From assembly GCF_009828745.1 (NCBI RefSeq), contig NZ_WTSX01000001.1, forward strand, positions 124,001 to 188,000: 64,000 bases of DNA, written 5' to 3'. Source of the stretch: Erysipelothrix anatis (GTDB lineage: Bacteria > Bacillota_I > Bacilli_A > Erysipelotrichales > Erysipelotrichaceae). Positions 1-64,000 of this stretch are shown one piece after another (position 1 is the stretch's first letter; each line of letters opens with the position of its first letter). Under the pieces are notes generated by a model. That model made no database searches, was not told where the DNA came from, and saw only the letters and a program-made list of their open reading frames with translations. The position numbers and the translations under genes are program-made.

Positions 1-1105
1 GTGGTTTTTTACCACCTTTTGGTAACTCGAGTGCTTCTTCAATTAGCATTGCTGCTTCCGATGCTAACGTTCCGCCAGAATAGTAACCTTTGATGACAGA
101 TCCTTCTAAGCTTGCGATCGGTGCTACAGCAGGACGGTTCATATCCAATTCACGTGGATTTTTACCTTCAGACAAAGCAACTGCTGCTTTTGCAGCTTCT
201 TCCAAGGTATACGCATGATAGATATTACGTTCATGATGCGTTGGCTTCGCACCTAAGAATAGTGTGACGACCGGTTTGTCTAACGTACGTAAGTAGTTTT
301 CAATTTTTTCTTGAACGACTTTTGAAGGTGGTTTGGATACTACCATAATCACCTTTGTATCAGCTTGTGCTTGAAGATGGTGTATACTATCCAGCATTGT
401 AATACCTTGAACAGCTTCATTAAGGTCACGACCCCCGGTTCCAAGAGCACTTGAAATACCTTCGCCCGCTTTATCGATAAGAGTTGTTACTTCTTGAATT
501 CCCGTTCCTGATGCACCAACAACGCCGATTGTCCCTTGTTGAACTTTATTTGTAAAGGCGATAGGAACACCAGCAATGATTCCCGTTCCACAATCTGGAC
601 CCATAACAAGCAGATCCAATTGGTGTGCTTTTTCTTTTAGTCGCACTTCATCTTCGAGCGAAACGTTGTCACTAAACAAAAATACATTAAGACCTTTGTC
701 TAAAGCTGTATCCGCTTCGTCGGCAGCATATATCCCTGGAATCGAGAATACGGCTAAATTTGCATCCGGTAACGCTTTGAGTGCATTGTCCCAATTACGA
801 ACAACGGTCGTTTGCGTTGCGCCATCCTCTTTATCACTTTTGTTGAGAAATTCTTCAATTGCATCCATGACAACATCCACAGTTTCTGCTTCATTGACGT
901 CCATAACAATTGCGATATCATCTGCTGCAGCGCTCGCAACATCTTCTGTTAAGAGATCAGCTTGGCCAAAGATATCTTTATTGGCAGCTGTGGCCATCAT
1001 GATTGACACACGATTGACACCCTCAAGTGCGGCAATTTCATTCGTCAACAACATGAGTACAACTGAATCTTTATATGCATTCTTTTTAATAATTGTTTTT
1101 AACAT
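1..1105 (-). CDS. fdrA: FdrA family protein (acyl-CoA synthetase-like), C-terminus cut by window edge
   Basis: The reading frame is open from an ATG at 1105 (preceded by GGAAAGGA) to the window edge, so about 368 N-terminal residues are seen. The translation has the FdrA hallmarks: a degenerate succinyl-CoA-ligase-like fold with MGPDCGTGII near residue 180, then GVVGASGTGIQEVT and GTGGRDL. Established knowledge: in Escherichia coli FdrA with YlbE and YlbF forms oxamate carbamoyltransferase in allantoin breakdown. It follows an amidohydrolase, a permease and a PucR regulator on the same strand, which supports a nitrogen-heterocycle or ureide pathway. YlbE-, YlbF- and carbamate-kinase-like genes would be expected just beyond the left edge. 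The family call is secure; the substrate is inference. Confidence 0.85.
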   Translation of the reverse strand, partial: MLKTIIKKNAYKDSVVLMLLTNEIAALEGVNRVSIMMATAANKDIFGQADLLTEDVASAAADDIAIVMDVNEAETVDVVMDAIEEFLNKSDKEDGATQTTVVRNWDNALKALPDANLAVFSIPGIYAADEADTALDKGLNVFLFSDNVSLEDEVRLKEKAHQLDLLVMGPDCGTGIIAGVPIAFTNKVQQGTIGVVGASGTGIQEVTTLIDKAGEGISSALGTGGRDLNEAVQGITMLDSIHHLQAQADTKVIMVVSKPPSKVVQEKIENYLRTLDKPVVTLFLGAKPTHHERNIYHAYTLEEAAKAAVALSEGKNPRELDMNRPAVAPIASLEGSVIKGYYSGGTLASEAAMLIEEALELPKGGKKP

Positions 1106-1245
1106 AGCACATGTCCTTTCCTGCTTTATGTACTTTAATCTTAATCGGTCAATGCACATGAGTCATTATCCAATCTAGATAAACAAATGGGCAATTCTTA
1201 TCCGAAATCGACGATTTGTTTAGAAAATATGGCTATCTAAAATGA

Positions 1246-1286
1246 GAAAAAGACGCTCAGATTCGGAAATCGAGAACGTCTTTTTC
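1246..1286. terminator. Hairpin terminator between the amidohydrolase gene and fdrA
   Basis: An inverted repeat pairs GAAAAAGACG with CGTCTTTTTC, with further inner pairing (CTC/GAG, GATT/AATC). It has T or A runs on both sides and could work in either direction. On the minus strand it would reduce read-through from the amidohydrolase gene into fdrA. Confidence 0.7.
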
Positions 1287-1292
1287 TTTTGA

Positions 1293-2522
1293 TTATTGAA
1301 GACCGAATCGAACAGTTTTTTCTGTTTCAACTGTGACGCGACCTGATTTAACAACGACCGATTTAATGGGTAAATCGATAATTGCATCACCATATGATGT
1401 TGTATCAAGAAGCACCATATCGGCATTATTGCCAATTGCAATACCATATCCTTCAAGACCCAATGCTTTCGCTGGGTTTGATGTGATCATTGGTAAGACT
1501 GTTGGTAAGTCGGCAGCACCACCTAGGTGTGCAACTGGAATTGCTAACATTGCGGTTTGGACAATATCGCCAGTTCCATAAGGTGTAAAAGCGTTACGAA
1601 TATTGTTTGTGGCAATACATACATTGACCCCTGCATCACGAAGTTTACGCATTGGCGTTACGGTACGACGTACATTGTAAGTATCATTACGAGCACCTAA
1701 GTGTAAATCTGTTGCAGGAAGGGCCATAACACTAATCCCTGCTTCAGCCATTAATTCAAGAATTGGTTGTAGTTCTTCAGGTGGTAACGCTGCGATAGCG
1801 GTTAAGTGACCAACTGATACTTTTCCTTGATAACCATTTTCAATTGTTTTCTTCGCAAGGTATTCAATTGAAATTTTATCAGCATCATCAGCAAAGTCTT
1901 GGTGTAAGTCTAGTGGTTTATCAAAACGTTTCGCAAGTTCAAAGACATAGTCGATATGCTCTTTTGCATCACGATCGTTGTAAGGAACTGCACCGACTAC
2001 ATCTGCGCCACGTTCCATTGCTTCAACCATCATTGCCTCTGTTCCTGGTGCTTTAAAAATACCTTCTTGTGGGAATGCGACAACTTGGATATCAATGTAA
2101 TCTTTAAACTCTTCTTTGAGTTTCATGATAACTTCGAATCCTGTAAATCCTTGGGATGGGTCGAATTCTGCATGCGTACGCATAAATGTTACACCATTCG
2201 GAATGATGAGCTCTTGAAGTGCTGTTTTAGCACGTGTATAAATATCATCAGCTGAGAATGTTGGCTTGAGTGATGCCGTTACTTCGATAGCTTCTTTTAA
2301 GGTACCGGATAAATTGGGTTTGCGGTTTGCAATCAAGGCTTTGTCTAAGTGAATGTGACTTTCAACAAATCCTGGAACGAGTACGCGGCCTTCACCATTA
2401 ATCACACGTGTTGCGGTAGCATCGATTGTATCTTCAATCGCAACAATTTTACCATTTTCAATTGCAACATCTTTCAATGCACCATCTTGATCAATACGAA
2501 CTTGTTTAAAAATTAAATCCAT
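1293..2522 (-). CDS. Cytosine-deaminase-like amidohydrolase
   Basis: A 409-residue metal-dependent amidohydrolase of the CodA/AtzC group. The N-terminal composite strand domain leads to GFVESHIHLDK (His56, His58, Lys61); His207 lies in DLHQDF and His239 in VGHLTA. Compared with E. coli CodA, the catalytic Glu position is occupied by the residues after His207 (Asp-Phe), and the usual metal-ligand Asp in the last motif is replaced in ATNNIRNAF (Asn306). The start is supported by GAGGAGGACATG. It begins 20 bases after the permease gene and shares its orientation with PucR and FdrA, so it is probably a ring-opening or deaminating step of the same pathway. Cytosine itself is an unlikely substrate given the changed residues; the true substrate is unknown. 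Confidence 0.85.
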   Translation of the reverse strand: MDLIFKQVRIDQDGALKDVAIENGKIVAIEDTIDATATRVINGEGRVLVPGFVESHIHLDKALIANRKPNLSGTLKEAIEVTASLKPTFSADDIYTRAKTALQELIIPNGVTFMRTHAEFDPSQGFTGFEVIMKLKEEFKDYIDIQVVAFPQEGIFKAPGTEAMMVEAMERGADVVGAVPYNDRDAKEHIDYVFELAKRFDKPLDLHQDFADDADKISIEYLAKKTIENGYQGKVSVGHLTAIAALPPEELQPILELMAEAGISVMALPATDLHLGARNDTYNVRRTVTPMRKLRDAGVNVCIATNNIRNAFTPYGTGDIVQTAMLAIPVAHLGGAADLPTVLPMITSNPAKALGLEGYGIAIGNNADMVLLDTTSYGDAIIDLPIKSVVVKSGRVTVETEKTVRFGLQ

Positions 2523-2542
2523 GTTTCATGTCCTCCTCTAAA

Positions 2543-3907
2543 TTAAACTGCAATAAATGAAATAACCATGAGTATCCCTGCAGCAATTGATACCCATTTA
2601 ACGTTTCCTTTAACAACATCAAGAATCGGAATTTGGAATCCTGATGACAAGGCTTGCATCGTAATATTAACAAAACTCATTTGACTTCCTAGTCCAACAC
2701 CCATGGTTACAAAACCAAGCGCGAGTGGAGAGAATCCAAGTGCAATACCAACTGGTAGTACCAAGGTTAGAATGGATCCAACGTACGCACCGGCAGGAAT
2801 ACCAATAAGAATCCCTGTGAGTACCGCAACTGGAACCACCAATGCAGCAGGGGCTGCTGATGCAACGTTAGCAATAACGGCAAACGTACCAGTACTTGCA
2901 ATAACATTAATAAATCCTAAGAAGATACCCACTTGGAAAAGACGTGTCAGAATATAGTTTGATCCGTCAATCATTGAGCTAAATGCTTTATTAATCCCTG
3001 TATCCGTACATACGAAGATTAGGATAACTGTGACAAGCATATACATGACAGGTGAGAATAGTGGGAACCCTGTAGCTTTATCAACGAGCGGTCCAAAGAT
3101 TACGGCAAAGAGTAAATAGATTGCAGGAATAGTATTTTTGAAGAGTTGACCGTTTGACATTTTTGCATACGTTTCGTCTTCAGATTTACGGAATCCCAGT
3201 TTGCGACGTTTTGCTCCCCAGAATGCTAAGACAATAGCAAGTCCTAAGAAGAGCAACCAGTATGGCATCATGGTGCTAACATATGTCGAAACTTCAAAGC
3301 CACCTAATTGTGATGTAATACTTGATTCGAGCGACGCTGGTGATGTTGTGAACGATACAGCAGCAGCGATAGACATCGCAGCAATAAGCTCTGGTACAGC
3401 ACCAACAGCTGCGAAAGCAAGCGGTGCGATAACCATTGCACTACCACCACCAATACCTGACATATAAGTTGCGGCAGCGACTAAGATAACTAAGAATGCG
3501 GAAACATATTCCACTTTTCCTTTTGTAGCACGGTTAACAAGTTCCAATGATGATGTGTAACTACCAGCTGTAAAGACTGCCATCGCGACAGCAGAGTTAA
3601 TAATTGGAACTGTAATTGTCATCATGGTTGGAATGGCTGACAATACCTCTTTATTCACTTGGGCTATTGTAATTCCCCCAATTAGCATCGCTACCCCTGC
3701 TGATATCGCACCCGCAAGTACCATATCAACTTTTAAAAATAGTAGCACCAATACCAGAATAAGTGGTATTAATACTAGGAATGCTTGAATTCCTGTAGGT
3801 GCACCGATTTCACTAATTTCAAGTGCGAGCACACTTTGCATCGAAATTAAAGTTAATGCAAAGACAAGAGTTAAAGACATCCATAACTTTCTCCCTTTGA
3901 GTCTCAT
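2543..3907 (-). CDS. IT-superfamily-like permease
   Basis: A 454-residue integral membrane protein with about 11-12 hydrophobic segments. A leading hydrophobic segment (ALTLISMQSVLA) may be an extra helix or an uncleaved signal. The Gly/Ser-rich stretches in the middle of the first half and near the C-terminus (for example MSGIGGGSAM and AGAYVGS) are typical of re-entrant loops in ion-transporter (citrate/dicarboxylate/GntP-like) carriers. The ribosome site AAAGGAGG precedes the ATG. It is the first gene after pucR and probably starts a transcript with the amidohydrolase gene. I infer that it imports the substrate of the amidohydrolase/FdrA pathway; the exact family could not be fixed by eye. 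Confidence 0.75.
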   Translation of the reverse strand: MRLKGRKLWMSLTLVFALTLISMQSVLALEISEIGAPTGIQAFLVLIPLILVLVLLFLKVDMVLAGAISAGVAMLIGGITIAQVNKEVLSAIPTMMTITVPIINSAVAMAVFTAGSYTSSLELVNRATKGKVEYVSAFLVILVAAATYMSGIGGGSAMVIAPLAFAAVGAVPELIAAMSIAAAVSFTTSPASLESSITSQLGGFEVSTYVSTMMPYWLLFLGLAIVLAFWGAKRRKLGFRKSEDETYAKMSNGQLFKNTIPAIYLLFAVIFGPLVDKATGFPLFSPVMYMLVTVILIFVCTDTGINKAFSSMIDGSNYILTRLFQVGIFLGFINVIASTGTFAVIANVASAAPAALVVPVAVLTGILIGIPAGAYVGSILTLVLPVGIALGFSPLALGFVTMGVGLGSQMSFVNITMQALSSGFQIPILDVVKGNVKWVSIAAGILMVISFIAV

Positions 3908-4074
3908 AAATTCCTCCTTTGTTATGAGTTCATAACGCTACAGAGACATAGTGTTTGTTCTGTATTTTTATTCTATCCTAGGTACTGGTCTATTGCTTTT
4001 CCGTATTAAGATAAAAAAAATCTCTTTTTTGTCCATTATGGATAATGTGAAAAAACTGTTCAATCATGAACAGT

Positions 4075-5706
4075 TCAGTCTTTATTGTAATTACCTAAAA
4101 GTTGAGAGATGCGAATACCAATCATCACTTGCAACATTTCATCAGGATTATCAAAATCGAGTTGGGTTAACTCTTTAATTTTCTCGATACGATAACGTAC
4201 CGTTTTTGGATGGACAAAGAGAATGTCTGATGTTTGTTTATAGTTTTGATTCGAATCCAAGAACACACGAACCGTCTCAAAGTATTCTGGGTCATATTCT
4301 TGAAGCATCCGAATCTTATCGGAAATATAATCGTTCAGGTCATTTTCTTTCGATAGTTCCAGTAGGATTCGATAAATACCAAGATCTTTATAGAGCATGA
4401 CAAAGGCATCTTGTTTAATCATGTTTGATAACTGTACGACGCGCAACGGTTGTGCTGCAAGTTTAGGAATATCTATCAGTTGTCCTTGATCACTTATTCC
4501 GACCCGTAATACAAGATCTCCCTTATTATGATTTTCATAAATAGGTTTAAGCGTTTCTTGAACATAATCTTTGAAGGATTGGTCAGTCGTAAAATTATCC
4601 TCGACAATTAACGTAATCCGATTCGAGAAGATGCGATATGCATTTTTGGGCCAAATTGAACTGATGGCATGAATGAGTCCTGTCGTACATGCCATATAAT
4701 CGGTATGCTCTTGGAAGGAACGTTTACCACTGGCAACTTTCCCTTGGAAATGTTGCCATGTTACAACTCGATATTTTTTATCCAGCGATAATTTGAGAAT
4801 TAGTGCATTTTCATTCAATTCTTCTGTATTTTTGTACTTACCGTTTAAGATATGATCGACCACATCGTTAATATGGCTTTCTTTTTCTCGTGACAACGCA
4901 ACCTGCTTGATACTTTCAAACTGAAGGGTACTTGCGGCATTTTCAATCGCCATATAATCAATCATTTCCACAAAAGTTTGAGCTTCTCGAATGGCTAAAA
5001 AGATAGTATGCCCGTCCATGCCCGGAACTTTACAGATTAGACGTGATTGCAAGGTATCCGATACCATAACCAATTCACGTGAGTAATCGTAATGCATGTA
5101 TTTTTCTGGGAATAGTTCACGAGCGTTGGTGATTTCGAAGTCAATGGGGTGAAGTTCCGTCGATGCAAGACAATGATTGTTTTCATCATAAATTGAAACA
5201 TCACGCCCTATTATTTTCTTTAGTACTTTAATAACATCAACATATTCTGGTTCTTTCATTGCGAGCGATTTGAACTCATGATGGACATTTTGGTATACAT
5301 CCAGCATATCTGCTTTCTGATTTATCAAGTTTTGCATGATTTCCAGAATAATGTTGCGATATGACACGGTTGCATCAATTTGAATTAATGGAAGGTTTTG
5401 ATCTGAACACCCTTCAATGAGCCCTGCAGGAATTTCATCGATAAAACGACCCATCTTAACGATAATGCCACTTGCACCATGTTTGCGCAATCCCGCAACA
5501 AAATCAGTATATTCCTGACGTGTACTTTCTTGCAACGAATACAAACTGCTTAACACAAGTTGCCCGGGTTTTAGCCAGTTATCAATATCATGCGCCTCCA
5601 TGACAATCACATCACTAACTTCATTGTATAAACCTTCTTTACCCGAGAGTAACGTTGCGGTTTTGAGTGATGGAATATCAAGTACATCTTTGACTCTATA
5701 AATCAT
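4075..5706 (-). CDS. pucR: PucR family transcriptional regulator
   Basis: A 543-residue regulator. Residues 1-125 form a PucR N-terminal ligand-sensing domain (RVKDVLDIPSLKTATLLSG, then EAHDIDNWLKPGQLVLSS). The middle resembles the CdaR/GGDEF-like region, and the C-terminal ~60 residues are a PucR-type helix-turn-helix (NQNYKQTSDILFVHPKTVRY). In Bacillus subtilis PucR controls purine/allantoin catabolism. Here it lies directly upstream of the permease, amidohydrolase and fdrA genes, so it is the likely local regulator. The 167-base gap 3908-4074 should hold the controlled promoter, but no clear palindrome was found there. The ATG at 5706 follows ACAGGTGATTGT. Confidence 0.9.
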   Translation of the reverse strand: MIYRVKDVLDIPSLKTATLLSGKEGLYNEVSDVIVMEAHDIDNWLKPGQLVLSSLYSLQESTRQEYTDFVAGLRKHGASGIIVKMGRFIDEIPAGLIEGCSDQNLPLIQIDATVSYRNIILEIMQNLINQKADMLDVYQNVHHEFKSLAMKEPEYVDVIKVLKKIIGRDVSIYDENNHCLASTELHPIDFEITNARELFPEKYMHYDYSRELVMVSDTLQSRLICKVPGMDGHTIFLAIREAQTFVEMIDYMAIENAASTLQFESIKQVALSREKESHINDVVDHILNGKYKNTEELNENALILKLSLDKKYRVVTWQHFQGKVASGKRSFQEHTDYMACTTGLIHAISSIWPKNAYRIFSNRITLIVEDNFTTDQSFKDYVQETLKPIYENHNKGDLVLRVGISDQGQLIDIPKLAAQPLRVVQLSNMIKQDAFVMLYKDLGIYRILLELSKENDLNDYISDKIRMLQEYDPEYFETVRVFLDSNQNYKQTSDILFVHPKTVRYRIEKIKELTQLDFDNPDEMLQVMIGIRISQLLGNYNKD

Positions 5707-5864
5707 ACAATCACCTGTCCTTAGTCTTTATTATACACTAGTGCTAAAAAATCATGCTGTCATTGCTCATAATATGCAATATCTCCCCAAATTTTCCCTT
5801 AAATGGCTAAGGACATTCACTCTTATTAAGATTATGATAACGGGTATAAGGATGGTTTTGGATT

Positions 5865-6617
5865 ATGATACTCAATCACACAACATATGATCGTGCACCT
5901 CATGCACACGCAACGCTGTTTTACTTTCACGGTGGTGGACTGATGTTTGGTAATCGCGATGATTTACCCCAAGAGATTCGGGACTATTGGCATCATCAAG
6001 GATATAACATTCTTGCAGTAGATTATCCGCTTGCACCTGAAGCAACGCTCGATGACATCATACGATCATTACGAAATACGATCCAATTATGTATCGATAC
6101 CTATGCCCTCACACATTATAGTTTCTTTGGGCGTTCTGCCGGTGCCTTTCTCGCCTTTCAATTACACCGTTATTTTGCCCCTGAATTTATTATTTCATTC
6201 TACGGCTATACGATTAGTGATCGTCAATGGCTCCTAGAGCCTAACAAACATTACAGTCAATACCCAACGTTAAACCCCGCATCATTAGCACGTATGGTTC
6301 AAACGATTCCGCCCTATCGATCAACCATTGAATCGAGATATGCGTTGTATGTGAATGCCCGACAAACTGGCACATGGTTACAACAACTCCAAACTACACC
6401 CTCATCCATTGACCCCACAGACTTGCCACCAACCTTTCTTTGGCACAGTATCTTCGACCCCGATGTACCATTCCGTGAATCGAAATACATCGTTGACCAT
6501 GCTCCCCAAGCCGAGTTGCATCACAGCACCCAACGCATTCATGAAATTGATACGATCGCTTTCAAAGACATTGAAACACCACTCACTACATTTCTTCATG
6601 AGCACAAAAAAACATAG
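5865..6617 (+). CDS. Alpha/beta hydrolase, hormone-sensitive-lipase type
   Basis: A 250-residue cytoplasmic esterase-like protein. It has the HSL-family oxyanion-hole motif HGGG (residues 22-25), the nucleophile elbow GRSAG (Ser91), a likely catalytic Asp in SIFDPDVPF (Asp198 or Asp200) and His226 in QRIHEID. No signal peptide is present. It is the only plus-strand gene in its neighbourhood and is read divergently from pucR, so it probably has its own promoter in 5707-5864. The substrate cannot be told from sequence; carboxylesters or acyl-peptides are typical of the family. Confidence 0.8.
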   Translation: MILNHTTYDRAPHAHATLFYFHGGGLMFGNRDDLPQEIRDYWHHQGYNILAVDYPLAPEATLDDIIRSLRNTIQLCIDTYALTHYSFFGRSAGAFLAFQLHRYFAPEFIISFYGYTISDRQWLLEPNKHYSQYPTLNPASLARMVQTIPPYRSTIESRYALYVNARQTGTWLQQLQTTPSSIDPTDLPPTFLWHSIFDPDVPFRESKYIVDHAPQAELHHSTQRIHEIDTIAFKDIETPLTTFLHEHKKT

Positions 6618-6632
6618 CACTGCTATGTTTTT
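6608..6632. terminator. Bidirectional terminator between convergent genes
   Basis: AAAAACATAGCA pairs with TGCTATGTTTTT around a single C. It overlaps the last codons of the esterase gene and lies just past the stop of the small membrane protein read from the other side. Confidence 0.8.
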
Positions 6633-6634
6633 GT

Positions 6635-6901
6635 TTATTGAATCCGATATTTACCATGAGAAATGAGATACTGACCAACGCCAATCATGGCAATACCAAG
6701 CGTCACAATAATGACAATGCGATCAAGCTCAAGCGGGTCCTCGTCTTGATTGGGATTATTCATGGTGTAAACCGTAACATTACTCGAATCAGATCCTTTA
6801 GCCGAAACTGATGAATAATGATACGTAAGAAGCACAACCCAAACCAATACGATAGTCAGTAAACCAGATTGACGTGCATGTTTACTTCTTTGCATGTTCA
6901 T
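6635..6901 (-). CDS. Small exported membrane protein of unknown function
   Basis: An 88-residue protein with a basic start (MNMQRSKHARQ), a hydrophobic export segment at about residues 12-33 ending SSVSAKG, a polar Asn/Asp-rich stretch, and a second hydrophobic segment (DRIVIIVTLGIAMIGVGQYL) followed by HGKYR. That tail looks like a sortase-protein membrane anchor but has no LPxTG motif. It is placed after the large LPNTG adhesin gene in the same direction, across a terminator. AAAGGA lies upstream of the ATG. No family was recognised. Confidence 0.55.
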   Translation of the reverse strand: MNMQRSKHARQSGLLTIVLVWVVLLTYHYSSVSAKGSDSSNVTVYTMNNPNQDEDPLELDRIVIIVTLGIAMIGVGQYLISHGKYRIQ

Positions 6902-7054
6902 ATTTTCACCAGTTCCTTTATATATAAACTATATGCGAATTTGGTGAATTCCACAAATTATGATTTGAACAAAATTTCCTATTTTATAAAGACTTTATAT
7001 ATGAAGTTTCGGGTTTATTTATGATTGGTATTATGACTTTATTCAGCTTTCAAA

Positions 7055-7088
7055 TAAAAAAAAGTGTATCGCATCGATACACTTTTTT
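7055..7088. terminator. Terminator of the LPNTG adhesin gene
   Basis: A strong hairpin of AAAGTGTATCG and CGATACACTTT flanked by A and T runs lies about 40 bases past the adhesin stop codon and could also act in the other direction. Confidence 0.85.
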
Positions 7089-7126
7089 GAGCAAGTAGAT
7101 TATAGATTTAATCTTGTTTCCAGTGA

Positions 7127-10100
7127 TTAGAATTGTTGGCGACGTTTAAAAATGTAGCCAGCCCCCAATGACATCACTCCTATGAGTAGGATTCCATGCC
7201 CAATTGTTGATGCGGCAACTCCTGTATTTGGGAGTTCACCCTCTGGGGTCGTTGAATTTTTTGTATAAATTAACGTTACGACAGTCTTCGGTTTTGTAAG
7301 ATTTCCTTGTAATGGATCGTTCGACACATTAACCGTTTTATAAGTATACCCCTTAATTTCAATTGGTGTTACCGTATATGCTGCGTTAATCTCATGAGAC
7401 GTTGTTTTTTGTGGTGCAATCACGGCGCCGTCTTCGTCAACGTAGTTCACTTCAAGTACGACTTTTTCAGAAATAACTGGACCTTCATTCTTATCGTAAA
7501 CAAGCGTAACACTTGTTTCCAAGGCACTCAATGTTCCACTCATTGGCGCTGATCCAGCTTGAAGTTCTTTGTATGTATACCCTTCAATCGCTAATGGCGT
7601 CACATTGTAAGCTTCATTTAATGGATAAACATTGGATGTGGATGGTGCAACAGCATACCCATCACGGTCAACATAATTAACCTTTAAGACTGCGTCTTTT
7701 GTACGATAGATGAACGTCATGCTTTGGTCTGTTTCAATGAACGTTCCCGAAGCAGGTGCTCCTTCATGGCGTACATATTCATATAATGGATACGTTTTTG
7801 CAGAAAGTGTATAGTTACTTCCTACTTTACCCGTTATGGTTTCAGTATCCAATGTCATAGTAACAGTCCCCTCTTGATCCACGAGAACATGTTTGGCTAC
7901 GACATTACTTTCTACCGCTGCTTCAGATTGCACAAACCCAACGCGGTAATGATAATTTCCATCATCCGTGACTGTGAACGCTTGTGTTAGCCCAGAAGCA
8001 TCAAAACGGTTCCCAAGTAAATCATTCACCTGAGTCGTCACTGCATAATTTGCTGGAATTTTAACACGAATTTGATACGTTCTTGGATCAACATTTGGGA
8101 ATGCATAATAACCATTCTCAGATGTTCGAGTTGTTGCAATGACGGTATCGTTCGCAAGTAACTCAAGATCGACACCCGCCATAACTGTTTCAACATCATC
8201 ATGGTATCCATCACGATCAAGGTCATGGAACGCATAACCGTCGATACCAACAATGCCTAATTTAAGTTTAAAACCAAAGTCAAAGGCATTAAATGTTGGC
8301 TTATAAGCATTCGGTACCATGTTTCCATCAAGTACATATCCAAAGGCATCAAAATCAATATATGATTCCCCATCAATAATACCCACTTCATCAAAAATTG
8401 ACTGCAGCATGGCTGTATTTTCAGATGTTCGTTCAACATAGGATGTAAATTGTAATGCGCGTGACATGTTTTCACCTACTGGACTTAATGGATAGGCATC
8501 TTTATCAAATGAAAGGTATAACGCATTATTGAAGAGGTGGTGTTGACCAAGCGCTAACATTTTGGGATCTTGTTCACGAATCGCGAAACGACTTGGCGAT
8601 AATTGAACGGCATAGTCAGCATTAGGATCCCCTTCCCAACTTTCCGTATTGAAACCATCTTCCATGGTAAATATTTTGAGCATTTCTGAAGCTGGTAAGT
8701 CTTCGAGACGTTTTAATTCAGGCATCGTACGTTGGTATTCTTTCAAAATTCCATCATAGAGCGATATCCCATTCACGGCTTCAAAGTCAAAGAGATAGGC
8801 TGCACTTCCTGCTTTTATTTCATACGATGGATTAAAATGTTCATAGTATGACTTGATGACTTCAGAACCGGTACGATACATACCGTTTGCACTAATGCTT
8901 TCAATGCTAGGAATCAATTCCGCGCCAATAATGCGGTAACGATATTCAGATGGATTCGTAATACGGAATTGATGTGAGCGAATTTCACCAGGAGTAACGC
9001 TTCCAAGATGTCCAAACATTTCTTTCAGACTCCCAAAATCTGCATACCCTGATCCATCTTCATGTTTCGTAATTGGACTTTGACGTAATTGATTAAAGGT
9101 GATGGTATTTGCGTCAATAGTTAGATTTTTGACCATTGTCTCTAAGAGTGTTTGATTGACAACGGTAACGGTTCCGTCCGCTGTTACATCCACAACCACC
9201 TCAACCGGAACATACCCTTCAAGTGTAAAGCGCATCGTAATCCGATCTTCAGCTTCACCACCTAAATCAATATTAAAACGGTCTTGTTCAAAAATAACTG
9301 TTGTGGTATCTTTACCGGTCGCTGTAGTTACTGTTGTATTATTTATCAAGTTTGGCACAATAACATCCACGCTCTCATGACCTCTTTGCAATGTTAATGT
9401 TGCGAAAGGTCCCATGAGTTTTGCTTCATGGCCAACGACATCAATGAATGAACCATTGCCATCACTGCCTTTATCGTAGTGTAATGTACCCGTAGCTTCG
9501 GTATATCCCGGTGCTTTTATTTCATACTTGAAATCGACACCATCCGTCATATTTGGATATAGTGGTTTATAGAATGTGTATCGGAATTCTTTTTCGAGTG
9601 GCATTAAAGTACCATCATAATCAAATAGATTGAAGTATGATTGGACATTATCTGGATCGACCCCAAAGAACACTGTACTCTTTGCATCAAACTGATTTAT
9701 TTCAGGATGTTTGACTTGCGTCAGATTCCAGTAAGACTCATTTTGATTGGTCACATACTCTGATGTCACAAGCGAAGCCTCTTGGGTTTCATGCGTGAGT
9801 TCGTTACTACTGTTGATGCTTAAACTGTCACCAATAACTTTGTAGTAGGTTCGGTTATCGAAATAGTTTACAACATATTCATAATCAGTCTTTGGTGTTA
9901 GTTTCAAGTTAACTTGAATGCCACCTTCAATATCATACAAGCCATGGTTTGTCCATGTTGCTGTACCTTTTTCTCTTATTGAGAATGTATAATTTGCTTT
10001 TTTCTTTGCAATGTCCGATGGTATTGTAAATCGAACATTAACAGTTGTATCTTTTGTTGCTGCTGACTCTGCTGCAACACCACTCAGTGATGAGACAGCA

Positions 10101-10150
10101 ATCAACGTTACAAGAAAAAATGACAGAAAATTGCGTAATATTTTTTTCAT
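7127..10150 (-). CDS. LPNTG-anchored surface adhesin with SdrD-B-like and MucBP repeats
   Basis: A 1007-residue secreted protein. The start is placed at the ATG at 10150 (MKKILRNFLSFFLVTL), not at 10186, because a seven-G Shine-Dalgarno tract sits 7 bases upstream and a proper signal peptide follows. After a long N-terminal region, residues ~635-715 form an SdrD-B-like domain with a Ca-binding-type DLDRDGYHDD motif. Then come three MucBP-like repeats (KVNYVDRDGYAV, EVNYVDEDGAVI and a related first copy) and the sorting signal LPNTGVAAS, a membrane helix and KRRQQF. It is probably an adhesin for mucus or extracellular matrix anchored by sortase A. The homopolymeric G tract could allow phase variation (see findings). 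Confidence 0.88.
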   Translation of the reverse strand: MKKILRNFLSFFLVTLIAVSSLSGVAAESAATKDTTVNVRFTIPSDIAKKKANYTFSIREKGTATWTNHGLYDIEGGIQVNLKLTPKTDYEYVVNYFDNRTYYKVIGDSLSINSSNELTHETQEASLVTSEYVTNQNESYWNLTQVKHPEINQFDAKSTVFFGVDPDNVQSYFNLFDYDGTLMPLEKEFRYTFYKPLYPNMTDGVDFKYEIKAPGYTEATGTLHYDKGSDGNGSFIDVVGHEAKLMGPFATLTLQRGHESVDVIVPNLINNTTVTTATGKDTTTVIFEQDRFNIDLGGEAEDRITMRFTLEGYVPVEVVVDVTADGTVTVVNQTLLETMVKNLTIDANTITFNQLRQSPITKHEDGSGYADFGSLKEMFGHLGSVTPGEIRSHQFRITNPSEYRYRIIGAELIPSIESISANGMYRTGSEVIKSYYEHFNPSYEIKAGSAAYLFDFEAVNGISLYDGILKEYQRTMPELKRLEDLPASEMLKIFTMEDGFNTESWEGDPNADYAVQLSPSRFAIREQDPKMLALGQHHLFNNALYLSFDKDAYPLSPVGENMSRALQFTSYVERTSENTAMLQSIFDEVGIIDGESYIDFDAFGYVLDGNMVPNAYKPTFNAFDFGFKLKLGIVGIDGYAFHDLDRDGYHDDVETVMAGVDLELLANDTVIATTRTSENGYYAFPNVDPRTYQIRVKIPANYAVTTQVNDLLGNRFDASGLTQAFTVTDDGNYHYRVGFVQSEAAVESNVVAKHVLVDQEGTVTMTLDTETITGKVGSNYTLSAKTYPLYEYVRHEGAPASGTFIETDQSMTFIYRTKDAVLKVNYVDRDGYAVAPSTSNVYPLNEAYNVTPLAIEGYTYKELQAGSAPMSGTLSALETSVTLVYDKNEGPVISEKVVLEVNYVDEDGAVIAPQKTTSHEINAAYTVTPIEIKGYTYKTVNVSNDPLQGNLTKPKTVVTLIYTKNSTTPEGELPNTGVAASTIGHGILLIGVMSLGAGYIFKRRQQF

Positions 10151-10247
10151 GTTGTTTCCCCCCCAGGATTCTATATGAACATACACTATACTATAGAATC
10201 ACATATTTTGGAATGAACAATCCGTGTAAGTCTCTTAAGTATGATAA

Positions 10248-10270
10248 AAACACCGCTTTACGCGGTGTTT
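10248..10270. terminator. Terminator of the P-type ATPase gene
   Basis: AAACACCGC and GCGGTGTTT form a 9-bp stem with a TTTAC loop and T/A tracts, immediately past the ATPase stop codon at 10280. Confidence 0.85.
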
Positions 10271-10279
10271 TTGGTTTGA

Positions 10280-12862
10280 TTATTTGTTTCCGTTTAATTT
10301 GAGTAACTTCATGATCTCAACAATTACGAGTGGTGTAAACATAATTGTAAGAACGACTTGCCAGTGATGGCCATCTAAGTAACCCAATGAGAAGATATCA
10401 TTAACTGCTGGAATAAAGAGAACACCTAACATCATTGCGGCATTTAAGATAACTGCGCCAATGAGGTATTTGTTTTTCCAGAATGATGTAAATACTGATT
10501 TTGATTTTGAGTGGACACTAAATGCATGAATTAATTGAGAGAATCCCAATGTGATAAATGCCATTGTACGTCCCATTTCCGTATTACCTGCTTCCCAAAG
10601 TAAGCCAGCACCGTACATGTATGCAAACAATGCTGCCCCACCGACTACGATACCTTGGTATGCAACACGCCACATTAACTCTTTTGACATAATTGAATTA
10701 CTACGGTCAGGAGCACGATCCATAATATCATCTTCAGCTTCATCGACACCAAGTGCTAATGCTGGAAGACTATCGGTTACTAAGTTAATCCACAATAAGT
10801 GAATTGGTAATAATGGTGAATCCCAGTTCATTAAGATTGCAACCATGAGTAAGATTAATTCACCCATGTTACATGATAAGAGATAAGCGATTGATTTGAT
10901 AATATTGTCTTTAATACGACGACCTTCTTCAACTGCAACAACAACGGTTGCAAAGTTATCATCTGTTAAGACCATATCAGCTGCACTTTTCGCAACTTCA
11001 GTTCCAACAACGCCCATTGCCGCACCAATATCAGCACGTTTCAATGCAGGAGCATCGTTAACACCATCTCCGGTCATCGCAACGATATCGCCATGACGTT
11101 TCCATGCTGAGATAATACGCATTTTATGTTCTGGTGAAACACGAGCATAAACACCAATGTGTTGTACTTGATTGAATAAGTCATCGTCTGACATTTCATC
11201 AACTTCTTTACCTGTCACAACCATTTGGCCATCTTCTAATAAGCCTATGTCACGACCAATTGCTTCCGCAGTCGTTGCGTGGTCTCCGGTAATCATGACA
11301 ACACGGATTCCAGCTTTTTTACTTAATGCGATAGCTTCTGTAACTTCTGGACGTGGAGGGTCAATCATTCCCACAATCCCTACAAAGACAAGGTCAGACT
11401 CGATTGCGGATGCTTCAAGGTCTGAATCATTCACAATTTTTTTAGCGAGTGCAAGAACACGGAGTGCTTTGCTACCCATTGCTTTATTATTTTCTTGAAT
11501 ACGTGCAATGTAGTCATCGGAAATTGGAAGAACTTCTCCGTTCACTTCCATGTACTTCACAACACTTAAAATTTCATCTACTCCACCTTTAACGAAGACT
11601 GTTTTAACACCGTCAATATCGTTAATGGTACTCATACGTTTACGTCCTGAGTCAAACGGTACTTCATTTAAACGTGTATGTTTTGCAAGAAGTCCAGTAG
11701 CATCGAGACCAACTGCTTCTGCCCATACAGAAAGTGCAGTTTCAGTTGGATCTCCGACCCAGTTTCCATCAATTTTGCGTGAGTCATTGCAAAGGAGTAA
11801 TCCACGCGATAGTTCTTCTTGCGTGTTCTCAGTCCAAAACTCTTGAACGGTCATGACATTTTGTGTCAACGTTCCTGTTTTATCACTACAGATAACTGTT
11901 GCAGACCCTAGTGTTTCAACAGATGGTAAGTTACGAACAATAGCATTACGTTCAACCAAACGGTTAACACCTAAAGCTAAGACAACTGTCGCAACAGCTG
12001 GTAAACTTTCAGGAACAACCGCGACCGCTAAGGAAACAGCTGTAAGGAACATTTCGAGTAGGTCATGATTATTCAACACCCCAACAACTAAAATAACACT
12101 ACATGCAATCACAGCACCAATACCCAGTACTTTACCTAATTGGTTCAGTTGAACTTGTAACGGTGTTGGGTCATTTTTTGTTTCGTTTAGAAGTGTCGCA
12201 ATTTTACCAACTTCGGTATTCATTCCAACGGCGGATACAACACCACGACCGCGACCATAAGTTACCGTTCCTGATGAGTACGCCATATTCTTGCGATCTC
12301 CTAAAACGGCATCTTCTGGAAGTACAATATCTTCTTCTTTTTCTACAGGAACACTTTCTCCTGTAAGGGATGCTTCTTGCACCTGTAATGAGTTCGATTC
12401 AATGACGCGAACATCTGCTGCAACTAAATCCCCTGCATCGAGAACGAGTATATCACCAACCACTAATTCTGGTGAGCTAATCGTTTGTTCGTGTCCACCG
12501 CGAATGACTTTCGCATGTGGTGTCGACATATCTTGTAGTGCCTTCAATGATTTTTCTGCTTTATCCTCTTGTACCAAACCAATAATTGCATTTAGCACAA
12601 CAATTGCGATGATAATGATTGCATCAGCACCTTCACCTGCAATACCACTAATTACAGCAGCAACAAGTAAGATGATAATCATCACATCTTTAAACTGATC
12701 TATAAAACGCATTGCTAGTGAACGACGTTTTGGCTCAACAAGTTTGTTCTCACCGTTTTTTTCGCGGGATTCAATGACTTGTTGTTCAGTCAAACCGTTT
12801 ACGAGATCCATCTCTTTTGACAATTCGTCTAAGGATTTCGTATATAGTTTTTTATCTTCCAT
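10280..12862 (-). CDS. P-type IIA cation-transporting ATPase (Ca2+/Mn2+ exporter-like)
   Basis: An 860-residue P-type ATPase. The upstream frame extends to 13060, but that part is riboswitch; the start is the ATG at 12862, preceded by AAGGAGGTTGCCC. It has the N-terminal cation-ATPase domain, the actuator loop TGES, the M4 motif VVPESLPAVATVV, the phosphorylation site DKTGTLT, the hinge TGDGVNDAPALK, and an M6 segment LVTDSLPALALG like that of SERCA-type pumps. The 5' leader is a yybP-ykoY riboswitch, so by analogy with the streptococcal and lactococcal genes of this type it is likely a Mn2+ (or Ca2+/Mn2+) exporter turned on by excess Mn2+. The ion is inferred from the riboswitch, not from the pump residues. 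Confidence 0.92.
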   Translation of the reverse strand: MEDKKLYTKSLDELSKEMDLVNGLTEQQVIESREKNGENKLVEPKRRSLAMRFIDQFKDVMIIILLVAAVISGIAGEGADAIIIIAIVVLNAIIGLVQEDKAEKSLKALQDMSTPHAKVIRGGHEQTISSPELVVGDILVLDAGDLVAADVRVIESNSLQVQEASLTGESVPVEKEEDIVLPEDAVLGDRKNMAYSSGTVTYGRGRGVVSAVGMNTEVGKIATLLNETKNDPTPLQVQLNQLGKVLGIGAVIACSVILVVGVLNNHDLLEMFLTAVSLAVAVVPESLPAVATVVLALGVNRLVERNAIVRNLPSVETLGSATVICSDKTGTLTQNVMTVQEFWTENTQEELSRGLLLCNDSRKIDGNWVGDPTETALSVWAEAVGLDATGLLAKHTRLNEVPFDSGRKRMSTINDIDGVKTVFVKGGVDEILSVVKYMEVNGEVLPISDDYIARIQENNKAMGSKALRVLALAKKIVNDSDLEASAIESDLVFVGIVGMIDPPRPEVTEAIALSKKAGIRVVMITGDHATTAEAIGRDIGLLEDGQMVVTGKEVDEMSDDDLFNQVQHIGVYARVSPEHKMRIISAWKRHGDIVAMTGDGVNDAPALKRADIGAAMGVVGTEVAKSAADMVLTDDNFATVVVAVEEGRRIKDNIIKSIAYLLSCNMGELILLMVAILMNWDSPLLPIHLLWINLVTDSLPALALGVDEAEDDIMDRAPDRSNSIMSKELMWRVAYQGIVVGGAALFAYMYGAGLLWEAGNTEMGRTMAFITLGFSQLIHAFSVHSKSKSVFTSFWKNKYLIGAVILNAAMMLGVLFIPAVNDIFSLGYLDGHHWQVVLTIMFTPLVIVEIMKLLKLNGNK

Positions 12863-12895
12863 GGGCAACCTCCTTCTTTCAACTTGGATAGCAAT

Positions 12896-13018
12896 AAAAA
12901 AAACTCTATCCGCGCCCTTAATACATGGATAAAGTCTCGAATTGAACGCGCTCCCGGACTTCTCAGTCGTATTGACGACAACGCGACCTGTATGACAGGC
13001 TTCTACTCCCTTTATGTC
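12896..13018 (-). promoter_or_regulatory. yybP-ykoY manganese riboswitch with overlapping intrinsic terminator
   Basis: Read on the minus strand the leader starts near 13017 with AUAAAGGGAGUAG, the conserved yybP-ykoY loop (GGGAGUAG, 13010-13003), followed by a CGUCAAUACGA helix and CCGGGAGCG. The P1 strands are AUAAAG (13015-13010) and CUUUAU (12934-12929). The same 3' strand is part of CUUUAUCC (12934-12927), which can pair with GGAUAGAG (12911-12904) ahead of eight U (12903-12896). The two pairings exclude each other, so metal-bound aptamer should block the terminator and turn the ATPase gene on. Family identity is from conserved motifs; the on-switch logic is inferred from the overlap. 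Confidence 0.9.
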
Positions 13019-13022
13019 TATA

Positions 13023-13051
13023 ATTCTATCAAATGAACCTTGTATAGTCAA
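13023..13051 (-). promoter_or_regulatory. Sigma-A-type promoter of the Mn riboswitch/ATPase transcript
   Basis: TTGACT (13051-13046) and TAGAAT (13028-13023) are separated by 17 bases. The predicted start near 13017 falls exactly at the 5' end of the riboswitch P1 helix. Confidence 0.8.
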
Positions 13052-13110
13052 AGAATACAAAGAAAAAACATTGATAATTCTGCGTTAACGTTTGTTGCGT
13101 TTCCACACAT

Positions 13111-13141
13111 AAAAAAGCACGGCCTTATTGTGGACGTGCTT
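13111..13141 (-). terminator. Terminator of the YczE-like gene
   Basis: AAGCACG and CGTGCTT pair around an inner imperfect helix, followed on the minus strand by a run of T. The hairpin overlaps the stop codon at 13140. Confidence 0.7.
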
Positions 13142-13733
13142 AAATTGTATGATTTCGATCAAAAACTTTAGAATAGATGAAACTGATCATTTTTCCAAGA
13201 CTTAACGTCGCTAACACGGTTGCAAGGTTAAAATGCCCACCTAACAACACACCAATAATCAAAAGACTCGAATCAGTTCCCCATCGAATCCGATGATACG
13301 GTTGATTGAGGCGATGACTCAAAGACAAAATCATCGCATCTGTCCCTTGTTGTCCGACATTCGCATAGATGGCCATCGCAATTCCAAATGCACATACCGC
13401 CAACCCTGTAAACATCATGACATAATTCCACGGTAACATTTGAACTTGAGGAAAACGAGGCATGGTAAGATCAATACCCGCTTGAACAAAGAATGGGGTC
13501 ATCAGGGTCCCTAGCCCTACTTGTTTACGATCAAGGATAAGCGCAATCAGTGCCATACCCATCATCGTAAAATTGCTGGCCATGCCAACCGTTATCCCAA
13601 ACGTTTTGGATAAACCATCAAAGAATACAGTAATTGGATCCGCACCCAAACCTGTATTCATTGCAATCGCAATACCACATCCAGACAAAAAGGCCCCTAA
13701 AGCGAGCCACCCATATCGAACCAATTTGTTCAT
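13140..13733 (-). CDS. YczE/YitT-like integral membrane protein
   Basis: A 197-residue protein with five or six hydrophobic segments. The opening GCGIAIAMNTGLGADPITVFFDGL and the later QQGTDAMILSLS are typical of the YczE/YyaS/YitT group of uncharacterised bacterial membrane proteins. It begins 19 bases after the GNAT gene at 13753 and reads the same way, so they may be cotranscribed. No transport substrate is established for the family. Confidence 0.75.
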   Translation of the reverse strand: MNKLVRYGWLALGAFLSGCGIAIAMNTGLGADPITVFFDGLSKTFGITVGMASNFTMMGMALIALILDRKQVGLGTLMTPFFVQAGIDLTMPRFPQVQMLPWNYVMMFTGLAVCAFGIAMAIYANVGQQGTDAMILSLSHRLNQPYHRIRWGTDSSLLIIGVLLGGHFNLATVLATLSLGKMISFIYSKVFDRNHTI

Positions 13734-13752
13734 AGTTTCCTCTAGTTTCTAG

Positions 13753-14229
13753 TTATTTAATTGTTTTCTTGAGAATAATCGTTTTAACAGGATGTCCGAA
13801 AACATCATCTGCTAAATATTCAAGTTCTTCAAAGCCTTTACGTTTATAGAACGTTTCACCGATAAAATTACCATTTTCGAGTTCTACTACAAGGATTCGA
13901 TGTTGAACGCGGGGGTCATTTTCAACATAGTTCATAAGTTGTGTTCCAATGCCATCTTTTTGGTGGGTCGGTAACACATAAAGGGATAAAAGACGGGTGT
14001 CTTCCTCACGAATATCATAGTTCGCAAATCCCACAACATAGTCGTCTTGGGTCGCTACGATAAATTCTTGAGTTTCAATGCGCTCTTTGATGGCTTCGAT
14101 TGTATAGAATCGTTCCATAAATTTTTCTTGCACATCTTGGGGAATGAGGTCGCTGTACGCTTGTTCCCATCCGAGCATGACAATAAGCTTAACGGCTTCT
14201 GCATCTTGCTTCGTTGCTTGTCTAATCAT
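13753..14229 (-). CDS. GNAT family N-acetyltransferase
   Basis: A 158-residue single-domain acetyltransferase. Motif A, which binds acetyl-CoA, is seen in LLSLYVLPTHQKDGIGTQLM (Q/R-x-x-G-x-G/A form); the C-terminal part ERVETFYKRKGF-like segment (GETFYKRKGFEELEY) is typical of small-molecule GNAT enzymes. The start is MIRQATKQDAEAV after AAAAGGAGAAAAAT. It lies upstream of the YczE-like gene. The acceptor is unknown; polyamines, antibiotics and peptides are typical. Confidence 0.85.
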   Translation of the reverse strand: MIRQATKQDAEAVKLIVMLGWEQAYSDLIPQDVQEKFMERFYTIEAIKERIETQEFIVATQDDYVVGFANYDIREEDTRLLSLYVLPTHQKDGIGTQLMNYVENDPRVQHRILVVELENGNFIGETFYKRKGFEELEYLADDVFGHPVKTIILKKTIK

Positions 14230-14462
14230 ATTTTTCTCCTTTTATGACTGAAAAAGAACTACTTGAGCTCTGCGTAAATCGCTTCTGTATTAAACTGTGT
14301 ATTTAATGCTCATACATTTTAACAAGTTTGTTCTGCAAGTTCAATTGTAACCGCTTTATGTGAGTATTGCGTGAAATGATTTCAGAAAGTTACCGTTTTG
14401 TTAGGGTCGCGATTCACACCAAATTGGGTTACAATAGTAATACATAATATGGAGGCTTATCA

Positions 14463-14906
14463 ATGAATAATACAGTACTTCTACGGCCCGCAACCCCGGA
14501 AGATCTTGCAGCCATTCACAATCTCTCGCGAGTTGAACTCGGATACGACCATGACTTTGATACCCTTCAGTCTACCTTCCAAATGCTACGAAATGATCCA
14601 AATCATAAGATTCAGGTCGTAACACTTGAAAATGAGGTGGTCGGTTATCTTCATGTGAACCGCTATTACTCATTGCTTGGTCCTGCAATGACTAATATCA
14701 TGGCTATTGCGATTAATCATAACTACCAAGGTCAAGGTATCGGGAAGATACTACTTGATGCTGCAGAGCAATGGGCACAAGAACAACATACGCAAGGCGT
14801 CCGTTTGTTATCGTCAGAAAACCGGATTAACGCACACGGTTTTTATCAGCACAATGGTTATCTTTCTAATAAGAAACAGCTGAAGTTCCAGAAATTCTTT
14901 GAATGA
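14463..14906 (+). CDS. GNAT family N-acetyltransferase
   Basis: A 147-residue GNAT enzyme read divergently from the preceding acetyltransferase gene. Motif A is IAINHNYQGQGIGKILLDAAEQWA, and the C-terminus carries NAHGFYQHNGY. ATGGAGGCTTATCA precedes the ATG. The 233-base region between the two genes (14230-14462) holds the divergent promoters, with TACAAT just upstream of this gene. It is not a close copy of the other GNATs in the window. The substrate is unknown. Confidence 0.85.
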   Translation: MNNTVLLRPATPEDLAAIHNLSRVELGYDHDFDTLQSTFQMLRNDPNHKIQVVTLENEVVGYLHVNRYYSLLGPAMTNIMAIAINHNYQGQGIGKILLDAAEQWAQEQHTQGVRLLSSENRINAHGFYQHNGYLSNKKQLKFQKFFE

Positions 14907-14912
14907 ATCCAC

Positions 14913-14945
14913 AAAAAAAAGGAAGTACGAATGTACTTCCTCTTT
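14913..14945. terminator. Bidirectional terminator
   Basis: GGAAGTAC and GTACTTCC form an 8-bp stem with a GAAT loop, with A8 on one side and a T-rich tract on the other. It serves the converging GNAT and HdeD-like genes. Confidence 0.85.
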
Positions 14946-14956
14946 TATTTTATCGA

Positions 14957-15475
14957 TTAAAGTGATGATAATGCGCGGTTCACACCTTGAACAATAAATC
15001 CAAATCCAAGCATTAGAACCATGAAGCTCTCAACTGCTGATGGATTGAATAACATTGAAACAGCATAAACAATCACGATGATATCCACAATAATTACAAC
15101 ATAGCGTGCCCATGCTGTGCGGATCATGGATGCAAACTGTAATTGTAAAGCAGCATCTGTAATAATCCAGAACATCATAAGGTATGCAAGAATTTGTGTA
15201 CTCTTAATGAAGTCTGTAAATAAGAACATAACCCCCAAGAGTAATAACAAGATTCCTTCAATTGTATTCATTGTTGAAATCTGTGGGAACGCACGTAAGC
15301 GAATTCCGTTTAATACTAGGACTGCTCCAACTGCAAGCATTCCCCACCCGATAATAAGTGAAATTGATAAGAGTGTTGTCATTGGGTTCATCACGACGAT
15401 GATTCCGAAGATTACATATAAGATACCAACAATAACACTTTTCAATTTGTTATCTTTTTCATTTGTATATTCCAT
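14957..15475 (-). CDS. HdeD/DUF308-like membrane protein
   Basis: A 172-residue protein with six hydrophobic helices arranged as three similar pairs, as in HdeD/DUF308 proteins (for example GILYVIFGIIVVMNP, then GILLLLLGVMFLFTD and VVIIVDIIVIVYAVSMLFNP). A five-G Shine-Dalgarno tract precedes the ATG. HdeD is linked to acid resistance in enteric bacteria, but the role in Gram-positive bacteria is not established. It stands alone between a terminator and a divergent ABC operon. Confidence 0.75.
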   Translation of the reverse strand: MEYTNEKDNKLKSVIVGILYVIFGIIVVMNPMTTLLSISLIIGWGMLAVGAVLVLNGIRLRAFPQISTMNTIEGILLLLLGVMFLFTDFIKSTQILAYLMMFWIITDAALQLQFASMIRTAWARYVVIIVDIIVIVYAVSMLFNPSAVESFMVLMLGFGFIVQGVNRALSSL

Positions 15476-15666
15476 TTTGTTTTCCCCCTTTTATATATGT
15501 CTATCATAAACCCAAACCCTTATGATTCACAGTAAATCACATCTAATTTCACATAAATATCACATTATTCTTAGGTAATTGTATTTAACTGCATAAACTA
15601 CATCTTTGTATACGTTTTCTTAATAAAAATCCATCATTTCCGTTATGCCTCAAAACACGAAATTGA

Positions 15667-15694
15667 TTGTAAAAAATGGACGTAGGACTATAAT
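15667..15694 (+). promoter_or_regulatory. Promoter of the ABC-2 exporter operon
   Basis: TTGTAA (15667-15672) and TATAAT (15689-15694) are spaced by 16 bases, giving a short leader of about 16 bases before the ATG at 15717. Confidence 0.6.
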
Positions 15695-15716
15695 GAAAAT
15701 ATCAGGAGGAACGCGC

Positions 15717-16595
15717 ATGATTTCAATTCAAAACATTACCAAGTCGTACCAGTCAGTGAAAGCAGTAGATAATGTATCGTTTGATGTAAAACCTGGCGAA
15801 ATCGTTGGTTTCATAGGCCCTAATGGGGCTGGTAAATCAACAACTATTAAAATTTTACTCAATTACATTTTCGCCGATCAGGGAGAAGCTTCAATACAAG
15901 GCATGTCTTGCATCACGCATACCAAAGACATCAAACGTACTTTAGGTTATATCCCAAGCGAAGTTAATTTCTACCCAGAACTCACCGCATTAGAAGTCAT
16001 TAACTACACGATGCAAATGCACAACTGCACCAATACTGTATTTCGAGACACCTTATGTGCAGACTTCCACGTAGATCAACATAAGAAAATGAAAGAACTA
16101 TCTCTTGGCAACAAAAAGAAAGTGGCTATTGTCAGTGCCTTGGTGATTGAACCTCGAGTCCTTATTATGGATGAACCTACCAATGGACTTGATCCACTGA
16201 TCCAAAAAGTGTTGTTTCAATATACAAAGCAAGCAGCCCTAAACAAAACGACCATTCTTATTTCAAGTCATAACTTGAGAGAAATCCAAGAACATTGTGA
16301 CCGTGCTATTTTTATTAAACAAGGAAAAATCATTCAATCAATAGATTTAAACACGTTGCAACTCTCGGGAAAATTTGTGAAGCTTAAGGGCGATATTCAT
16401 GGGCTTGAACACCTCGCATCCCAAGTTCTATCACTAACTGAAGATAGCATTGCAGCGATTTTCACGATACCACTACCCGATCTCATCCAGATTCTTCAAA
16501 ATCGTACGATTGATGATTTAGTCATCGAAGATGTATCCATTGAACACCAGTTTATTGAGTACTATAAGGAGGATGTTCATGAAACTACACGTTAA
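15717..16595 (+). CDS. ABC-2 type exporter ATP-binding protein
   Basis: A 292-residue ATPase of the CcmA/bacitracin-exporter type. The start is the ATG at 15717 after AGGAGGAACGCGC; the frame upstream is noise. Walker A is GPNGAGKST, the signature is LSLGNKKKVAI (a degenerate LSGGQ with Gly-Asn-Lys), and Walker B is VLIMDEPTNGLDP followed by a switch His in SSHNLRE. The C-terminal ~80 residues are an accessory domain. It overlaps the permease gene by 17 bases, showing translational coupling. The pair probably exports a peptide, antibiotic or lipid. Confidence 0.9.
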   Translation: MISIQNITKSYQSVKAVDNVSFDVKPGEIVGFIGPNGAGKSTTIKILLNYIFADQGEASIQGMSCITHTKDIKRTLGYIPSEVNFYPELTALEVINYTMQMHNCTNTVFRDTLCADFHVDQHKKMKELSLGNKKKVAIVSALVIEPRVLIMDEPTNGLDPLIQKVLFQYTKQAALNKTTILISSHNLREIQEHCDRAIFIKQGKIIQSIDLNTLQLSGKFVKLKGDIHGLEHLASQVLSLTEDSIAAIFTIPLPDLIQILQNRTIDDLVIEDVSIEHQFIEYYKEDVHETTR

Positions 16596-17373
16596 ACTTA
16601 ATTATAAGAGTATGATCGTATGGATGGTTACATTATCGACAATGATTATTGGCTTCATGGCCTTCTACCCAACCATGGCCAACACATCAATGCAAGCGTT
16701 AATTCAAGGTGTTCCTGACTCGATGCTGCAAGTCCTTGGTTTTGAGCATTTTCCAGATTTCAGTAGAATTGATGTTTTTTACGGCTACATCATGCAGTAT
16801 ATCATGATGGGTATCGCAGTTTTTGCGATTGTCTTAGGTTTGAATACATTTAGCAAAGAAGTTACTGATGGAACCATTGAATTCCTTTACGCTCAGCCTA
16901 TAACACGAACAGAGCTTATCGTACAAAAATTGAGCGCAAATATCTTGATTCTAACCGGCGTGTCGTGTGTCATGATTCTTGTCAGTTGTTTCGCATTGGG
17001 GGTTTTTCTTCCTGCTGGAACAGTATTCAGTGATTTACTAATCCGATCGCTACCTGTCTTCGCATCCTTTTGGTTGCTTGCATTATTGTTCTTAGTACTT
17101 GGAACCGGACTCTCCTTAATCCTTCCCACATCATTATCAACAATGGGTATTGCCATGGGAATTGTCTTTATCCCCTATGTACTCGGTATGATGGCACAAA
17201 TGGTCGATGCACTTTCATCCTTTAAGTTTATTTCCATCTTGCATACTACCATGCCTGATCAAATCTATGCCGGAACTTTTAACAGTCTCTCAATTGGTCT
17301 TTGGACAATCCTTACAATAGGAATCTTTAGTTTCGGTCTTCATCACTTTAAAACGCGTGACATCAACATATAA
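16579..17373 (+). CDS. ABC-2 type permease
   Basis: A 264-residue integral membrane protein starting at the ATG at 16579 (AAGGAGG 6 bases upstream), inside the end of the ATPase gene. Six hydrophobic segments are visible, with the ABC-2 motif FSKEVTDGTIEFLYAQPITRTELIVQK in the first cytoplasmic loop. It forms the exporter with the preceding ATPase. The substrate is unknown and no regulator gene adjoins the pair. Confidence 0.88.
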   Translation: MKLHVKLNYKSMIVWMVTLSTMIIGFMAFYPTMANTSMQALIQGVPDSMLQVLGFEHFPDFSRIDVFYGYIMQYIMMGIAVFAIVLGLNTFSKEVTDGTIEFLYAQPITRTELIVQKLSANILILTGVSCVMILVSCFALGVFLPAGTVFSDLLIRSLPVFASFWLLALLFLVLGTGLSLILPTSLSTMGIAMGIVFIPYVLGMMAQMVDALSSFKFISILHTTMPDQIYAGTFNSLSIGLWTILTIGIFSFGLHHFKTRDINI

Positions 17374-17398
17374 AGCCAGAGAATCCTCTGGCTTTTTT
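17374..17398 (+). terminator. Terminator of the ABC-2 operon
   Basis: AGCCAGAG and CTCTGGCT with an AATC loop are followed by six T, starting right after the permease stop codon. Confidence 0.88.
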
Positions 17399-17411
17399 CA
17401 AATCTTAATAG

Positions 17412-17434
17412 AAAAAAACCAGCCGAAGCTGGTT
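17412..17434 (-). terminator. Terminator of the heterodimeric ABC exporter operon
   Basis: On the minus strand AACCAGC-TTCG-GCTGGTT is followed by a T run: a UUCG tetraloop terminator that begins at the stop codon of the ABC gene. Confidence 0.85.
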
Positions 17435-19191
17435 TAGTTTTCTGCAAATTGACTGTTGTAAAGATCAGCGTAAAAGCCTTCTTGTTCCATAAGTTCATCA
17501 TGGTTTCCTGTTTCAATAATATTACCATCACGCATGACAAGAATCTTGTCAGCATTCCGAATTGTTGATAAACGGTGGGCAATTACGAATGATGTACGAC
17601 CTTTCATAAGTTCCGCCATCGCTTCTTGAATCATCGCATCCAATCGGGTATCGACCGAACTTGTTGCTTCATCAAGAATTAATATACGAGGATCACTCAA
17701 TAAGGCACGAGCAATCGTTATCAATTGTTTTTCACCATTGGAAATGTTTGATGACTCTTCGTTGAGTTCCATATCATAACCATTAGGTAATGTTGTAATA
17801 AAGTGGTGAACGTTCGTGCGTTTTGCTGCATCAATGATTTCTTCATCACTAGCATTCGGTTTTCCATAAGCAATATTTTCTTTAATCTTACCACTGAACA
17901 ACCATGTGTCTTGAAGTACCATTCCAAACAAGGAACGTAAATCATCACGTTTCATATCACGAATATCGACGCCATCAATACGAATTGATCCTGAATCAAC
18001 ATCGTAAAAACGCATGAGCAAGTTAATAATGGTTGTTTTACCAGCTCCTGTTGGACCAACAATCGCAACCATTTCACCCGGTTTAATTTCAACACTAACA
18101 TCTTGAATAATCGGACGTTCGCCATAACCAAAGTTAATATGATCAAACGAAACTGCTCCTTGATAGGAATCAATAACAACGGGATTCGCAACGTCAGCGA
18201 CGTCATCATTTTCTTCAAGATACTCGAAAACACGGTCCATTGCAGCAATACTTGACTGAATGGTTGGTGCTAATTGTGTAATTTGTGCTAAAGGTTGGTT
18301 TACTTGCCAAATATAGCGAACAAACGATTGGAGTGCCCCAACAGCCATGACGCCTTGAGCCACTTTCATTGCACCCATGAAGACAGAAATCGCAATAACA
18401 ATATACGTTACGAGTGTTACACCAGGACTCATCAGTCCTGAGATGAAGTTGGCTCTGAAACCTGCTTCAGAGAGATTGCTATTGGTTTCTTTAAATTCTT
18501 CAATTGCATTTTCTTGATAGTTATACAGTTTAATTTCATTGAATCCAGTGAGTTTCTCTTGAACAACCGCAAACATATCTCCCAATGTTTTTTGTTGTAC
18601 ATCAAACAGTGATTGTGACTGCTTAATAATATAGCGTGCAAAGAAGTAACTAATTGGAATAATTAAGGACCCTACAAGAGCCATTTGCCAGTCAATTACA
18701 AACATCATGATGACAGCCATGGTTAGACTTAAGGCTGCCATTACAACTTGCGCAAAGGCTTGTTGCAAGGCTGCTGATAATGCTTCGATATCGGTCGTCA
18801 TACGTGCCATTAAATCTCCAGCCGCATGTTCATCAAAATAACGAATTGGGAGTCGAACCATTTTTTCTTTGACAGCCATTCGTAAATCATAAACTGAAGA
18901 TTGAATAGACTCTGTAATAAGATATTGATAAAGCATTCGCGAACCTGCATTCGCAATGTAAATTCCAAGTAAGATAAAAATGATTTTCCAAATGATATCG
19001 TATTGGATATGTGCACCCGCAACGCCAGCATTGATTGCTGCGACGTCCTTTGCAAGTTGGGTTGTTGCGAAACCTTCAATCGCTGGTGCTGCTGCAGTTA
19101 AGATAGCGGCAATGAAGATGAATGTGATTGCAAGGATTAATTTAATTTTATAGGGCTTTAAAAAACGCCACATTTTACGCAAGCTGCTCAT
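17434..19191 (-). CDS. Heterodimeric ABC exporter subunit, LmrD-like
   Basis: A 585-residue fused membrane-ATPase half-transporter. I place the start at the ATG at 19191 (MSSLRKMWRFLKPYK), 17 bases inside the upstream gene and preceded by AAAGGAGATGG. Six membrane helices fill residues ~20-320; then Walker A GPTGAGKTT, signature NISNGEKQL, Walker B ILILDEATSSVD and switch His in IAHRLST. The catalytic Glu is intact, but the signature is degenerate (SNGE in place of SGGQ), the pattern of the LmrD half of LmrCD-type exporters. Its partner is the overlapping gene 19175-20920, and the pair is divergent from a MerR regulator. Confidence 0.92.
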   Translation of the reverse strand: MSSLRKMWRFLKPYKIKLILAITFIFIAAILTAAAPAIEGFATTQLAKDVAAINAGVAGAHIQYDIIWKIIFILLGIYIANAGSRMLYQYLITESIQSSVYDLRMAVKEKMVRLPIRYFDEHAAGDLMARMTTDIEALSAALQQAFAQVVMAALSLTMAVIMMFVIDWQMALVGSLIIPISYFFARYIIKQSQSLFDVQQKTLGDMFAVVQEKLTGFNEIKLYNYQENAIEEFKETNSNLSEAGFRANFISGLMSPGVTLVTYIVIAISVFMGAMKVAQGVMAVGALQSFVRYIWQVNQPLAQITQLAPTIQSSIAAMDRVFEYLEENDDVADVANPVVIDSYQGAVSFDHINFGYGERPIIQDVSVEIKPGEMVAIVGPTGAGKTTIINLLMRFYDVDSGSIRIDGVDIRDMKRDDLRSLFGMVLQDTWLFSGKIKENIAYGKPNASDEEIIDAAKRTNVHHFITTLPNGYDMELNEESSNISNGEKQLITIARALLSDPRILILDEATSSVDTRLDAMIQEAMAELMKGRTSFVIAHRLSTIRNADKILVMRDGNIIETGNHDELMEQEGFYADLYNSQFAEN

Positions 19192-20920
19192 ATTTTGCCA
19201 TCTCCTTTTCACTGAGTTGAGATTCTGCAATCTGAACATAGATTGGGGAAGATTTCATAAGCTCAAGGTGTGTTCCTTTTCCTACAATTTTTCCTTCATT
19301 AAGAACAATGATTTGGTCGGCATCAACGATTGAACTAACACGTTGTGCGACAACCAACATTACAGAATCTTGCACTTCTTCTCGTAAGTTTTTACGAATG
19401 AGTGCATCGGTTTTATAATCTAGTGCTGAGAAACTATCATCAAAGATATAGATTTCTGGTTTACGGACTAATGCACGTGCAATGGATAGACGTTGTTTCT
19501 GTCCTCCAGAAACGTTGCTTCCACCCTCGCTTAACCATTCTTCATATTGATCAGGTTTCTTTTCAATAAAGTCACGGGCTGCTGCCATTTCAGCACTGGC
19601 CATAATTTCCGTTGAATCGGCATCTTTTTTTCCATAGCGAATGTTTTCATTGATGCTACCACTAAAGAGCAATGCTTTTTGACGGATAAAGCCAATTTTG
19701 TCACGAAGTGCATACATATCATAATCACGCACATCAACACCATTCACTAAGACACGACCCTTGGTCACATCATAGAAACGAACGATTAGGTTTATCAGTG
19801 TCGATTTTCCCGATCCAGTTGATCCAATAAAGGCAATTGTCTCACCTTTTTTGGCTGTAAATGAAATATCTGTTAGAACGTTTGCTTCACCATCAGGATA
19901 CGCAAAGTCAACATTTTCGAAGACAATGCTTGTGTCTTCAGTTCCTTCAGTAACTCCATTTTCTGGATTCACAATGAGGGGTTCTTTGTCGAGAACTTCT
20001 TGAATACGACGAGCACTAACTGCTGCACGTGGATACATTACGAATACGATTGAGAAGAGTAATAAGGAGAACAATGCATGGAATTGATACTCCAAGAATG
20101 CAACCAAACTACCGACTTCAAGCGCACCGATATCGATCATTTGTGCGGCTACAAAAATTGTAAAGAGTACGGCAACGTTTAGAATGAAGAAGAAAATTGG
20201 TTCAACACGTGACATCATAAAGAATAGTTTCTTCGAGGTACGGGTATAGTCATCATTTTTCGCTTCAAAACGTTCTGTTTCATGCTTATCTTTTCTAAAT
20301 GCGCGAATAACACGAACACCCGTAATATTCTCACGCGTAATTCGGTTTAGAACGTCCATTAGTTTTTGTTGGGCGCGACTGATCGGACCTGATTTCAGTC
20401 CTGTATAGGTCACAACAATAAGAATAAACGGAATACTTGCTGCAACGATCAATGCAAGTGCATGGTTGGTATCATAGATCATCCACGCTGAAGCAGCGAT
20501 CATAATTGGGCTATTTAAACCCATTCTTAAAAACATTTGTACAAACAATTGAAGTTGATAAACATCATTTGAGATACGTGTAATTAATGATGATACTCCA
20601 ATTTCATTATATTCAGAATGAGATAACTCTTGAACTTTTTTAAACAAGTCATTACGGATATCACGTGTCATCCATGTCGCGATACGACTCGACGTAAATC
20701 CAAGTAAGATATTACCCAATCCCCCAATAAATGCGACACCGAGCAGTATCAAACCTTGATTTCTGATGATATCAAGATTACCGCTTCCGACACCTTCATC
20801 AATCATATTTCCCATGATTGTCGGCATACCTAACTCTGTGATAGAGAAAGCAATAATCGCAATAAGATTGAGGATAAATAGTAGTTTATACTTTTTTAAA
20901 TATTTAATGATTAATTTCAT
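19175..20920 (-). CDS. Heterodimeric ABC exporter subunit, LmrC-like
   Basis: A 581-residue half-transporter with six N-terminal helices, Walker A GSTGSGKST, a canonical signature NVSGGQKQR, and Walker B IYIFDDSFSALD. The catalytic Glu after Walker B is Asp here, as in LmrC, so the composite site it contributes to is probably inactive. Together with its partner (canonical Glu, degenerate signature) it gives one working and one degenerate ATP site. AGGAGGAAAAAT precedes the ATG. The known relatives export hydrophobic drugs, bile acids or lipids. Expression probably depends on the MerR-type regulator across the 17-bp palindrome. Confidence 0.92.
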   Translation of the reverse strand: MKLIIKYLKKYKLLFILNLIAIIAFSITELGMPTIMGNMIDEGVGSGNLDIIRNQGLILLGVAFIGGLGNILLGFTSSRIATWMTRDIRNDLFKKVQELSHSEYNEIGVSSLITRISNDVYQLQLFVQMFLRMGLNSPIMIAASAWMIYDTNHALALIVAASIPFILIVVTYTGLKSGPISRAQQKLMDVLNRITRENITGVRVIRAFRKDKHETERFEAKNDDYTRTSKKLFFMMSRVEPIFFFILNVAVLFTIFVAAQMIDIGALEVGSLVAFLEYQFHALFSLLLFSIVFVMYPRAAVSARRIQEVLDKEPLIVNPENGVTEGTEDTSIVFENVDFAYPDGEANVLTDISFTAKKGETIAFIGSTGSGKSTLINLIVRFYDVTKGRVLVNGVDVRDYDMYALRDKIGFIRQKALLFSGSINENIRYGKKDADSTEIMASAEMAAARDFIEKKPDQYEEWLSEGGSNVSGGQKQRLSIARALVRKPEIYIFDDSFSALDYKTDALIRKNLREEVQDSVMLVVAQRVSSIVDADQIIVLNEGKIVGKGTHLELMKSSPIYVQIAESQLSEKEMAKYEQLA

Positions 20921-20952
20921 ATTTTTCCTCCTGTACGAAAACTCATAACTGC

Positions 20953-20986
20953 ATTATAATAAAGTATAAGGTAACCTTATAGTCAA
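20953..20986. promoter_or_regulatory. MerR operator and divergent promoter region
   Basis: TATAAGGTAACCTTATA (20965-20981) is a perfect 17-base palindrome about a central A. TATAAT is found both on the plus strand (20955-20960) and on the minus strand (20958-20953), and minus-strand TTGACT (20986-20981) gives an unusually long spacer to the latter, as MerR-activated promoters have. The palindrome lies in the 81 bases between the ABC gene and the regulator gene. Confidence 0.75.
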
Positions 20987-21001
20987 GGAGATTAATGCAT
21001 T

Positions 21002-21829
21002 ATGAATAGAATTAATGATAAATTAACAACCGGACAATTTGCAAAGCTTGCCGGGGTCCCAAAACATGTTTTATTTTATTATGATGAAATCGGACTTTTT
21101 CAGCCTGAAGTCATTGCTGAGAATGGCTATCGCTACTACGCATATCACCAATATTATGCCTTTTCAGTTATTTCTTTTTTTAAAGAGATGGGTATGTCAT
21201 TGAGTGATATTCAGAATTATCTTGATCATCGATCACCACAACATCTTACCGATCTTCTTGCCCAACGACGCCAGTCACTTCAAGATCAAATTCATCATCT
21301 TCTTTTAAGTCAACGTTATATTGATCAAACCTTAGCGAATCTTGATGTGGCAGCGAATGCGCCAGCGAATACACCGTGTGTCACCTATCTTCATGAGGAA
21401 TGGCTTGTCCAAAGTGACCCGTCTCCAACACGAAGTCATCGTAGTTTTGTTTCTGAGTACACGCAGTTTGCCCAAGAACAGAATATTACTTTTGTAAACT
21501 CTATCGGAACAATGACCAGTCTCGAAGATATTACCAATGGTAACTATCGCAATCACTCATATTTCTACTTTATCGCGCTTGATCCTGAATCAACACCAAA
21601 CATCACTTCAAAACCTGAAGGCCACTACATCACCTATTATCACCACGGAGATTTCGATACGCTCTATGTGGGCTATGATGCAATTTTGGAATATGCTCAA
21701 AGTCGACAATTCGAATTGGATGCTTATTTCTATGAAGATTTACTTCTAAACGAGATTACCGTCTCAAGTGTCGATGATTTTGTCGTAGAACTTTCCATTC
21801 GGATTCTTAATTATCCAACGTTTGATTGA
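21002..21829 (+). CDS. MerR family regulator with BmrR-like effector domain
   Basis: A 275-residue protein. Residues ~8-75 are a MerR winged helix ([27 protein letters not shown], then [27 protein letters not shown]), followed by a dimerisation helix. Residues ~120-270 look like a GyrI/BmrR ligand-binding domain, as in multidrug sensors. It is transcribed divergently from the LmrCD-like pair and is therefore the likely sensor of the exporter substrate. This is unlike the Lactococcus LmrCD system, whose regulator LmrR is a PadR protein. AAGGAG lies 11 bases ahead of the ATG. Confidence 0.88.
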
Positions 21830-21830
21830 A

Positions 21831-21859
21831 AAAATAACCTCAATGAGGTTATTTTTTTA
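21831..21859. terminator. Bidirectional terminator
   Basis: AAATAACCTC and GAGGTTATTT pair around AAT, with A and T tracts on either side. It separates the convergent MerR and lipoprotein genes and overlaps the stop codon of the latter. Confidence 0.85.
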
Positions 21860-22427
21860 TGACGCTTGCAACGCCCGTTTTCGCTAATGCTAAAAATGCA
21901 TCAACATCATTAATGTATTCCGCGTTAACAACTACCATGAAGTTATCTTGGACATAAACAGCTTCGCCAATTTCTTCACGCGCGATGTCATTCATAATTT
22001 CGATAAGTTCTACTTCAATTTCTGGTGCTTCTGTAAATTTAAGCACGGTGACACCGTCGATTGAATTTTGGTTTGAATCATCACCTAAATACACTGCCTC
22101 AAAATTGGAATCCCCGATGAGTAGTTGATAGACTGTCTCATAATAGTAGCCCATGGCCGCAAAAACATAATCAAGTCCTTCTTCAATCATTTCGTCATCC
22201 AATTCCATGTAAATATCATCAAGGTTTGACGATGCTTCTTTATAGGCATCAATGACCGATTGACTATCAAGAATCCCTACATTTTGTTTTGCATCATCCA
22301 CAACAATTGCAGTATAAGCATCAGTATTCATTGTCCGTGCAACTTTATAACCATCTCCAGCTTGAGTACAACCACTTACAAATAATAGGAGTGTCACAAG
22401 TAGGACACTTATAATAGATTTTTTCAT
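21849..22427 (-). CDS. Lipoprotein of unknown function, paralogue of 24640-25239
   Basis: A 192-residue lipoprotein. The start is the ATG at 22427 (MKKSIISVLLVTLLLFVSGC), with GGGGAAGAAT upstream; Cys20 is the lipidation site. The mature part is acidic. It shares with the lipoprotein at 24640-25239 the pattern MNT near the N-terminus, NVGILDT/NVGILDS, YLGDD, and the near C-terminal block EEIGEAVxVxDNxMV followed by a Y-I-x-D-V-D-x-F-L-x-L-A motif. The function is not recognised. The two genes flank the PadR/HAAS module and a membrane-protein gene. Confidence 0.8.
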   Translation of the reverse strand: MKKSIISVLLVTLLLFVSGCTQAGDGYKVARTMNTDAYTAIVVDDAKQNVGILDSQSVIDAYKEASSNLDDIYMELDDEMIEEGLDYVFAAMGYYYETVYQLLIGDSNFEAVYLGDDSNQNSIDGVTVLKFTEAPEIEVELIEIMNDIAREEIGEAVYVQDNFMVVVNAEYINDVDAFLALAKTGVASVIKK

Positions 22428-22511
22428 ATTCTTCCCCTTTTCCCATTTATATTCTATCGTAAACATTCACTTTTTGCACCTTTTATCACTATTTTAAAAA
22501 AAGTACTTTAC

Positions 22512-22547
22512 CTGTCGTAGTACTTTGTGCTACGATTACTACGACAG
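22512..22547. promoter_or_regulatory. Operator of the PadR regulator
   Basis: CTGTCGTAGTA (22512-22522) and TACTACGACAG (22537-22547) are perfect inverted arms 14 bases apart, and the spacer carries a further half-site (GTGCTACG). TACGAT inside it (22531-22536) could be a -10 box, so a bound repressor would cover the promoter of the PadR/HAAS genes. Confidence 0.75.
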
Positions 22548-22567
22548 ATGAAGTAAAGGAGGCAATC

Positions 22568-22915
22568 ATGATCAGTAGTGACGTTATTCGTGGTTACAAC
22601 GATACCATCGTGCTCTACATCTTACTCAACAACGATTCTTACGGATATGAAATAGGACAAAGTATCGCAACCATGAGTCAAGGGAAATACGTTATCAAAG
22701 AGACAACACTTTACTCAACATTTACGCGATTGGAAAAAAATGACTATATCGCATCGTACGAAGGCGATGAAACAAAGGGGCGCATTCGTACTTACTATCG
22801 TATTACAGATGCAGGTCGCCAATACTTCAAAGAAAAACAAGCGGAATGGGAACTGGTAAAAGAAGTCATTGATATCTTTACAGATACAAAGGAGAAGGAT
22901 TATGCAACAAATTAG
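22568..22915 (+). CDS. PadR family transcriptional regulator
   Basis: A 115-residue winged-helix regulator of the PadR-like family: YNDTIVLYILLNNDSYGYEIGQSI, then KETTLYSTFTRLEKNDYIASYEG with the ETKGRIRTYYRITDAG wing. AAAGGAGGCAATC precedes the ATG. Its stop overlaps the start of the HAAS-domain gene, so they are coupled. The operator-like palindrome upstream suggests autoregulation. A LmrR-like ligand is possible but cannot be seen. Confidence 0.92.
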   Translation: MISSDVIRGYNDTIVLYILLNNDSYGYEIGQSIATMSQGKYVIKETTLYSTFTRLEKNDYIASYEGDETKGRIRTYYRITDAGRQYFKEKQAEWELVKEVIDIFTDTKEKDYATN

Positions 22916-23810
22916 AGATTATGTGGACGTAATGTTTAAATCGTTACCGCAAACACAAGAGGTCCTCAGCATTAAAGCTAACATCTTAGATTCCATGGAG
23001 ACTAAATATGAGCAATACCACCAAGAAGGGATGGATGAAGCAACAGCTATCGGTAGAGTTATTGGAGAATTTGGTTCAATCGATGACTTAAAAGAAGCAT
23101 TAAATCTAGAAGAACCAGCTGTTGATGCGTTTGATTCAAGAACTGTTGAAACATATTTAAATTATATTCCGAAATTTGCAACTGCAGTCGCAGGTGGGGT
23201 CTCAACGATTATCGCTGGAACGGCACTCTTTCCACTCTTCGAGTATTTGCATCTTGAAATTATCGGTTATGTGGTTTTCTTAACCGCCGTGATTATTGGC
23301 GTCTCGTTGTTTATCGTTTACGGACTTCGTTTAGCAAATATTGAAATCATTGGTTCTGAACTTACGCCACAAGACAGAGACCGTGTGAACGCTTTTAAAG
23401 AACCCTATAAGAAACAAATGATTATCGCAATTCCAAGCGGTATCGCATTGATCTTACTGGGAGTTCTTATCGCCGTCGTAATGGAAGAACTTGGTATCAA
23501 GGATGATATATCGGGCGTAGCACTGCTATTGTTTGTTGCCCTTGGCGTCTTCTTCCTAATCTCAGTACCTATTAAAGCAGAGATGCCAAGCCGATTCTTA
23601 AATCCTGAGAATCACGGTGATACGATGCACACAACGGCACAAGAAAAAAAATTCGGAAAGATCACGGGTGCTCTTATGGGTCTTACAGCCATGGTCTATG
23701 TAGGTATCGGTATTGTCAATCGTGACTTCTTTGCGATTGGATGGATTATGTTTCCCGTCGTTGCTCTGCTCATGACACTCCTTGAAGCAATCTTCACTAA
23801 AGCCGAATAA
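22902..23810 (+). CDS. HAAS/DUF1700-type membrane protein
   Basis: A 302-residue protein starting at the ATG at 22902 (AAGGAGAAGGATT upstream), 14 bases inside the padR gene. Residues ~1-75 form the helical HAAS (permease-prefix/DUF1700) domain, with the DEATAIGRVIGEFGSIDDLKEAL motif. Then follow five or six hydrophobic segments. Such proteins are usually coupled to PadR regulators and act in membrane-stress or envelope modules, often with a third adhesin-like gene; none follows here. The exact role is unknown. Confidence 0.8.
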   Translation: MQQIRDYVDVMFKSLPQTQEVLSIKANILDSMETKYEQYHQEGMDEATAIGRVIGEFGSIDDLKEALNLEEPAVDAFDSRTVETYLNYIPKFATAVAGGVSTIIAGTALFPLFEYLHLEIIGYVVFLTAVIIGVSLFIVYGLRLANIEIIGSELTPQDRDRVNAFKEPYKKQMIIAIPSGIALILLGVLIAVVMEELGIKDDISGVALLLFVALGVFFLISVPIKAEMPSRFLNPENHGDTMHTTAQEKKFGKITGALMGLTAMVYVGIGIVNRDFFAIGWIMFPVVALLMTLLEAIFTKAE

Positions 23811-23831
23811 ACGCAATCTTAGAATTCTATC

Positions 23832-23864
23832 AAAAAAAACCGACTTCCGAGTTCGGCTTTTTTT
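23832..23864. terminator. Bidirectional terminator
   Basis: CCGACT and AGTTCGG form an imperfect stem (one bulged T) around TCCG, with an A8 tract before and T7 after. It lies between the convergent HAAS and membrane-protein genes. Confidence 0.75.
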
Positions 23865-23877
23865 ATGTAGGTGCTAC

Positions 23878-24480
23878 TTATTGAATGTTGTCCCTTGTGT
23901 CGACTGTATATTTCATGGATGCCAAGGTTACTGCCATATAGAGTGCGACAATGATTAGGCTGATGCCGCCCATGACTTTTAATGGAAGGTTTCCATAATA
24001 AAAATTTGATCCACTTTCGTCACTATAGATTTTAGTGCTTGTATCCATAATCAGTAAGATTCCCCAAAACAACGACGTCCCTCCGACATAATACCAAAAG
24101 AACTTGGACACACGGTGCCAAGTCTTGTATTCTTTTTTTACAAACGGCATCAAGATTGCTCCTAACGGCGCATAATACATGATTAAGAGCAAGCCAAAGG
24201 TAAAAATAACAAACCAAAAATATACTCCTGATTTCAAGTAATAAGTCATCGTTTGATGGATCCCAAACGCGATTAAGACGAATAAAACGAAACTCGTTAG
24301 ACATTTTATACTCGAGGATTGTCGGATTTTGACTTTGCGATTTGATGGGTCCATTGACGTATTCTTTTTCATGAAATATAAGCAGCCATTGACGACACCA
24401 TAGAAAAACAAAGTAACCACACTCATGGCCAAAAGTAATGCACCAATACTCATTAAAAATGCCATTAATAACTCCCCCAT
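23878..24480 (-). CDS. Integral membrane protein of unknown function
   Basis: A 200-residue protein with about five hydrophobic segments (LMSIGALLLAMSVVTLFFYGVV, TSFVLFVLIAFGIHQ, FWFVIFTFGLLLIMYYAPLGAIL, FWYYVGGTSLFWGILLI, GGISLIIVALYMAVTLA). A short basic loop follows the first helix. No conserved catalytic or transport motif was recognised. It lies downstream of the lipoprotein gene at 24640 in the same direction, but a hairpin at 24571-24591 separates them. Confidence 0.65.
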   Translation of the reverse strand: MGELLMAFLMSIGALLLAMSVVTLFFYGVVNGCLYFMKKNTSMDPSNRKVKIRQSSSIKCLTSFVLFVLIAFGIHQTMTYYLKSGVYFWFVIFTFGLLLIMYYAPLGAILMPFVKKEYKTWHRVSKFFWYYVGGTSLFWGILLIMDTSTKIYSDESGSNFYYGNLPLKVMGGISLIIVALYMAVTLASMKYTVDTRDNIQ

Positions 24481-24570
24481 TTTCCCCTAAATCTTTAGTA
24501 GGTCTAGACTTGATGTCCTCCTATGCATTTACATGCAGACATCACACTCTCATAAAGTATAGCATATCCA

Positions 24571-24591
24571 AAAATGACGCAAAAGAGCGTC
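24571..24591 (-). terminator. Terminator after the lipoprotein gene
   Basis: GACGC and GCGTC with a six-base loop, followed on the minus strand by ATTTTT. The stem is short, so it may be weak. Confidence 0.5.
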
Positions 24592-24639
24592 GACACAACA
24601 ATACATGCCGACACTCTTAGAAACACCTACGTATCTAAA

Positions 24640-25239
24640 CTAGGATTTTAAATGCTTGGTTACTGCTTTCTCTGCAAGCGTCAGAAATTGATCTACATCC
24701 GTAATGTAATCTGACTCAGCAATAACCATAACGTTATCTTTAACAAATACAGCTTCACCGATTTCTTCTTTGGCTAATTCATTCATAAAATCAATAAGGT
24801 CATTATCGAATGAAATAACTTCTGAAAAGATAAAGACTGAAATACCATAGATTGCATCCATATCACGATCATCACCCAGGTAAAATGCTTTAAAACTTGG
24901 ATCCAAATCCATAAGATGAATAACATGGTCTGTATAGTCTCCCAATGATGAAAAAACATCGATTAGAAGTTCACCATCCAATGCTTCCATATCATCAGGA
25001 TCCAACAGTTGGAGTTCGTCTTGAAACATATCCAATTCAAATGCAAGTTCTTCGTAGACATCTTTCAAAGAATCGGTATCCAAAATTCCAACATTTGGGG
25101 TCACGGAAGAATTCCTTAAGATTGTTTCTAAATCTTCTGTATTCATCGATTCCGCAATCGCGTATCCGATATTTTTCGAGGTACAGCCCGCTAAAACTAG
25201 CATCGCCACGGCGACGATACACATTATTTTTTTCTTCAT
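24640..25239 (-). CDS. Lipoprotein of unknown function, paralogue of 21849-22427
   Basis: A 199-residue lipoprotein with signal MKKKIMCIVAVAMLVLAGC (lipid Cys at residue 19) and an acidic mature part. It shares with the 192-residue paralogue the blocks NVGILDTDSL, YLGDDRDMDAI, EEIGEAVFVKDN and DYITDVDQFLTLAE. AGGAGTTAATT precedes the ATG. It starts only 18 bases after the stop of the large LPNTG surface protein gene, so the two may be cotranscribed. No function can be assigned. Confidence 0.8.
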   Translation of the reverse strand: MKKKIMCIVAVAMLVLAGCTSKNIGYAIAESMNTEDLETILRNSSVTPNVGILDTDSLKDVYEELAFELDMFQDELQLLDPDDMEALDGELLIDVFSSLGDYTDHVIHLMDLDPSFKAFYLGDDRDMDAIYGISVFIFSEVISFDNDLIDFMNELAKEEIGEAVFVKDNVMVIAESDYITDVDQFLTLAEKAVTKHLKS

Positions 25240-25257
25240 AATTAACTCCTATTATCG

Positions 25258-28200
25258 TTAAGCTTGAAATCGACGATACTGATATTTTCGTTTAATGAGT
25301 GTGAAAGCAATCATTCCCAAACCAAGCGTAACCAATATGTAACCCACATTGTTTGATGCGACACCGGTATTTGGTAACACATCTTCACCACCTTCCGGTT
25401 GCGTTGGTGCAACTGGGTCTGTTGGATTGGTTGGATCTGTTGGTTCGATAGGTTCGATCGGATCAGTAGGATCCACAAGAACTGTTAAGGTAATCGTAGT
25501 CTGAACGCGTGCTGCACGTGCAGTATCGTAATAACTTAATTGCACTTCATAAACTCCTGCCGTATAAACTTCTGGTGCATTGATAATGACTGCACCGACA
25601 TTCGGGTTGAGAATCGTAATATCATTTTTTTGAACTAAAGGATTCGCAAATTCAATGATTTTTGAAATCAAGTTTCCTGAAGCCACATGTGCTTGCACAT
25701 CTTTTAAATACATCGTGACATTGTCGCCCTCAATCGTATAAATCGGTGTTTTTTCATAAACAAAGGACAATGCTTGGGTTTCAAAGACATTGGCTTGGTT
25801 TGCACCAACTGCAAAGCTTAAGAAAGCCGTACGGTCGTTCAGTGCTTCATCACCCGTAAGTTGCGGTGTTTGCACTTGCGTTGGTAGTTTAAAATTAAGT
25901 GCGTCTTGTGATATCGGTCCAGCACCCGCTTTCAAACTTATTCTGAAAGACTTAATGGTACTAAAGTCTGATACTTCCGATGCTTCGACCCATGGCTGAT
26001 CATCTACTTGTGATGGGTAATCAATTGGTTTTAAATCGGCATCAGTATGACGATCTAGTACATTAACGATGTTCGGTTCTTTTGATGTTGAATAGGTAAC
26101 ATCGAAAGCATCTTCATAACCTTCAGGTAAGATGATCGGACCTGATAATGAGAGATCAAACTTCGATGAACGTTCAGTATCACTGAGTACAAATGTATCT
26201 TCAATACTTGGTAAGACACCAATAAGTTCTAAACTCGTAAACGGTGTATCTTTCTCGTTAAATACTGTGAGATCAACGACTTGGGTCGAATTCGGATTGA
26301 CGGATGTTACAACGTTGCTGTCTACAGTATTGGTAGCGACAAAGTCATACGCATTTCGATATGTATATGTATTTTTGGTCGTATAGATAAGTTCCTCAAC
26401 ATTTCCGTTTCCATTAAAATCGTGACGGTCTGATTCGCGAATCGTGAATGATCCGTCAACATTTGAAACATCCGATACCGAGAAATCTTCATTTAAATAA
26501 CCAAAGAGTTCAACGTTGATTCTATTTGGCGCATTCTCCGCAATATGAACAGGAATACGAACCACTGCACGACGGTTTATTTCTAGACGATCGACAGCCA
26601 TTTCAATTTTTAACAGTGTTTTATTTGCATCGTGATAGTTCTCATCAACAACCGTGACAGTCGCATTAGGAATTGCTTCCAAATCTTTTACGGTTACGCC
26701 ATGGTCTATGAGAGCATACATTGTAAATGGTCCACTTAATGCCTGTGTTGAAGCAACATCATTGTTGATATCCAAGCGTAAATAGTTATCACCACTATTG
26801 ATCAAATTATATTTTGAATCGCTGAGTGAAATATTCGATTTGATGTATCGACTGATGCCTTCAGGTGCCGTTACAACTTGAGCCGTCTTCGGTGCCAATC
26901 GTGATTCATACTGACTATTCACGTCGGAGTACCAACTCACTTTTACGTCTTCAGGTACATATTTTGATTGTTGGTCGGTACGGTATGAGTTCGTTAAGTC
27001 ATCTTTTTGTGGATACCACCCTGAATATGCAATACCTGCATCGGATTGAATCGGACCCACATACCCTTGGTCAACCGATGTAAAAATTGTTAAGTTCATG
27101 TTCGTTAGACCTTTAGGTAGTTTAAAGATTGAATCTCGATCAAAATCTACCGTATCGGCAAATACATTGTGCTCACCGTCGTAAAAGTGAAACCAAACCT
27201 CAGATATTTTTTTGTTTGGATCAATGCCAATATCTTCAGCATGGTAGTAGCTTTCTGGTTGTAAGGCAGCAACAGAACGTTGCCATTCTGTTTCACCAAC
27301 ATAACGGTAGCTCAATGAAAAGAAGACATCTTCTTCAACTGGGATTCCTGCTGGGAAAGCGCTGGATGGACGTTGGTAGAATGTTCCGGTATAAATTTGT
27401 GTGACGTTGAGTGCTTCATCAGGCATGAAAAACGCATCGTAACTATTGATACCATGAATTGGGCTTGTTGCATCAAGCGAACTTAGATAGAGACGCCATC
27501 CAAGCGTAGCACCATCAGTAACACTTGGATCATCATTATTAATCCAGCCAACACCACCGATTCCATCCGCAGGTCCACTAAATACAGATGTTAAAGGACC
27601 ACCACCAAATAGTGCATCTGGTGCATATTCAAAGTTTGGTGAAATCATAACACTTGCTTTCGTTTCGAATGCTTTTGAACTGCCGTCTATGAATGATACA
27701 TTAGATGATGCAACGGTATCAACAGTACTAAAAAGCGCTAAATTACCAGACACTTTAGTGACAATATTAAAGTTCACATTAAAGTAATACTCTTCGTCAG
27801 CATTTTGATTTGCGTCAAAATGCCATGTGATTGTTTTACCATTAATTTCTGGTGTCACACCACTTGTATCACTAACATAATCTACACCCTCAGGGAGTGT
27901 GTAATCGAAGCGCATGGTACCCTCAGTACTTGGAGCAACAGTTCCTGTTTCAAATCTACTGATGGAAAAACCAACCGCAAATACTGCATCATCTAAATAG
28001 CGAATGCTTGATCGGTCTACTGGAACTCCATTAACAATAATTCCACGAAGTTTGTTACTGATTGAAGCGTTTTGATTGGCAATCAAAGTGGTCGTTGCCT
28101 CACTTGTAACTTCTGAAATCGTTGAACCCGCAACGGATGCCGTAACTGTCAAATTTTCTAAGTTAAGTGCAGATCCGTTTTCTGTTTCAAGTTTTAGAAT

Positions 28201-28818
28201 CATTGATGTATCAAATCCACCACTTATGTTTTGGAAATGATAGGTAATTTGTTTGGTAACCGCATCATATTCTGGAACAACACCGCGAATTGCGAGTGTT
28301 TCAAGGTCCTGGTTAAAGATGACACCTTGCTCCCCAACAATTGATGGTAACTGCAGTGTCAAATCAAGATTAGGTATCACGTTATTACCGCCATCGACGC
28401 CAAACACAATACGATAAGAAACTGTCTTCCCAACCTCTAAGGTTGTATCTTCAGCAAGCACTTGAAGCCGTGCAGTATGCTTCACAACTTCCGTTGGAAC
28501 CGCAACTTGATTTTCCTGCTCTGGCTCATCAGTTGTTGTTACCTCTTTGTCTTCATTTTTTAAATCAAGGTTACGTTGTGCAACGTCATGATTATCAGCA
28601 TCGACTGAAATTGCTTTATCACGTTCTTTATCTTCTGCTTTTTGCTCTTGAACATCCACGATGTCATCAAATGTAGGATCAATTACAGATGCTTCATCTG
28701 CAACTTCTGTTTGAGTAACTGGTGACGTTGTAATATCATCAGCGTGAATTCGAAGTGACCCCAATGTGACTCCCACAACAAGTGACGCCGCAATTATACT
28801 TTTTATATGTTTCCTCAT
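25258..28818 (-). CDS. Large LPNTG-anchored surface protein
   Basis: A 1186-residue protein starting at the ATG at 28818 (MRKHIKSIIAASLVVGVTLG), with GAGAGGAAAAGAAT upstream; the frame extends further to 28962 but lacks a start with a ribosome site. A signal peptide is followed by an acidic low-complexity region (residues ~25-95), many beta-rich segments that read like stacked Ig-like or DUF11-like domains, a proline-rich stalk (PTDPIEPIEPTDPTNPTDP) and the sorting signal LPNTGVASN with a membrane helix and KRKYQYRRFQA. No enzymatic motif was seen; it is probably an adhesin or stalk protein. It is followed by the lipoprotein gene after 18 bases. Confidence 0.85.
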   Translation of the reverse strand: MRKHIKSIIAASLVVGVTLGSLRIHADDITTSPVTQTEVADEASVIDPTFDDIVDVQEQKAEDKERDKAISVDADNHDVAQRNLDLKNEDKEVTTTDEPEQENQVAVPTEVVKHTARLQVLAEDTTLEVGKTVSYRIVFGVDGGNNVIPNLDLTLQLPSIVGEQGVIFNQDLETLAIRGVVPEYDAVTKQITYHFQNISGGFDTSMILKLETENGSALNLENLTVTASVAGSTISEVTSEATTTLIANQNASISNKLRGIIVNGVPVDRSSIRYLDDAVFAVGFSISRFETGTVAPSTEGTMRFDYTLPEGVDYVSDTSGVTPEINGKTITWHFDANQNADEEYYFNVNFNIVTKVSGNLALFSTVDTVASSNVSFIDGSSKAFETKASVMISPNFEYAPDALFGGGPLTSVFSGPADGIGGVGWINNDDPSVTDGATLGWRLYLSSLDATSPIHGINSYDAFFMPDEALNVTQIYTGTFYQRPSSAFPAGIPVEEDVFFSLSYRYVGETEWQRSVAALQPESYYHAEDIGIDPNKKISEVWFHFYDGEHNVFADTVDFDRDSIFKLPKGLTNMNLTIFTSVDQGYVGPIQSDAGIAYSGWYPQKDDLTNSYRTDQQSKYVPEDVKVSWYSDVNSQYESRLAPKTAQVVTAPEGISRYIKSNISLSDSKYNLINSGDNYLRLDINNDVASTQALSGPFTMYALIDHGVTVKDLEAIPNATVTVVDENYHDANKTLLKIEMAVDRLEINRRAVVRIPVHIAENAPNRINVELFGYLNEDFSVSDVSNVDGSFTIRESDRHDFNGNGNVEELIYTTKNTYTYRNAYDFVATNTVDSNVVTSVNPNSTQVVDLTVFNEKDTPFTSLELIGVLPSIEDTFVLSDTERSSKFDLSLSGPIILPEGYEDAFDVTYSTSKEPNIVNVLDRHTDADLKPIDYPSQVDDQPWVEASEVSDFSTIKSFRISLKAGAGPISQDALNFKLPTQVQTPQLTGDEALNDRTAFLSFAVGANQANVFETQALSFVYEKTPIYTIEGDNVTMYLKDVQAHVASGNLISKIIEFANPLVQKNDITILNPNVGAVIINAPEVYTAGVYEVQLSYYDTARAARVQTTITLTVLVDPTDPIEPIEPTDPTNPTDPVAPTQPEGGEDVLPNTGVASNNVGYILVTLGLGMIAFTLIKRKYQYRRFQA

Positions 28819-28950
28819 ATTCTTTTCCTCTCTTTGTGCTCGCACACAACTATACGTTAATGTTATCAAGCACATCTTCATATAAGGCACATAATGTTCC
28901 AAGATGAGGTTTCGATGCCCCAGATAACCCAGAACACCTATTTTTAGGGA

Positions 28951-28981
28951 AAAGAAAAGCACATTCTCATTCGAATGTGCT
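28951..28981 (-). terminator. Terminator of the beta-glucoside operon
   Basis: AGCACATTC and GAATGTGCT form a 9-bp stem with a TCATTC loop just after the bglA stop codon, followed on the minus strand by a T-rich tract. Confidence 0.8.
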
Positions 28982-28988
28982 CTTTAAT

Positions 28989-32281
<3,293 letters not shown>

Positions 32282-32303
32282 ACGTTTCTCCTTCTTTTAA
32301 ACA

Positions 32304-32363
32304 TAAAAAGACCCTCATAAATTAAAAATTTATAACGGTCTAGCCCTCTTAAGGTAACAATCC
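32304..32363 (-). promoter_or_regulatory. RAT antiterminator with overlapping intrinsic terminator upstream of bglP
   Basis: Minus-strand GGATTGTTACC begins at 32363 and the element ends at GGCTAGACC (32337), a LicT-type ribonucleic antiterminator. AGACC (32341-32337 on the RNA) is also the 5' arm of a terminator that ends GGGTCT followed by T5 (32309-32304), with ATAAAT/ATTTAT forming the inner stem. Bound LicT therefore keeps the terminator from forming. Confidence 0.9.
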
Positions 32364-32367
32364 TATT

Positions 32368-33201
32368 TTATTGTGTTGTCACACGATGAATATGTATCGT
32401 GAGGTAAATCATTTCATTTTCTGTCAAATCACGATTGAAATTTTTTAGAATATAATCACGAATTTTGAGTGCACAAGAGTAAGCCTCTGTGTACTTGTCC
32501 TTCAAGATAGTGATGAATTGATCGTTTTCATCTTCTAATGAGACACCACTCATCAAGCGTTGAACAAAGAATTTCAAGTGGGTAACAAACCGTTCGTAAT
32601 TTAACGAGTATTCATCCAACTCAATTTTGTAGTAATATTTAACAATATTCAGAATATTCTGAATGACTTCAGTCATTTCCGAAACTTGACTTACACGATC
32701 TAAATCCAACTCAGCATTCACAATGTGTAAGGCAATAAACCCTGCTTCATCTTCATTGAGTGTAATATTGAGTCGTTGATGGATAATGTTCACAGCTTCT
32801 TTCCCTATTAGGAACTCATGATTATAGAAGCGTTTAATTTCCCACAATAGTGCATTTTTGAGTGCTAAGCCATTTTGATGACGTTCAATTGCATGGTTAA
32901 TATGATCTGTTAGCGTAATGAAGATACTATCACTTAATGTTTTCCCCAGCGATACTTTAGCAAAACTAATAATTTCTGTTGCTACAGCAATTTGCTCATG
33001 AGGAATCTCAGCAAGTAGTGTCACTAATTTATTTGTATTAGCTGTTTCACCACTAACGAATCGTTTTTCTATGGTTTCATGATCTACGACATCGCCTATC
33101 TTTTTCTGATAGCCCAGTCCTTTTCCCATAAGAATCACTTCTTGTTTGTCATCATTTTCAGAAATCACGAGATTATTGTTGATAACTTTTACAATGATCA
33201 T
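32368..33201 (-). CDS. licT: BglG/LicT-type transcription antiterminator
   Basis: A 277-residue protein: an RNA-binding CAT domain (MIIVKVINNNLVISEN, then MGKGLGYQKKIGD) and two PTS-regulation domains with the conserved histidines (LTDHINHAIERH, GFIALHIVNAE, LTIHIHRVT). It stabilises RAT hairpins when its PRD domains report beta-glucoside presence. It controls its own operon. AGAGGAAATACGT precedes the ATG. Confidence 0.95.
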   Translation of the reverse strand: MIIVKVINNNLVISENDDKQEVILMGKGLGYQKKIGDVVDHETIEKRFVSGETANTNKLVTLLAEIPHEQIAVATEIISFAKVSLGKTLSDSIFITLTDHINHAIERHQNGLALKNALLWEIKRFYNHEFLIGKEAVNIIHQRLNITLNEDEAGFIALHIVNAELDLDRVSQVSEMTEVIQNILNIVKYYYKIELDEYSLNYERFVTHLKFFVQRLMSGVSLEDENDQFITILKDKYTEAYSCALKIRDYILKNFNRDLTENEMIYLTIHIHRVTTQ

Positions 33202-33231
33202 ACGTATTTCCTCTTTACTTTACGGTGTGTA

Positions 33232-33256
33232 GGTATAGCCCAAATGGTAACAATCC
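33232..33256 (-). promoter_or_regulatory. RAT-like element at the 5' end of the licT transcript
   Basis: Minus-strand GGATTGTTACC begins at 33256 and GGCTATACC ends at 33232: a 25-base match to the LicT RAT, starting within a base or so of the predicted transcript start. I see no hairpin with a T run in the 30 bases between it and licT, so its usual terminator is absent or not recognisable. Confidence 0.75.
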
Positions 33257-33263
33257 TGCCTAA

Positions 33264-33306
33264 AAATTAACATAACGTGCTTAACTTGTCAATGTAAGTG
33301 TTTGCA
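33264..33306 (-). promoter_or_regulatory. licT promoter with possible cre box
   Basis: TTGACA (33292-33287) and TAATTT (33269-33264) have a 17-base spacer. Directly upstream, TGCAAACACTTACA (33306-33293) resembles a CcpA cre site but lacks the central CG, so that part is uncertain. Confidence 0.6.
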
Positions 33307-33385
33307 AGAAAATTTTTTAGACGACCAAAACCATTTACTTAGCCGATCAAAACACCCAGTTTCAACCAATACGTGAGCAAAAGAA

Positions 33386-33414
33386 AAAGTCCTTTCTACA
33401 ATAGAAAAGACTTT
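33386..33414 (-). terminator. Terminator of the PepV-transporter-GNAT operon
   Basis: On the minus strand AAAGTC and GACTTT enclose an inner TTTCTA/TAGAAA helix (one mismatch), and T-rich sequence follows. It lies just beyond the GNAT stop codon. Confidence 0.75.
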
Positions 33415-33420
33415 GATTTA

Positions 33421-33930
33421 TTAATTTTGAGTTTCCCACTCACGACGCAAGAGGCCATAGACTTCAACGTCTTGGTATTTTCCGTCACGGAATAGCATTT
33501 CTCGTTTTGTTCCTTCATGTTTGAATCCCATTTTCTTGTAAAGTTTTTGGGCGCGTTCATTGAACGCAAAAACATGAAGATAGAGGCGATTTAGGTTTAA
33601 ACCATTGAAACCCCACTCAAGTTGTTGTTTCATCAGTTGTGGACCTAATCCTTGTCCCCAATAATTCTTATCACCAATGACAATTGCAAGCTCTGCATGG
33701 CGATTTCTTTGATCAAGGTTCATGAATGCAACTGTTCCGATGGGTTTGTCATCTGCAAGAACAGTATATGTCATCCCATTAACAAGGATTTGACTCCACT
33801 CTTCGACTTCTTCAAACGACATTGGACGTAAGAATCCACTTTGGTCGTATTGTGCAACTTCTGGATCATTACGCCATGCGTAGTAAAACGGTATATCTTC
33901 TTGTGTAAATTTTTTATATGTAATGTTCAT
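33421..33930 (-). CDS. RimJ/RimL-type GNAT acetyltransferase
   Basis: A 169-residue GNAT enzyme with ELAIVIGDKNYWGQGLGPQLM as the acetyl-CoA site and LHVFAFNERAQKLYKKMGF toward the C-terminus, the pattern of RimJ/RimL-like acetylators of protein N-termini, amino acids or antibiotics. It begins one base after the transporter stop, so it is translationally coupled to it. In an operon with a dipeptidase and an amino-acid-type transporter it may acetylate an amino acid or a dipeptide; that is inference. Confidence 0.85.
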   Translation of the reverse strand: MNITYKKFTQEDIPFYYAWRNDPEVAQYDQSGFLRPMSFEEVEEWSQILVNGMTYTVLADDKPIGTVAFMNLDQRNRHAELAIVIGDKNYWGQGLGPQLMKQQLEWGFNGLNLNRLYLHVFAFNERAQKLYKKMGFKHEGTKREMLFRDGKYQDVEVYGLLRREWETQN

Positions 33931-33931
33931 G

Positions 33932-35476
33932 TTATCGTACGATTCCTATATATGGTGCGACTGCAATAATGACTGCAGCGACTAATAATAATGTTCCTAA
34001 TATTTTTAATGTAAACTTCAAATATTTGTCATACGGGACGTTAACAAGTTCCAAGGTCCCCATCAAGGTTGCTCCTGGATAAACACCGGACATAAAGTTA
34101 ACACCTGCGGCAAAGGCTGAAATAAGAATAATTTGACCCCCTTCGGCACCGATGACATTTGAAGTAAAGAGTGCAGCTGCAACAGCTCCCAAGATTGGCA
34201 TTGAGATTCCCGCAACACCACTTGTGGATTGCAAGAAAATTCCAATTAAGACGTAGGCTGCAATTGCGAAGATTCCAAATACCCATAACGGTACACTTGA
34301 TAGTGCATTTGAAATCCAGTAAATGAAGGTAATTGACATCCCCTCAGTTGAGCTTCCCATGATGATTGCAATTCCACGAGCAATCGCAAGAACTACAACA
34401 ACTCCGAAGAGATCTTTCATTCCTTCGATAAATTTGTTGATAAATTCCATTTCACCCAAACCATTGATTACCTTGAGTAAGAATGCTCCCATTAAGAATA
34501 GGAAGGCAAATTCATCAAAGCCCCATGTTCCTAAGGGTGTAATGTTTCCAGCTCCGAGTAGATTTCCAAGAACCGGTACTTTAGCGAGCATCGTAAACGG
34601 TGCATTGATTGCATCCGAGACACCTTGACCTAAGAGATCAGCCCAAGGGAAATACCCTAAAATAACAATAATAACAACCATGATCAAGACAAACGCTGAC
34701 CATTTTCGACGTGTTGTAAACTCAGGCAAGGTTTCTTTTGCATCAACCAGTGTATTGACGTTGTCCAAGTCTGCGGTTATTGACTTACTTGGGTCTTTTT
34801 TAACTTTAGATGCATATCCAATGACCATTATTGTTCCAACGACATACAGTGCTGCAAAGATAATTGATCGTAGCACAATTCCTGATCCAATTGAAAGATC
34901 TGGATTTCCGATTGCTGCAACAGCAGCTCCGGTGGAAAATGGGTTAACCAAACTTGCCATATTTCCAATTGATGCTCCAATAAAGAGGACTGCCAGACCA
35001 GTCATAACATCATAACCAGCTAATACAAACATCGGTATAATGACAACTGCAAAGGCTGTAATTTCTTCCCAGAATCCAAAGGATGTTCCGAGAACTGCGA
35101 AAACAAACATCATAATCGCAATCAGTACATTTCCTTTAAATTTGGAAAGAAGACTTCCAATTCCCGCTTCCAGCGCGCCAACATGATTTAAGACGGCTAA
35201 GAACCCACCTGCTGATAGAATTCCTATAGCAACATCACTTGCTGATTGAAATCCTTTGATTGGTGCCATTAAGACATCCCACAGTCCAAAAGGTTGCATT
35301 CCTTGTCCTTGAAGAATTTCTCCTTGTGGTCCGAAAATTGCATCAAAGACAATTTCGCCAGACTGTTTATCAAATACTGACTGTGGAATAAAATAACTCA
35401 AAGCTGCCGTGATGACTAATGCGATAAACACAATCGTATATGAACTCGGCATCGAAAATTTCTTTTTCTTCTCCAT
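33932..35476 (-). CDS. YfcC/ArcD-like C4-dicarboxylate or amino-acid transporter
   Basis: A 514-residue membrane protein with ~12 helices. N-terminal FSMPSSYTIVFIALVITAALSYFIPQSVFD is typical of the YfcC family, and IGASIGNMASLVNPFSTG and SFAAGVNFMSGVYPGA-like motifs repeat in both halves. A TTG at 35479 is possible, but the ATG at 35476 has better spacing from GGGGGAAATATTG. It lies 22 bases after pepV. Family members carry basic amino acids, dipeptides or dicarboxylates; the pairing with PepV suggests peptide or amino-acid exchange. Confidence 0.85.
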   Translation of the reverse strand: MEKKKKFSMPSSYTIVFIALVITAALSYFIPQSVFDKQSGEIVFDAIFGPQGEILQGQGMQPFGLWDVLMAPIKGFQSASDVAIGILSAGGFLAVLNHVGALEAGIGSLLSKFKGNVLIAIMMFVFAVLGTSFGFWEEITAFAVVIIPMFVLAGYDVMTGLAVLFIGASIGNMASLVNPFSTGAAVAAIGNPDLSIGSGIVLRSIIFAALYVVGTIMVIGYASKVKKDPSKSITADLDNVNTLVDAKETLPEFTTRRKWSAFVLIMVVIIVILGYFPWADLLGQGVSDAINAPFTMLAKVPVLGNLLGAGNITPLGTWGFDEFAFLFLMGAFLLKVINGLGEMEFINKFIEGMKDLFGVVVVLAIARGIAIIMGSSTEGMSITFIYWISNALSSVPLWVFGIFAIAAYVLIGIFLQSTSGVAGISMPILGAVAAALFTSNVIGAEGGQIILISAFAAGVNFMSGVYPGATLMGTLELVNVPYDKYLKFTLKILGTLLLVAAVIIAVAPYIGIVR

Positions 35477-35498
35477 CAATATTTCCCCCGTTCACGTG

Positions 35499-36830
35499 TT
35501 ATTTGATGACGATGTTTAAGAATGCTTGTGCATAAACATGCATAGCGACTTTCATATCTTCAATACTAATACGTTCATTAACTTGGTGTTCTGTCTTTAA
35601 TCCTGTTGGAAGTAAAGCACCAAATGCCACTACATTATCCATCGCACGAGCATACGTTGCCCCACCACTTGTAATTGGTTGTGACACCGTATCACCGGTA
35701 ATATCTTGGTATGCTTTCATGAGTGACTGAATATAGTCAGATTCTTTTTCAACATAAATTGATTTAAGATAGTCGTACAATTCAACAACAATTTCATATT
35801 TATGTGCATCTTTAGTTAAGAGTTCTTTGACGTTTTCCACTGGATAGGTTACTGGGAAACGAATATCGATACCAATTTGTTGAACATTTTCGCGGAAACT
35901 GACTTTACCAACATTCAACATTAATTTACCTGAAACTTCATCTTCGACTTCACCAAAGACAAGGGTTCCATTTGGATTCGACATTTTCTCAACAATAAAG
36001 CGAATCATGTCATTTGTTTTACCTGCTTTGTGCAATGCCTCAGCAAGATAAACGATAGCATTTTTACCTTTGTCTGCATCTTTAGCGTGAATAGCCATCC
36101 CTTCAACAGTCAAATCATTACCATCAACTGTATAGGTATATCCTAATTCATCTAAGGCAGCTGCTACATCAGCATCATAGTCCGTTGTTGCTTGTGAAGG
36201 AACGGCATTAAGTGCTCCACCACCTTCGAGACGCACATCAGACATCTGATGCGAATATAACATAAATTCGATTAAGCCTTTTTCTGCATAAATGAGTGGG
36301 AATCCTGCATCAGGAGTAAATCCTTTTGTTGGCAATTCCTCTTTTTCAACATATGCGTTCATACAACGCCATAGTGATTCCTCATCGGTTCCGAAGATAA
36401 ATCGAACACGTTGGTTAAGTGTTTTTCCTTCATTTAATAAAGTCTTAAGAGCATACATAGCTGCAAGTGTTGGTCCCTTATCATCAGACGATCCACGTCC
36501 TACCAAGAAACCATCTTTTTCCACTAACTCAAATGGGTTTGAATCCCAGGCTTTCACATCACCAGCAGGCACAACGTCCATGTGTCCAAGAACACCGAAC
36601 ATTTCATCACCCTCACCAATTTCTGCGTAACCATAGTATCCATTTGGATCAATGAAAGTTCTAAATCCGAGTTCTTCAGAAATTTTTAATACTTCTTCTA
36701 ATGCACGTTGGATATTTGCGCCAAACGGTGCATCGCCGCCCTCTTCTAGGACACTAGGGATTGAAACCAGACGCCCTAAATCTCTTTGATAGTCTGCAAA
36801 GATGTCGTCAATTTTTTTTCTTAAATCCAT
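35499..36830 (-). CDS. pepV: Dipeptidase PepV, M20 family
   Basis: A 443-residue Zn-dependent dipeptidase. The zinc and catalytic residues fall in VLGHMDVVPAG (His-Met-Asp), GRGSSDDKGP (Asp-Asp) and FGTDEESLW (Glu-Glu); the C-terminal metal His is in KTEHQVNERI. The lid domain lies between. It cleaves dipeptides such as beta-Ala-His or Xaa-Asp types. AGGAGGTATT precedes the ATG. It is the first gene of a three-gene operon with the YfcC-like transporter and GNAT. Confidence 0.92.
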   Translation of the reverse strand: MDLRKKIDDIFADYQRDLGRLVSIPSVLEEGGDAPFGANIQRALEEVLKISEELGFRTFIDPNGYYGYAEIGEGDEMFGVLGHMDVVPAGDVKAWDSNPFELVEKDGFLVGRGSSDDKGPTLAAMYALKTLLNEGKTLNQRVRFIFGTDEESLWRCMNAYVEKEELPTKGFTPDAGFPLIYAEKGLIEFMLYSHQMSDVRLEGGGALNAVPSQATTDYDADVAAALDELGYTYTVDGNDLTVEGMAIHAKDADKGKNAIVYLAEALHKAGKTNDMIRFIVEKMSNPNGTLVFGEVEDEVSGKLMLNVGKVSFRENVQQIGIDIRFPVTYPVENVKELLTKDAHKYEIVVELYDYLKSIYVEKESDYIQSLMKAYQDITGDTVSQPITSGGATYARAMDNVVAFGALLPTGLKTEHQVNERISIEDMKVAMHVYAQAFLNIVIK

Positions 36831-36994
36831 AATACCTCCTATATGCTTAGACTTTTGCTAAGTTATGATTATATTGTATCAAACTTAGACCCGTAACAAC
36901 ACCGAAGACATCAGTTTCTCGTGAAAATACCACTAAATTAATTTATTTAAGAAGGAAATAATTGTATAATTTCGGAAAGAATGTGAGGGTATAT

Positions 36995-37342
36995 ATGAAC
37001 GTCGAATTATTCCAACAATGGGTTGATACCTATTACAAAAAACGTGGGTGGTCGGATCTTGATATTTTTATTCGGGTTACTTTTTTATTTGAGGAGGCAG
37101 GTGAAGTTGCCCGTTCTGTTCGAGCAATTGAACTTGGTCGTGAAGATCACGAAAGTGTGGATACAGATTTAAAGGCTGAATTAGCATCAGAAATTGGTGA
37201 TGTGCTTGGAAATCTCATGGTTATTGCAAATCATTATGATCTTTCATTTGAGGATATCTTCAAAATGCATGTGGACAAATTAGATGCGCGATACGATGCA
37301 TACATTCACAAACAACAATTACATAAAAACGAAAAAAAATAG
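36995..37342 (+). CDS. MazG-like nucleotide pyrophosphohydrolase
   Basis: A 115-residue protein with the MazG ExxE...ExxD layout: FEEAGEVARSVR and SEIGDVLGNLMVIANH. The start at 36995 (MNVELFQQWVDTYYKKRGW) has a weak GAGGG site; the frame also runs back to 36962. It probably hydrolyses non-canonical or modified NTPs for pool cleaning. It is convergent with the tag DNA-repair gene, in keeping with a housekeeping role. Confidence 0.85.
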   Translation: MNVELFQQWVDTYYKKRGWSDLDIFIRVTFLFEEAGEVARSVRAIELGREDHESVDTDLKAELASEIGDVLGNLMVIANHYDLSFEDIFKMHVDKLDARYDAYIHKQQLHKNEKK

Positions 37343-37362
37343 GTCGCTTGACCTATTTTTTA
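37337..37362. terminator. Bidirectional terminator between mazG-like and tag genes
   Basis: AAATAGGTC and GACCTATTT pair around a CGCTT-type loop with A and T runs, overlapping the stop codons of both genes. Confidence 0.85.
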
Positions 37363-37914
37363 TTTGTGGCGGAAAGCACAATCGTTCTCGTGGTCATTCA
37401 CCATACCAACGGCTTGCATAAAAGCATACACCGTAGTGGGTCCTACAAATTTGAAACCTAGTTTTCGTAAGTCTTTACTAATTTGTTTCGATAGATCTGT
37501 TTCTGCAGGTACGTCCGTGTAATGTTGTACATTGTTTTCAAGTGGCGCATTATCAACGTATGCCCATAAAAAAGCATCCAAACTTCCATGCTTCGCAACT
37601 ATATCTTGATATGCATGCGCATTATGGATTACAGCTTGAATTTTGAGACGGTGACGAATAATGCCAGCATCTAAGAGTAGACGGTCAACATCCGCTTCCG
37701 TAAATTTAACTAATTCTGAAGGTTCAAAATTTGCGTATGCCGCACGCATCGTATCGCGTTTACTTAAGATGGTTGACCAACTCAAACCCGCCTGTTGGCC
37801 TTCCAAATTTAACATTTCAAAGAGATAACGGTCATCGTGATTTGGCTTACCCCACTCTGTGTCATGATATGCCATTTCATTTTCTGTATGTGTCGACCAA
37901 GTACAACGTTTCAT
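37360..37914 (-). CDS. tag: DNA-3-methyladenine glycosylase I
   Basis: A 184-residue Tag protein of usual length. The HhH-type fold is recognised by RCTWSTHTENEMAYHDTEWGKP, LEGQQAGLSWSTIL and GFKFVGPTTVYAFMQAVGMVNDH. The zinc-snap residues Cys4, His17 and the C-terminal His and Cys (VNDHENDCAFRH) are all present. It removes 3-methyladenine from alkylated DNA. TAGGAGGCACT precedes the ATG. Confidence 0.96.
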   Translation of the reverse strand: MKRCTWSTHTENEMAYHDTEWGKPNHDDRYLFEMLNLEGQQAGLSWSTILSKRDTMRAAYANFEPSELVKFTEADVDRLLLDAGIIRHRLKIQAVIHNAHAYQDIVAKHGSLDAFLWAYVDNAPLENNVQHYTDVPAETDLSKQISKDLRKLGFKFVGPTTVYAFMQAVGMVNDHENDCAFRHK

Positions 37915-38024
37915 AGTGCCTCCTAAGGATTATCCTTTAATCATTCTTAATTATATGATAAAGTCTATAAATAGTCGAATCATAGTATCACTATGTCCAG
38001 GGCTTCTTAGAAAGGACACACATC

Positions 38025-38438
38025 ATGCGAAAACTAATCACTTTAGCACTGTTTACAATCTTGCTAACGGGATGTATTAGTGTGAACGTACCTGCTGATG
38101 ATTCGAAATCCAAAGAACCAATTACACAGCAAGAAACACCCAATAATACACCTGCTAAAGAAACAGAAACACGTGAAGGGGCAACCAAGGATGGCACTGC
38201 ACAAGATGCATACATCATTGACACCTTTGCCCAGTATGGTTACACAGCACCTGAGCGTTCTCAGTGGATTGTGGACCAACAAGGACCTCATAAAGTTGCG
38301 GTCATTATTAAAGAAAACGTCGGACAAGGAAAACCTAATATTTCAAAACTTGTCTTTCTTTGGAATGATGATGCTGAATCTACCGAATTACTTCATGTTA
38401 TGATAAACAACACCACTCAATTTGGTTCAGATCAATAA
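38025..38438 (+). CDS. Lipoprotein with an APERSQW domain, copy 1
   Basis: A 137-residue lipoprotein. Signal MRKLITLALFTILLTGC gives lipid Cys17. A polar Thr/Lys/Glu-rich linker (residues ~25-65) is followed by a ~70-residue domain with FAQYGYTAPERSQWIVDQQGPHK, VAVIIKENV, KPNISKLVFLW and a C-terminal MINNTT. The second gene at 38598 has the same domain. GGACACACATC precedes the ATG. The domain is not one I recognise; the family is of unknown function. Confidence 0.8.
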   Translation: MRKLITLALFTILLTGCISVNVPADDSKSKEPITQQETPNNTPAKETETREGATKDGTAQDAYIIDTFAQYGYTAPERSQWIVDQQGPHKVAVIIKENVGQGKPNISKLVFLWNDDAESTELLHVMINNTTQFGSDQ

Positions 38439-38443
38439 AGGAC

Positions 38444-38477
38444 AAAAGGGCACTTACAAATAACTGCCCTTTTATTT
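38444..38477 (+). terminator. Terminator between the tandem lipoprotein genes
   Basis: AAAAGGGCA and TGCCCTTTT form a 9-bp stem followed by an ATTTT tail. It means that the two lipoproteins can be expressed separately. Confidence 0.8.
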
Positions 38478-38597
38478 TGGAACACAAATCATGCACTTTA
38501 GGCACACCTTGAGTGTTTTGATATTAAAACACGTATAGTAAATGTTCTTGCGCAACCTAAAGGTTGTGATTTGCGATGAAAGAAATGAGGATAGAAT

Positions 38598-39038
38598 ATG
38601 AAACGTATTATAGTATTTTTTATCGTAGCTGCTTTACTCTCAGGATGCAGTACAAAGACACCTGCTGAAGTTCCCGTCGAAAAAATCGTTGAGACACCCA
38701 AGGAACCGGTACAAGAACCCGCTACGAAACCAGAAGTTACAGAACCTGAAGTCGTTGAAGCACCCATTGAGGAACCTCAAGAAGTACCACTCGAAACGCC
38801 TGTCGGTCTAACACAAGATGAATTTGTCGTTCAAACGTTTGCTAATTATGGTTTTACCGCTCCTGAACGCAGTCAATGGCAATTTGAGAACCAAGGACCA
38901 AACAAGATTGCTGTCATTATTAAAGAACCCGTACAACGGGGTCGCCCAAACATTTCCAAGTTGATTTTCCTCTGGAATGGTTCAGCAGAGCAAGCTGAAA
39001 TTTTACATCTTAGCATCAATAACCGTGTCATAATCTAA
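38598..39038 (+). CDS. Lipoprotein with an APERSQW domain, copy 2
   Basis: A 146-residue lipoprotein. Signal MKRIIVFFIVAALLSGC places the lipid Cys at residue 17. A Pro/Glu/Val-rich linker of about 50 residues (KEPVQEPATKPE and so on) holds the domain away from the membrane. The C-terminal domain has FANYGFTAPERSQWQFENQGPNK, IAVIIKEPV, RPNISKLIFLW and a final SINNRVII, close to copy 1. GAGGATAGAAT precedes the ATG. Only the domain is conserved between the copies, not the linker, so they look like a tandem duplication that has diverged. Confidence 0.8.
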   Translation: MKRIIVFFIVAALLSGCSTKTPAEVPVEKIVETPKEPVQEPATKPEVTEPEVVEAPIEEPQEVPLETPVGLTQDEFVVQTFANYGFTAPERSQWQFENQGPNKIAVIIKEPVQRGRPNISKLIFLWNGSAEQAEILHLSINNRVII

Positions 39039-39040
39039 CA

Positions 39041-39068
39041 AAAAGATGAGCCCTAGGGCTCATCTTTT
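39041..39068. terminator. Perfect 28-base palindromic terminator
   Basis: A perfect palindrome with arms AAAAGATGAGCCC and its complement around a two-base centre. It lies between the plus-strand lipoprotein gene and the minus-strand thiamine operon end, so it can act both ways. Confidence 0.85.
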
Positions 39069-39082
39069 GTTTCAATACGCTA

Positions 39083-39832
39083 TTAAGGTTTCATCATAAA
39101 GGTTTCCTGAATTGATGCCTTCAATTCCAAGAAGGCAGCCGTTTGTAAAAAATCAGGATGACTTTTCTTTATCGATGCAACATCGATGGTTTCCTGAATG
39201 CGTCCAGGGGCCCCATTCAAAATGAGAATACGATCAGAGAGTTTAATAGCTTCCTCGACATCATGAGTAATAAACAATGTCGTAATTTTAAATTGATGAC
39301 TTAGATTTTGATACCATTGATGAATTTGGTGCTTTGTCATCGGATCCAACGCACTAAATGGTTCATCCAGTAACATAATCGGTTTATTCATCATGTAAGT
39401 ACGAAGAAATGCAACCCTTTGACGCATACCACCTGATAATTGACGGGGATATTTATTTTCTGTTTGCGCAAGACCAAATGTATCCAAGTATGGCATAACC
39501 TTCGCATGTCGTGTGGCTTTATCCATACCTTGAATGGTCAAAGGAAGTGCTGCGTTTTCCATTACAGTTTTATGATTCAGTAATAAATCTTTTTGCAGCA
39601 TATACGCAAGTGATCCTGGTTTATCCACAATAGACACATTTTCAAGCAGCACATCACCAGTATCTGGTTGGCTTAAGCCCGCTACAATCTGAAATAGTGT
39701 TGATTTTCCGACACCACTTTGCCCCAAAATGGCTACGGTTTCTTCAGGATACACTTCAAAGTTTACGTCCGCAATGACTACGTGATTTCCAAATGATTTA
39801 TTAAGATTGCGAATTTTTAAGAGCGGTTTCAT
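39083..39832 (-). CDS. thiZ: ABC transporter ATPase for thiamine-pyrimidine uptake
   Basis: A 249-residue NitT/TauT-type ATPase: Walker A GQSGVGKST, Q-loop YMLQKDLLL, signature LSGGMRQR, Walker B IMLLDEPFSALDP and switch His in ITHDVEEA. It overlaps the thiY stop by four bases (ATGA), so it is coupled. It is the last gene in the TPP-riboswitch operon, and supplies energy for ThiXY. Name and substrate rest on operon context and the ThiY-type binding protein. Confidence 0.9.
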   Translation of the reverse strand: MKPLLKIRNLNKSFGNHVVIADVNFEVYPEETVAILGQSGVGKSTLFQIVAGLSQPDTGDVLLENVSIVDKPGSLAYMLQKDLLLNHKTVMENAALPLTIQGMDKATRHAKVMPYLDTFGLAQTENKYPRQLSGGMRQRVAFLRTYMMNKPIMLLDEPFSALDPMTKHQIHQWYQNLSHQFKITTLFITHDVEEAIKLSDRILILNGAPGRIQETIDVASIKKSHPDFLQTAAFLELKASIQETFMMKP

Positions 39833-40803
39833 GAAGCAAGGAATTCATTAGTAAAGCCAAATCCAGCAGGAATCGGTTGCTCAATTAATTGTTTCTCACC
39901 GAGCCAATTGTAGAATGCATTCCAGCGATTTGCATCAAATTTCCCCCACTGCGCTTCACCGCGCATATACTCACCTGCAAGGTATTTTTGACTTTCAACG
40001 ATTAACGCTTCATTACTTTTTAATTCAGGGACATGTTTCATAAGAATTTGTGCAGCTTCTTCTGGATTCGCAACTGCATCTTGATATCCCTTACCCAACG
40101 CTGCTAAGAACGCTTTTGCTTGATCAGGATTCTCCTTAAGATACTCATTATTTGCAATGACTACAGGGCTATAGAAATCCAATTCTTTCGCATAATCTGC
40201 AAAAGCAAAGTAGTTAATCTCCTGTTGCGCTACTTCGAGCGCAATACCATCCCAACCACGGTAAATCCAAATAGCATCGATATTACTTTGGAGTGCACTC
40301 ACAGCATCTGTTACAGTATTTGGAATTAACGCTACACTGTCAAATGAGCCACCGTCTTGTTCAATCACATACTTCAAAATTGCTTGTTCAACAGGAATAT
40401 CCCATGTTGCGTAAGTATGGTTTGCCATTTTAGATGGGCGATCAATTCCTTTGTCTTTCAACGAGACAATTCCAGATGTGTTATGTTGAATCATTGCTGC
40501 GACTGCTGTCACAGGTAAAGGTTCTGGACGCGCCCATACTGGTGCTAAAGTATCTTGAAATCCGACACCGAATTCTGCACCATTGGCAGCAACCAGTCCT
40601 ACAGCACCATCTTCAGGGGGCTGAACGATTTCTAGGGCAATCCCCGCTTCTTCAAAGTACCCTTTTTCAAGCGCTACGTAGAGGCCTGTGTGGTTCGTAT
40701 TGGGTGTCCAATCAAGTACGAAGCGCACTTTCTGAGTATCTTTGGATGTACTGCATCCCACTAAAACTAGCAAAGCTAATAAACTCACTACCATTCGTTT
40801 CAT
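39829..40803 (-). CDS. thiY: Substrate-binding lipoprotein for thiamine-pyrimidine (ThiY)
   Basis: A 324-residue NMT1/THI5-like lipoprotein starting at the ATG at 40803 (AAAGGAGATATT upstream). Signal MKRMVVSLLALLVLVGC carries the lipobox. The mature part has FVLDWTPNTNHTGLYVALEKGYF, FGVGFQDTLAPVWA and WIYRGWDGIAL, typical of ThiY proteins that bind N-formyl-4-amino-5-aminomethyl-2-methylpyrimidine. In the operon with ThiX and ThiZ it feeds pyrimidine for thiamine synthesis. Confidence 0.92.
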   Translation of the reverse strand: MKRMVVSLLALLVLVGCSTSKDTQKVRFVLDWTPNTNHTGLYVALEKGYFEEAGIALEIVQPPEDGAVGLVAANGAEFGVGFQDTLAPVWARPEPLPVTAVAAMIQHNTSGIVSLKDKGIDRPSKMANHTYATWDIPVEQAILKYVIEQDGGSFDSVALIPNTVTDAVSALQSNIDAIWIYRGWDGIALEVAQQEINYFAFADYAKELDFYSPVVIANNEYLKENPDQAKAFLAALGKGYQDAVANPEEAAQILMKHVPELKSNEALIVESQKYLAGEYMRGEAQWGKFDANRWNAFYNWLGEKQLIEQPIPAGFGFTNEFLAS

Positions 40804-40813
40804 AATATCTCCT

Positions 40814-41575
40814 TTATTCCACATCTTTCCATGGCATCGTTTTATGTTCCAAAATATTGACCAACCCCATTAAGAGTAGGCTTAATAGTGAAATAAGTAC
40901 AATTACTGCGAACATTTTATCAAAGGCATAGGCTTTTCGAACACGTGTCATATAGACTCCCAGTCCACTTGTTCCCCCAAGCCATTCTGCAATAACAGCA
41001 CCAACAACAGCATACGAAACGGCTATTTTTAGACTGGCAAAAAATGGCGATAAACTTTCTGGAATTCGAACATGCTGGTACTGTTGTACCGTATTCGCAC
41101 CCATACTTCGTAAAAGTTGAATACTGTCGCGATCGACAGCCTGCAAACCTTGGAAACATCCAATGGCCATTGGAAAAAATGATGTTAAAACGATGAGTAC
41201 AATTTTCGGTAAGATTCCATATCCTAACCATAATACAAGAAGTGGTGCAATAGCGACAGTTGGTACTGTCTGCGTGAGAATCATCAGCGGATAAACCATA
41301 CGGTAAACGCGATCGTAACGGTCCATCAGTAGCGCTAACGTGATTCCCAACCCAACACCGCCTAAAAGCCCAAGAAACGCTTCTAGAAGTGTTGTTTGAG
41401 CATGCATCCATAACAATGCACGGTCTTCATATAATGCCATAATAACTGATGCGGGACCTGGAAGCATGAATTGGGGCACAATACCACTCCATACTATGAG
41501 TTGCCACAGTACTATGACAAGACCAACCGACATAAGCGCATAACGCTTATTGTTGGTGCTTCGTAATTTTTTCAT
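40814..41575 (-). CDS. thiX: ABC transporter permease for thiamine-pyrimidine uptake
   Basis: A 253-residue NitT/TauT-type permease with five or six helices and the EAA loop SMGANTVQQYQHVRIPESLS. I place the start at the ATG at 41575 (MKKLRSTNNKR), inside the end of the upstream gene, since AAGGTGAG lies upstream; the frame extends to 41605. It overlaps the preceding gene by 29 bases. It forms the membrane part with ThiY and ThiZ. Confidence 0.9.
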   Translation of the reverse strand: MKKLRSTNNKRYALMSVGLVIVLWQLIVWSGIVPQFMLPGPASVIMALYEDRALLWMHAQTTLLEAFLGLLGGVGLGITLALLMDRYDRVYRMVYPLMILTQTVPTVAIAPLLVLWLGYGILPKIVLIVLTSFFPMAIGCFQGLQAVDRDSIQLLRSMGANTVQQYQHVRIPESLSPFFASLKIAVSYAVVGAVIAEWLGGTSGLGVYMTRVRKAYAFDKMFAVIVLISLLSLLLMGLVNILEHKTMPWKDVE

Positions 41576-41843
41576 CAATTGTGAGCATCTCACCTTGAGG
41601 TGCATACACGATTTTTACGTATGCTGAAACTTTATCAGCACCTGCACGATGTGCAATAATTTGCGATTGTTTCACGATTTCCATTAAGGTATCATAATCA
41701 CCTTCGACTGCAGTTTCAAATGCACCAACCGTGTAATGTAGTCCTGTTCCTTTAATATAGTCGATAACCTCATCAACAATGCGAACGACTTCTTGGTTCC
41801 CATCTACGTGGGGTAATACTTGTATTGCGATACTTGCATTCAT
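41547..41843 (-). CDS. Thiamine-binding MTH1187/YkoF-family protein
   Basis: A 98-residue protein starting at the ATG at 41843 (GGAGGATTTGCT upstream; MNASIAIQVLPHV). The MTH1187 family fold is seen in IAIQVLPH, VDEVIDYIKGTGLHYTVGAFETAVEGDYDTLMEIV and ADKVSAYVKI. Family members bind thiamine or hydroxymethyl-pyrimidine in the cytosol. It is the first gene behind the TPP riboswitch. It may hand on the ligand imported by ThiXYZ. Confidence 0.88.
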   Translation of the reverse strand: MNASIAIQVLPHVDGNQEVVRIVDEVIDYIKGTGLHYTVGAFETAVEGDYDTLMEIVKQSQIIAHRAGADKVSAYVKIVYAPQGEMLTIDEKITKHQQ

Positions 41844-41863
41844 AGCAAATCCTCCATCTTTCA

Positions 41864-41896
41864 TAAAAAAAACCTCTTTTCATTTCGAAAAGAGGT
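41864..41896 (-). terminator. Terminator controlled by the TPP riboswitch
   Basis: ACCTCTTTTC (41896-41887 on RNA) and GAAAAGAGGT (41881-41872) form a 10-bp stem with a T-run after it, between the aptamer and the first gene. The layout fits TPP-induced termination. Confidence 0.85.
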
Positions 41897-41927
41897 ATAT
41901 GTATATACGTTAATAAACGACTACGAT

Positions 41928-42036
41928 ATACATCCTTCCGCCAGTATTATCTGGATCAAGTGCTAAACAGGACTTCCTGTTTAAGGGTTTAAAACGTGCG
42001 TTTAGTCTCAGCCGCTAATGCGGGCACCCCTTGTAT
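41928..42036 (-). promoter_or_regulatory. TPP riboswitch aptamer
   Basis: Read on the minus strand, the THI-box elements appear in order: GGGGTGCCCG, GGCTGAGAC, AAACCCTT, CTTGATCCAGATAATACTGG and GCGGAAGGATG. The P1 strands AUACA (42036-42032) and UGUAU (41932-41928) close it. It controls the thiamine-precursor operon by thiamine pyrophosphate, with the terminator at 41864-41896. Confidence 0.96.
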
Positions 42037-42060
42037 TTATGGATTCAATTGTACGCCTTC

Positions 42061-42088
42061 ATTATACGTTTTATATTCCTAACGTCAA
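42061..42088 (-). promoter_or_regulatory. Promoter of the thiamine operon
   Basis: TTGACG (42088-42083) and TATAAT (42066-42061) are 16 bases apart, giving a start just ahead of the TPP aptamer. Confidence 0.75.
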
Positions 42089-42091
42089 TGA

Positions 42092-43237
42092 TTATAATGC
42101 ATCCTTGGTAAATCTTTGCAAGTTTATATTGTGATTCTCCTGCACAAGCTGCTTGAAGAAGATGTCATAAACATCATCAGAATGTGCCCGGTATGCTTCC
42201 TCGTAGAGTGCTTCATTGAGATGCAACTCCTGTGTAATTTCATTTACAGTATAGGATTTATTATTCTTAAGATGCGCTGCAAAAGCATCATAATACGTCT
42301 CATAATAGAAGATACTTTCAGCCGGATAAGCATCGTACAAGGCATCATTTAACCCTTCTTGAAGATACGATTCTGTCATCATTCGTTTATATTGTCGCTC
42401 TGTTAGATCTAACAAAAATGCCCCTTCGCAAGCATCGAAAGCGACACCTTGATCGAAGCATGAACTCGTCTCTAACCGACTCAAAGAATCAAAGTCAAGA
42501 TACGCTTGAAGTGACTGATCACGGACTCCCTCTTGAACTGCGTCAACCAACGCATCAGAAAACTGCTTGTCATAATGCACAAACTCACTGGTTGGTGGCG
42601 TAATTTCTTGCTCTGGTTTCCGTGTATCTTGACGTGTGCCAAAGATATTAAAAACGCCTAACAATTGGAATATCAACAAGAATACAGTCACCCATCCGAT
42701 AAACTGCACAATCATCTGAACAACGGACCATACTTGTTTCGCATTCGACTGATTCTTGCGTTTTGATTTCCCCTGATCGCGCCACCCGATACGACTTTCT
42801 TCACGGAAACGGACGTAGGATTCAAAGTGGTCCATCGTCATTTTTAATTCGGTTTCATTATCATTATTGTAATGTGCTATTTTTCGCAAATGCGGTAAGA
42901 TAATTTCAAACATGACACCACTTGGAATCAAGCGAACATCCACCCGTTGTAGCGATGCATTGAGCATTTCAACATCCTCAAAACGCTCATACACTTCTAA
43001 CCGATCTAAGGCATCAAACCATTTTTGCCAGACAAAGCGCTCTTTAACATCCATCAAGGATAGTTCTTGCATTAGATCGTCAAACCGCGTATCGGATGTA
43101 CCTTCCGCATAAACAAGCGCATCTTCATAAGCCTTTGTTAGTTCATCCGACTCTCCATTTGCTGCTACTTTCGAAGCATACGCCTCAAATATTTGTTCTA
43201 TATCTGTTGTTGCATCGATTCCTAGAATTTCCCACAT
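42092..43237 (-). CDS. Membrane protein with a J-domain-like N-terminus
   Basis: A 381-residue protein starting at the ATG at 43237 (AAGGTGGTATGGCTT upstream). Residues 1-50 (MWEILGIDATTDIEQIFEAYASKVAA, then DELTKAYEDALVYA) read like a degenerate J-domain or J-like helical hairpin; the HPD tripeptide is absent. A long acidic helical region is followed by a basic stretch (KSKRKNQSNAK), a single membrane helix (FIGWVTVFLLIFQLLGVF) and a C-terminal domain of about 175 residues rich in Asp, Tyr and Glu with two Cys. No family recognised. Single-pass topology and domain order suggest an envelope-linked protein; the function is unknown. Confidence 0.7.
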   Translation of the reverse strand: MWEILGIDATTDIEQIFEAYASKVAANGESDELTKAYEDALVYAEGTSDTRFDDLMQELSLMDVKERFVWQKWFDALDRLEVYERFEDVEMLNASLQRVDVRLIPSGVMFEIILPHLRKIAHYNNDNETELKMTMDHFESYVRFREESRIGWRDQGKSKRKNQSNAKQVWSVVQMIVQFIGWVTVFLLIFQLLGVFNIFGTRQDTRKPEQEITPPTSEFVHYDKQFSDALVDAVQEGVRDQSLQAYLDFDSLSRLETSSCFDQGVAFDACEGAFLLDLTERQYKRMMTESYLQEGLNDALYDAYPAESIFYYETYYDAFAAHLKNNKSYTVNEITQELHLNEALYEEAYRAHSDDVYDIFFKQLVQENHNINLQRFTKDAL

Positions 43238-43361
43238 AAGCCATACCACCTTTATGTAATTATACCAAATCTTCAGCCACATTGTGAATACGACGAACCT
43301 GTCTCATTGGATAACAGTCCCGTAACACGAAGGCTTCGTAACCACTTTTCGTTAGTTTATA

Positions 43362-43389
43362 ATAAAAAGACACGTTTTGTCGTGTCTTT
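43362..43389 (-). terminator. Terminator of the small peptide gene
   Basis: AAAGACACG and CGTGTCTTT form a 9-bp stem with a TTTTGT-type loop and A/T tracts, directly past the stop codon of the 51-residue gene. Confidence 0.85.
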
Positions 43390-43394
43390 CGCTT

Positions 43395-43550
43395 CTATGA
43401 TTCATGCATTTTCTTACTCATTTTTAGAAGAAGGATAACAGTTTGTATCAAAATGATGATTATCAGTATTTTGATTGTAAATACAATAACCGGATCTATA
43501 TTTCGTATAAATTCAAGAAGCGAATGATACACCATAAGTGTCACATTCAT
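43395..43550 (-). CDS. 51-residue single-pass membrane peptide, possible type I toxin or small membrane protein
   Basis: This gene is too short for usual ORF cut-offs. ATG at 43550 follows AAAGGGAGGGG with ideal spacing, and TATAAT is ~30 bases upstream. The product starts MNVTLMVYHSLLEFIRN, has one membrane helix (PVIVFTIKILIIIILIQ, then TVILLLK) and ends KMSKKMHES, so the C-terminus is basic. A 9-bp terminator follows. The form (short hydrophobic peptide with a charged tail, strong ribosome site, own terminator) recalls holin-like toxins of type I toxin-antitoxin systems, but no antisense RNA can be shown from sequence alone. Confidence 0.7.
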   Translation of the reverse strand: MNVTLMVYHSLLEFIRNIDPVIVFTIKILIIIILIQTVILLLKMSKKMHES

Positions 43551-43677
43551 TTCAAACCCCTCCCTTTCAACCTATTTTTATTATACCGTTTCATTTCTAT
43601 AGGACGACTCACAGTGATTATGTTGTCGTTTTGAACGCTTAAAACGCGTCTAATCATAACTTACGCATTGCAATCAG

Positions 43678-43705
43678 AAAAAGAACCGATCTGAGTCGGT
43701 TCTTT
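43678..43705 (-). terminator. Terminator of the ABC-F/small membrane protein operon
   Basis: AAAGAACCGA and TCGGTTCTTT form a 10-bp stem with a TCTGAG loop, followed on the minus strand by T-rich sequence; it overlaps the stop codon of the 93-residue gene. Confidence 0.85.
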
Positions 43706-43985
43706 ACGATAAATATATGTAGATTACCAGCGGCATGATAAGTGCAATCGCCGTTCCTATCGACATAATGGGTGTACTTTCTTTTGCTCGATCAGCGATG
43801 CTTCCTACAGTCTCAAAATGATTGTGGAATAACGGTACGGATGTAAACAATGTTATAAGTAGTGCCAATCCAATTCCGATTCCAATATAATTACTGAAAA
43901 CAAACCATCCAAGGCCATGCTCGATGCCATAGAGAACCCCGACCAATACTAAGTAACATCCGTAGAGACTAAGTTTCTTTTTCAT
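43704..43985 (-). CDS. Small integral membrane protein
   Basis: A 93-residue protein with three hydrophobic segments (YLVLVGVLYGIEHGLGWFVF, IGIGIGLALLITLFTS, IMSIGTAIALIMPLVIYIYL). GGAAAGGAT precedes the ATG. It starts 37 bases after the stop of the ABC-F gene in the same direction, so they are probably cotranscribed. The family was not recognised. The link to ABC-F is only positional. Confidence 0.65.
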   Translation of the reverse strand: MKKKLSLYGCYLVLVGVLYGIEHGLGWFVFSNYIGIGIGLALLITLFTSVPLFHNHFETVGSIADRAKESTPIMSIGTAIALIMPLVIYIYLS

Positions 43986-44022
43986 AGGTTTGGATATCCT
44001 TTCCTCGCAGAGCTTTAAATCC

Positions 44023-45507
44023 TTACTCGCTCACCGGTTCAAAGCCATCTTCGGTCATAACAATGACCGTATCAAATACGTTCTCAATCAAGGAACGATC
44101 ATGAGTTACACAAAGTATAGCACCTTGGAATCCCTGAAGCATACTATAGATTTCATGAACAGAAAGTGGGCTTAGGTTTCGGGTTGGTTCATCTAAAATA
44201 ATAAACTGAGGCTTCTGAAGCACGAGCTTGAGAAGGGATACTTTCGCTTTTTGTCCCCCAGAGAGTAAACGCATGGGCGTATTCATCTCTGTTTCAGTAA
44301 ACTTTAAACTTCCCAAGCGATTTGTGATAAGACCTCGCTCTTCACGTGACCCTTCTCGTACACAATTATCAATCGGTGATTTTTCAAAGTCTAGATTGAG
44401 ACGATAATCTTGATGCATCATTGCATCATGATCTTTGAACACCTGCTTCAAGAGGCTCGACTTCCCAATTCCATTTCGACCAATAATTGCGATTTTGTCT
44501 GGAGTGTAAATATCCAAATAAAAATTATACCCCAATGTCTTACCCGCAACCTCAAGGGTGTCGACGTCAATCTCAGCAATCTTCTTACGATGTACTTTTT
44601 CTTGGTTGTCAAAACGTATGGAAATCGCAGACTCCGTATCTATTTTAGTTTCGTGAGTTTCGCGATCAAAACGACGTTCCATTGACTTAATTGTTTTCAT
44701 TTTCTTCTTCAATAAACGCCCTTTAGCAGGGTCTTGACGGGTTTGTGTGCGCTGACGATGCTCAACCGTTTGATACAATTGTAACCAGCGATCATATCGT
44801 TTAGCACGTGCTGCTTGATCACGTTCTACTTGATGATTATGCGTTGCGATTTCGAGATTACGGGTTTCTACATAGTCATCGTAACTTCCCTCGAAGACCG
44901 TAATATGCGAACGTGTTTTTCGATGCGTTTGTTCAAAATGAACGACTCGATTTGCTGTATTTTTCAGTAATTTAACATCATGAGAAATATAGAGAATTGG
45001 CTTATTTTGTCTTAAAATCCATGATTCAAGCCACATTAATGTCTCAATGTCCAAATCATTAGTTGGCTCGTCGAGTAGAAACACATCGACATCTTGGACC
45101 AGAATTTTCATAAGTTGAATTCGAACACGCTCTCCACCACTCAGACTTTGTAACGGTCTATCAAAATCATCATCCGTAAAATGTGGTAAGAGATCCTGAT
45201 GTACCGATCCAAAGGGTTCATAACGCTCCCATTGATCTTCAATGATGTAGTCTCTACTTGAACGTAGAAGGTCCTCGGCAGCAATATCTTGGGATACGTA
45301 ACCGAAAAGTACTTTCGATGAGACACTCCGGGTTACTTCCAATGTATCTAAAGACGGATGATTCAGTAAGGCTTTCAGGAATAAACTTTTTCCATTTCCC
45401 TCTTCTCCGATAATTGCAATTTTTTCGTTCTCGTGAACGGACATAGAAAAAGGCGCTACTAGTTGGCGCCCTTGTGGTGACTTCACACCAATATTAAAAT
45501 TTAGCAT
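44023..45507 (-). CDS. ABC-F family ATPase (ribosome-associated)
   Basis: A 494-residue protein with two ABC domains and no membrane segment. Domain 1: Walker A GEEGNGKS, signature LSGGERVR, Walker B VFLLDEPTNDLD and switch His YISHDVK. A basic linker (residues ~220-310, rich in Arg and Lys) follows. Domain 2: Walker A GRNGIGKS, signature LSGGQKAK and Walker B FIILDEPTRNLSP, where the D-loop reads Leu-Ser-Pro in place of the usual Leu-Asp. ABC-F proteins free or remodel stalled ribosomes and some give resistance to macrolides, lincosamides or pleuromutilins. AGGAGG lies upstream. Whether this one gives resistance cannot be told. Confidence 0.88.
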   Translation of the reverse strand: MLNFNIGVKSPQGRQLVAPFSMSVHENEKIAIIGEEGNGKSLFLKALLNHPSLDTLEVTRSVSSKVLFGYVSQDIAAEDLLRSSRDYIIEDQWERYEPFGSVHQDLLPHFTDDDFDRPLQSLSGGERVRIQLMKILVQDVDVFLLDEPTNDLDIETLMWLESWILRQNKPILYISHDVKLLKNTANRVVHFEQTHRKTRSHITVFEGSYDDYVETRNLEIATHNHQVERDQAARAKRYDRWLQLYQTVEHRQRTQTRQDPAKGRLLKKKMKTIKSMERRFDRETHETKIDTESAISIRFDNQEKVHRKKIAEIDVDTLEVAGKTLGYNFYLDIYTPDKIAIIGRNGIGKSSLLKQVFKDHDAMMHQDYRLNLDFEKSPIDNCVREGSREERGLITNRLGSLKFTETEMNTPMRLLSGGQKAKVSLLKLVLQKPQFIILDEPTRNLSPLSVHEIYSMLQGFQGAILCVTHDRSLIENVFDTVIVMTEDGFEPVSE

Positions 45508-45636
45508 GGCAAACTCCTCCTATTTTGATTATTTATGCTGTATAGGATGAGTTGTACATTGCCACACCGCCTTTCGTTCGTTATTGCCATCTTACGTAAT
45601 TTTTTCTAAGATGTCAAATTTTTTAATCATTTATTT

Positions 45637-46875
45637 TTAACTTTGTGCTAACACTTCATCGAAGGTTAATCCTGAGTTCTTAACTTTTGTGGCCATATCT
45701 TTACCAACATAACGCAAGTGCCACGCCTCAGGCATATAGCCTGTAATGTGTTCTTTTCCTTCAGGATATCGCACAATAAATCCAAACTTGTGGGCATTAT
45801 TATTAACCCATGTTGACTGCTCAGTTTGCGCAAAATCAAACATATAACCACCTGGTGTTACAACATCAATAACAAGACCTGTTTGATGCTCAGATGTCCC
45901 AGGTCGAGCAGACATTCGATCGGCTTCCGCCTGACCATGTTGCGCTACATAATTGGTATACAACTCATTTTGAAAGTCGTAATCACGGTATGATGATGTC
46001 GTATACATCCACATACCCGTTTCACTTTTCATGGTGTCTACCATCGCAATAAAGGCGTCAACCGTAGCAGGCGTTGCCTCATAACCGGTGCTTACCGCAT
46101 ATGCTTCAGGAATGTCTTTAAGTGGGGGTACATAATCTGCAGGCAATGCTCGTTGCTTGGTGACCAAAACGAGTTCAGAACCTGCATTGGTAACACTTGC
46201 AAGTTCTGATTGTGGTTTTTCATTGGATTCTTCTTTTGGTTTTTCTTCATTGGTTTCAGGTTCGGGTTTTACTGCAACATCTTCTGTTGTATCACGTTCT
46301 TCCAATTCACCAACGACAACAGTAATAGTGAGCGTTTGAGTTTTCCCTTCGGCACTTGTCTCAAAAGTTACAGGATATTCACCATCCATGTCCCAATCGA
46401 CTGTATCCAGATTTGACGTCACCGTCGCAGCAACTTTATCATACGCTTTAATATAATCTGCGCTTGCAACGAGTGAACCTTCAGTCGCATTAACACGCTC
46501 TTGATCTTTCAATACTTGATCGTTATTGCGTACAGTTAACGCAACATCACGATTTTCAACGATTGCTATATCAAAACGATGCACCCGATTCTCTTTTTTG
46601 GATGAGATGACAACCGCAAGGTTCTTATCTTTTACTTTTTCTGGTTTACTAATTGTATATTGCTTATTTTCAGCGACTTTTCCATTCACCTCAACAACAC
46701 CGAATTCTATACTCTGTTGTTTAGCAATGGCATCCATATCGATAATTGTTCCCACCTCAACCGTCATTTTTTCCTGCATTGACTCCACAGGTGTTTTAAT
46801 CTTTGTGAGTGAGTAAATTGCATATAACGCGAATATAGCGACAATTCCTAATTGAATATAACTTTTACGTTTCAT
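45637..46875 (-). CDS. vanY: D-alanyl-D-alanine carboxypeptidase, M15/VanY family
   Basis: A 412-residue membrane-anchored protein. An N-terminal helix (residues ~8-24) is followed by about 200 residues of beta-rich, Ig-like sequence and a Glu/Pro/Lys-rich linker. The C-terminal VanY domain carries TSSYRDYDFQNELY, the Zn motif GTSEHQTGLVIDV (His and Asp) and PEAWHLRYVG (Glu and His). It should trim the terminal D-Ala of peptidoglycan stem peptides outside the cell. The extra Ig-like part is long for the family. It adjoins a SWIM-protein gene. Confidence 0.9.
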   Translation of the reverse strand: MKRKSYIQLGIVAIFALYAIYSLTKIKTPVESMQEKMTVEVGTIIDMDAIAKQQSIEFGVVEVNGKVAENKQYTISKPEKVKDKNLAVVISSKKENRVHRFDIAIVENRDVALTVRNNDQVLKDQERVNATEGSLVASADYIKAYDKVAATVTSNLDTVDWDMDGEYPVTFETSAEGKTQTLTITVVVGELEERDTTEDVAVKPEPETNEEKPKEESNEKPQSELASVTNAGSELVLVTKQRALPADYVPPLKDIPEAYAVSTGYEATPATVDAFIAMVDTMKSETGMWMYTTSSYRDYDFQNELYTNYVAQHGQAEADRMSARPGTSEHQTGLVIDVVTPGGYMFDFAQTEQSTWVNNNAHKFGFIVRYPEGKEHITGYMPEAWHLRYVGKDMATKVKNSGLTFDEVLAQS

Positions 46876-46883
46876 ACTGGCTC

Positions 46884-47381
46884 CTATGACAAGTCTTCGC
46901 CTTGTCCATAAAATGTAAAATCAAACTCTGAAAACTGTTGTGCTAATTGAGGGTAACGTTCAAATAACACGATTAAATATTCTATCAAATTATCGTGCGA
47001 CAACAGCGATAAGAGGTGCCCAACTTCAACCATTAATTCTGGTGTCAAAGTGCCTTCCTGCATATCCAAGTCTGAAGCATAGTCATCAAATGTTTCAAGT
47101 GCTTCAACACTAAAATTGTGGATGTTTCCGTTTTTAATCGATGACGCAATAGTTGCAGCCATGTGTTTACAGTTGTTGCCTTTTTTCGCATGCTCGCATG
47201 AGCAATACATCGAATCCACTGCATTCCCTGTAATTTCAATCCGAACAATGTACAAATCACTTCCTTGTACGCGTGCTCGAATCACTTCTTTAGTATCTTC
47301 AATAATCTGAACTTTTGATTCTTCTAATAGCGTTTCACCGCGGTTATAAATATAGTCTCTAAAATAAAATCCTACTTCCAT
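46884..47381 (-). CDS. SWIM zinc-finger protein
   Basis: A 165-residue protein. It has a SWIM zinc finger (CxCx-n-CxH) with the residues MYCSCEHAKKGNNCKHMAAT at about residues 57-77, preceded by a segment that fits the usual SWIM-domain strand (KVQIIEDTKEVIRARVQGSDLY). The rest is acidic and helical. SWIM proteins often associate with SNF2 helicases or bind DNA or protein, but no helicase is nearby. Its stop lies 8 bases before the vanY start and they share a strand, so they may be cotranscribed. Confidence 0.8.
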   Translation of the reverse strand: MEVGFYFRDYIYNRGETLLEESKVQIIEDTKEVIRARVQGSDLYIVRIEITGNAVDSMYCSCEHAKKGNNCKHMAATIASSIKNGNIHNFSVEALETFDDYASDLDMQEGTLTPELMVEVGHLLSLLSHDNLIEYLIVLFERYPQLAQQFSEFDFTFYGQGEDLS

Positions 47382-47513
47382 GTGTACTCCTAATTCTAAT
47401 TATGTTTAATATCTTAATATTCCTACTTTAATATTATACACTAATTTTCTTTTTGATTCTCACATACTCTTTTTCTATGGTTTTTAGCGATTTTTATATC
47501 AAATTATCCACAT

Positions 47514-47551
47514 AAAAACCCCTATCCATTGGCATGTGGATAGGGGTTTTT
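47514..47551. terminator. Strong terminator past the GHL10-like gene
   Basis: AAAAACCCCTATCCA and TGGATAGGGGTTTTT form a 15-bp stem with an eight-base loop, flanked by A and T runs. It ends the transcript of the gene at 47626-49890. Confidence 0.9.
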
Positions 47552-47625
47552 CGATAATACATTATGAGGATTATGACATTTTAAACATTCTTATTCTGTT
47601 TACAGAAATGTATGAATTTTATCGA

Positions 47626-49890
47626 TTATTTTGCGTCTTTATGACGTATTTTACCAAAAATTACAAGCACAAATCCAGCGAGTAAAATACTATATCCGAG
47701 ATGATATTCTTGAACACCAGTTGCTGGTAGGGTTGTTGGCAATTCATTATTATCTCCGTCTGGTTTTGTTTCAGGTTCAGGTTTTGGCTCTGGTTTTGTT
47801 TCCGGATTAGTATCGGCTTTCACAACATTTAAGCTTACAGTAAATGGAACACTTGCACCGGTTTTATCTGAAGTTAATGTGACTGAAATCTGAACTGTCC
47901 CGAGTTTGCTTGCATCGAAGATTTCATCAAAGTTTGTAACAACCTGATAGGTATCATTTGCCTGAATTTGAAGCAAGTCTAAGAATTGTTGCTTTGTTAA
48001 TGTTGTATCTTTTTTAATCTCTAGTGTAAGATTTTGTACAGTCGCATCAAATACGAATGTTTCCGCTACTTTTCCTTCGGTTTGAACGTATGCTTTGTCT
48101 AGAACACTCACAACATATTTATCATGCGGAGCATTCGAGACGTCAAATACATAGTCTTGTTTTCCTGCAAAATTTACTTTTCCAAGAATGGTACCCGACG
48201 CCATGATTTCTTCAATACTTTGACCTTCTTGGCCACCATAGATGACATACATCCGTGCATTTGTATTGTTCGTTTCGTTCCATAAAAGGGTATTATCTTT
48301 GAGTTCAACCGTTTCCAAAGGGACGACGTTGCCATGTGATAACTGAGGATGACTTGGCGACAATGACGCTTTCGCAAATGAATCATTACGAAGGATTTCT
48401 AAACTTTCATTCTTAACTGCGTGTGCATCACGTTTAGCCGGATCAACGGTATCTAAATCTGATGGCATAATGTCTGAATAGCCATACAACGCACTCCCTG
48501 CAACATTTGGCAGTGTTTGATTGAACTTCATTTGATTGTTAATTTCTTCAGGATTCTTCCAATCGCCGTCCCACGAGTTATTTACATGTTTGTAGTTAGC
48601 ATGTCCAATATATAGTTTTGTTTGTGTACCTTCAACAGCATTGTCCCACCAACGGGCAAGTTCACCATATGGGGCTGCTCCAGCACCAAATGCCCAGTAA
48701 ATTTGCGGTGCTACATAATCAAGTTTGCCATCTTTAATCCATTGATAAGTATCAGCAAAGATCGTTTGGGAGTATGACTTGGATGAACCTTGAGGGGTAT
48801 TTGATCCACGATCATCAATTGACTTGTGCTCCCAAATTCCAAATGGACTGATTCCAAATTGAACTGACGATTCCGTTTTGTTATTGTGTGTTCCAATAAC
48901 GTCATTGACTTTGTCGATGAGTTTTGTGACATTATCACGACGCCACGCCTCAATTCCTGCTTCTGAGTTTTCGTAGTCATTTCCATATTTTTCGAATGTT
49001 GCGCGATCTTCGCCTTTACTTCCGAAAATTTCACTACCGGGAATATCGACCCCATTTTCATCTTTGAGGACTGCCCCTTTATATGGATAGAAGTAATCAT
49101 CAAAATGAATGGCATCGACATCATAGTTTGTTACAACTTCTTGAATGGTATCGCCAACATGATTAATAACTTCAGGTTCTCCTGGGTTTAAGAATAGTTT
49201 TCCTTGAAACTCTAGAACGTATTCTGGGTTTTTAACTGCGAAGTTTGTATCGGCTAGTACACCAGCTTTGTTGAGTGCAGCGACACGTTCACTTGTTGTC
49301 ATGACCGCAACATCTTCTTTACTATAACCAACGGCAGCTAGTTTTGTAAGCACACCTGCTGACATGATATCTGAATTTGTTACACGGTATGGATTAAACC
49401 ACGCATGGTATTCCATGCCACGTTCATGTGTAGCATCAACCATGTACGCGAGTGGATCAAAATCCACATCTTGGCCTTGTTTACCACTCAGGAATTCTGA
49501 TGTTGGATTAATGGTTGATGGATAGAATGCATCTAATAAAGGTCTAACTTGGAAAATCATTGCGTTCATATTCCATGCTTCAAAATCATCAAGACGTGAT
49601 TCATACATGTCTTTGAATGCCGTTTCGTCACTTATTTGTGGGAAGTGTAGATTAAAAATCGTACCAATCCACGATGATTTAAATTGTGTTTGTTCTTGAT
49701 TGTAAGCAACTGGAACTTCAATTTGTTCCGTACTGCCATTGTAATACATGACAGGGTCATTGTTGTCATAACCCATAGTTCCATCTGCAAGTTTCTTATA
49801 CTTGTACAGAGGTTCAGAGGTTGATGCTCCTACTTGATATGTTGATAAACCTAAAAAAAGTGCTAGAAATAAAACCAAAGTTTTTTTCAT
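47626..49890 (-). CDS. LPATG-anchored glycoside-hydrolase-like surface protein, GHL10/DUF187
   Basis: A 754-residue protein. Signal MKKTLVLFLALFLGLSTYQVGAS is followed by a GHL10-type domain (residues ~60-430) with FNLHFPQISDETAF, VRPLLDAFYPSTINPTSEFLSG, HAWFNPYRV and AIHFDDYFYP (typical TIM-barrel carboxylates), then GISPFGIW and APQIYWAF. Two beta-sandwich regions follow, then a Pro/Glu/Lys-rich stalk (TKPEPKPEPE) and the sorting motif LPATG with membrane helix and KIRHKDAK. Relatives are predicted glycosidases acting on cell-wall or exogenous glycans. AGGAGGAAAAT precedes the ATG. Real substrate unknown. Confidence 0.88.
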   Translation of the reverse strand: MKKTLVLFLALFLGLSTYQVGASTSEPLYKYKKLADGTMGYDNNDPVMYYNGSTEQIEVPVAYNQEQTQFKSSWIGTIFNLHFPQISDETAFKDMYESRLDDFEAWNMNAMIFQVRPLLDAFYPSTINPTSEFLSGKQGQDVDFDPLAYMVDATHERGMEYHAWFNPYRVTNSDIMSAGVLTKLAAVGYSKEDVAVMTTSERVAALNKAGVLADTNFAVKNPEYVLEFQGKLFLNPGEPEVINHVGDTIQEVVTNYDVDAIHFDDYFYPYKGAVLKDENGVDIPGSEIFGSKGEDRATFEKYGNDYENSEAGIEAWRRDNVTKLIDKVNDVIGTHNNKTESSVQFGISPFGIWEHKSIDDRGSNTPQGSSKSYSQTIFADTYQWIKDGKLDYVAPQIYWAFGAGAAPYGELARWWDNAVEGTQTKLYIGHANYKHVNNSWDGDWKNPEEINNQMKFNQTLPNVAGSALYGYSDIMPSDLDTVDPAKRDAHAVKNESLEILRNDSFAKASLSPSHPQLSHGNVVPLETVELKDNTLLWNETNNTNARMYVIYGGQEGQSIEEIMASGTILGKVNFAGKQDYVFDVSNAPHDKYVVSVLDKAYVQTEGKVAETFVFDATVQNLTLEIKKDTTLTKQQFLDLLQIQANDTYQVVTNFDEIFDASKLGTVQISVTLTSDKTGASVPFTVSLNVVKADTNPETKPEPKPEPETKPDGDNNELPTTLPATGVQEYHLGYSILLAGFVLVIFGKIRHKDAK

Positions 49891-50020
49891 ATTTTCCTCC
49901 TATAGCGCTTACATTCATTATACACATTAGAAATATTATTTCACTATATTCCGGAAATTATTGGAAATTATTTTTAACAAAGTGCATTTCAGTCACTCTT
50001 TAGGGATTCTTTTGCAGAAA

Positions 50021-50043
50021 AAAAAATAGTGCCGAAGCACTAT
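50021..50043 (-). terminator. Terminator of the methionine-uptake operon
   Basis: Minus-strand ATAGTGC-TTCG-GCACTAT is followed by a T run; it lies right behind the metQ stop codon. Confidence 0.88.
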
Positions 50044-50047
50044 CATT

Positions 50048-50854
50048 TTACCACACTGGAATTGAGGCACCTTTACTGTCTTCAATTACAAGTTGTTTTA
50101 CAGCATCTGTTTGATATAATTCAACAATACGTTTAAACGTTGGATTATCTTTATCTTCGCTACGAGCCGCAATTAAGTTCACATAAGGGTTTTCTTGCGA
50201 GATACTTACATCTTCTAAAACGATCGCTTTCTCTGCCGGGTTAAGCCCTGCATCAACTGCAATTCCGGAGTTTACTGCCGCAAATGCAACATCCGGTAGC
50301 GATGCTGGAATTTGCGCAGCTGCCAATTCAATAATCTCCAAGTTTAATGGATTTTCTATAATATCTTTTAGTGTTGGGAACTTCGCATCATTCAGTTTGA
50401 TAAAACCATTTGCTTGTAAGAGTTGTAAAGCACGACCACCATTTGTGACATCATTCGGAATCGCGACTTTATCATTTTCTTTAACGTCTTTCAAATCAGT
50501 AATTTTGTTTGAGTAAAGACCAAGTGGTGCAATTGATGTCTTCGCAATTGAGACTAGGTCATATTTATTCGTCTCAACTTCATTTTCTAAATAGACTTGA
50601 TGCTGAAATGCATTCAAATCTATCTCACCATTATTTAACGCAGCATTGGGTTGTGTATAGTCACTGAAAGCTACAATTTCAATTTTGATACCTTCTTTAG
50701 CAGCTTCCTCAGCAACATGTTTCCAGACTACCGAATCACTCCCAATCATTCCCACTTTAACGACATTTTCATCACCTGTTGCTGGCGTTGATTTTGATCC
50801 GCATCCTACTAAAACCAATAATCCTACGATGAGGATTGTTACAATTTTTTTCAT
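50048..50854 (-). CDS. metQ: Methionine-binding lipoprotein
   Basis: A 268-residue NlpA/MetQ lipoprotein. Signal MKKIVTILIVGLLVLVGC with lipid Cys18. Mature signature residues include VVKVGMIGSDSVVWKHVAEEAAKEGIKIEIV, NGEIDLNAFQHQVYLENEV and VAIPNDVTNGGRALQLLQ. It captures L- or D-methionine for the MetNI transporter, encoded just upstream. AGGAGAAAAAAT precedes the ATG. The gene is the last of the T-box operon. Confidence 0.95.
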   Translation of the reverse strand: MKKIVTILIVGLLVLVGCGSKSTPATGDENVVKVGMIGSDSVVWKHVAEEAAKEGIKIEIVAFSDYTQPNAALNNGEIDLNAFQHQVYLENEVETNKYDLVSIAKTSIAPLGLYSNKITDLKDVKENDKVAIPNDVTNGGRALQLLQANGFIKLNDAKFPTLKDIIENPLNLEIIELAAAQIPASLPDVAFAAVNSGIAVDAGLNPAEKAIVLEDVSISQENPYVNLIAARSEDKDNPTFKRIVELYQTDAVKQLVIEDSKGASIPVW

Positions 50855-50865
50855 ATTTTTTCTCC

Positions 50866-51546
50866 TTAGTGTGTTGTTTTCTTAATAATAATAGTTCCTA
50901 ATCCTTGCACAACACTGATCATAATTAAAATTACAAGGACCGAAACATTGGTAATATCATGCATATAACGTGCATGACCATAGCGTGTCACAAAATCTCC
51001 AAGACCGCCGCCTCCGACAATACCAGCCATTGCGGTAAGGCCAATGAGGCTTACAATCGTAATGGTTGTTGCACGAACAAGTGCTGGAATACTTTCTTTT
51101 AGATAAACCCGGAAGATAATCCCTAAAGGTGACACTCCCATCGCGGTTGCTGCTTCAATCAATCCTGCATCAATATCCGATAAAGCCATATCAACTTGAC
51201 GCATTAGGAAGGGAACGCATCCTATCACGAGTGGCACAATCGCACCATCAATACCGATACTAGTTCCAGCAATAATTCGTGTTAATGGTGCTATAAAGGT
51301 GATCAAAATAACAAATGGAATCGAGCGCAACAAGTTGGTTGATTTATCTAAAATTTGATAGACAAGTTTATTTTCAAGTATGCCATCCTCACGGGTAACA
51401 ACTAAAATCACACCCAATGTAATTCCGATTACAAATGCTATGACACCGCTCCGAATCACCATTTCAACTGTTTGCCAAACCGCTTTTATAAACTCATCTT
51501 GATAGTTCATCAAATTGGGTAAATAGGTTTCAAGTACGTTAGTCAT
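50866..51546 (-). CDS. metI: Methionine ABC transporter permease
   Basis: A 226-residue permease with five helices and the binding-protein-dependent EAA motif EAATAMGVSPLGIIFRVYLKES. Either ATG (51552 or 51546) is possible; the second has better spacing from GAGG and begins MTNVLETYLPNL. The end of metN overlaps the start. It works with MetN and MetQ in methionine uptake. Confidence 0.95.
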   Translation of the reverse strand: MTNVLETYLPNLMNYQDEFIKAVWQTVEMVIRSGVIAFVIGITLGVILVVTREDGILENKLVYQILDKSTNLLRSIPFVILITFIAPLTRIIAGTSIGIDGAIVPLVIGCVPFLMRQVDMALSDIDAGLIEAATAMGVSPLGIIFRVYLKESIPALVRATTITIVSLIGLTAMAGIVGGGGLGDFVTRYGHARYMHDITNVSVLVILIMISVVQGLGTIIIKKTTH

Positions 51547-52567
51547 TTTCATATACCTCTACTTTCACGCCTGTCGCTTGTAAGAACTCTAGGGCTTCAA
51601 CTTGACGTTCGCCAGTCAGGATAACAACGAGAATTCCAAGCACCTCTTCATGAACAATCTCAACATTTGCAAACACAATACTTGCTTTAACATTGAAACG
51701 TAAACTCACTTCTGAGATGATCGCTTCTTGCGTAATATTCCCCCGGAAATCAAGACGGACTAATTGTTGTTCCGCATCAAGTGCTAAAATTTCCGGCTTC
51801 TCATCGATCAATGCTTGTAGTGAGGTAAGATTTGTCGTCGTATCCACAAAATCTTTAGTAATTGTCGCTTTTGGGTTGGCGAATATTTCCGTTACTGCGT
51901 CCAATTCTTTAATATGACCGTCTTCCATCACCGCCACACGATCGCATACTGTTTTCACAACGGCCATCTCATGCGTAATAATTACAATCGTGATTCCCAA
52001 ACGTTCGTTAACTTCCTTCAGCAATTTCAAGATTGTCTGGGTGGTCTGCGGATCTAGAGCACTTGTTGCTTCATCGCATAAAAGAATATCTGGATCATTC
52101 GCCAATGCACGCGCAATCGCTACACGTTGCTTTTGCCCACCAGATAGTTGTGATGGAAACGCATCGCGTTTGTCTGCTATTCCAACGAGTTCAAGGAGTG
52201 ACTCAACTTTATCTTTAATTTCATACTTCGTCTTACCTTTGTAACGTAATGGGAATGCTATATTTTCATAAACAGTTCGGGAGTTTAATAAGTTAAAGCC
52301 TTGAAATATCATGCCTATTTTACGTCGTTCATTTCGAAGCTCGCGTGGGTTCAACGACTTCACATCAATACCGTTTACGATAATTTTTCCCGATTCTGGA
52401 CGTTCTAGTAAATTAATGCAGCGGACAAGCGTGCTCTTTCCTGCACCGCTAAATCCAATAACTCCAAAAATTTCTCCCGGTGTGACTTTGAAACTGACGT
52501 CTTGCAGCGCATGAACATTCAGTTGCTTTGTTTGAAATGTTTTTGATACATTTTGAAATTCAATCAT
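51539..52567 (-). CDS. metN: Methionine ABC transporter ATPase
   Basis: A 342-residue MetN: Walker A GFSGAGKST, signature LSGGQKQR, Walker B ILLCDEATSALDP and switch His ITHEMAVV. Residues ~265-340 are the C-terminal NIL regulatory domain (EAIISEVSLRFNVKASIVFANVEIVH) that inhibits transport when methionine is high in the cell. It begins two bases after the M20 gene and overlaps metI. Confidence 0.95.
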   Translation of the reverse strand: MIEFQNVSKTFQTKQLNVHALQDVSFKVTPGEIFGVIGFSGAGKSTLVRCINLLERPESGKIIVNGIDVKSLNPRELRNERRKIGMIFQGFNLLNSRTVYENIAFPLRYKGKTKYEIKDKVESLLELVGIADKRDAFPSQLSGGQKQRVAIARALANDPDILLCDEATSALDPQTTQTILKLLKEVNERLGITIVIITHEMAVVKTVCDRVAVMEDGHIKELDAVTEIFANPKATITKDFVDTTTNLTSLQALIDEKPEILALDAEQQLVRLDFRGNITQEAIISEVSLRFNVKASIVFANVEIVHEEVLGILVVILTGERQVEALEFLQATGVKVEVYEND

Positions 52568-52569
52568 TA

Positions 52570-53757
52570 TTATTCTCCTTGCAATACCACATTTTCTCGA
52601 TGTTCTTTTTTAATTGCTTCTAGCAGTTCAGGATTTGTGAGTAGCTCTAAAGCCGTATGGGCAAGAACTTTAGCCCCAAGTGCAATGGAGTCAAGTCCAA
52701 GTTCACTTTTAGATGCTTCTCTAAACTCGATACTGTGACCAGCCATTGGTGTATTATTGATATTAATATAGGGTTGAATTGTTGGAACAACCTGGCTTAC
52801 ATTTCCGACGTCTGATGACCCTTGACCTCCGGTCACTTTGCGGGGTGTGAACACTTCGCCATATGTTCCAAGTTTTGCTTCATAAATTGCATCAAATGAT
52901 GGGGTAAGGATGATGTTATCAACACTATTTTGGAACAGTCCAAACTTATGAGTGCATCCCGTAGCGAGTGCTGCTCCTTTAACAATGTTCTCAAATTTTT
53001 GATAGACATCATTCAATGTTGTCCGACTTTTGGCACGAAGGTAAAAACGTGCCGACGCATATTCTGGCACAACATTCGGAGCATCACCGCCATGAGTTAC
53101 AATCCCATGAATTCGAACATCATCCGTTAAGTGTTCGCGCAGCGCATTCACACTATTGAAAACTTGAATGATGGCATCGAGGGCGTTGATTCCGTGTTGC
53201 GGATTGCCGGATGCATGGCTTGCACGTCCGAAGAATTCAACATCAACTGGATCATTAGCAAGTCCCGATGTTGTTCCACCATGTAAATGACCAGGGTGAA
53301 CGCATAAAGCAGCATCAACATCGTCAAAGAATCCTTCACGAACAAAGCTTCCTTTTGCGGAGCCGTTTTCGCCACCTTCTTCTCCAGGTGTTCCATAAAC
53401 TCGAATTTCACCACCAACTTCATCTACGATTTGTTTTAAAGCCGCTCCAGCCAAGGATGATGTTGCACCAAAGAGGTTATGCCCACACGCATGGCCGATA
53501 CCGACGAGAGCATCATATTCAGCTAGAAACGCAATCACAGGTCCTGGTTTGTTTGAAACATAACGTGCATCAAATCCTGTACGGTGTCCTGCAACATCAA
53601 TTTTGACCTCAAAGCCTTCTGCTTTAAGCTGGCTTGCAAGAGTTTCACTGGCAAAGAATTCATAATTACTTACTTCCGGTTTCGCATGAATATCTAACGC
53701 GATTTTTTTGTATACTTCATGTTGTTGGTTTACGTATTCATCAATTTTGTGTGTCAT
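52570..53757 (-). CDS. M20 family amidohydrolase, aminoacyl-type
   Basis: A 395-residue M20D-type peptidase/amidohydrolase. Motifs: AEYDALVGIGHACGHN (metal Cys-Gly-His), TPGEEGGENGSAKG (Glu-Glu), CVHPGHLHGG and the C-terminal GHSIEF. The PABA-glutamate or N-acyl-amino-acid class is closest. It is the first gene of the operon and precedes metN, as in Streptococcus pneumoniae where an M20 gene lies in the met locus. It may free methionine from N-acyl- or peptide forms; that is inferred. GGGAGAAAGAAT precedes the ATG. Confidence 0.9.
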   Translation of the reverse strand: MTHKIDEYVNQQHEVYKKIALDIHAKPEVSNYEFFASETLASQLKAEGFEVKIDVAGHRTGFDARYVSNKPGPVIAFLAEYDALVGIGHACGHNLFGATSSLAGAALKQIVDEVGGEIRVYGTPGEEGGENGSAKGSFVREGFFDDVDAALCVHPGHLHGGTTSGLANDPVDVEFFGRASHASGNPQHGINALDAIIQVFNSVNALREHLTDDVRIHGIVTHGGDAPNVVPEYASARFYLRAKSRTTLNDVYQKFENIVKGAALATGCTHKFGLFQNSVDNIILTPSFDAIYEAKLGTYGEVFTPRKVTGGQGSSDVGNVSQVVPTIQPYININNTPMAGHSIEFREASKSELGLDSIALGAKVLAHTALELLTNPELLEAIKKEHRENVVLQGE

Positions 53758-53784
53758 ATTCTTTCTCCCTTTTGCTTCCTAAGC

Positions 53785-54043
53785 ATATAAAAAGCGCCCA
53801 TCCCTAAGGATGAGCGCTGCTCATGTTACCACCTTAATTCGTTTATGTCTCACGATCATAAACCTCTTCAAGAACTATCATTCTCTAGCGCTTTAACGGG
53901 CGCTCCCGATGTGCCTAAACCACTATTCGTGTTTCAGCATCATTGCTCCAAGGCCATTTTCGCTTCGTTTCCGTCCGTCTACTCTCACCATACGTAGATT
54001 CTCTGTAAGAACTTTCATGAAGTTACTTTCCTTTTCATCGCTT
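53785..54043 (-). promoter_or_regulatory. T-box leader of the metNIQ operon
   Basis: Read on the minus strand, the leader has stem I features (AGAGAATCTACG, GGTGAGAG, then CCTTGGAGCAATGATGC), the T-box AAGGTGGTAACATGAGC (53835 downward), and a terminator AGCGCTCATCC/GGATGGGCGCT (53818-53793) ending in T4. AUG triplets occur in the 3' arm of stem I, which would suit a methionine specifier, but the exact loop was not modelled. Uncharged tRNA should stabilise the antiterminator and switch the operon on. Confidence 0.92.
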
Positions 54044-54049
54044 TTCACT

Positions 54050-54078
54050 ATTATTACCAATAATGTTTCAAATGTCAA
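54050..54078 (-). promoter_or_regulatory. Promoter of the T-box/methionine operon
   Basis: TTGACA (54078-54073) and an AATAAT/TAATAA -10 region (54056-54050) have 16-17 bases between them. Transcription would start near 54043, at the T-box 5' end. Confidence 0.75.
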
Positions 54079-54137
54079 CACCTTTTCAAGATAATTGTTA
54101 AAACGTCATCGTTGCGGTCTGTTTCAACATACAAAAA

Positions 54138-54166
54138 AAGCATGCACATTATGTATGCATGCTTTT
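54138..54166 (-). terminator. Terminator of the GH85 gene
   Basis: AAAGCATGCA and TGCATGCTTT form a 10-bp stem with a nine-base loop, next to the stop codon at 54171. Confidence 0.85.
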
Positions 54167-54170
54167 AATT

Positions 54171-57100
54171 TTATTGTTTACGACGTCGGTTTACTTCGTA
54201 GACACCAACGCCTACCAAGGTTAAGAATCCTCCTGAAATTAGGAGTGTATTCCCAATTCCTGTAGCTGGTAGTTTGCCTTCATTCGTTTCCGGTTTTGGT
54301 GTAACGACTTCCGGTTCAATAGGTTTAACTGGATCAATTGGATCAACTGGATCAACTGGATCGACTGGATCAACTGGATCGACTGGATCAACTGGATCAA
54401 CTGGATCGACTGGATCAACTGGATCAACTGGATCGACTGGATCAACTGGATCAGTTTCTTTCAACTTCAAACCTGCAAATGCATCCTTCACAGCCGCAAT
54501 TGCATTCAGAATTGTTTCTTTATCAGTACCTACTCCATTGTTAGAAAGAATATCACCCATCAGAGTTCGTGCGCTGACAAGAACACTTGCAGATTCATCT
54601 GTATATTTCGATAAATCGACATCTGTCTCATACTGCAAACTTCGAAGTGCGCTTATTTCATTTTGATTTGGAAGCACTTCAATATCCACACCATTTATAC
54701 CATTTACTTTAAATGAGTAAATTCTCGCAACATTCCCTGTGCTTTCAGCTTTGTGCAGCACAAGACGAATATGATTTGCTTGAGTTGCTGGAATTGCGTC
54801 TTTAGTTATTGCGTCTGTATTCCATGTTCTCGTGACAGCAGTTTCCCATGTTTCGCCATCCATGCTTGTTAGAATTTCATAGTCGCGTGTATTCCATTCT
54901 TTATTTTCGCCACCTGCTTCTGCATGATGCAGTTCAAAGTCAGTGAGTGTTACCGTTTGTGGGAATGATGCTTCCAACCATGGTTTCTCTGTCTTATTAT
55001 CACACCATTTCGTTGCATTTGAATCATCGAAAGCCTGTGCAGCACCTTCACTTGGAGCACATGAATTTGATACTTTAAAATTTTGTGCAAGATTTGAAAG
55101 TGACTGTGGTTTTGTTGCTAGAGAATCATCATAAACATAGATTAGATTCTCTTTGCGTACATCGGTTGTTCCTGCTTCATTACTTAGCGACATAGTGATG
55201 CTATAGACACCTGCTTTGTCAAATGAAGCCGTTGCCTCAACACCTTCGAGACGGTCAGTAACCGCACCTTCTGCAAGCCATGTTACAGTTTTTGTCGATT
55301 GTGACGGTACTGCAGTAAGTGTTACATCTTCACCCACTTTAACGAAACTTGACGAAATTCTAAAATCACCAGAAGGTAAGCCAACAGCTTCAAACTTAAA
55401 GTCAACAGATGCAGCTTTCGTAAAGTGTTTGCCATTTGTTGCATCGACTGGAACTACTTCATAGTGAAGTTCTCCACTCTCTGGTCTGCGTTGATTTTCA
55501 ACATAGTATGCTGTATTTGCGGTACTTCCTTCATAATAACGGATACCATCTTCTACACGATAAATATCGTATTGACGTGTATTTACTTGGTCATGGTTCC
55601 ATGTTAATCGTAAGTTTGCACTTACATTATCTGTAACATTTTTACCAACAATTTTTACGTCACTTACTGCTGAAATTGCTTGTGTTGTATTATCATCAAT
55701 ACCTAAATAACCGATATTAATTAATCCCGATGCAATCGTTTCATCCGCAATAATATCAATTGCAATTTTATTAACTGTTTTGCCATTTAGACTTGAAAGA
55801 TCAAATAATGTCTCAATCCATTCACCATTTGTTTTTTGTGTTCCTTTGATTACGTCTTGTGTTCCATCCGTAAAATCTAACACTAAATCGATACTTGCAT
55901 TTCCATGATGACGGACGATACCTTTATTGTTTGCAGTTAGTGCGAGGTCACTTGCATACAGATCCATACGTGTTGTAGAGCCTTCAGTCATTGCACCTTT
56001 TAGTCCAATTGAAGAACCACCATTAAACGCACGGCTATAGTCGATAAATGCAGAAAGGTCGTTATTATCTTGATCAAGAATCCAACGGTAGGTTGGCATA
56101 ATATCTTGAACTGAACGGTTATTAAACGTTCCTGTCTTCGCAATAACACCATCTTGATAGTAGTTATCCCCATTTCCAACATTGAAACTTGTGTGGAATG
56201 GTAAACTTGTTACTGGTGATTTCTCAACAAAGTACCGGGACATTCCTTGCCATGTATTTTTACCCTGAGTTGTATCTCGTGGGTCCGCTGCTTTGTTAAT
56301 CCAGAAGTCACTTTCATTTTGCCAATATTTTTCCACATTGTATTGACCACCATCGCGTAATGTCCAGTCCGGTGCATAGAGTCCTATAGACGTCATGACT
56401 TTATTGTCACTTCCAACTGCATTAGAGAGTTTATCACGGCTATTGACACCATTTGCTTGAACATCGAATCCTGCTAATACATCATAAGGACTGCGATTAA
56501 GCGAGATTGCCTTATCGCGGCTACCCGCTACCATCTGTGGTCCAAACCAGAAGTTTAAGAACATATAGTCTGATGTTCGTTGGTCATCATTTTGGAAATA
56601 GCGCTTGTTGCGATCATTCAGCTCATTTTGCCAACTAACCTGACCACTTTCAAGCATTGAATCATACCATACGAGTTCCATATGGTCTTTTTTGTTATTG
56701 TTGTAGTAGGCTAAAAAATCTAAGAATCCTTGACCATGTTCAGAGCTTCCTGTACTGGTTTCTTGGTTAATAAACCATCCATCAAAACCATAGAGTTCTG
56801 CCATTTCGATAAGTTTGTCTGCCATTGGAAAACTACCATCGTCACGTTTAACTAAGAACTCACTAACCCATTGGTTTTGACCACCATATGCTTTAGGAGG
56901 AAAGAAAACAGTTCCCATTACTGGTACTCCATTACGGTGAGCAACATCCACTAAATCAGCACTTGGTGGAACAATAATTCCTTCGCCAGCAGAGCCTGCC
57001 CAGCCCACAAGTGCATCAACATATTGCCAGTTTGTAAAGTTATAAATTGCTTTCTCTGTCGAACCTTGAGATGGTGTACCACTTGTGTTTTTGTTTGCGA

Positions 57101-57398
57101 TTGGTAGTGATACTACCTTTGCATCTGGATTTTGATCCGGATTGATAGGCGTACCTTTGACGCGTTTTTGTAACGGAACTTTCGATACATTATGAATTGC
57201 ATCAGGATCCGTATTAAAATCCCATTCTAAGAAATCATTTGGAAAGAAAAATGAAGAATATGGGCGGTCCTCAATTACCGGAATCCCATCATTTGATTGT
57301 ACAGATCCATCTTCCCCTGATGTTTCTGCCATTACTGGTAAAACTAAACTCGTAAGCAAAAGTCCCATTGTCATGAGACATTGTAACAGTCGTTTCAT
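54171..57398 (-). CDS. LPATG-anchored endo-beta-N-acetylglucosaminidase, GH85
   Basis: A 1075-residue secreted protein. Signal [21 protein letters not shown] precedes a GH85 domain (~60-560) with the catalytic motif GWFINQETS (Asn and Glu, near residue 208), [15 protein letters not shown] and [10 protein letters not shown]. Later: a carbohydrate-binding-like region, a PKD-like region ([17 protein letters not shown]), an F5/8 type-C (discoidin) domain with [13 protein letters not shown], a FIVAR-like helical stretch, about 12 tandem DPV units and LPATGIGN with KRRKQ-type tail (VNRRRKQ). GH85 enzymes release N-glycans from glycoproteins, so this may harvest or modify host glycans. AGGAGGTAACAC precedes the ATG. 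Confidence 0.93.
54331..54453 (-). repeat. Tandem 9-base repeat encoding the DPV stalk
   Basis: About 13 units of GGATCAACT or GGATCGACT encode Asp-Pro-Val. The A/G variants follow the order AAG-AG-AAG-AAG-A, that is a 27-base higher unit with one 9-base unit lost. Slipped-strand expansion or loss is expected, which would change stalk length without breaking the frame. Confidence 0.9.
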
Positions 57399-57541
57399 GT
57401 GTTACCTCCTATACCTTGCTATTGTACGCTTTCGTTAACCGCTTACAAAAGGTACAAATTATAGGTCTATCGTGACGATTTATACCTTACTTAGATTATT
57501 GTTTTTTGAACCACTCAGAGTATTGATGCCTAATACTAAAA

Positions 57542-57561
57542 AAACCTTCTCTCGAAGGTTT
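57542..57561 (-). terminator. Terminator of the SpaA-repeat gene
   Basis: AAACCTTC and GAAGGTTT form an 8-bp stem with a TCTC loop next to the stop codon at 57566; A and T runs lie on both sides. Confidence 0.8.
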
Positions 57562-57565
57562 TTAA

Positions 57566-59752
57566 TTATTTATCATTATTTCTTTTTTTGTTATAGAGTA
57601 CGAATCCACCAATAACAACTCCAATACCAGCAATAATTAATCCCCACTGAACGAGTGTATTAGACTGTCCTGTTTTTGGTAAAATTACATTTTCAGGTTT
57701 CTCTGGTTCCTGTGGTGTTGGTTTTTCGGGAGTAGGTTTTTCTGGTGTTGGTTTTTCTGGTGTTGGTTTTTCTGGTGTTGGTTTTTCTGGTGTTGGTTTT
57801 TCTGGAATTCGTGAGTTGGTGACTTCAATGAGTACTTCGGGCTGTGTCATCATTGATTCTGTAACAGTTATGCATTTTTTTGTTTCATCCAAAGTGTATC
57901 CTGTTGGTGCTTTCGTCTCGATAAAGCAGTACGTTCCTGCCTCTGAGACACCTACTCGGATTTCACCCAATGCATCTGTTGTGAGACCTTCCGCAATAAC
58001 GGTTCCATCTTCACTTACTAACTTAAATTCCGCGTCTTTCAGCACTTTACTTGAATCTTTAGCATCATTTTTGCGTAATCGTAGTTGTAGTGGTTCCGGT
58101 TTGGGTTCAGGTTTATCCGGTGTCTTTGTATTGGTTACTTCAATAAGTACTTCGGGTTGTGTCATCATTGTTTCTGTCACAGTTATGCATTTTTTTGTTT
58201 TATCCAAAGTGTATCCTGTTGGTGCTTTCGTCTCGATAAAGCAATACGTTCCTGCTTCTGAGACATCTACACGGATTTCACCCAATGCATCTGTTGTGAG
58301 ACCTTCCTCAATAACGGTTCCATCTTCACTTACTAACTTAAATTCCGCGTCTTTCAGTACTTTACTTGAGTCTTTAGCATCTGTTTTGCGTAAACGTAGT
58401 TGTAGTGGTTCTGGCTTTGGATCGGGTTTATCCGGTGTTTTCACATTAGTAACTTCTACTAATATCTCCGCACTAGACATCATAGATTCTGTAATTGTGA
58501 TACATTTTTCTTTTGAATCCAAAGTATAACCTTCTGGTGCCTGAGTCTCTATAAAACAATACGTTCCTGCTTTAGGAACCGACACTTTGATTTCGCCAAG
58601 AACGTCTGTCGTTAAATTATCGTAAATGACGGTTCCAGCCGCATTCACGAGTTTAAATATAGCACCTTTGAGAACTTTACTTGATTCTGCAGCGTCTGTT
58701 TTTCGTAAACGGATCAAGAGTGGCTCTGGGTCTTGAAAATCCCAACGGTGTGTTTCTCCAGTACTCGTAAAGGAATCAACTATAATTGATCCGTCGATAT
58801 TCTTTTCATTAACAACATGCGCCTTTGGAGCAAGAATTGAACCAATCCACGTTCCTCTAAATGTAATTGTTCCTGGCATCGGCGCGCCATTAGTTGTGAA
58901 ATTCCATAATAAAGTACTGTCCGAAAAATCGACAGATTCCTTATTACCACGACGTGACCCATCAGCATATTCCAGTAAGACTGTTGACTGAATCGTTGCA
59001 GATTGTGCCCCTTTATAGTCAACGGTTATAAATACCTGCTTGAATGAACCACCCGTATTTTTTTCAAGACCTTTCACAACGATTGGTGTTTCAAGGTCCA
59101 ATACACTACCATCAAGATTAACGAGAATTTGATTTTTATCAATAGCCGTTACATCTATAACTCGATTATTACGGTCAGGAAATGAATCATTTGTAATTGT
59201 AAGATCTGCAACTTCACGAGATAGTGCTGCACTCGTAGTTGCGAGAGCATTTAGTTCTGATTCAATATCAATGTAGAAATGATCTGCCGGATCCTGAAAA
59301 ATTGTATCCGCACTGAGATTATCTAATGTACTACCATTAATTCGTGGTTGATTTGCATTGCTTAAATCAACACTCATACCACTTCCAACGACAAATTTCG
59401 TTTTGTCACGTGTTGGAAATGAACCACTTTGCAAGTGAGTATAGCTTCTAAGATATGACACGTCGATGTTTCCTGTCGTGTTATACTGCTTTGTACCAAT
59501 ATCTCCTTGTCCTGTAAAATGAATTGCAGCAATGTTTCCATTTGTATGTGAATTTGCGACGACGTCTCGTGCAAATAGATGAAAGTATCCCGCAGCTCCT
59601 AAAACATGATTATTTGCCTCCGGATAGTCTTCATAGAAGTTTCCTGCGGTTTGAACCTCTGGTGTATCTGCATAAGTGCTTGGTCCAACTCCAAAAGAAA
59701 CAAACGACATAGCAATAGTTAATATCACAGTTAATAATTTATTGTATTTCAT
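57566..59752 (-). CDS. LPKTG-anchored surface protein with choice-of-anchor-A domain and three SpaA repeats
   Basis: A 728-residue protein. Signal MKYNKLLTVILTIAMSFVSFG leads to a choice-of-anchor-A-type domain (~30-340: VLGAAGYFHLFARDVVANSH, NGNIAAIHFTGQGDIGT). Three ~105-residue SpaA/Cna-B-type domains follow, each with LRLRKTDAxxSSKVLK and ending CITVTE/CITITE. Their Lys-Asp/Asn pattern suggests intramolecular isopeptide bonds. A six-unit PTPEK stalk and LPKTG with membrane helix and KKRNNDK complete it. It is probably a pilin-like adhesin. The leader (59753-59820) contains a hairpin with a seven-G loop. Confidence 0.88.
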   Translation of the reverse strand: MKYNKLLTVILTIAMSFVSFGVGPSTYADTPEVQTAGNFYEDYPEANNHVLGAAGYFHLFARDVVANSHTNGNIAAIHFTGQGDIGTKQYNTTGNIDVSYLRSYTHLQSGSFPTRDKTKFVVGSGMSVDLSNANQPRINGSTLDNLSADTIFQDPADHFYIDIESELNALATTSAALSREVADLTITNDSFPDRNNRVIDVTAIDKNQILVNLDGSVLDLETPIVVKGLEKNTGGSFKQVFITVDYKGAQSATIQSTVLLEYADGSRRGNKESVDFSDSTLLWNFTTNGAPMPGTITFRGTWIGSILAPKAHVVNEKNIDGSIIVDSFTSTGETHRWDFQDPEPLLIRLRKTDAAESSKVLKGAIFKLVNAAGTVIYDNLTTDVLGEIKVSVPKAGTYCFIETQAPEGYTLDSKEKCITITESMMSSAEILVEVTNVKTPDKPDPKPEPLQLRLRKTDAKDSSKVLKDAEFKLVSEDGTVIEEGLTTDALGEIRVDVSEAGTYCFIETKAPTGYTLDKTKKCITVTETMMTQPEVLIEVTNTKTPDKPEPKPEPLQLRLRKNDAKDSSKVLKDAEFKLVSEDGTVIAEGLTTDALGEIRVGVSEAGTYCFIETKAPTGYTLDETKKCITVTESMMTQPEVLIEVTNSRIPEKPTPEKPTPEKPTPEKPTPEKPTPEKPTPQEPEKPENVILPKTGQSNTLVQWGLIIAGIGVVIGGFVLYNKKRNNDK
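57717..57805 (-). repeat. 15-base tandem repeat encoding the PTPEK stalk
   Basis: Five to six copies of a 15-base unit (TGGTGTTGGTTTTTC on the plus strand) encode Pro-Thr-Pro-Glu-Lys. The copies are almost identical, so length changes by slippage are likely. Confidence 0.85.
57819..58735 (-). repeat. 315-base direct repeats encoding SpaA domains
   Basis: Matching positions GTGACTTC (57819), GTTACTTC (58134) and GTAACTTC (58449) define a period of 315 bases (105 residues). The first two copies (57819-58133 and 58134-58448) are nearly identical in DNA; the third is more diverged. Recombination between copies could add or remove a domain in frame. Confidence 0.85.
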
Positions 59753-59784
59753 TTTATGCCTCTTTTCTTCGATATAGTGAGTAT

Positions 59785-59820
59785 GAATACAAGAACCCCC
59801 CCTCCTTTCGCCTTGTATTC
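59785..59820 (-). promoter_or_regulatory. Hairpin with a G-rich loop in the leader of the SpaA-repeat gene
   Basis: GAATACAAG and CTTGTATTC pair across an 18-base loop that, on the transcript, contains GGAGGGGGGG (seven G). It lies ~35-65 bases upstream of the ATG at 59752, whose own ribosome site (AAGAGG) is weaker. This could be a decoy or regulatory ribosome site or a slipping tract. Confidence 0.45.
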
Positions 59821-59954
59821 GTATACTAATAGTGTAGCACTTCTACTTTTTTGAAGTGGCAATCCCGAAATAATTAATCGATATTTCCCTTAAAATTAAG
59901 AAATACAATTTTATTTATAATGACTTTGTGAATATATGAACATTTACATTAAAA

Positions 59955-59978
59955 AAGGTATGAGCACACTCATACCTT
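59955..59978 (-). terminator. Terminator of the YxeA-like gene
   Basis: AAGGTATGAG and CTCATACCTT form a 10-bp stem with a CACA loop, 7 bases past the gene end and followed on the minus strand by T6. Confidence 0.85.
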
Positions 59979-59984
59979 GATTTA

Positions 59985-60377
59985 TTATTTTAAGAATGGT
60001 TTGACCGCTTCAGGAACACTACTTTCAGAAACGACTTCCTGGCCGATTACAATTGTCTTGCTCACATCAACTGCTAGATATTGTCCTGGTTGCAGTAATT
60101 TTGAAGCATCGGTTGTCTGATATGAGAAACTGACTTCACGCGTATTCCCTTTTTCGTTATATCCAGTGAATGTATAATCTCGACCCCGATCCACAACTTT
60201 TCCGTTGCTATCTTTAATATCGATTACGGTTGTTTCTTGTGATTGGGGTACAAGTACGTAAAATGTATCGGATTTCTTATAACGACCATCATAATAGTCT
60301 TTAAGGAAGAATCCCCCGACTCCTACCACGGCAAGTACCACTACGGCTAAAAACACGCCTGATTTATTCTTTTTCAT
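59985..60377 (-). CDS. YxeA-like secreted protein (DUF1093)
   Basis: A 130-residue protein with an N-terminal hydrophobic helix (LAVVVLAVVGVGGFF) after MKKNKSG and a small beta-rich domain (YVLVPQSQETTVIDIKD, RDYTFTGYNEKGNTREVSFSYQTTD, LLQPGQYLAVDVSK). The order Y-x-Y-TFTGYNEKG-K/R-E-V-x-F and PGQYLAV match YxeA. The function of the family is unsettled. It has its own promoter region and AAGGAGGATACAC ahead of the ATG. Confidence 0.75.
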   Translation of the reverse strand: MKKNKSGVFLAVVVLAVVGVGGFFLKDYYDGRYKKSDTFYVLVPQSQETTVIDIKDSNGKVVDRGRDYTFTGYNEKGNTREVSFSYQTTDASKLLQPGQYLAVDVSKTIVIGQEVVSESSVPEAVKPFLK

Positions 60378-60800
60378 GTGTATCCTCCTTGGCTGTATGC
60401 CTCGTGTAACACACTCATTGTATCATACGAACAATACAGATAATCTAACACTAGGGTTACACTTTCGTAAGATAAATAAAAAAAGCAGTGAATGTGTACA
60501 CTGCCTTAATCAATCGCTCATTACATCTAGAAGACTCTACAAAATAGCACACATTATCAATTTGTTCCTCCATCATTCGTACCGTACATGTGCTCAGCAA
60601 GGCCGTAATTGTTTGATGTTTGTATTGATGATAAGGAGTAGTGACACTACGACCTTTCATGCATTTTACAAATACAAATTGACGCAATCGTGTAGAGTCT
60701 AGAATCTGTTCAAAACGATTCCCACCGATTTGTTAGATTGTAACATACTTTCACAGAGTATGGAACTGTTTTCAACCTAAAATGTAAATAATTTCAAATG
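60378..60800. other. Gap of 423 bases with a promoter region, a terminator and a decayed frame
   Basis: Close to the YxeA-like gene, TACAAT and two copies of GTGTAAC/GTTACAC-type repeats (60404-60465) may form its promoter and operator. A minus-strand terminator (GGCAGTG/CACTGC with T7) lies at 60478-60505. The part 60505-60800 has a protein-like frame without a good start (see the pseudogene entry). No RNA gene was recognised. Confidence 0.5.
60457..60746 (-). pseudogene. Possible decayed small gene
   Basis: The minus-strand frame 60732-60460 is open for 91 codons but has only TTG (60687) or an internal ATG (60660) without ribosome sites. In another frame an ATG at 60746 gives MLQSNKSVGIVLNRF and a stop. 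Inserting one T in the GTTTTGAA run would join them into one ~95-residue product that reads like a real protein (LDSTRLRQFVFVKC, TALLSTCTVRMMEEQIDNVCYF). A terminator ends the stretch. It may be a single-base frameshifted gene, or noise. No family recognised. Confidence 0.35.
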
Positions 60801-62414
60801 CTACCACACAGCAAGATGACCATCGGATCGTGACTCTGTTGCTCCAATTAAAACACCCGATTCATCACGAAGAATTATTTGACCGCGACCAAGCATAATA
60901 GTCTCGTTTAGAATTTCAATTTCGTGACCTCTTCGCATCAAGCCCTCTGCAATATGGAACGGTAACGTATTCTCGACTTGAACTTTTTTACCATGAGTCC
61001 ACTGCCAACGGGGTGCATCCAATGCTTCTTGTGGGTTAAGATGAAAGTCGATCATACTACTTACGACTTGCATATGTGCTTGCGGTTGTAATGGTCCTCC
61101 CATAACTCCGAAGGGTCCTACTGGCTTGCCATCTTTGGTAATGAAACCTGGGATAATCGTATGCAAAGGACGCTTTCCCGGTTCTAAGCAGTTCGGATGG
61201 TCTTCGTCAAGTGTAAATTGTGACCCCCGATTATGCAATGCAATCCCGTATCCTGGGACGACACTTCCCGATCCGAACCCTGTATAACAACTTTGAATGA
61301 ATGAAACCATGTTCCCATCTTTATCAGCAGTCGCAAAATAAACCGTCCCTGCATTATCAAGTTCCCCTGGTGCTGGTTCCATTGCACTATCCGTTACAGT
61401 TGCTGCTCGCTTAGCACCATACTCTTTGGATAGTAACTGCTCCCAGTCCTTGCGCATGAATGATGGCTCACCAATGTGCTTCATGCCGTCAGTAAATGCC
61501 AGTTTTAATGATTCAATTTGTTTATGGTACGTATCTACTTCATCTTTACCCGTTAGCGGAAGATTCTCGAGTACATTTAATGCCATAAGTACCATAATAC
61601 CAATTCCATTAGGCGGTAATTCCCACACGTCATATCCTTTATAATTGACGGACATTGGGCTTACCCACTCAACCTGATGTTTCTTTAAATCTTCTTTACG
61701 AATAAATCCACCATTTTCTCTTGAGAATGCATCTATCGCGTCTGCGATCTCTCCTTTGTAGAAAGAATCACCTTCAGTGCGTGCTATCTCGCGAATGGTC
61801 TTGGCATGACCAGGGGCATGAAAAATCTCTCCCACACGCATTGCTCGACCATGAGGACAAAATGTATCAAACCATGTTTTAAGGACCGGATATTTATCAA
61901 CGTTTTTGGAATAAATTTTATAGTATCTTTCCCACAACCGTGCGACATTCGGGGCAACAGGAAACCCTTCTTCCGCAAGACGCGCTGCTGGCTCTAAAAC
62001 CGTCTCAAGCGGAAGTTTACCGAATTTTTGAGATAAAGCCACCCATCCACTGGGAATCCCTGGTACCGTCACTGGATCCAAGCCAAATAATGTAATTGCT
62101 TCATCCCCTTTCGCAGTGATGGCATCTTTCGTCATCAGTCCAGGAGCTGCACCACTTGCATTCAGTCCATACATCTGACCTTCATGCCATACAATAGCAA
62201 AACAATCACCGCCCAAACCATTACCACTAGGCTCAACTACAGTTAGTGCCGCAGCAGTCGCAATCGCTGCATCTATCGCATTCCCTCCGAGCTTAAGAAT
62301 TTCTAAACCAATTTGTGACGCTAACGGACTTGCCGTTCCAACCATTCCCTTGCGCCCATAAATTAGATTACGACGCGATGGATAACGATGCATATATGGA
62401 TCAAAGTTAATCAT
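60801..62414 (-). CDS. ggt: Gamma-glutamyltransferase family protein
   Basis: A 537-residue Ggt-like N-terminal-nucleophile hydrolase. N-terminal GMVGTASPLASQIGLEILKLGGNAIDAAIATAAALTVVEP and SGNGLGGDCF are typical. The self-cleaving Thr is in NAGTVYFATADKDGNMVSF, the form seen in YwrD-type proteins and not the DHTTH form of classic Ggt. It lacks a signal peptide, so it may be cytoplasmic. It probably splits gamma-glutamyl amides, such as glutathione or poly-gamma-glutamyl compounds. AGGAGGAAACATT precedes the ATG. It follows a putative glutamate-type transporter gene by 11 bases. Confidence 0.88.
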   Translation of the reverse strand: MINFDPYMHRYPSRRNLIYGRKGMVGTASPLASQIGLEILKLGGNAIDAAIATAAALTVVEPSGNGLGGDCFAIVWHEGQMYGLNASGAAPGLMTKDAITAKGDEAITLFGLDPVTVPGIPSGWVALSQKFGKLPLETVLEPAARLAEEGFPVAPNVARLWERYYKIYSKNVDKYPVLKTWFDTFCPHGRAMRVGEIFHAPGHAKTIREIARTEGDSFYKGEIADAIDAFSRENGGFIRKEDLKKHQVEWVSPMSVNYKGYDVWELPPNGIGIMVLMALNVLENLPLTGKDEVDTYHKQIESLKLAFTDGMKHIGEPSFMRKDWEQLLSKEYGAKRAATVTDSAMEPAPGELDNAGTVYFATADKDGNMVSFIQSCYTGFGSGSVVPGYGIALHNRGSQFTLDEDHPNCLEPGKRPLHTIIPGFITKDGKPVGPFGVMGGPLQPQAHMQVVSSMIDFHLNPQEALDAPRWQWTHGKKVQVENTLPFHIAEGLMRRGHEIEILNETIMLGRGQIILRDESGVLIGATESRSDGHLAVW

Positions 62415-62425
62415 AATGTTTCCTC

Positions 62426-63619
62426 CTATAAGAATGCGACAAAGATTCCCGCAACAACAATTGAAAGTGTCGTTACAGTTGTCATTCCCGCTACCACATA
62501 ACTTGGCATGATGTGGTCAAAGACAATTTGCTGTTCTATTTCATCATCAGTAATTGCTTTTGAAATTTCTTGTGAGACCAGGTATGTTGCTGGAAATCCA
62601 AGATACTGTGCTAAAGCAACACCAAAAGCTAGATGTTTAGATTTTAGTAGTTTCCATCCCGGTAAAATAGCAAATACGACATATAGAACCGCAATGGTTA
62701 CACCTAACGTCACAACGATATTCATGCCCAACGCCATAAGATCTGTAAATGTTACTTTTCCCAAAGATGGAATAATGGTGACATAAACGAGCATTGAGAA
62801 GACACCTGATGCTTTTCCTTTTTCAAGAATACGTGTTGGTACAACATCGTAATAACCTAGAATCGCTCCAAATAACAATGACCAAATTGAATAGTTAATA
62901 CTTGGTATAAGTTTCCCTAGCGAAACTGCAATCCAAGCAAAGCAAACTGCAATCATCAAACATACAAAATCTGTAAAATATTTAGTGTGCTTGGTTGCAA
63001 GTCCTTTTCGCTTCTTATCAGCACCTTGCGTTTGTTTAGATTCATAGGTTCCATCACGATATGCCGCTAGAACTGTTTTCGCTTCTTGCATACCGACATA
63101 CGATGCTGGATATGATCCTGCAAATTTTTTGACTGCATAGAGGATGGCTGCGAAAGCGGCAGGAACTACGAGTCCCAATTCTGCAGCTTTGCTACTCATA
63201 ATTTGTGTTGAGATAATTCCCCCATTTAGAACAGGAATGGCGACAATCGCATTTTCTTTTCCAATGATGGGTATTAAGATGAAGCACGTCACAATTACAA
63301 CGATCATTGACGCGACGGCTGTAACCACTGTTTTCCATTCGTCACGCAGTTGTTTTAAGTTAATCATTGTTCCCATATGGAAAATTAAGATTGCTGCTGA
63401 CATTGATGCAAACTGTGTCAAAAACGCTTGCTCAACGATGTCGGTTGGAAATACTCCCGTCATAAATCCAACCAAGAAAACAACCATAACAACGAAGACT
63501 GAGGATACCTTAGCCTTCGTAAAAACGCCCATAAAATCGGCGAACCCAAACACTAGCATTATTATAAAAAAATAGAATAAGCTATTGTTTTCTGTAAAGC
63601 TACTTATAATCTGTTGCAT
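62426..63619 (-). CDS. GltS-like transporter
   Basis: A 397-residue membrane protein with ~11 helices starting at the ATG at 63619 (AAGGAGAAAGTGT upstream). Gly/Ser-rich re-entrant-like segments (NGGIISTQIMSSKAAELG and GFPATYLVSQEISK) lie in each half, as in ESS/GltS-type carriers, though the protein is not a full match to GltS. The gene is in an operon with ggt, so uptake or exchange of glutamate or gamma-glutamyl compounds is a fair guess. Confidence 0.65.
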   Translation of the reverse strand: MQQIISSFTENNSLFYFFIIMLVFGFADFMGVFTKAKVSSVFVVMVVFLVGFMTGVFPTDIVEQAFLTQFASMSAAILIFHMGTMINLKQLRDEWKTVVTAVASMIVVIVTCFILIPIIGKENAIVAIPVLNGGIISTQIMSSKAAELGLVVPAAFAAILYAVKKFAGSYPASYVGMQEAKTVLAAYRDGTYESKQTQGADKKRKGLATKHTKYFTDFVCLMIAVCFAWIAVSLGKLIPSINYSIWSLLFGAILGYYDVVPTRILEKGKASGVFSMLVYVTIIPSLGKVTFTDLMALGMNIVVTLGVTIAVLYVVFAILPGWKLLKSKHLAFGVALAQYLGFPATYLVSQEISKAITDDEIEQQIVFDHIMPSYVVAGMTTVTTLSIVVAGIFVAFL

Positions 63620-63745
63620 ACACTTTCTCCTTTGTAATGTGTATGATTGTAACATAGTTTCACACATTATGTAACTATTTACAGGAACTAATTGAAAATG
63701 TTTCTGCCCGACTGTTTTATATGAAGACTATTTAAAATTACGCAT

Positions 63746-63775
63746 AAAAAAACATCACTTTTTAAGTGATGTTTT
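63746..63775 (-). terminator. Terminator of the sugar-phosphate transferase gene
   Basis: AAAACATCACTT and AAGTGATGTTTT pair around TTT; it follows the stop codon at 63779. Confidence 0.85.
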
Positions 63776-63778
63776 AAG

Positions 63779-64000
63779 CTAATCGTTACTTTCAAAACCT
63801 TCTGTGCTATCTGATTTGAAGAGAACAATGACTGTTCTTAAAATGAGGCGAATGTCAGACCAAACGCTGTAGTTTTCAATATATACGAGATCCATAAGTA
63901 ATTTATCATAAGGACTTGTATTATACTTACCTTCAATTTGTGCTATACCTGTAAGTCCAGCTTTAACACGAAGACGGTAACGGAATTCAGGTAATTCTGA
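63779..64000 (-). CDS. C-terminal end of an undecaprenyl-phosphate sugar phosphotransferase (incomplete)
   Basis: Only the last 73 codons are in the window. The frame ends in TAG at 63781-63779. The residues FRYRLRVKAGLTGIAQIEGKYN, DKLLMDLVYIENYSVWSDIRLI and a short acidic tail match the C-terminus of bacterial sugar transferases (WbaP/RfbP, CpsE type), which start capsule or exopolysaccharide synthesis by linking a sugar phosphate to undecaprenyl phosphate. The rest lies beyond the right edge, so a capsule locus probably begins there. Confidence 0.85.
   Translation of the reverse strand, partial: SELPEFRYRLRVKAGLTGIAQIEGKYNTSPYDKLLMDLVYIENYSVWSDIRLILRTVIVLFKSDSTEGFESND

Follow-up and report, generated by a model that had tools for sequence, protein, structure and literature searches.

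A putative small membrane protein gene in two sister species of Erysipelothrix

A 51-codon open reading frame lying between a 93-codon and a 396-codon frame in Erysipelothrix anatis is, by comparison with its counterpart in E. aquatica, a real gene under protein-level selection in these two sister species. We moderately favour the explanation that it is a lineage-specific gene for a single-pass membrane protein, conditionally expressed, which acts on the membrane or on a membrane partner. The window referred to below is the whole 64,000-nucleotide stretch of E. anatis DNA that was analysed; its host genome (2.19 Mb) carries the peptide gene in a single copy.

The reading frame and its probable transcription unit

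The features of the locus are listed here in the order in which the gene is read, all of them on the minus strand.

43680..43705, minus strand: terminator that closes the upstream 93-aa gene and keeps it apart from the peptide gene
43580..43585, minus strand: -10 box TATAAT, unchanged in E. aquatica; the -35 is poor in both species
43557..43564, minus strand: Shine-Dalgarno (SD) core GGGAGGGG, 6 bases 5' of the peptide ATG
43395..43550, minus strand: peptide reading frame, with predicted amphipathic helix (residues 2-17), hinge (17-20), membrane helix (20-50) and basic C-terminal tail
43362..43390, minus strand: intrinsic terminator ending the peptide gene, stem at 43390-43365, then U
43259..43288, minus strand: promoter of the downstream 396-aa frame, TTCACA-18-TATAAT with TG, 11/12, conserved in E. 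aquatica

The frame starts with an ATG and runs from 43550 to 43395, encoding 51 amino acids. A near-perfect ribosome site had been claimed for it by the sequence-only reading, and the calculation agrees: pairing with the anti-SD sequence reaches -12.4 kcal/mol, stronger than for any other of the window's 52 small intergenic ORF/start combinations and about equal to the best of its 52 large ORFs (median -8.2, best -12.5 kcal/mol). The -10 box claimed in the same reading is indeed perfect (43585-43580), with a poor -35, for which the best hexamer has 3/6 matches in the window and 2/6 in E. aquatica; the promoter is absent from the list of the standard promoter scan, which has a threshold of at least 9/12 with 4 per hexamer. 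This poor -35 is the sole basis on which expression of the gene would be conditional. Twelve bases 5' of the -10 box, ACAACATAATCA, are identical in E. aquatica; by a hand estimate such an identity is possible by chance, and we set it aside.

The gene's own terminator, also claimed earlier, folds into a stem of -12.3 kcal/mol, as stable as which none of 200 shuffles proved to be, and the rule-based terminator scan missed it despite the clear fold. E. aquatica retains this stem, in which one G-C pair has become A-U by a compensatory change. The 396-aa gene has its own start, because its promoter (43288-43259) is conserved in E. aquatica; as the upstream gene ends in its own terminator and an 11/12 promoter stands downstream, the peptide gene looks like a separate unit, which is the compact arrangement the sequence-only reading had described. 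Its transcript is probably a monocistronic mRNA of about 210 nt.

Among the neighbours, the 396-aa ORF (42092-43282, minus strand) has a J-domain-like N-terminus by eye and no Pfam match over the cut-off; its first ATG overlaps its promoter, which makes 43237 (MWEILGID...) the probable true start. The 93-aa ORF (43704-43985, minus strand) is membrane-like, lacks a Pfam match and is 82% identical in the relative. Next to it, an ABC-F protein (44023-45507, minus strand) is related to ribosomal-protection proteins, its best NCBIfam match being below the cut-off.

Elsewhere in the window, two tandem small lipoprotein-like ORFs on the plus strand (38025-38438 and 38598-39038) have related C-terminal halves by eye and are both present in E. 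aquatica, with lipobox-like matches only. An 88-aa ORF (6635-6901, minus strand) combines a strong ribosome site (-10.5 kcal/mol) with hydrophobic N- and C-terminal stretches, as judged by eye, and has no Pfam match. A T-box leader scoring 120.7 bits is located at 53803-54047 on the minus strand.

Distribution, coding constraint and predicted structure

A search for homologous short ORFs, which the sequence-only reading had proposed as a check, returned one relative among the 12 other genus genomes searched: a syntenic gene in E. aquatica VA92-K48 (E 2e-20), identical at 40 of 51 residues. The remaining 11 genomes lack the gene, and weak matches in genus genomes (E 0.04-0.7) were not accepted as homologues. 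In a scan of genome contigs, 1 of 47 pattern matches was confirmed, again that of E. aquatica. A profile search at E <=0.01 gave matches in 10 of 395 class genomes and 8 of 392 phylum genomes, with the host genome counted and the two samples overlapping; among foreign genomes L060 matched best (E 1.1e-4), over positions 21-50 only, and this match was not accepted, on inspection of the DNA alone.

The spot between the ABC-F and 396-aa genes is variable across the genus, and the ABC-F neighbourhood differs in the other genus species examined. In one genome (G003) the ABC-F gene is kept and the 396-aa gene has a relative, with other genes between the two and no peptide counterpart seen. Because that relative occurs there without the peptide, we rejected an obligate partnership of the peptide with its 396-aa neighbour; the context indicates no partner. 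Of the 13 genus genomes, the two with the peptide gene are also the two with the 93-aa ORF, and from this distribution the pair of genes may have arrived together.

The conservation evidence comprises two sequences, those of the window and E. aquatica, which differ at 24 of 153 bases and 11 of 51 residues. The dN/dS ratio is 0.32 by NG86 (0.127/0.391) and 0.43 by YN00 (0.143/0.334), and 11 or fewer residue changes occurred in 0.2-1.5% of neutral simulations. The BLOSUM score of the coding frame was attained in none of 5,000 neutral simulations, the replacements being more conservative than in all of them; each of the remaining five frames is interrupted by stops and scores in the neutral range (7-94%). 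At the DNA level, identity to E. aquatica is 88% over codons 1-39; it falls to 72% for the tail and to 47-64% for spacer sequence lying beyond the gene's signals. The first 17 codons hold no synonymous changes, which is not special, as 3 of 7 neighbours show the same. Based on the dN/dS ratios, the conservative replacements and the compensatory change in the terminator, we regard the gene as one held under selection at the protein level, and we conclude from these sequences that the peptide would be made at some time.

An AlphaFold model built from the two-row alignment (pLDDT 85.6) predicts helices at residues 2-17 and 20-50. The N-terminal helix is amphipathic (hydrophobic moment 0.46-0.49), and the second is strongly hydrophobic, its best 19-mer having a mean hydropathy of 2.88. 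The two species agree fully at the hinge R16-N-I-D-P20, at K27 and at Q36, and the C-terminal tail has three lysines in the window and one arginine more in E. aquatica. The hydrophobic helix with a basic tail that had been noted earlier is thus supported at the level of prediction. Under the positive-inside rule, a tail with these charges should place the C-terminus in the cytoplasm.

SecE is likewise short, with an amphipathic helix followed by one membrane helix. The likeness ends there: the peptide has no match to PF00584, and we rejected a SecE identity because SecE is encoded elsewhere (G000:C28), a distinct gene scoring over the cut-off in both genomes. Other family searches gave no match over the cut-off in Pfam (best YphA, E 0.013, below cut-off) and nothing usable in NCBIfam or PADLOC. 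Searched against Pfam and NCBIfam up to E 10, the peptide matched none of the curated toxin families, Hol_Tox (PF16935) included, and Hol_Tox was over the cut-off in none of the 13 genus genomes. In the PDB there was no sequence match, and the fold search found no chain.

Bacterial small membrane proteins, as gathered with Pro-SMP finder (PMC10903887), have 20-60 aa, an ORF of 60-180 nt and a single helix with some 15-30 hydrophobic residues. By this account the peptide belongs among them in size and helix (51 codons, the hydrophobic 19-mer and the predicted helix 20-50), and it resembles them further in its intergenic position and its conservation in one other species, 11 genus genomes being without it. 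It differs in that no characterised member turned up as a sequence relative, and in being known from two species only.

Type I toxins and other alternatives

The sequence-only reading had likened the locus to type I toxins or small membrane regulators. The part of this comparison that stood is that of a genuine, bounded gene for a small membrane protein with a homologue and purifying selection; the toxin part was not supported, as candidate promoters on the opposite strand weaken or are lost in E. aquatica, no known toxin family matches, and the ribosome site is not predicted to pair more strongly than in synonymous shuffles. As a type I toxin, which we consider rather unlikely, the peptide would depolarise or disturb the membrane, and an antisense RNA from the opposite strand would block its translation. 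PMC8309996 and PMC6563280 describe such toxins as short (<60 aa), with a membrane helix, a charged C-terminus and an antisense RNA, a description that suits the peptide in its size, its one membrane helix and its charged C-terminus; the 50-53 aa toxins of C. difficile, too, had escaped annotation and lacked sequence homology with known toxins (PMC6563280). Compared with those toxins and the BsrG/TxpA group, the peptide is alike in length, hydrophobic helix, basic C-terminus and compact unit, and unlike in that it has no family match, no well-conserved antisense promoter, no sign of a prophage, and an amphipathic helix before the membrane helix. It is also single copy, with no phage or plasmid relative.

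No well-conserved opposite-strand promoter was found at the locus across the two species. A perfect plus-strand TATAAT at 43358-43363 points into the peptide gene from its 3' side, a place from which an antitoxin overlapping that end could be transcribed; this box, a possible species-specific antisense start, is lost in E. aquatica. Two further opposite-strand candidates, with -10 boxes at 43482 and 43497, fall within the conserved ORF; in E. aquatica their -35 is kept and the -10 weakened, while a candidate at 43458 retains only 4+4 of 12 there. Shielding of the ribosome site in the full-length mRNA is common, though not universal, among type I toxins. In both species the fold prediction pairs the site with codons 36-42, which would be fitting for a toxin mRNA, but 19-33% (window) and 34-50% (E. 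aquatica) of synonymous shuffles give pairing at least as strong (lengths 150 and full), and we rejected the sequestered site as toxin evidence. A bolder version, in which the gene would found a new Erysipelothrix family of conditionally expressed membrane-acting peptides, seems to us quite improbable: here the mRNA would fold its strong ribosome site against codons 36-42, translation would await processing or an antisense RNA, and the locus would be type I toxin-like, its toxin of amphipathic plus membrane helix unrelated to known ones. In the literature searched, we found no report of a type I toxin-antitoxin system in Erysipelothrix and, judging by title, no Erysipelothrix transcriptome.

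The amphipathic and membrane helices, the narrow distribution and the variability of the ABC-F/396-aa spot in the genus would also suit a remnant of a phage holin or of another mobile-element membrane peptide, with selection now relaxed. We hold this to be very unlikely, given that coding constraint persists, that no relative was found in the phage and plasmid sequence searches or in viral contigs (120 pattern matches, 0 confirmed), that no recognised lysis genes adjoin the peptide (its neighbours are the ABC-F gene, the 93-aa ORF and the 396-aa ORF), and that the best PHROG match, 0.022 over 13 residues of the E. aquatica relative, is unconvincing. A structured regulatory RNA in which the ORF is incidental could account for the 217-nt transcript folding better than its shuffles in the window (z -2.41); with z only -1.32 in E. 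aquatica, selection seen in the reading frame, and a strong ribosome site and terminator framing exactly this ORF, it is highly improbable. Length is what speaks for a chance ORF: among random spacers (418 nt, matched to the real spacer in length and dinucleotide make-up), 21% contain, on one strand or the other, a frame that opens with ATG and codes for 51 aa or more. Only 2 of 20,000 such spacers combine that length with an SD of -12 kcal/mol or below, and this rarity, together with conservation in a second species and the protein-level selection, makes chance scarcely credible.

Proposed role of the peptide

If the locus is a lineage-specific membrane protein gene, an mRNA of about 210 nt would be made, probably conditionally, from the promoter with the perfect -10 and poor -35, and once transcribed it would be translated efficiently. 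The N-terminal amphipathic helix would lie on the membrane surface, followed by the conserved hinge R-N-I-D-P and a membrane helix with lysine 27 and glutamine 36, and the basic C-terminal tail would be in the cytoplasm. Most likely, the peptide would serve in a particular condition by binding and tuning either a larger membrane protein or the membrane.

The peptide joins the other lineage-specific small membrane proteins and is not a proven toxin. Its locus is a defined unit of about 210 nt that leaves the general picture unchanged, and it gives Erysipelothrix a small membrane protein gene that is well supported and of a kind missed by length cut-offs.
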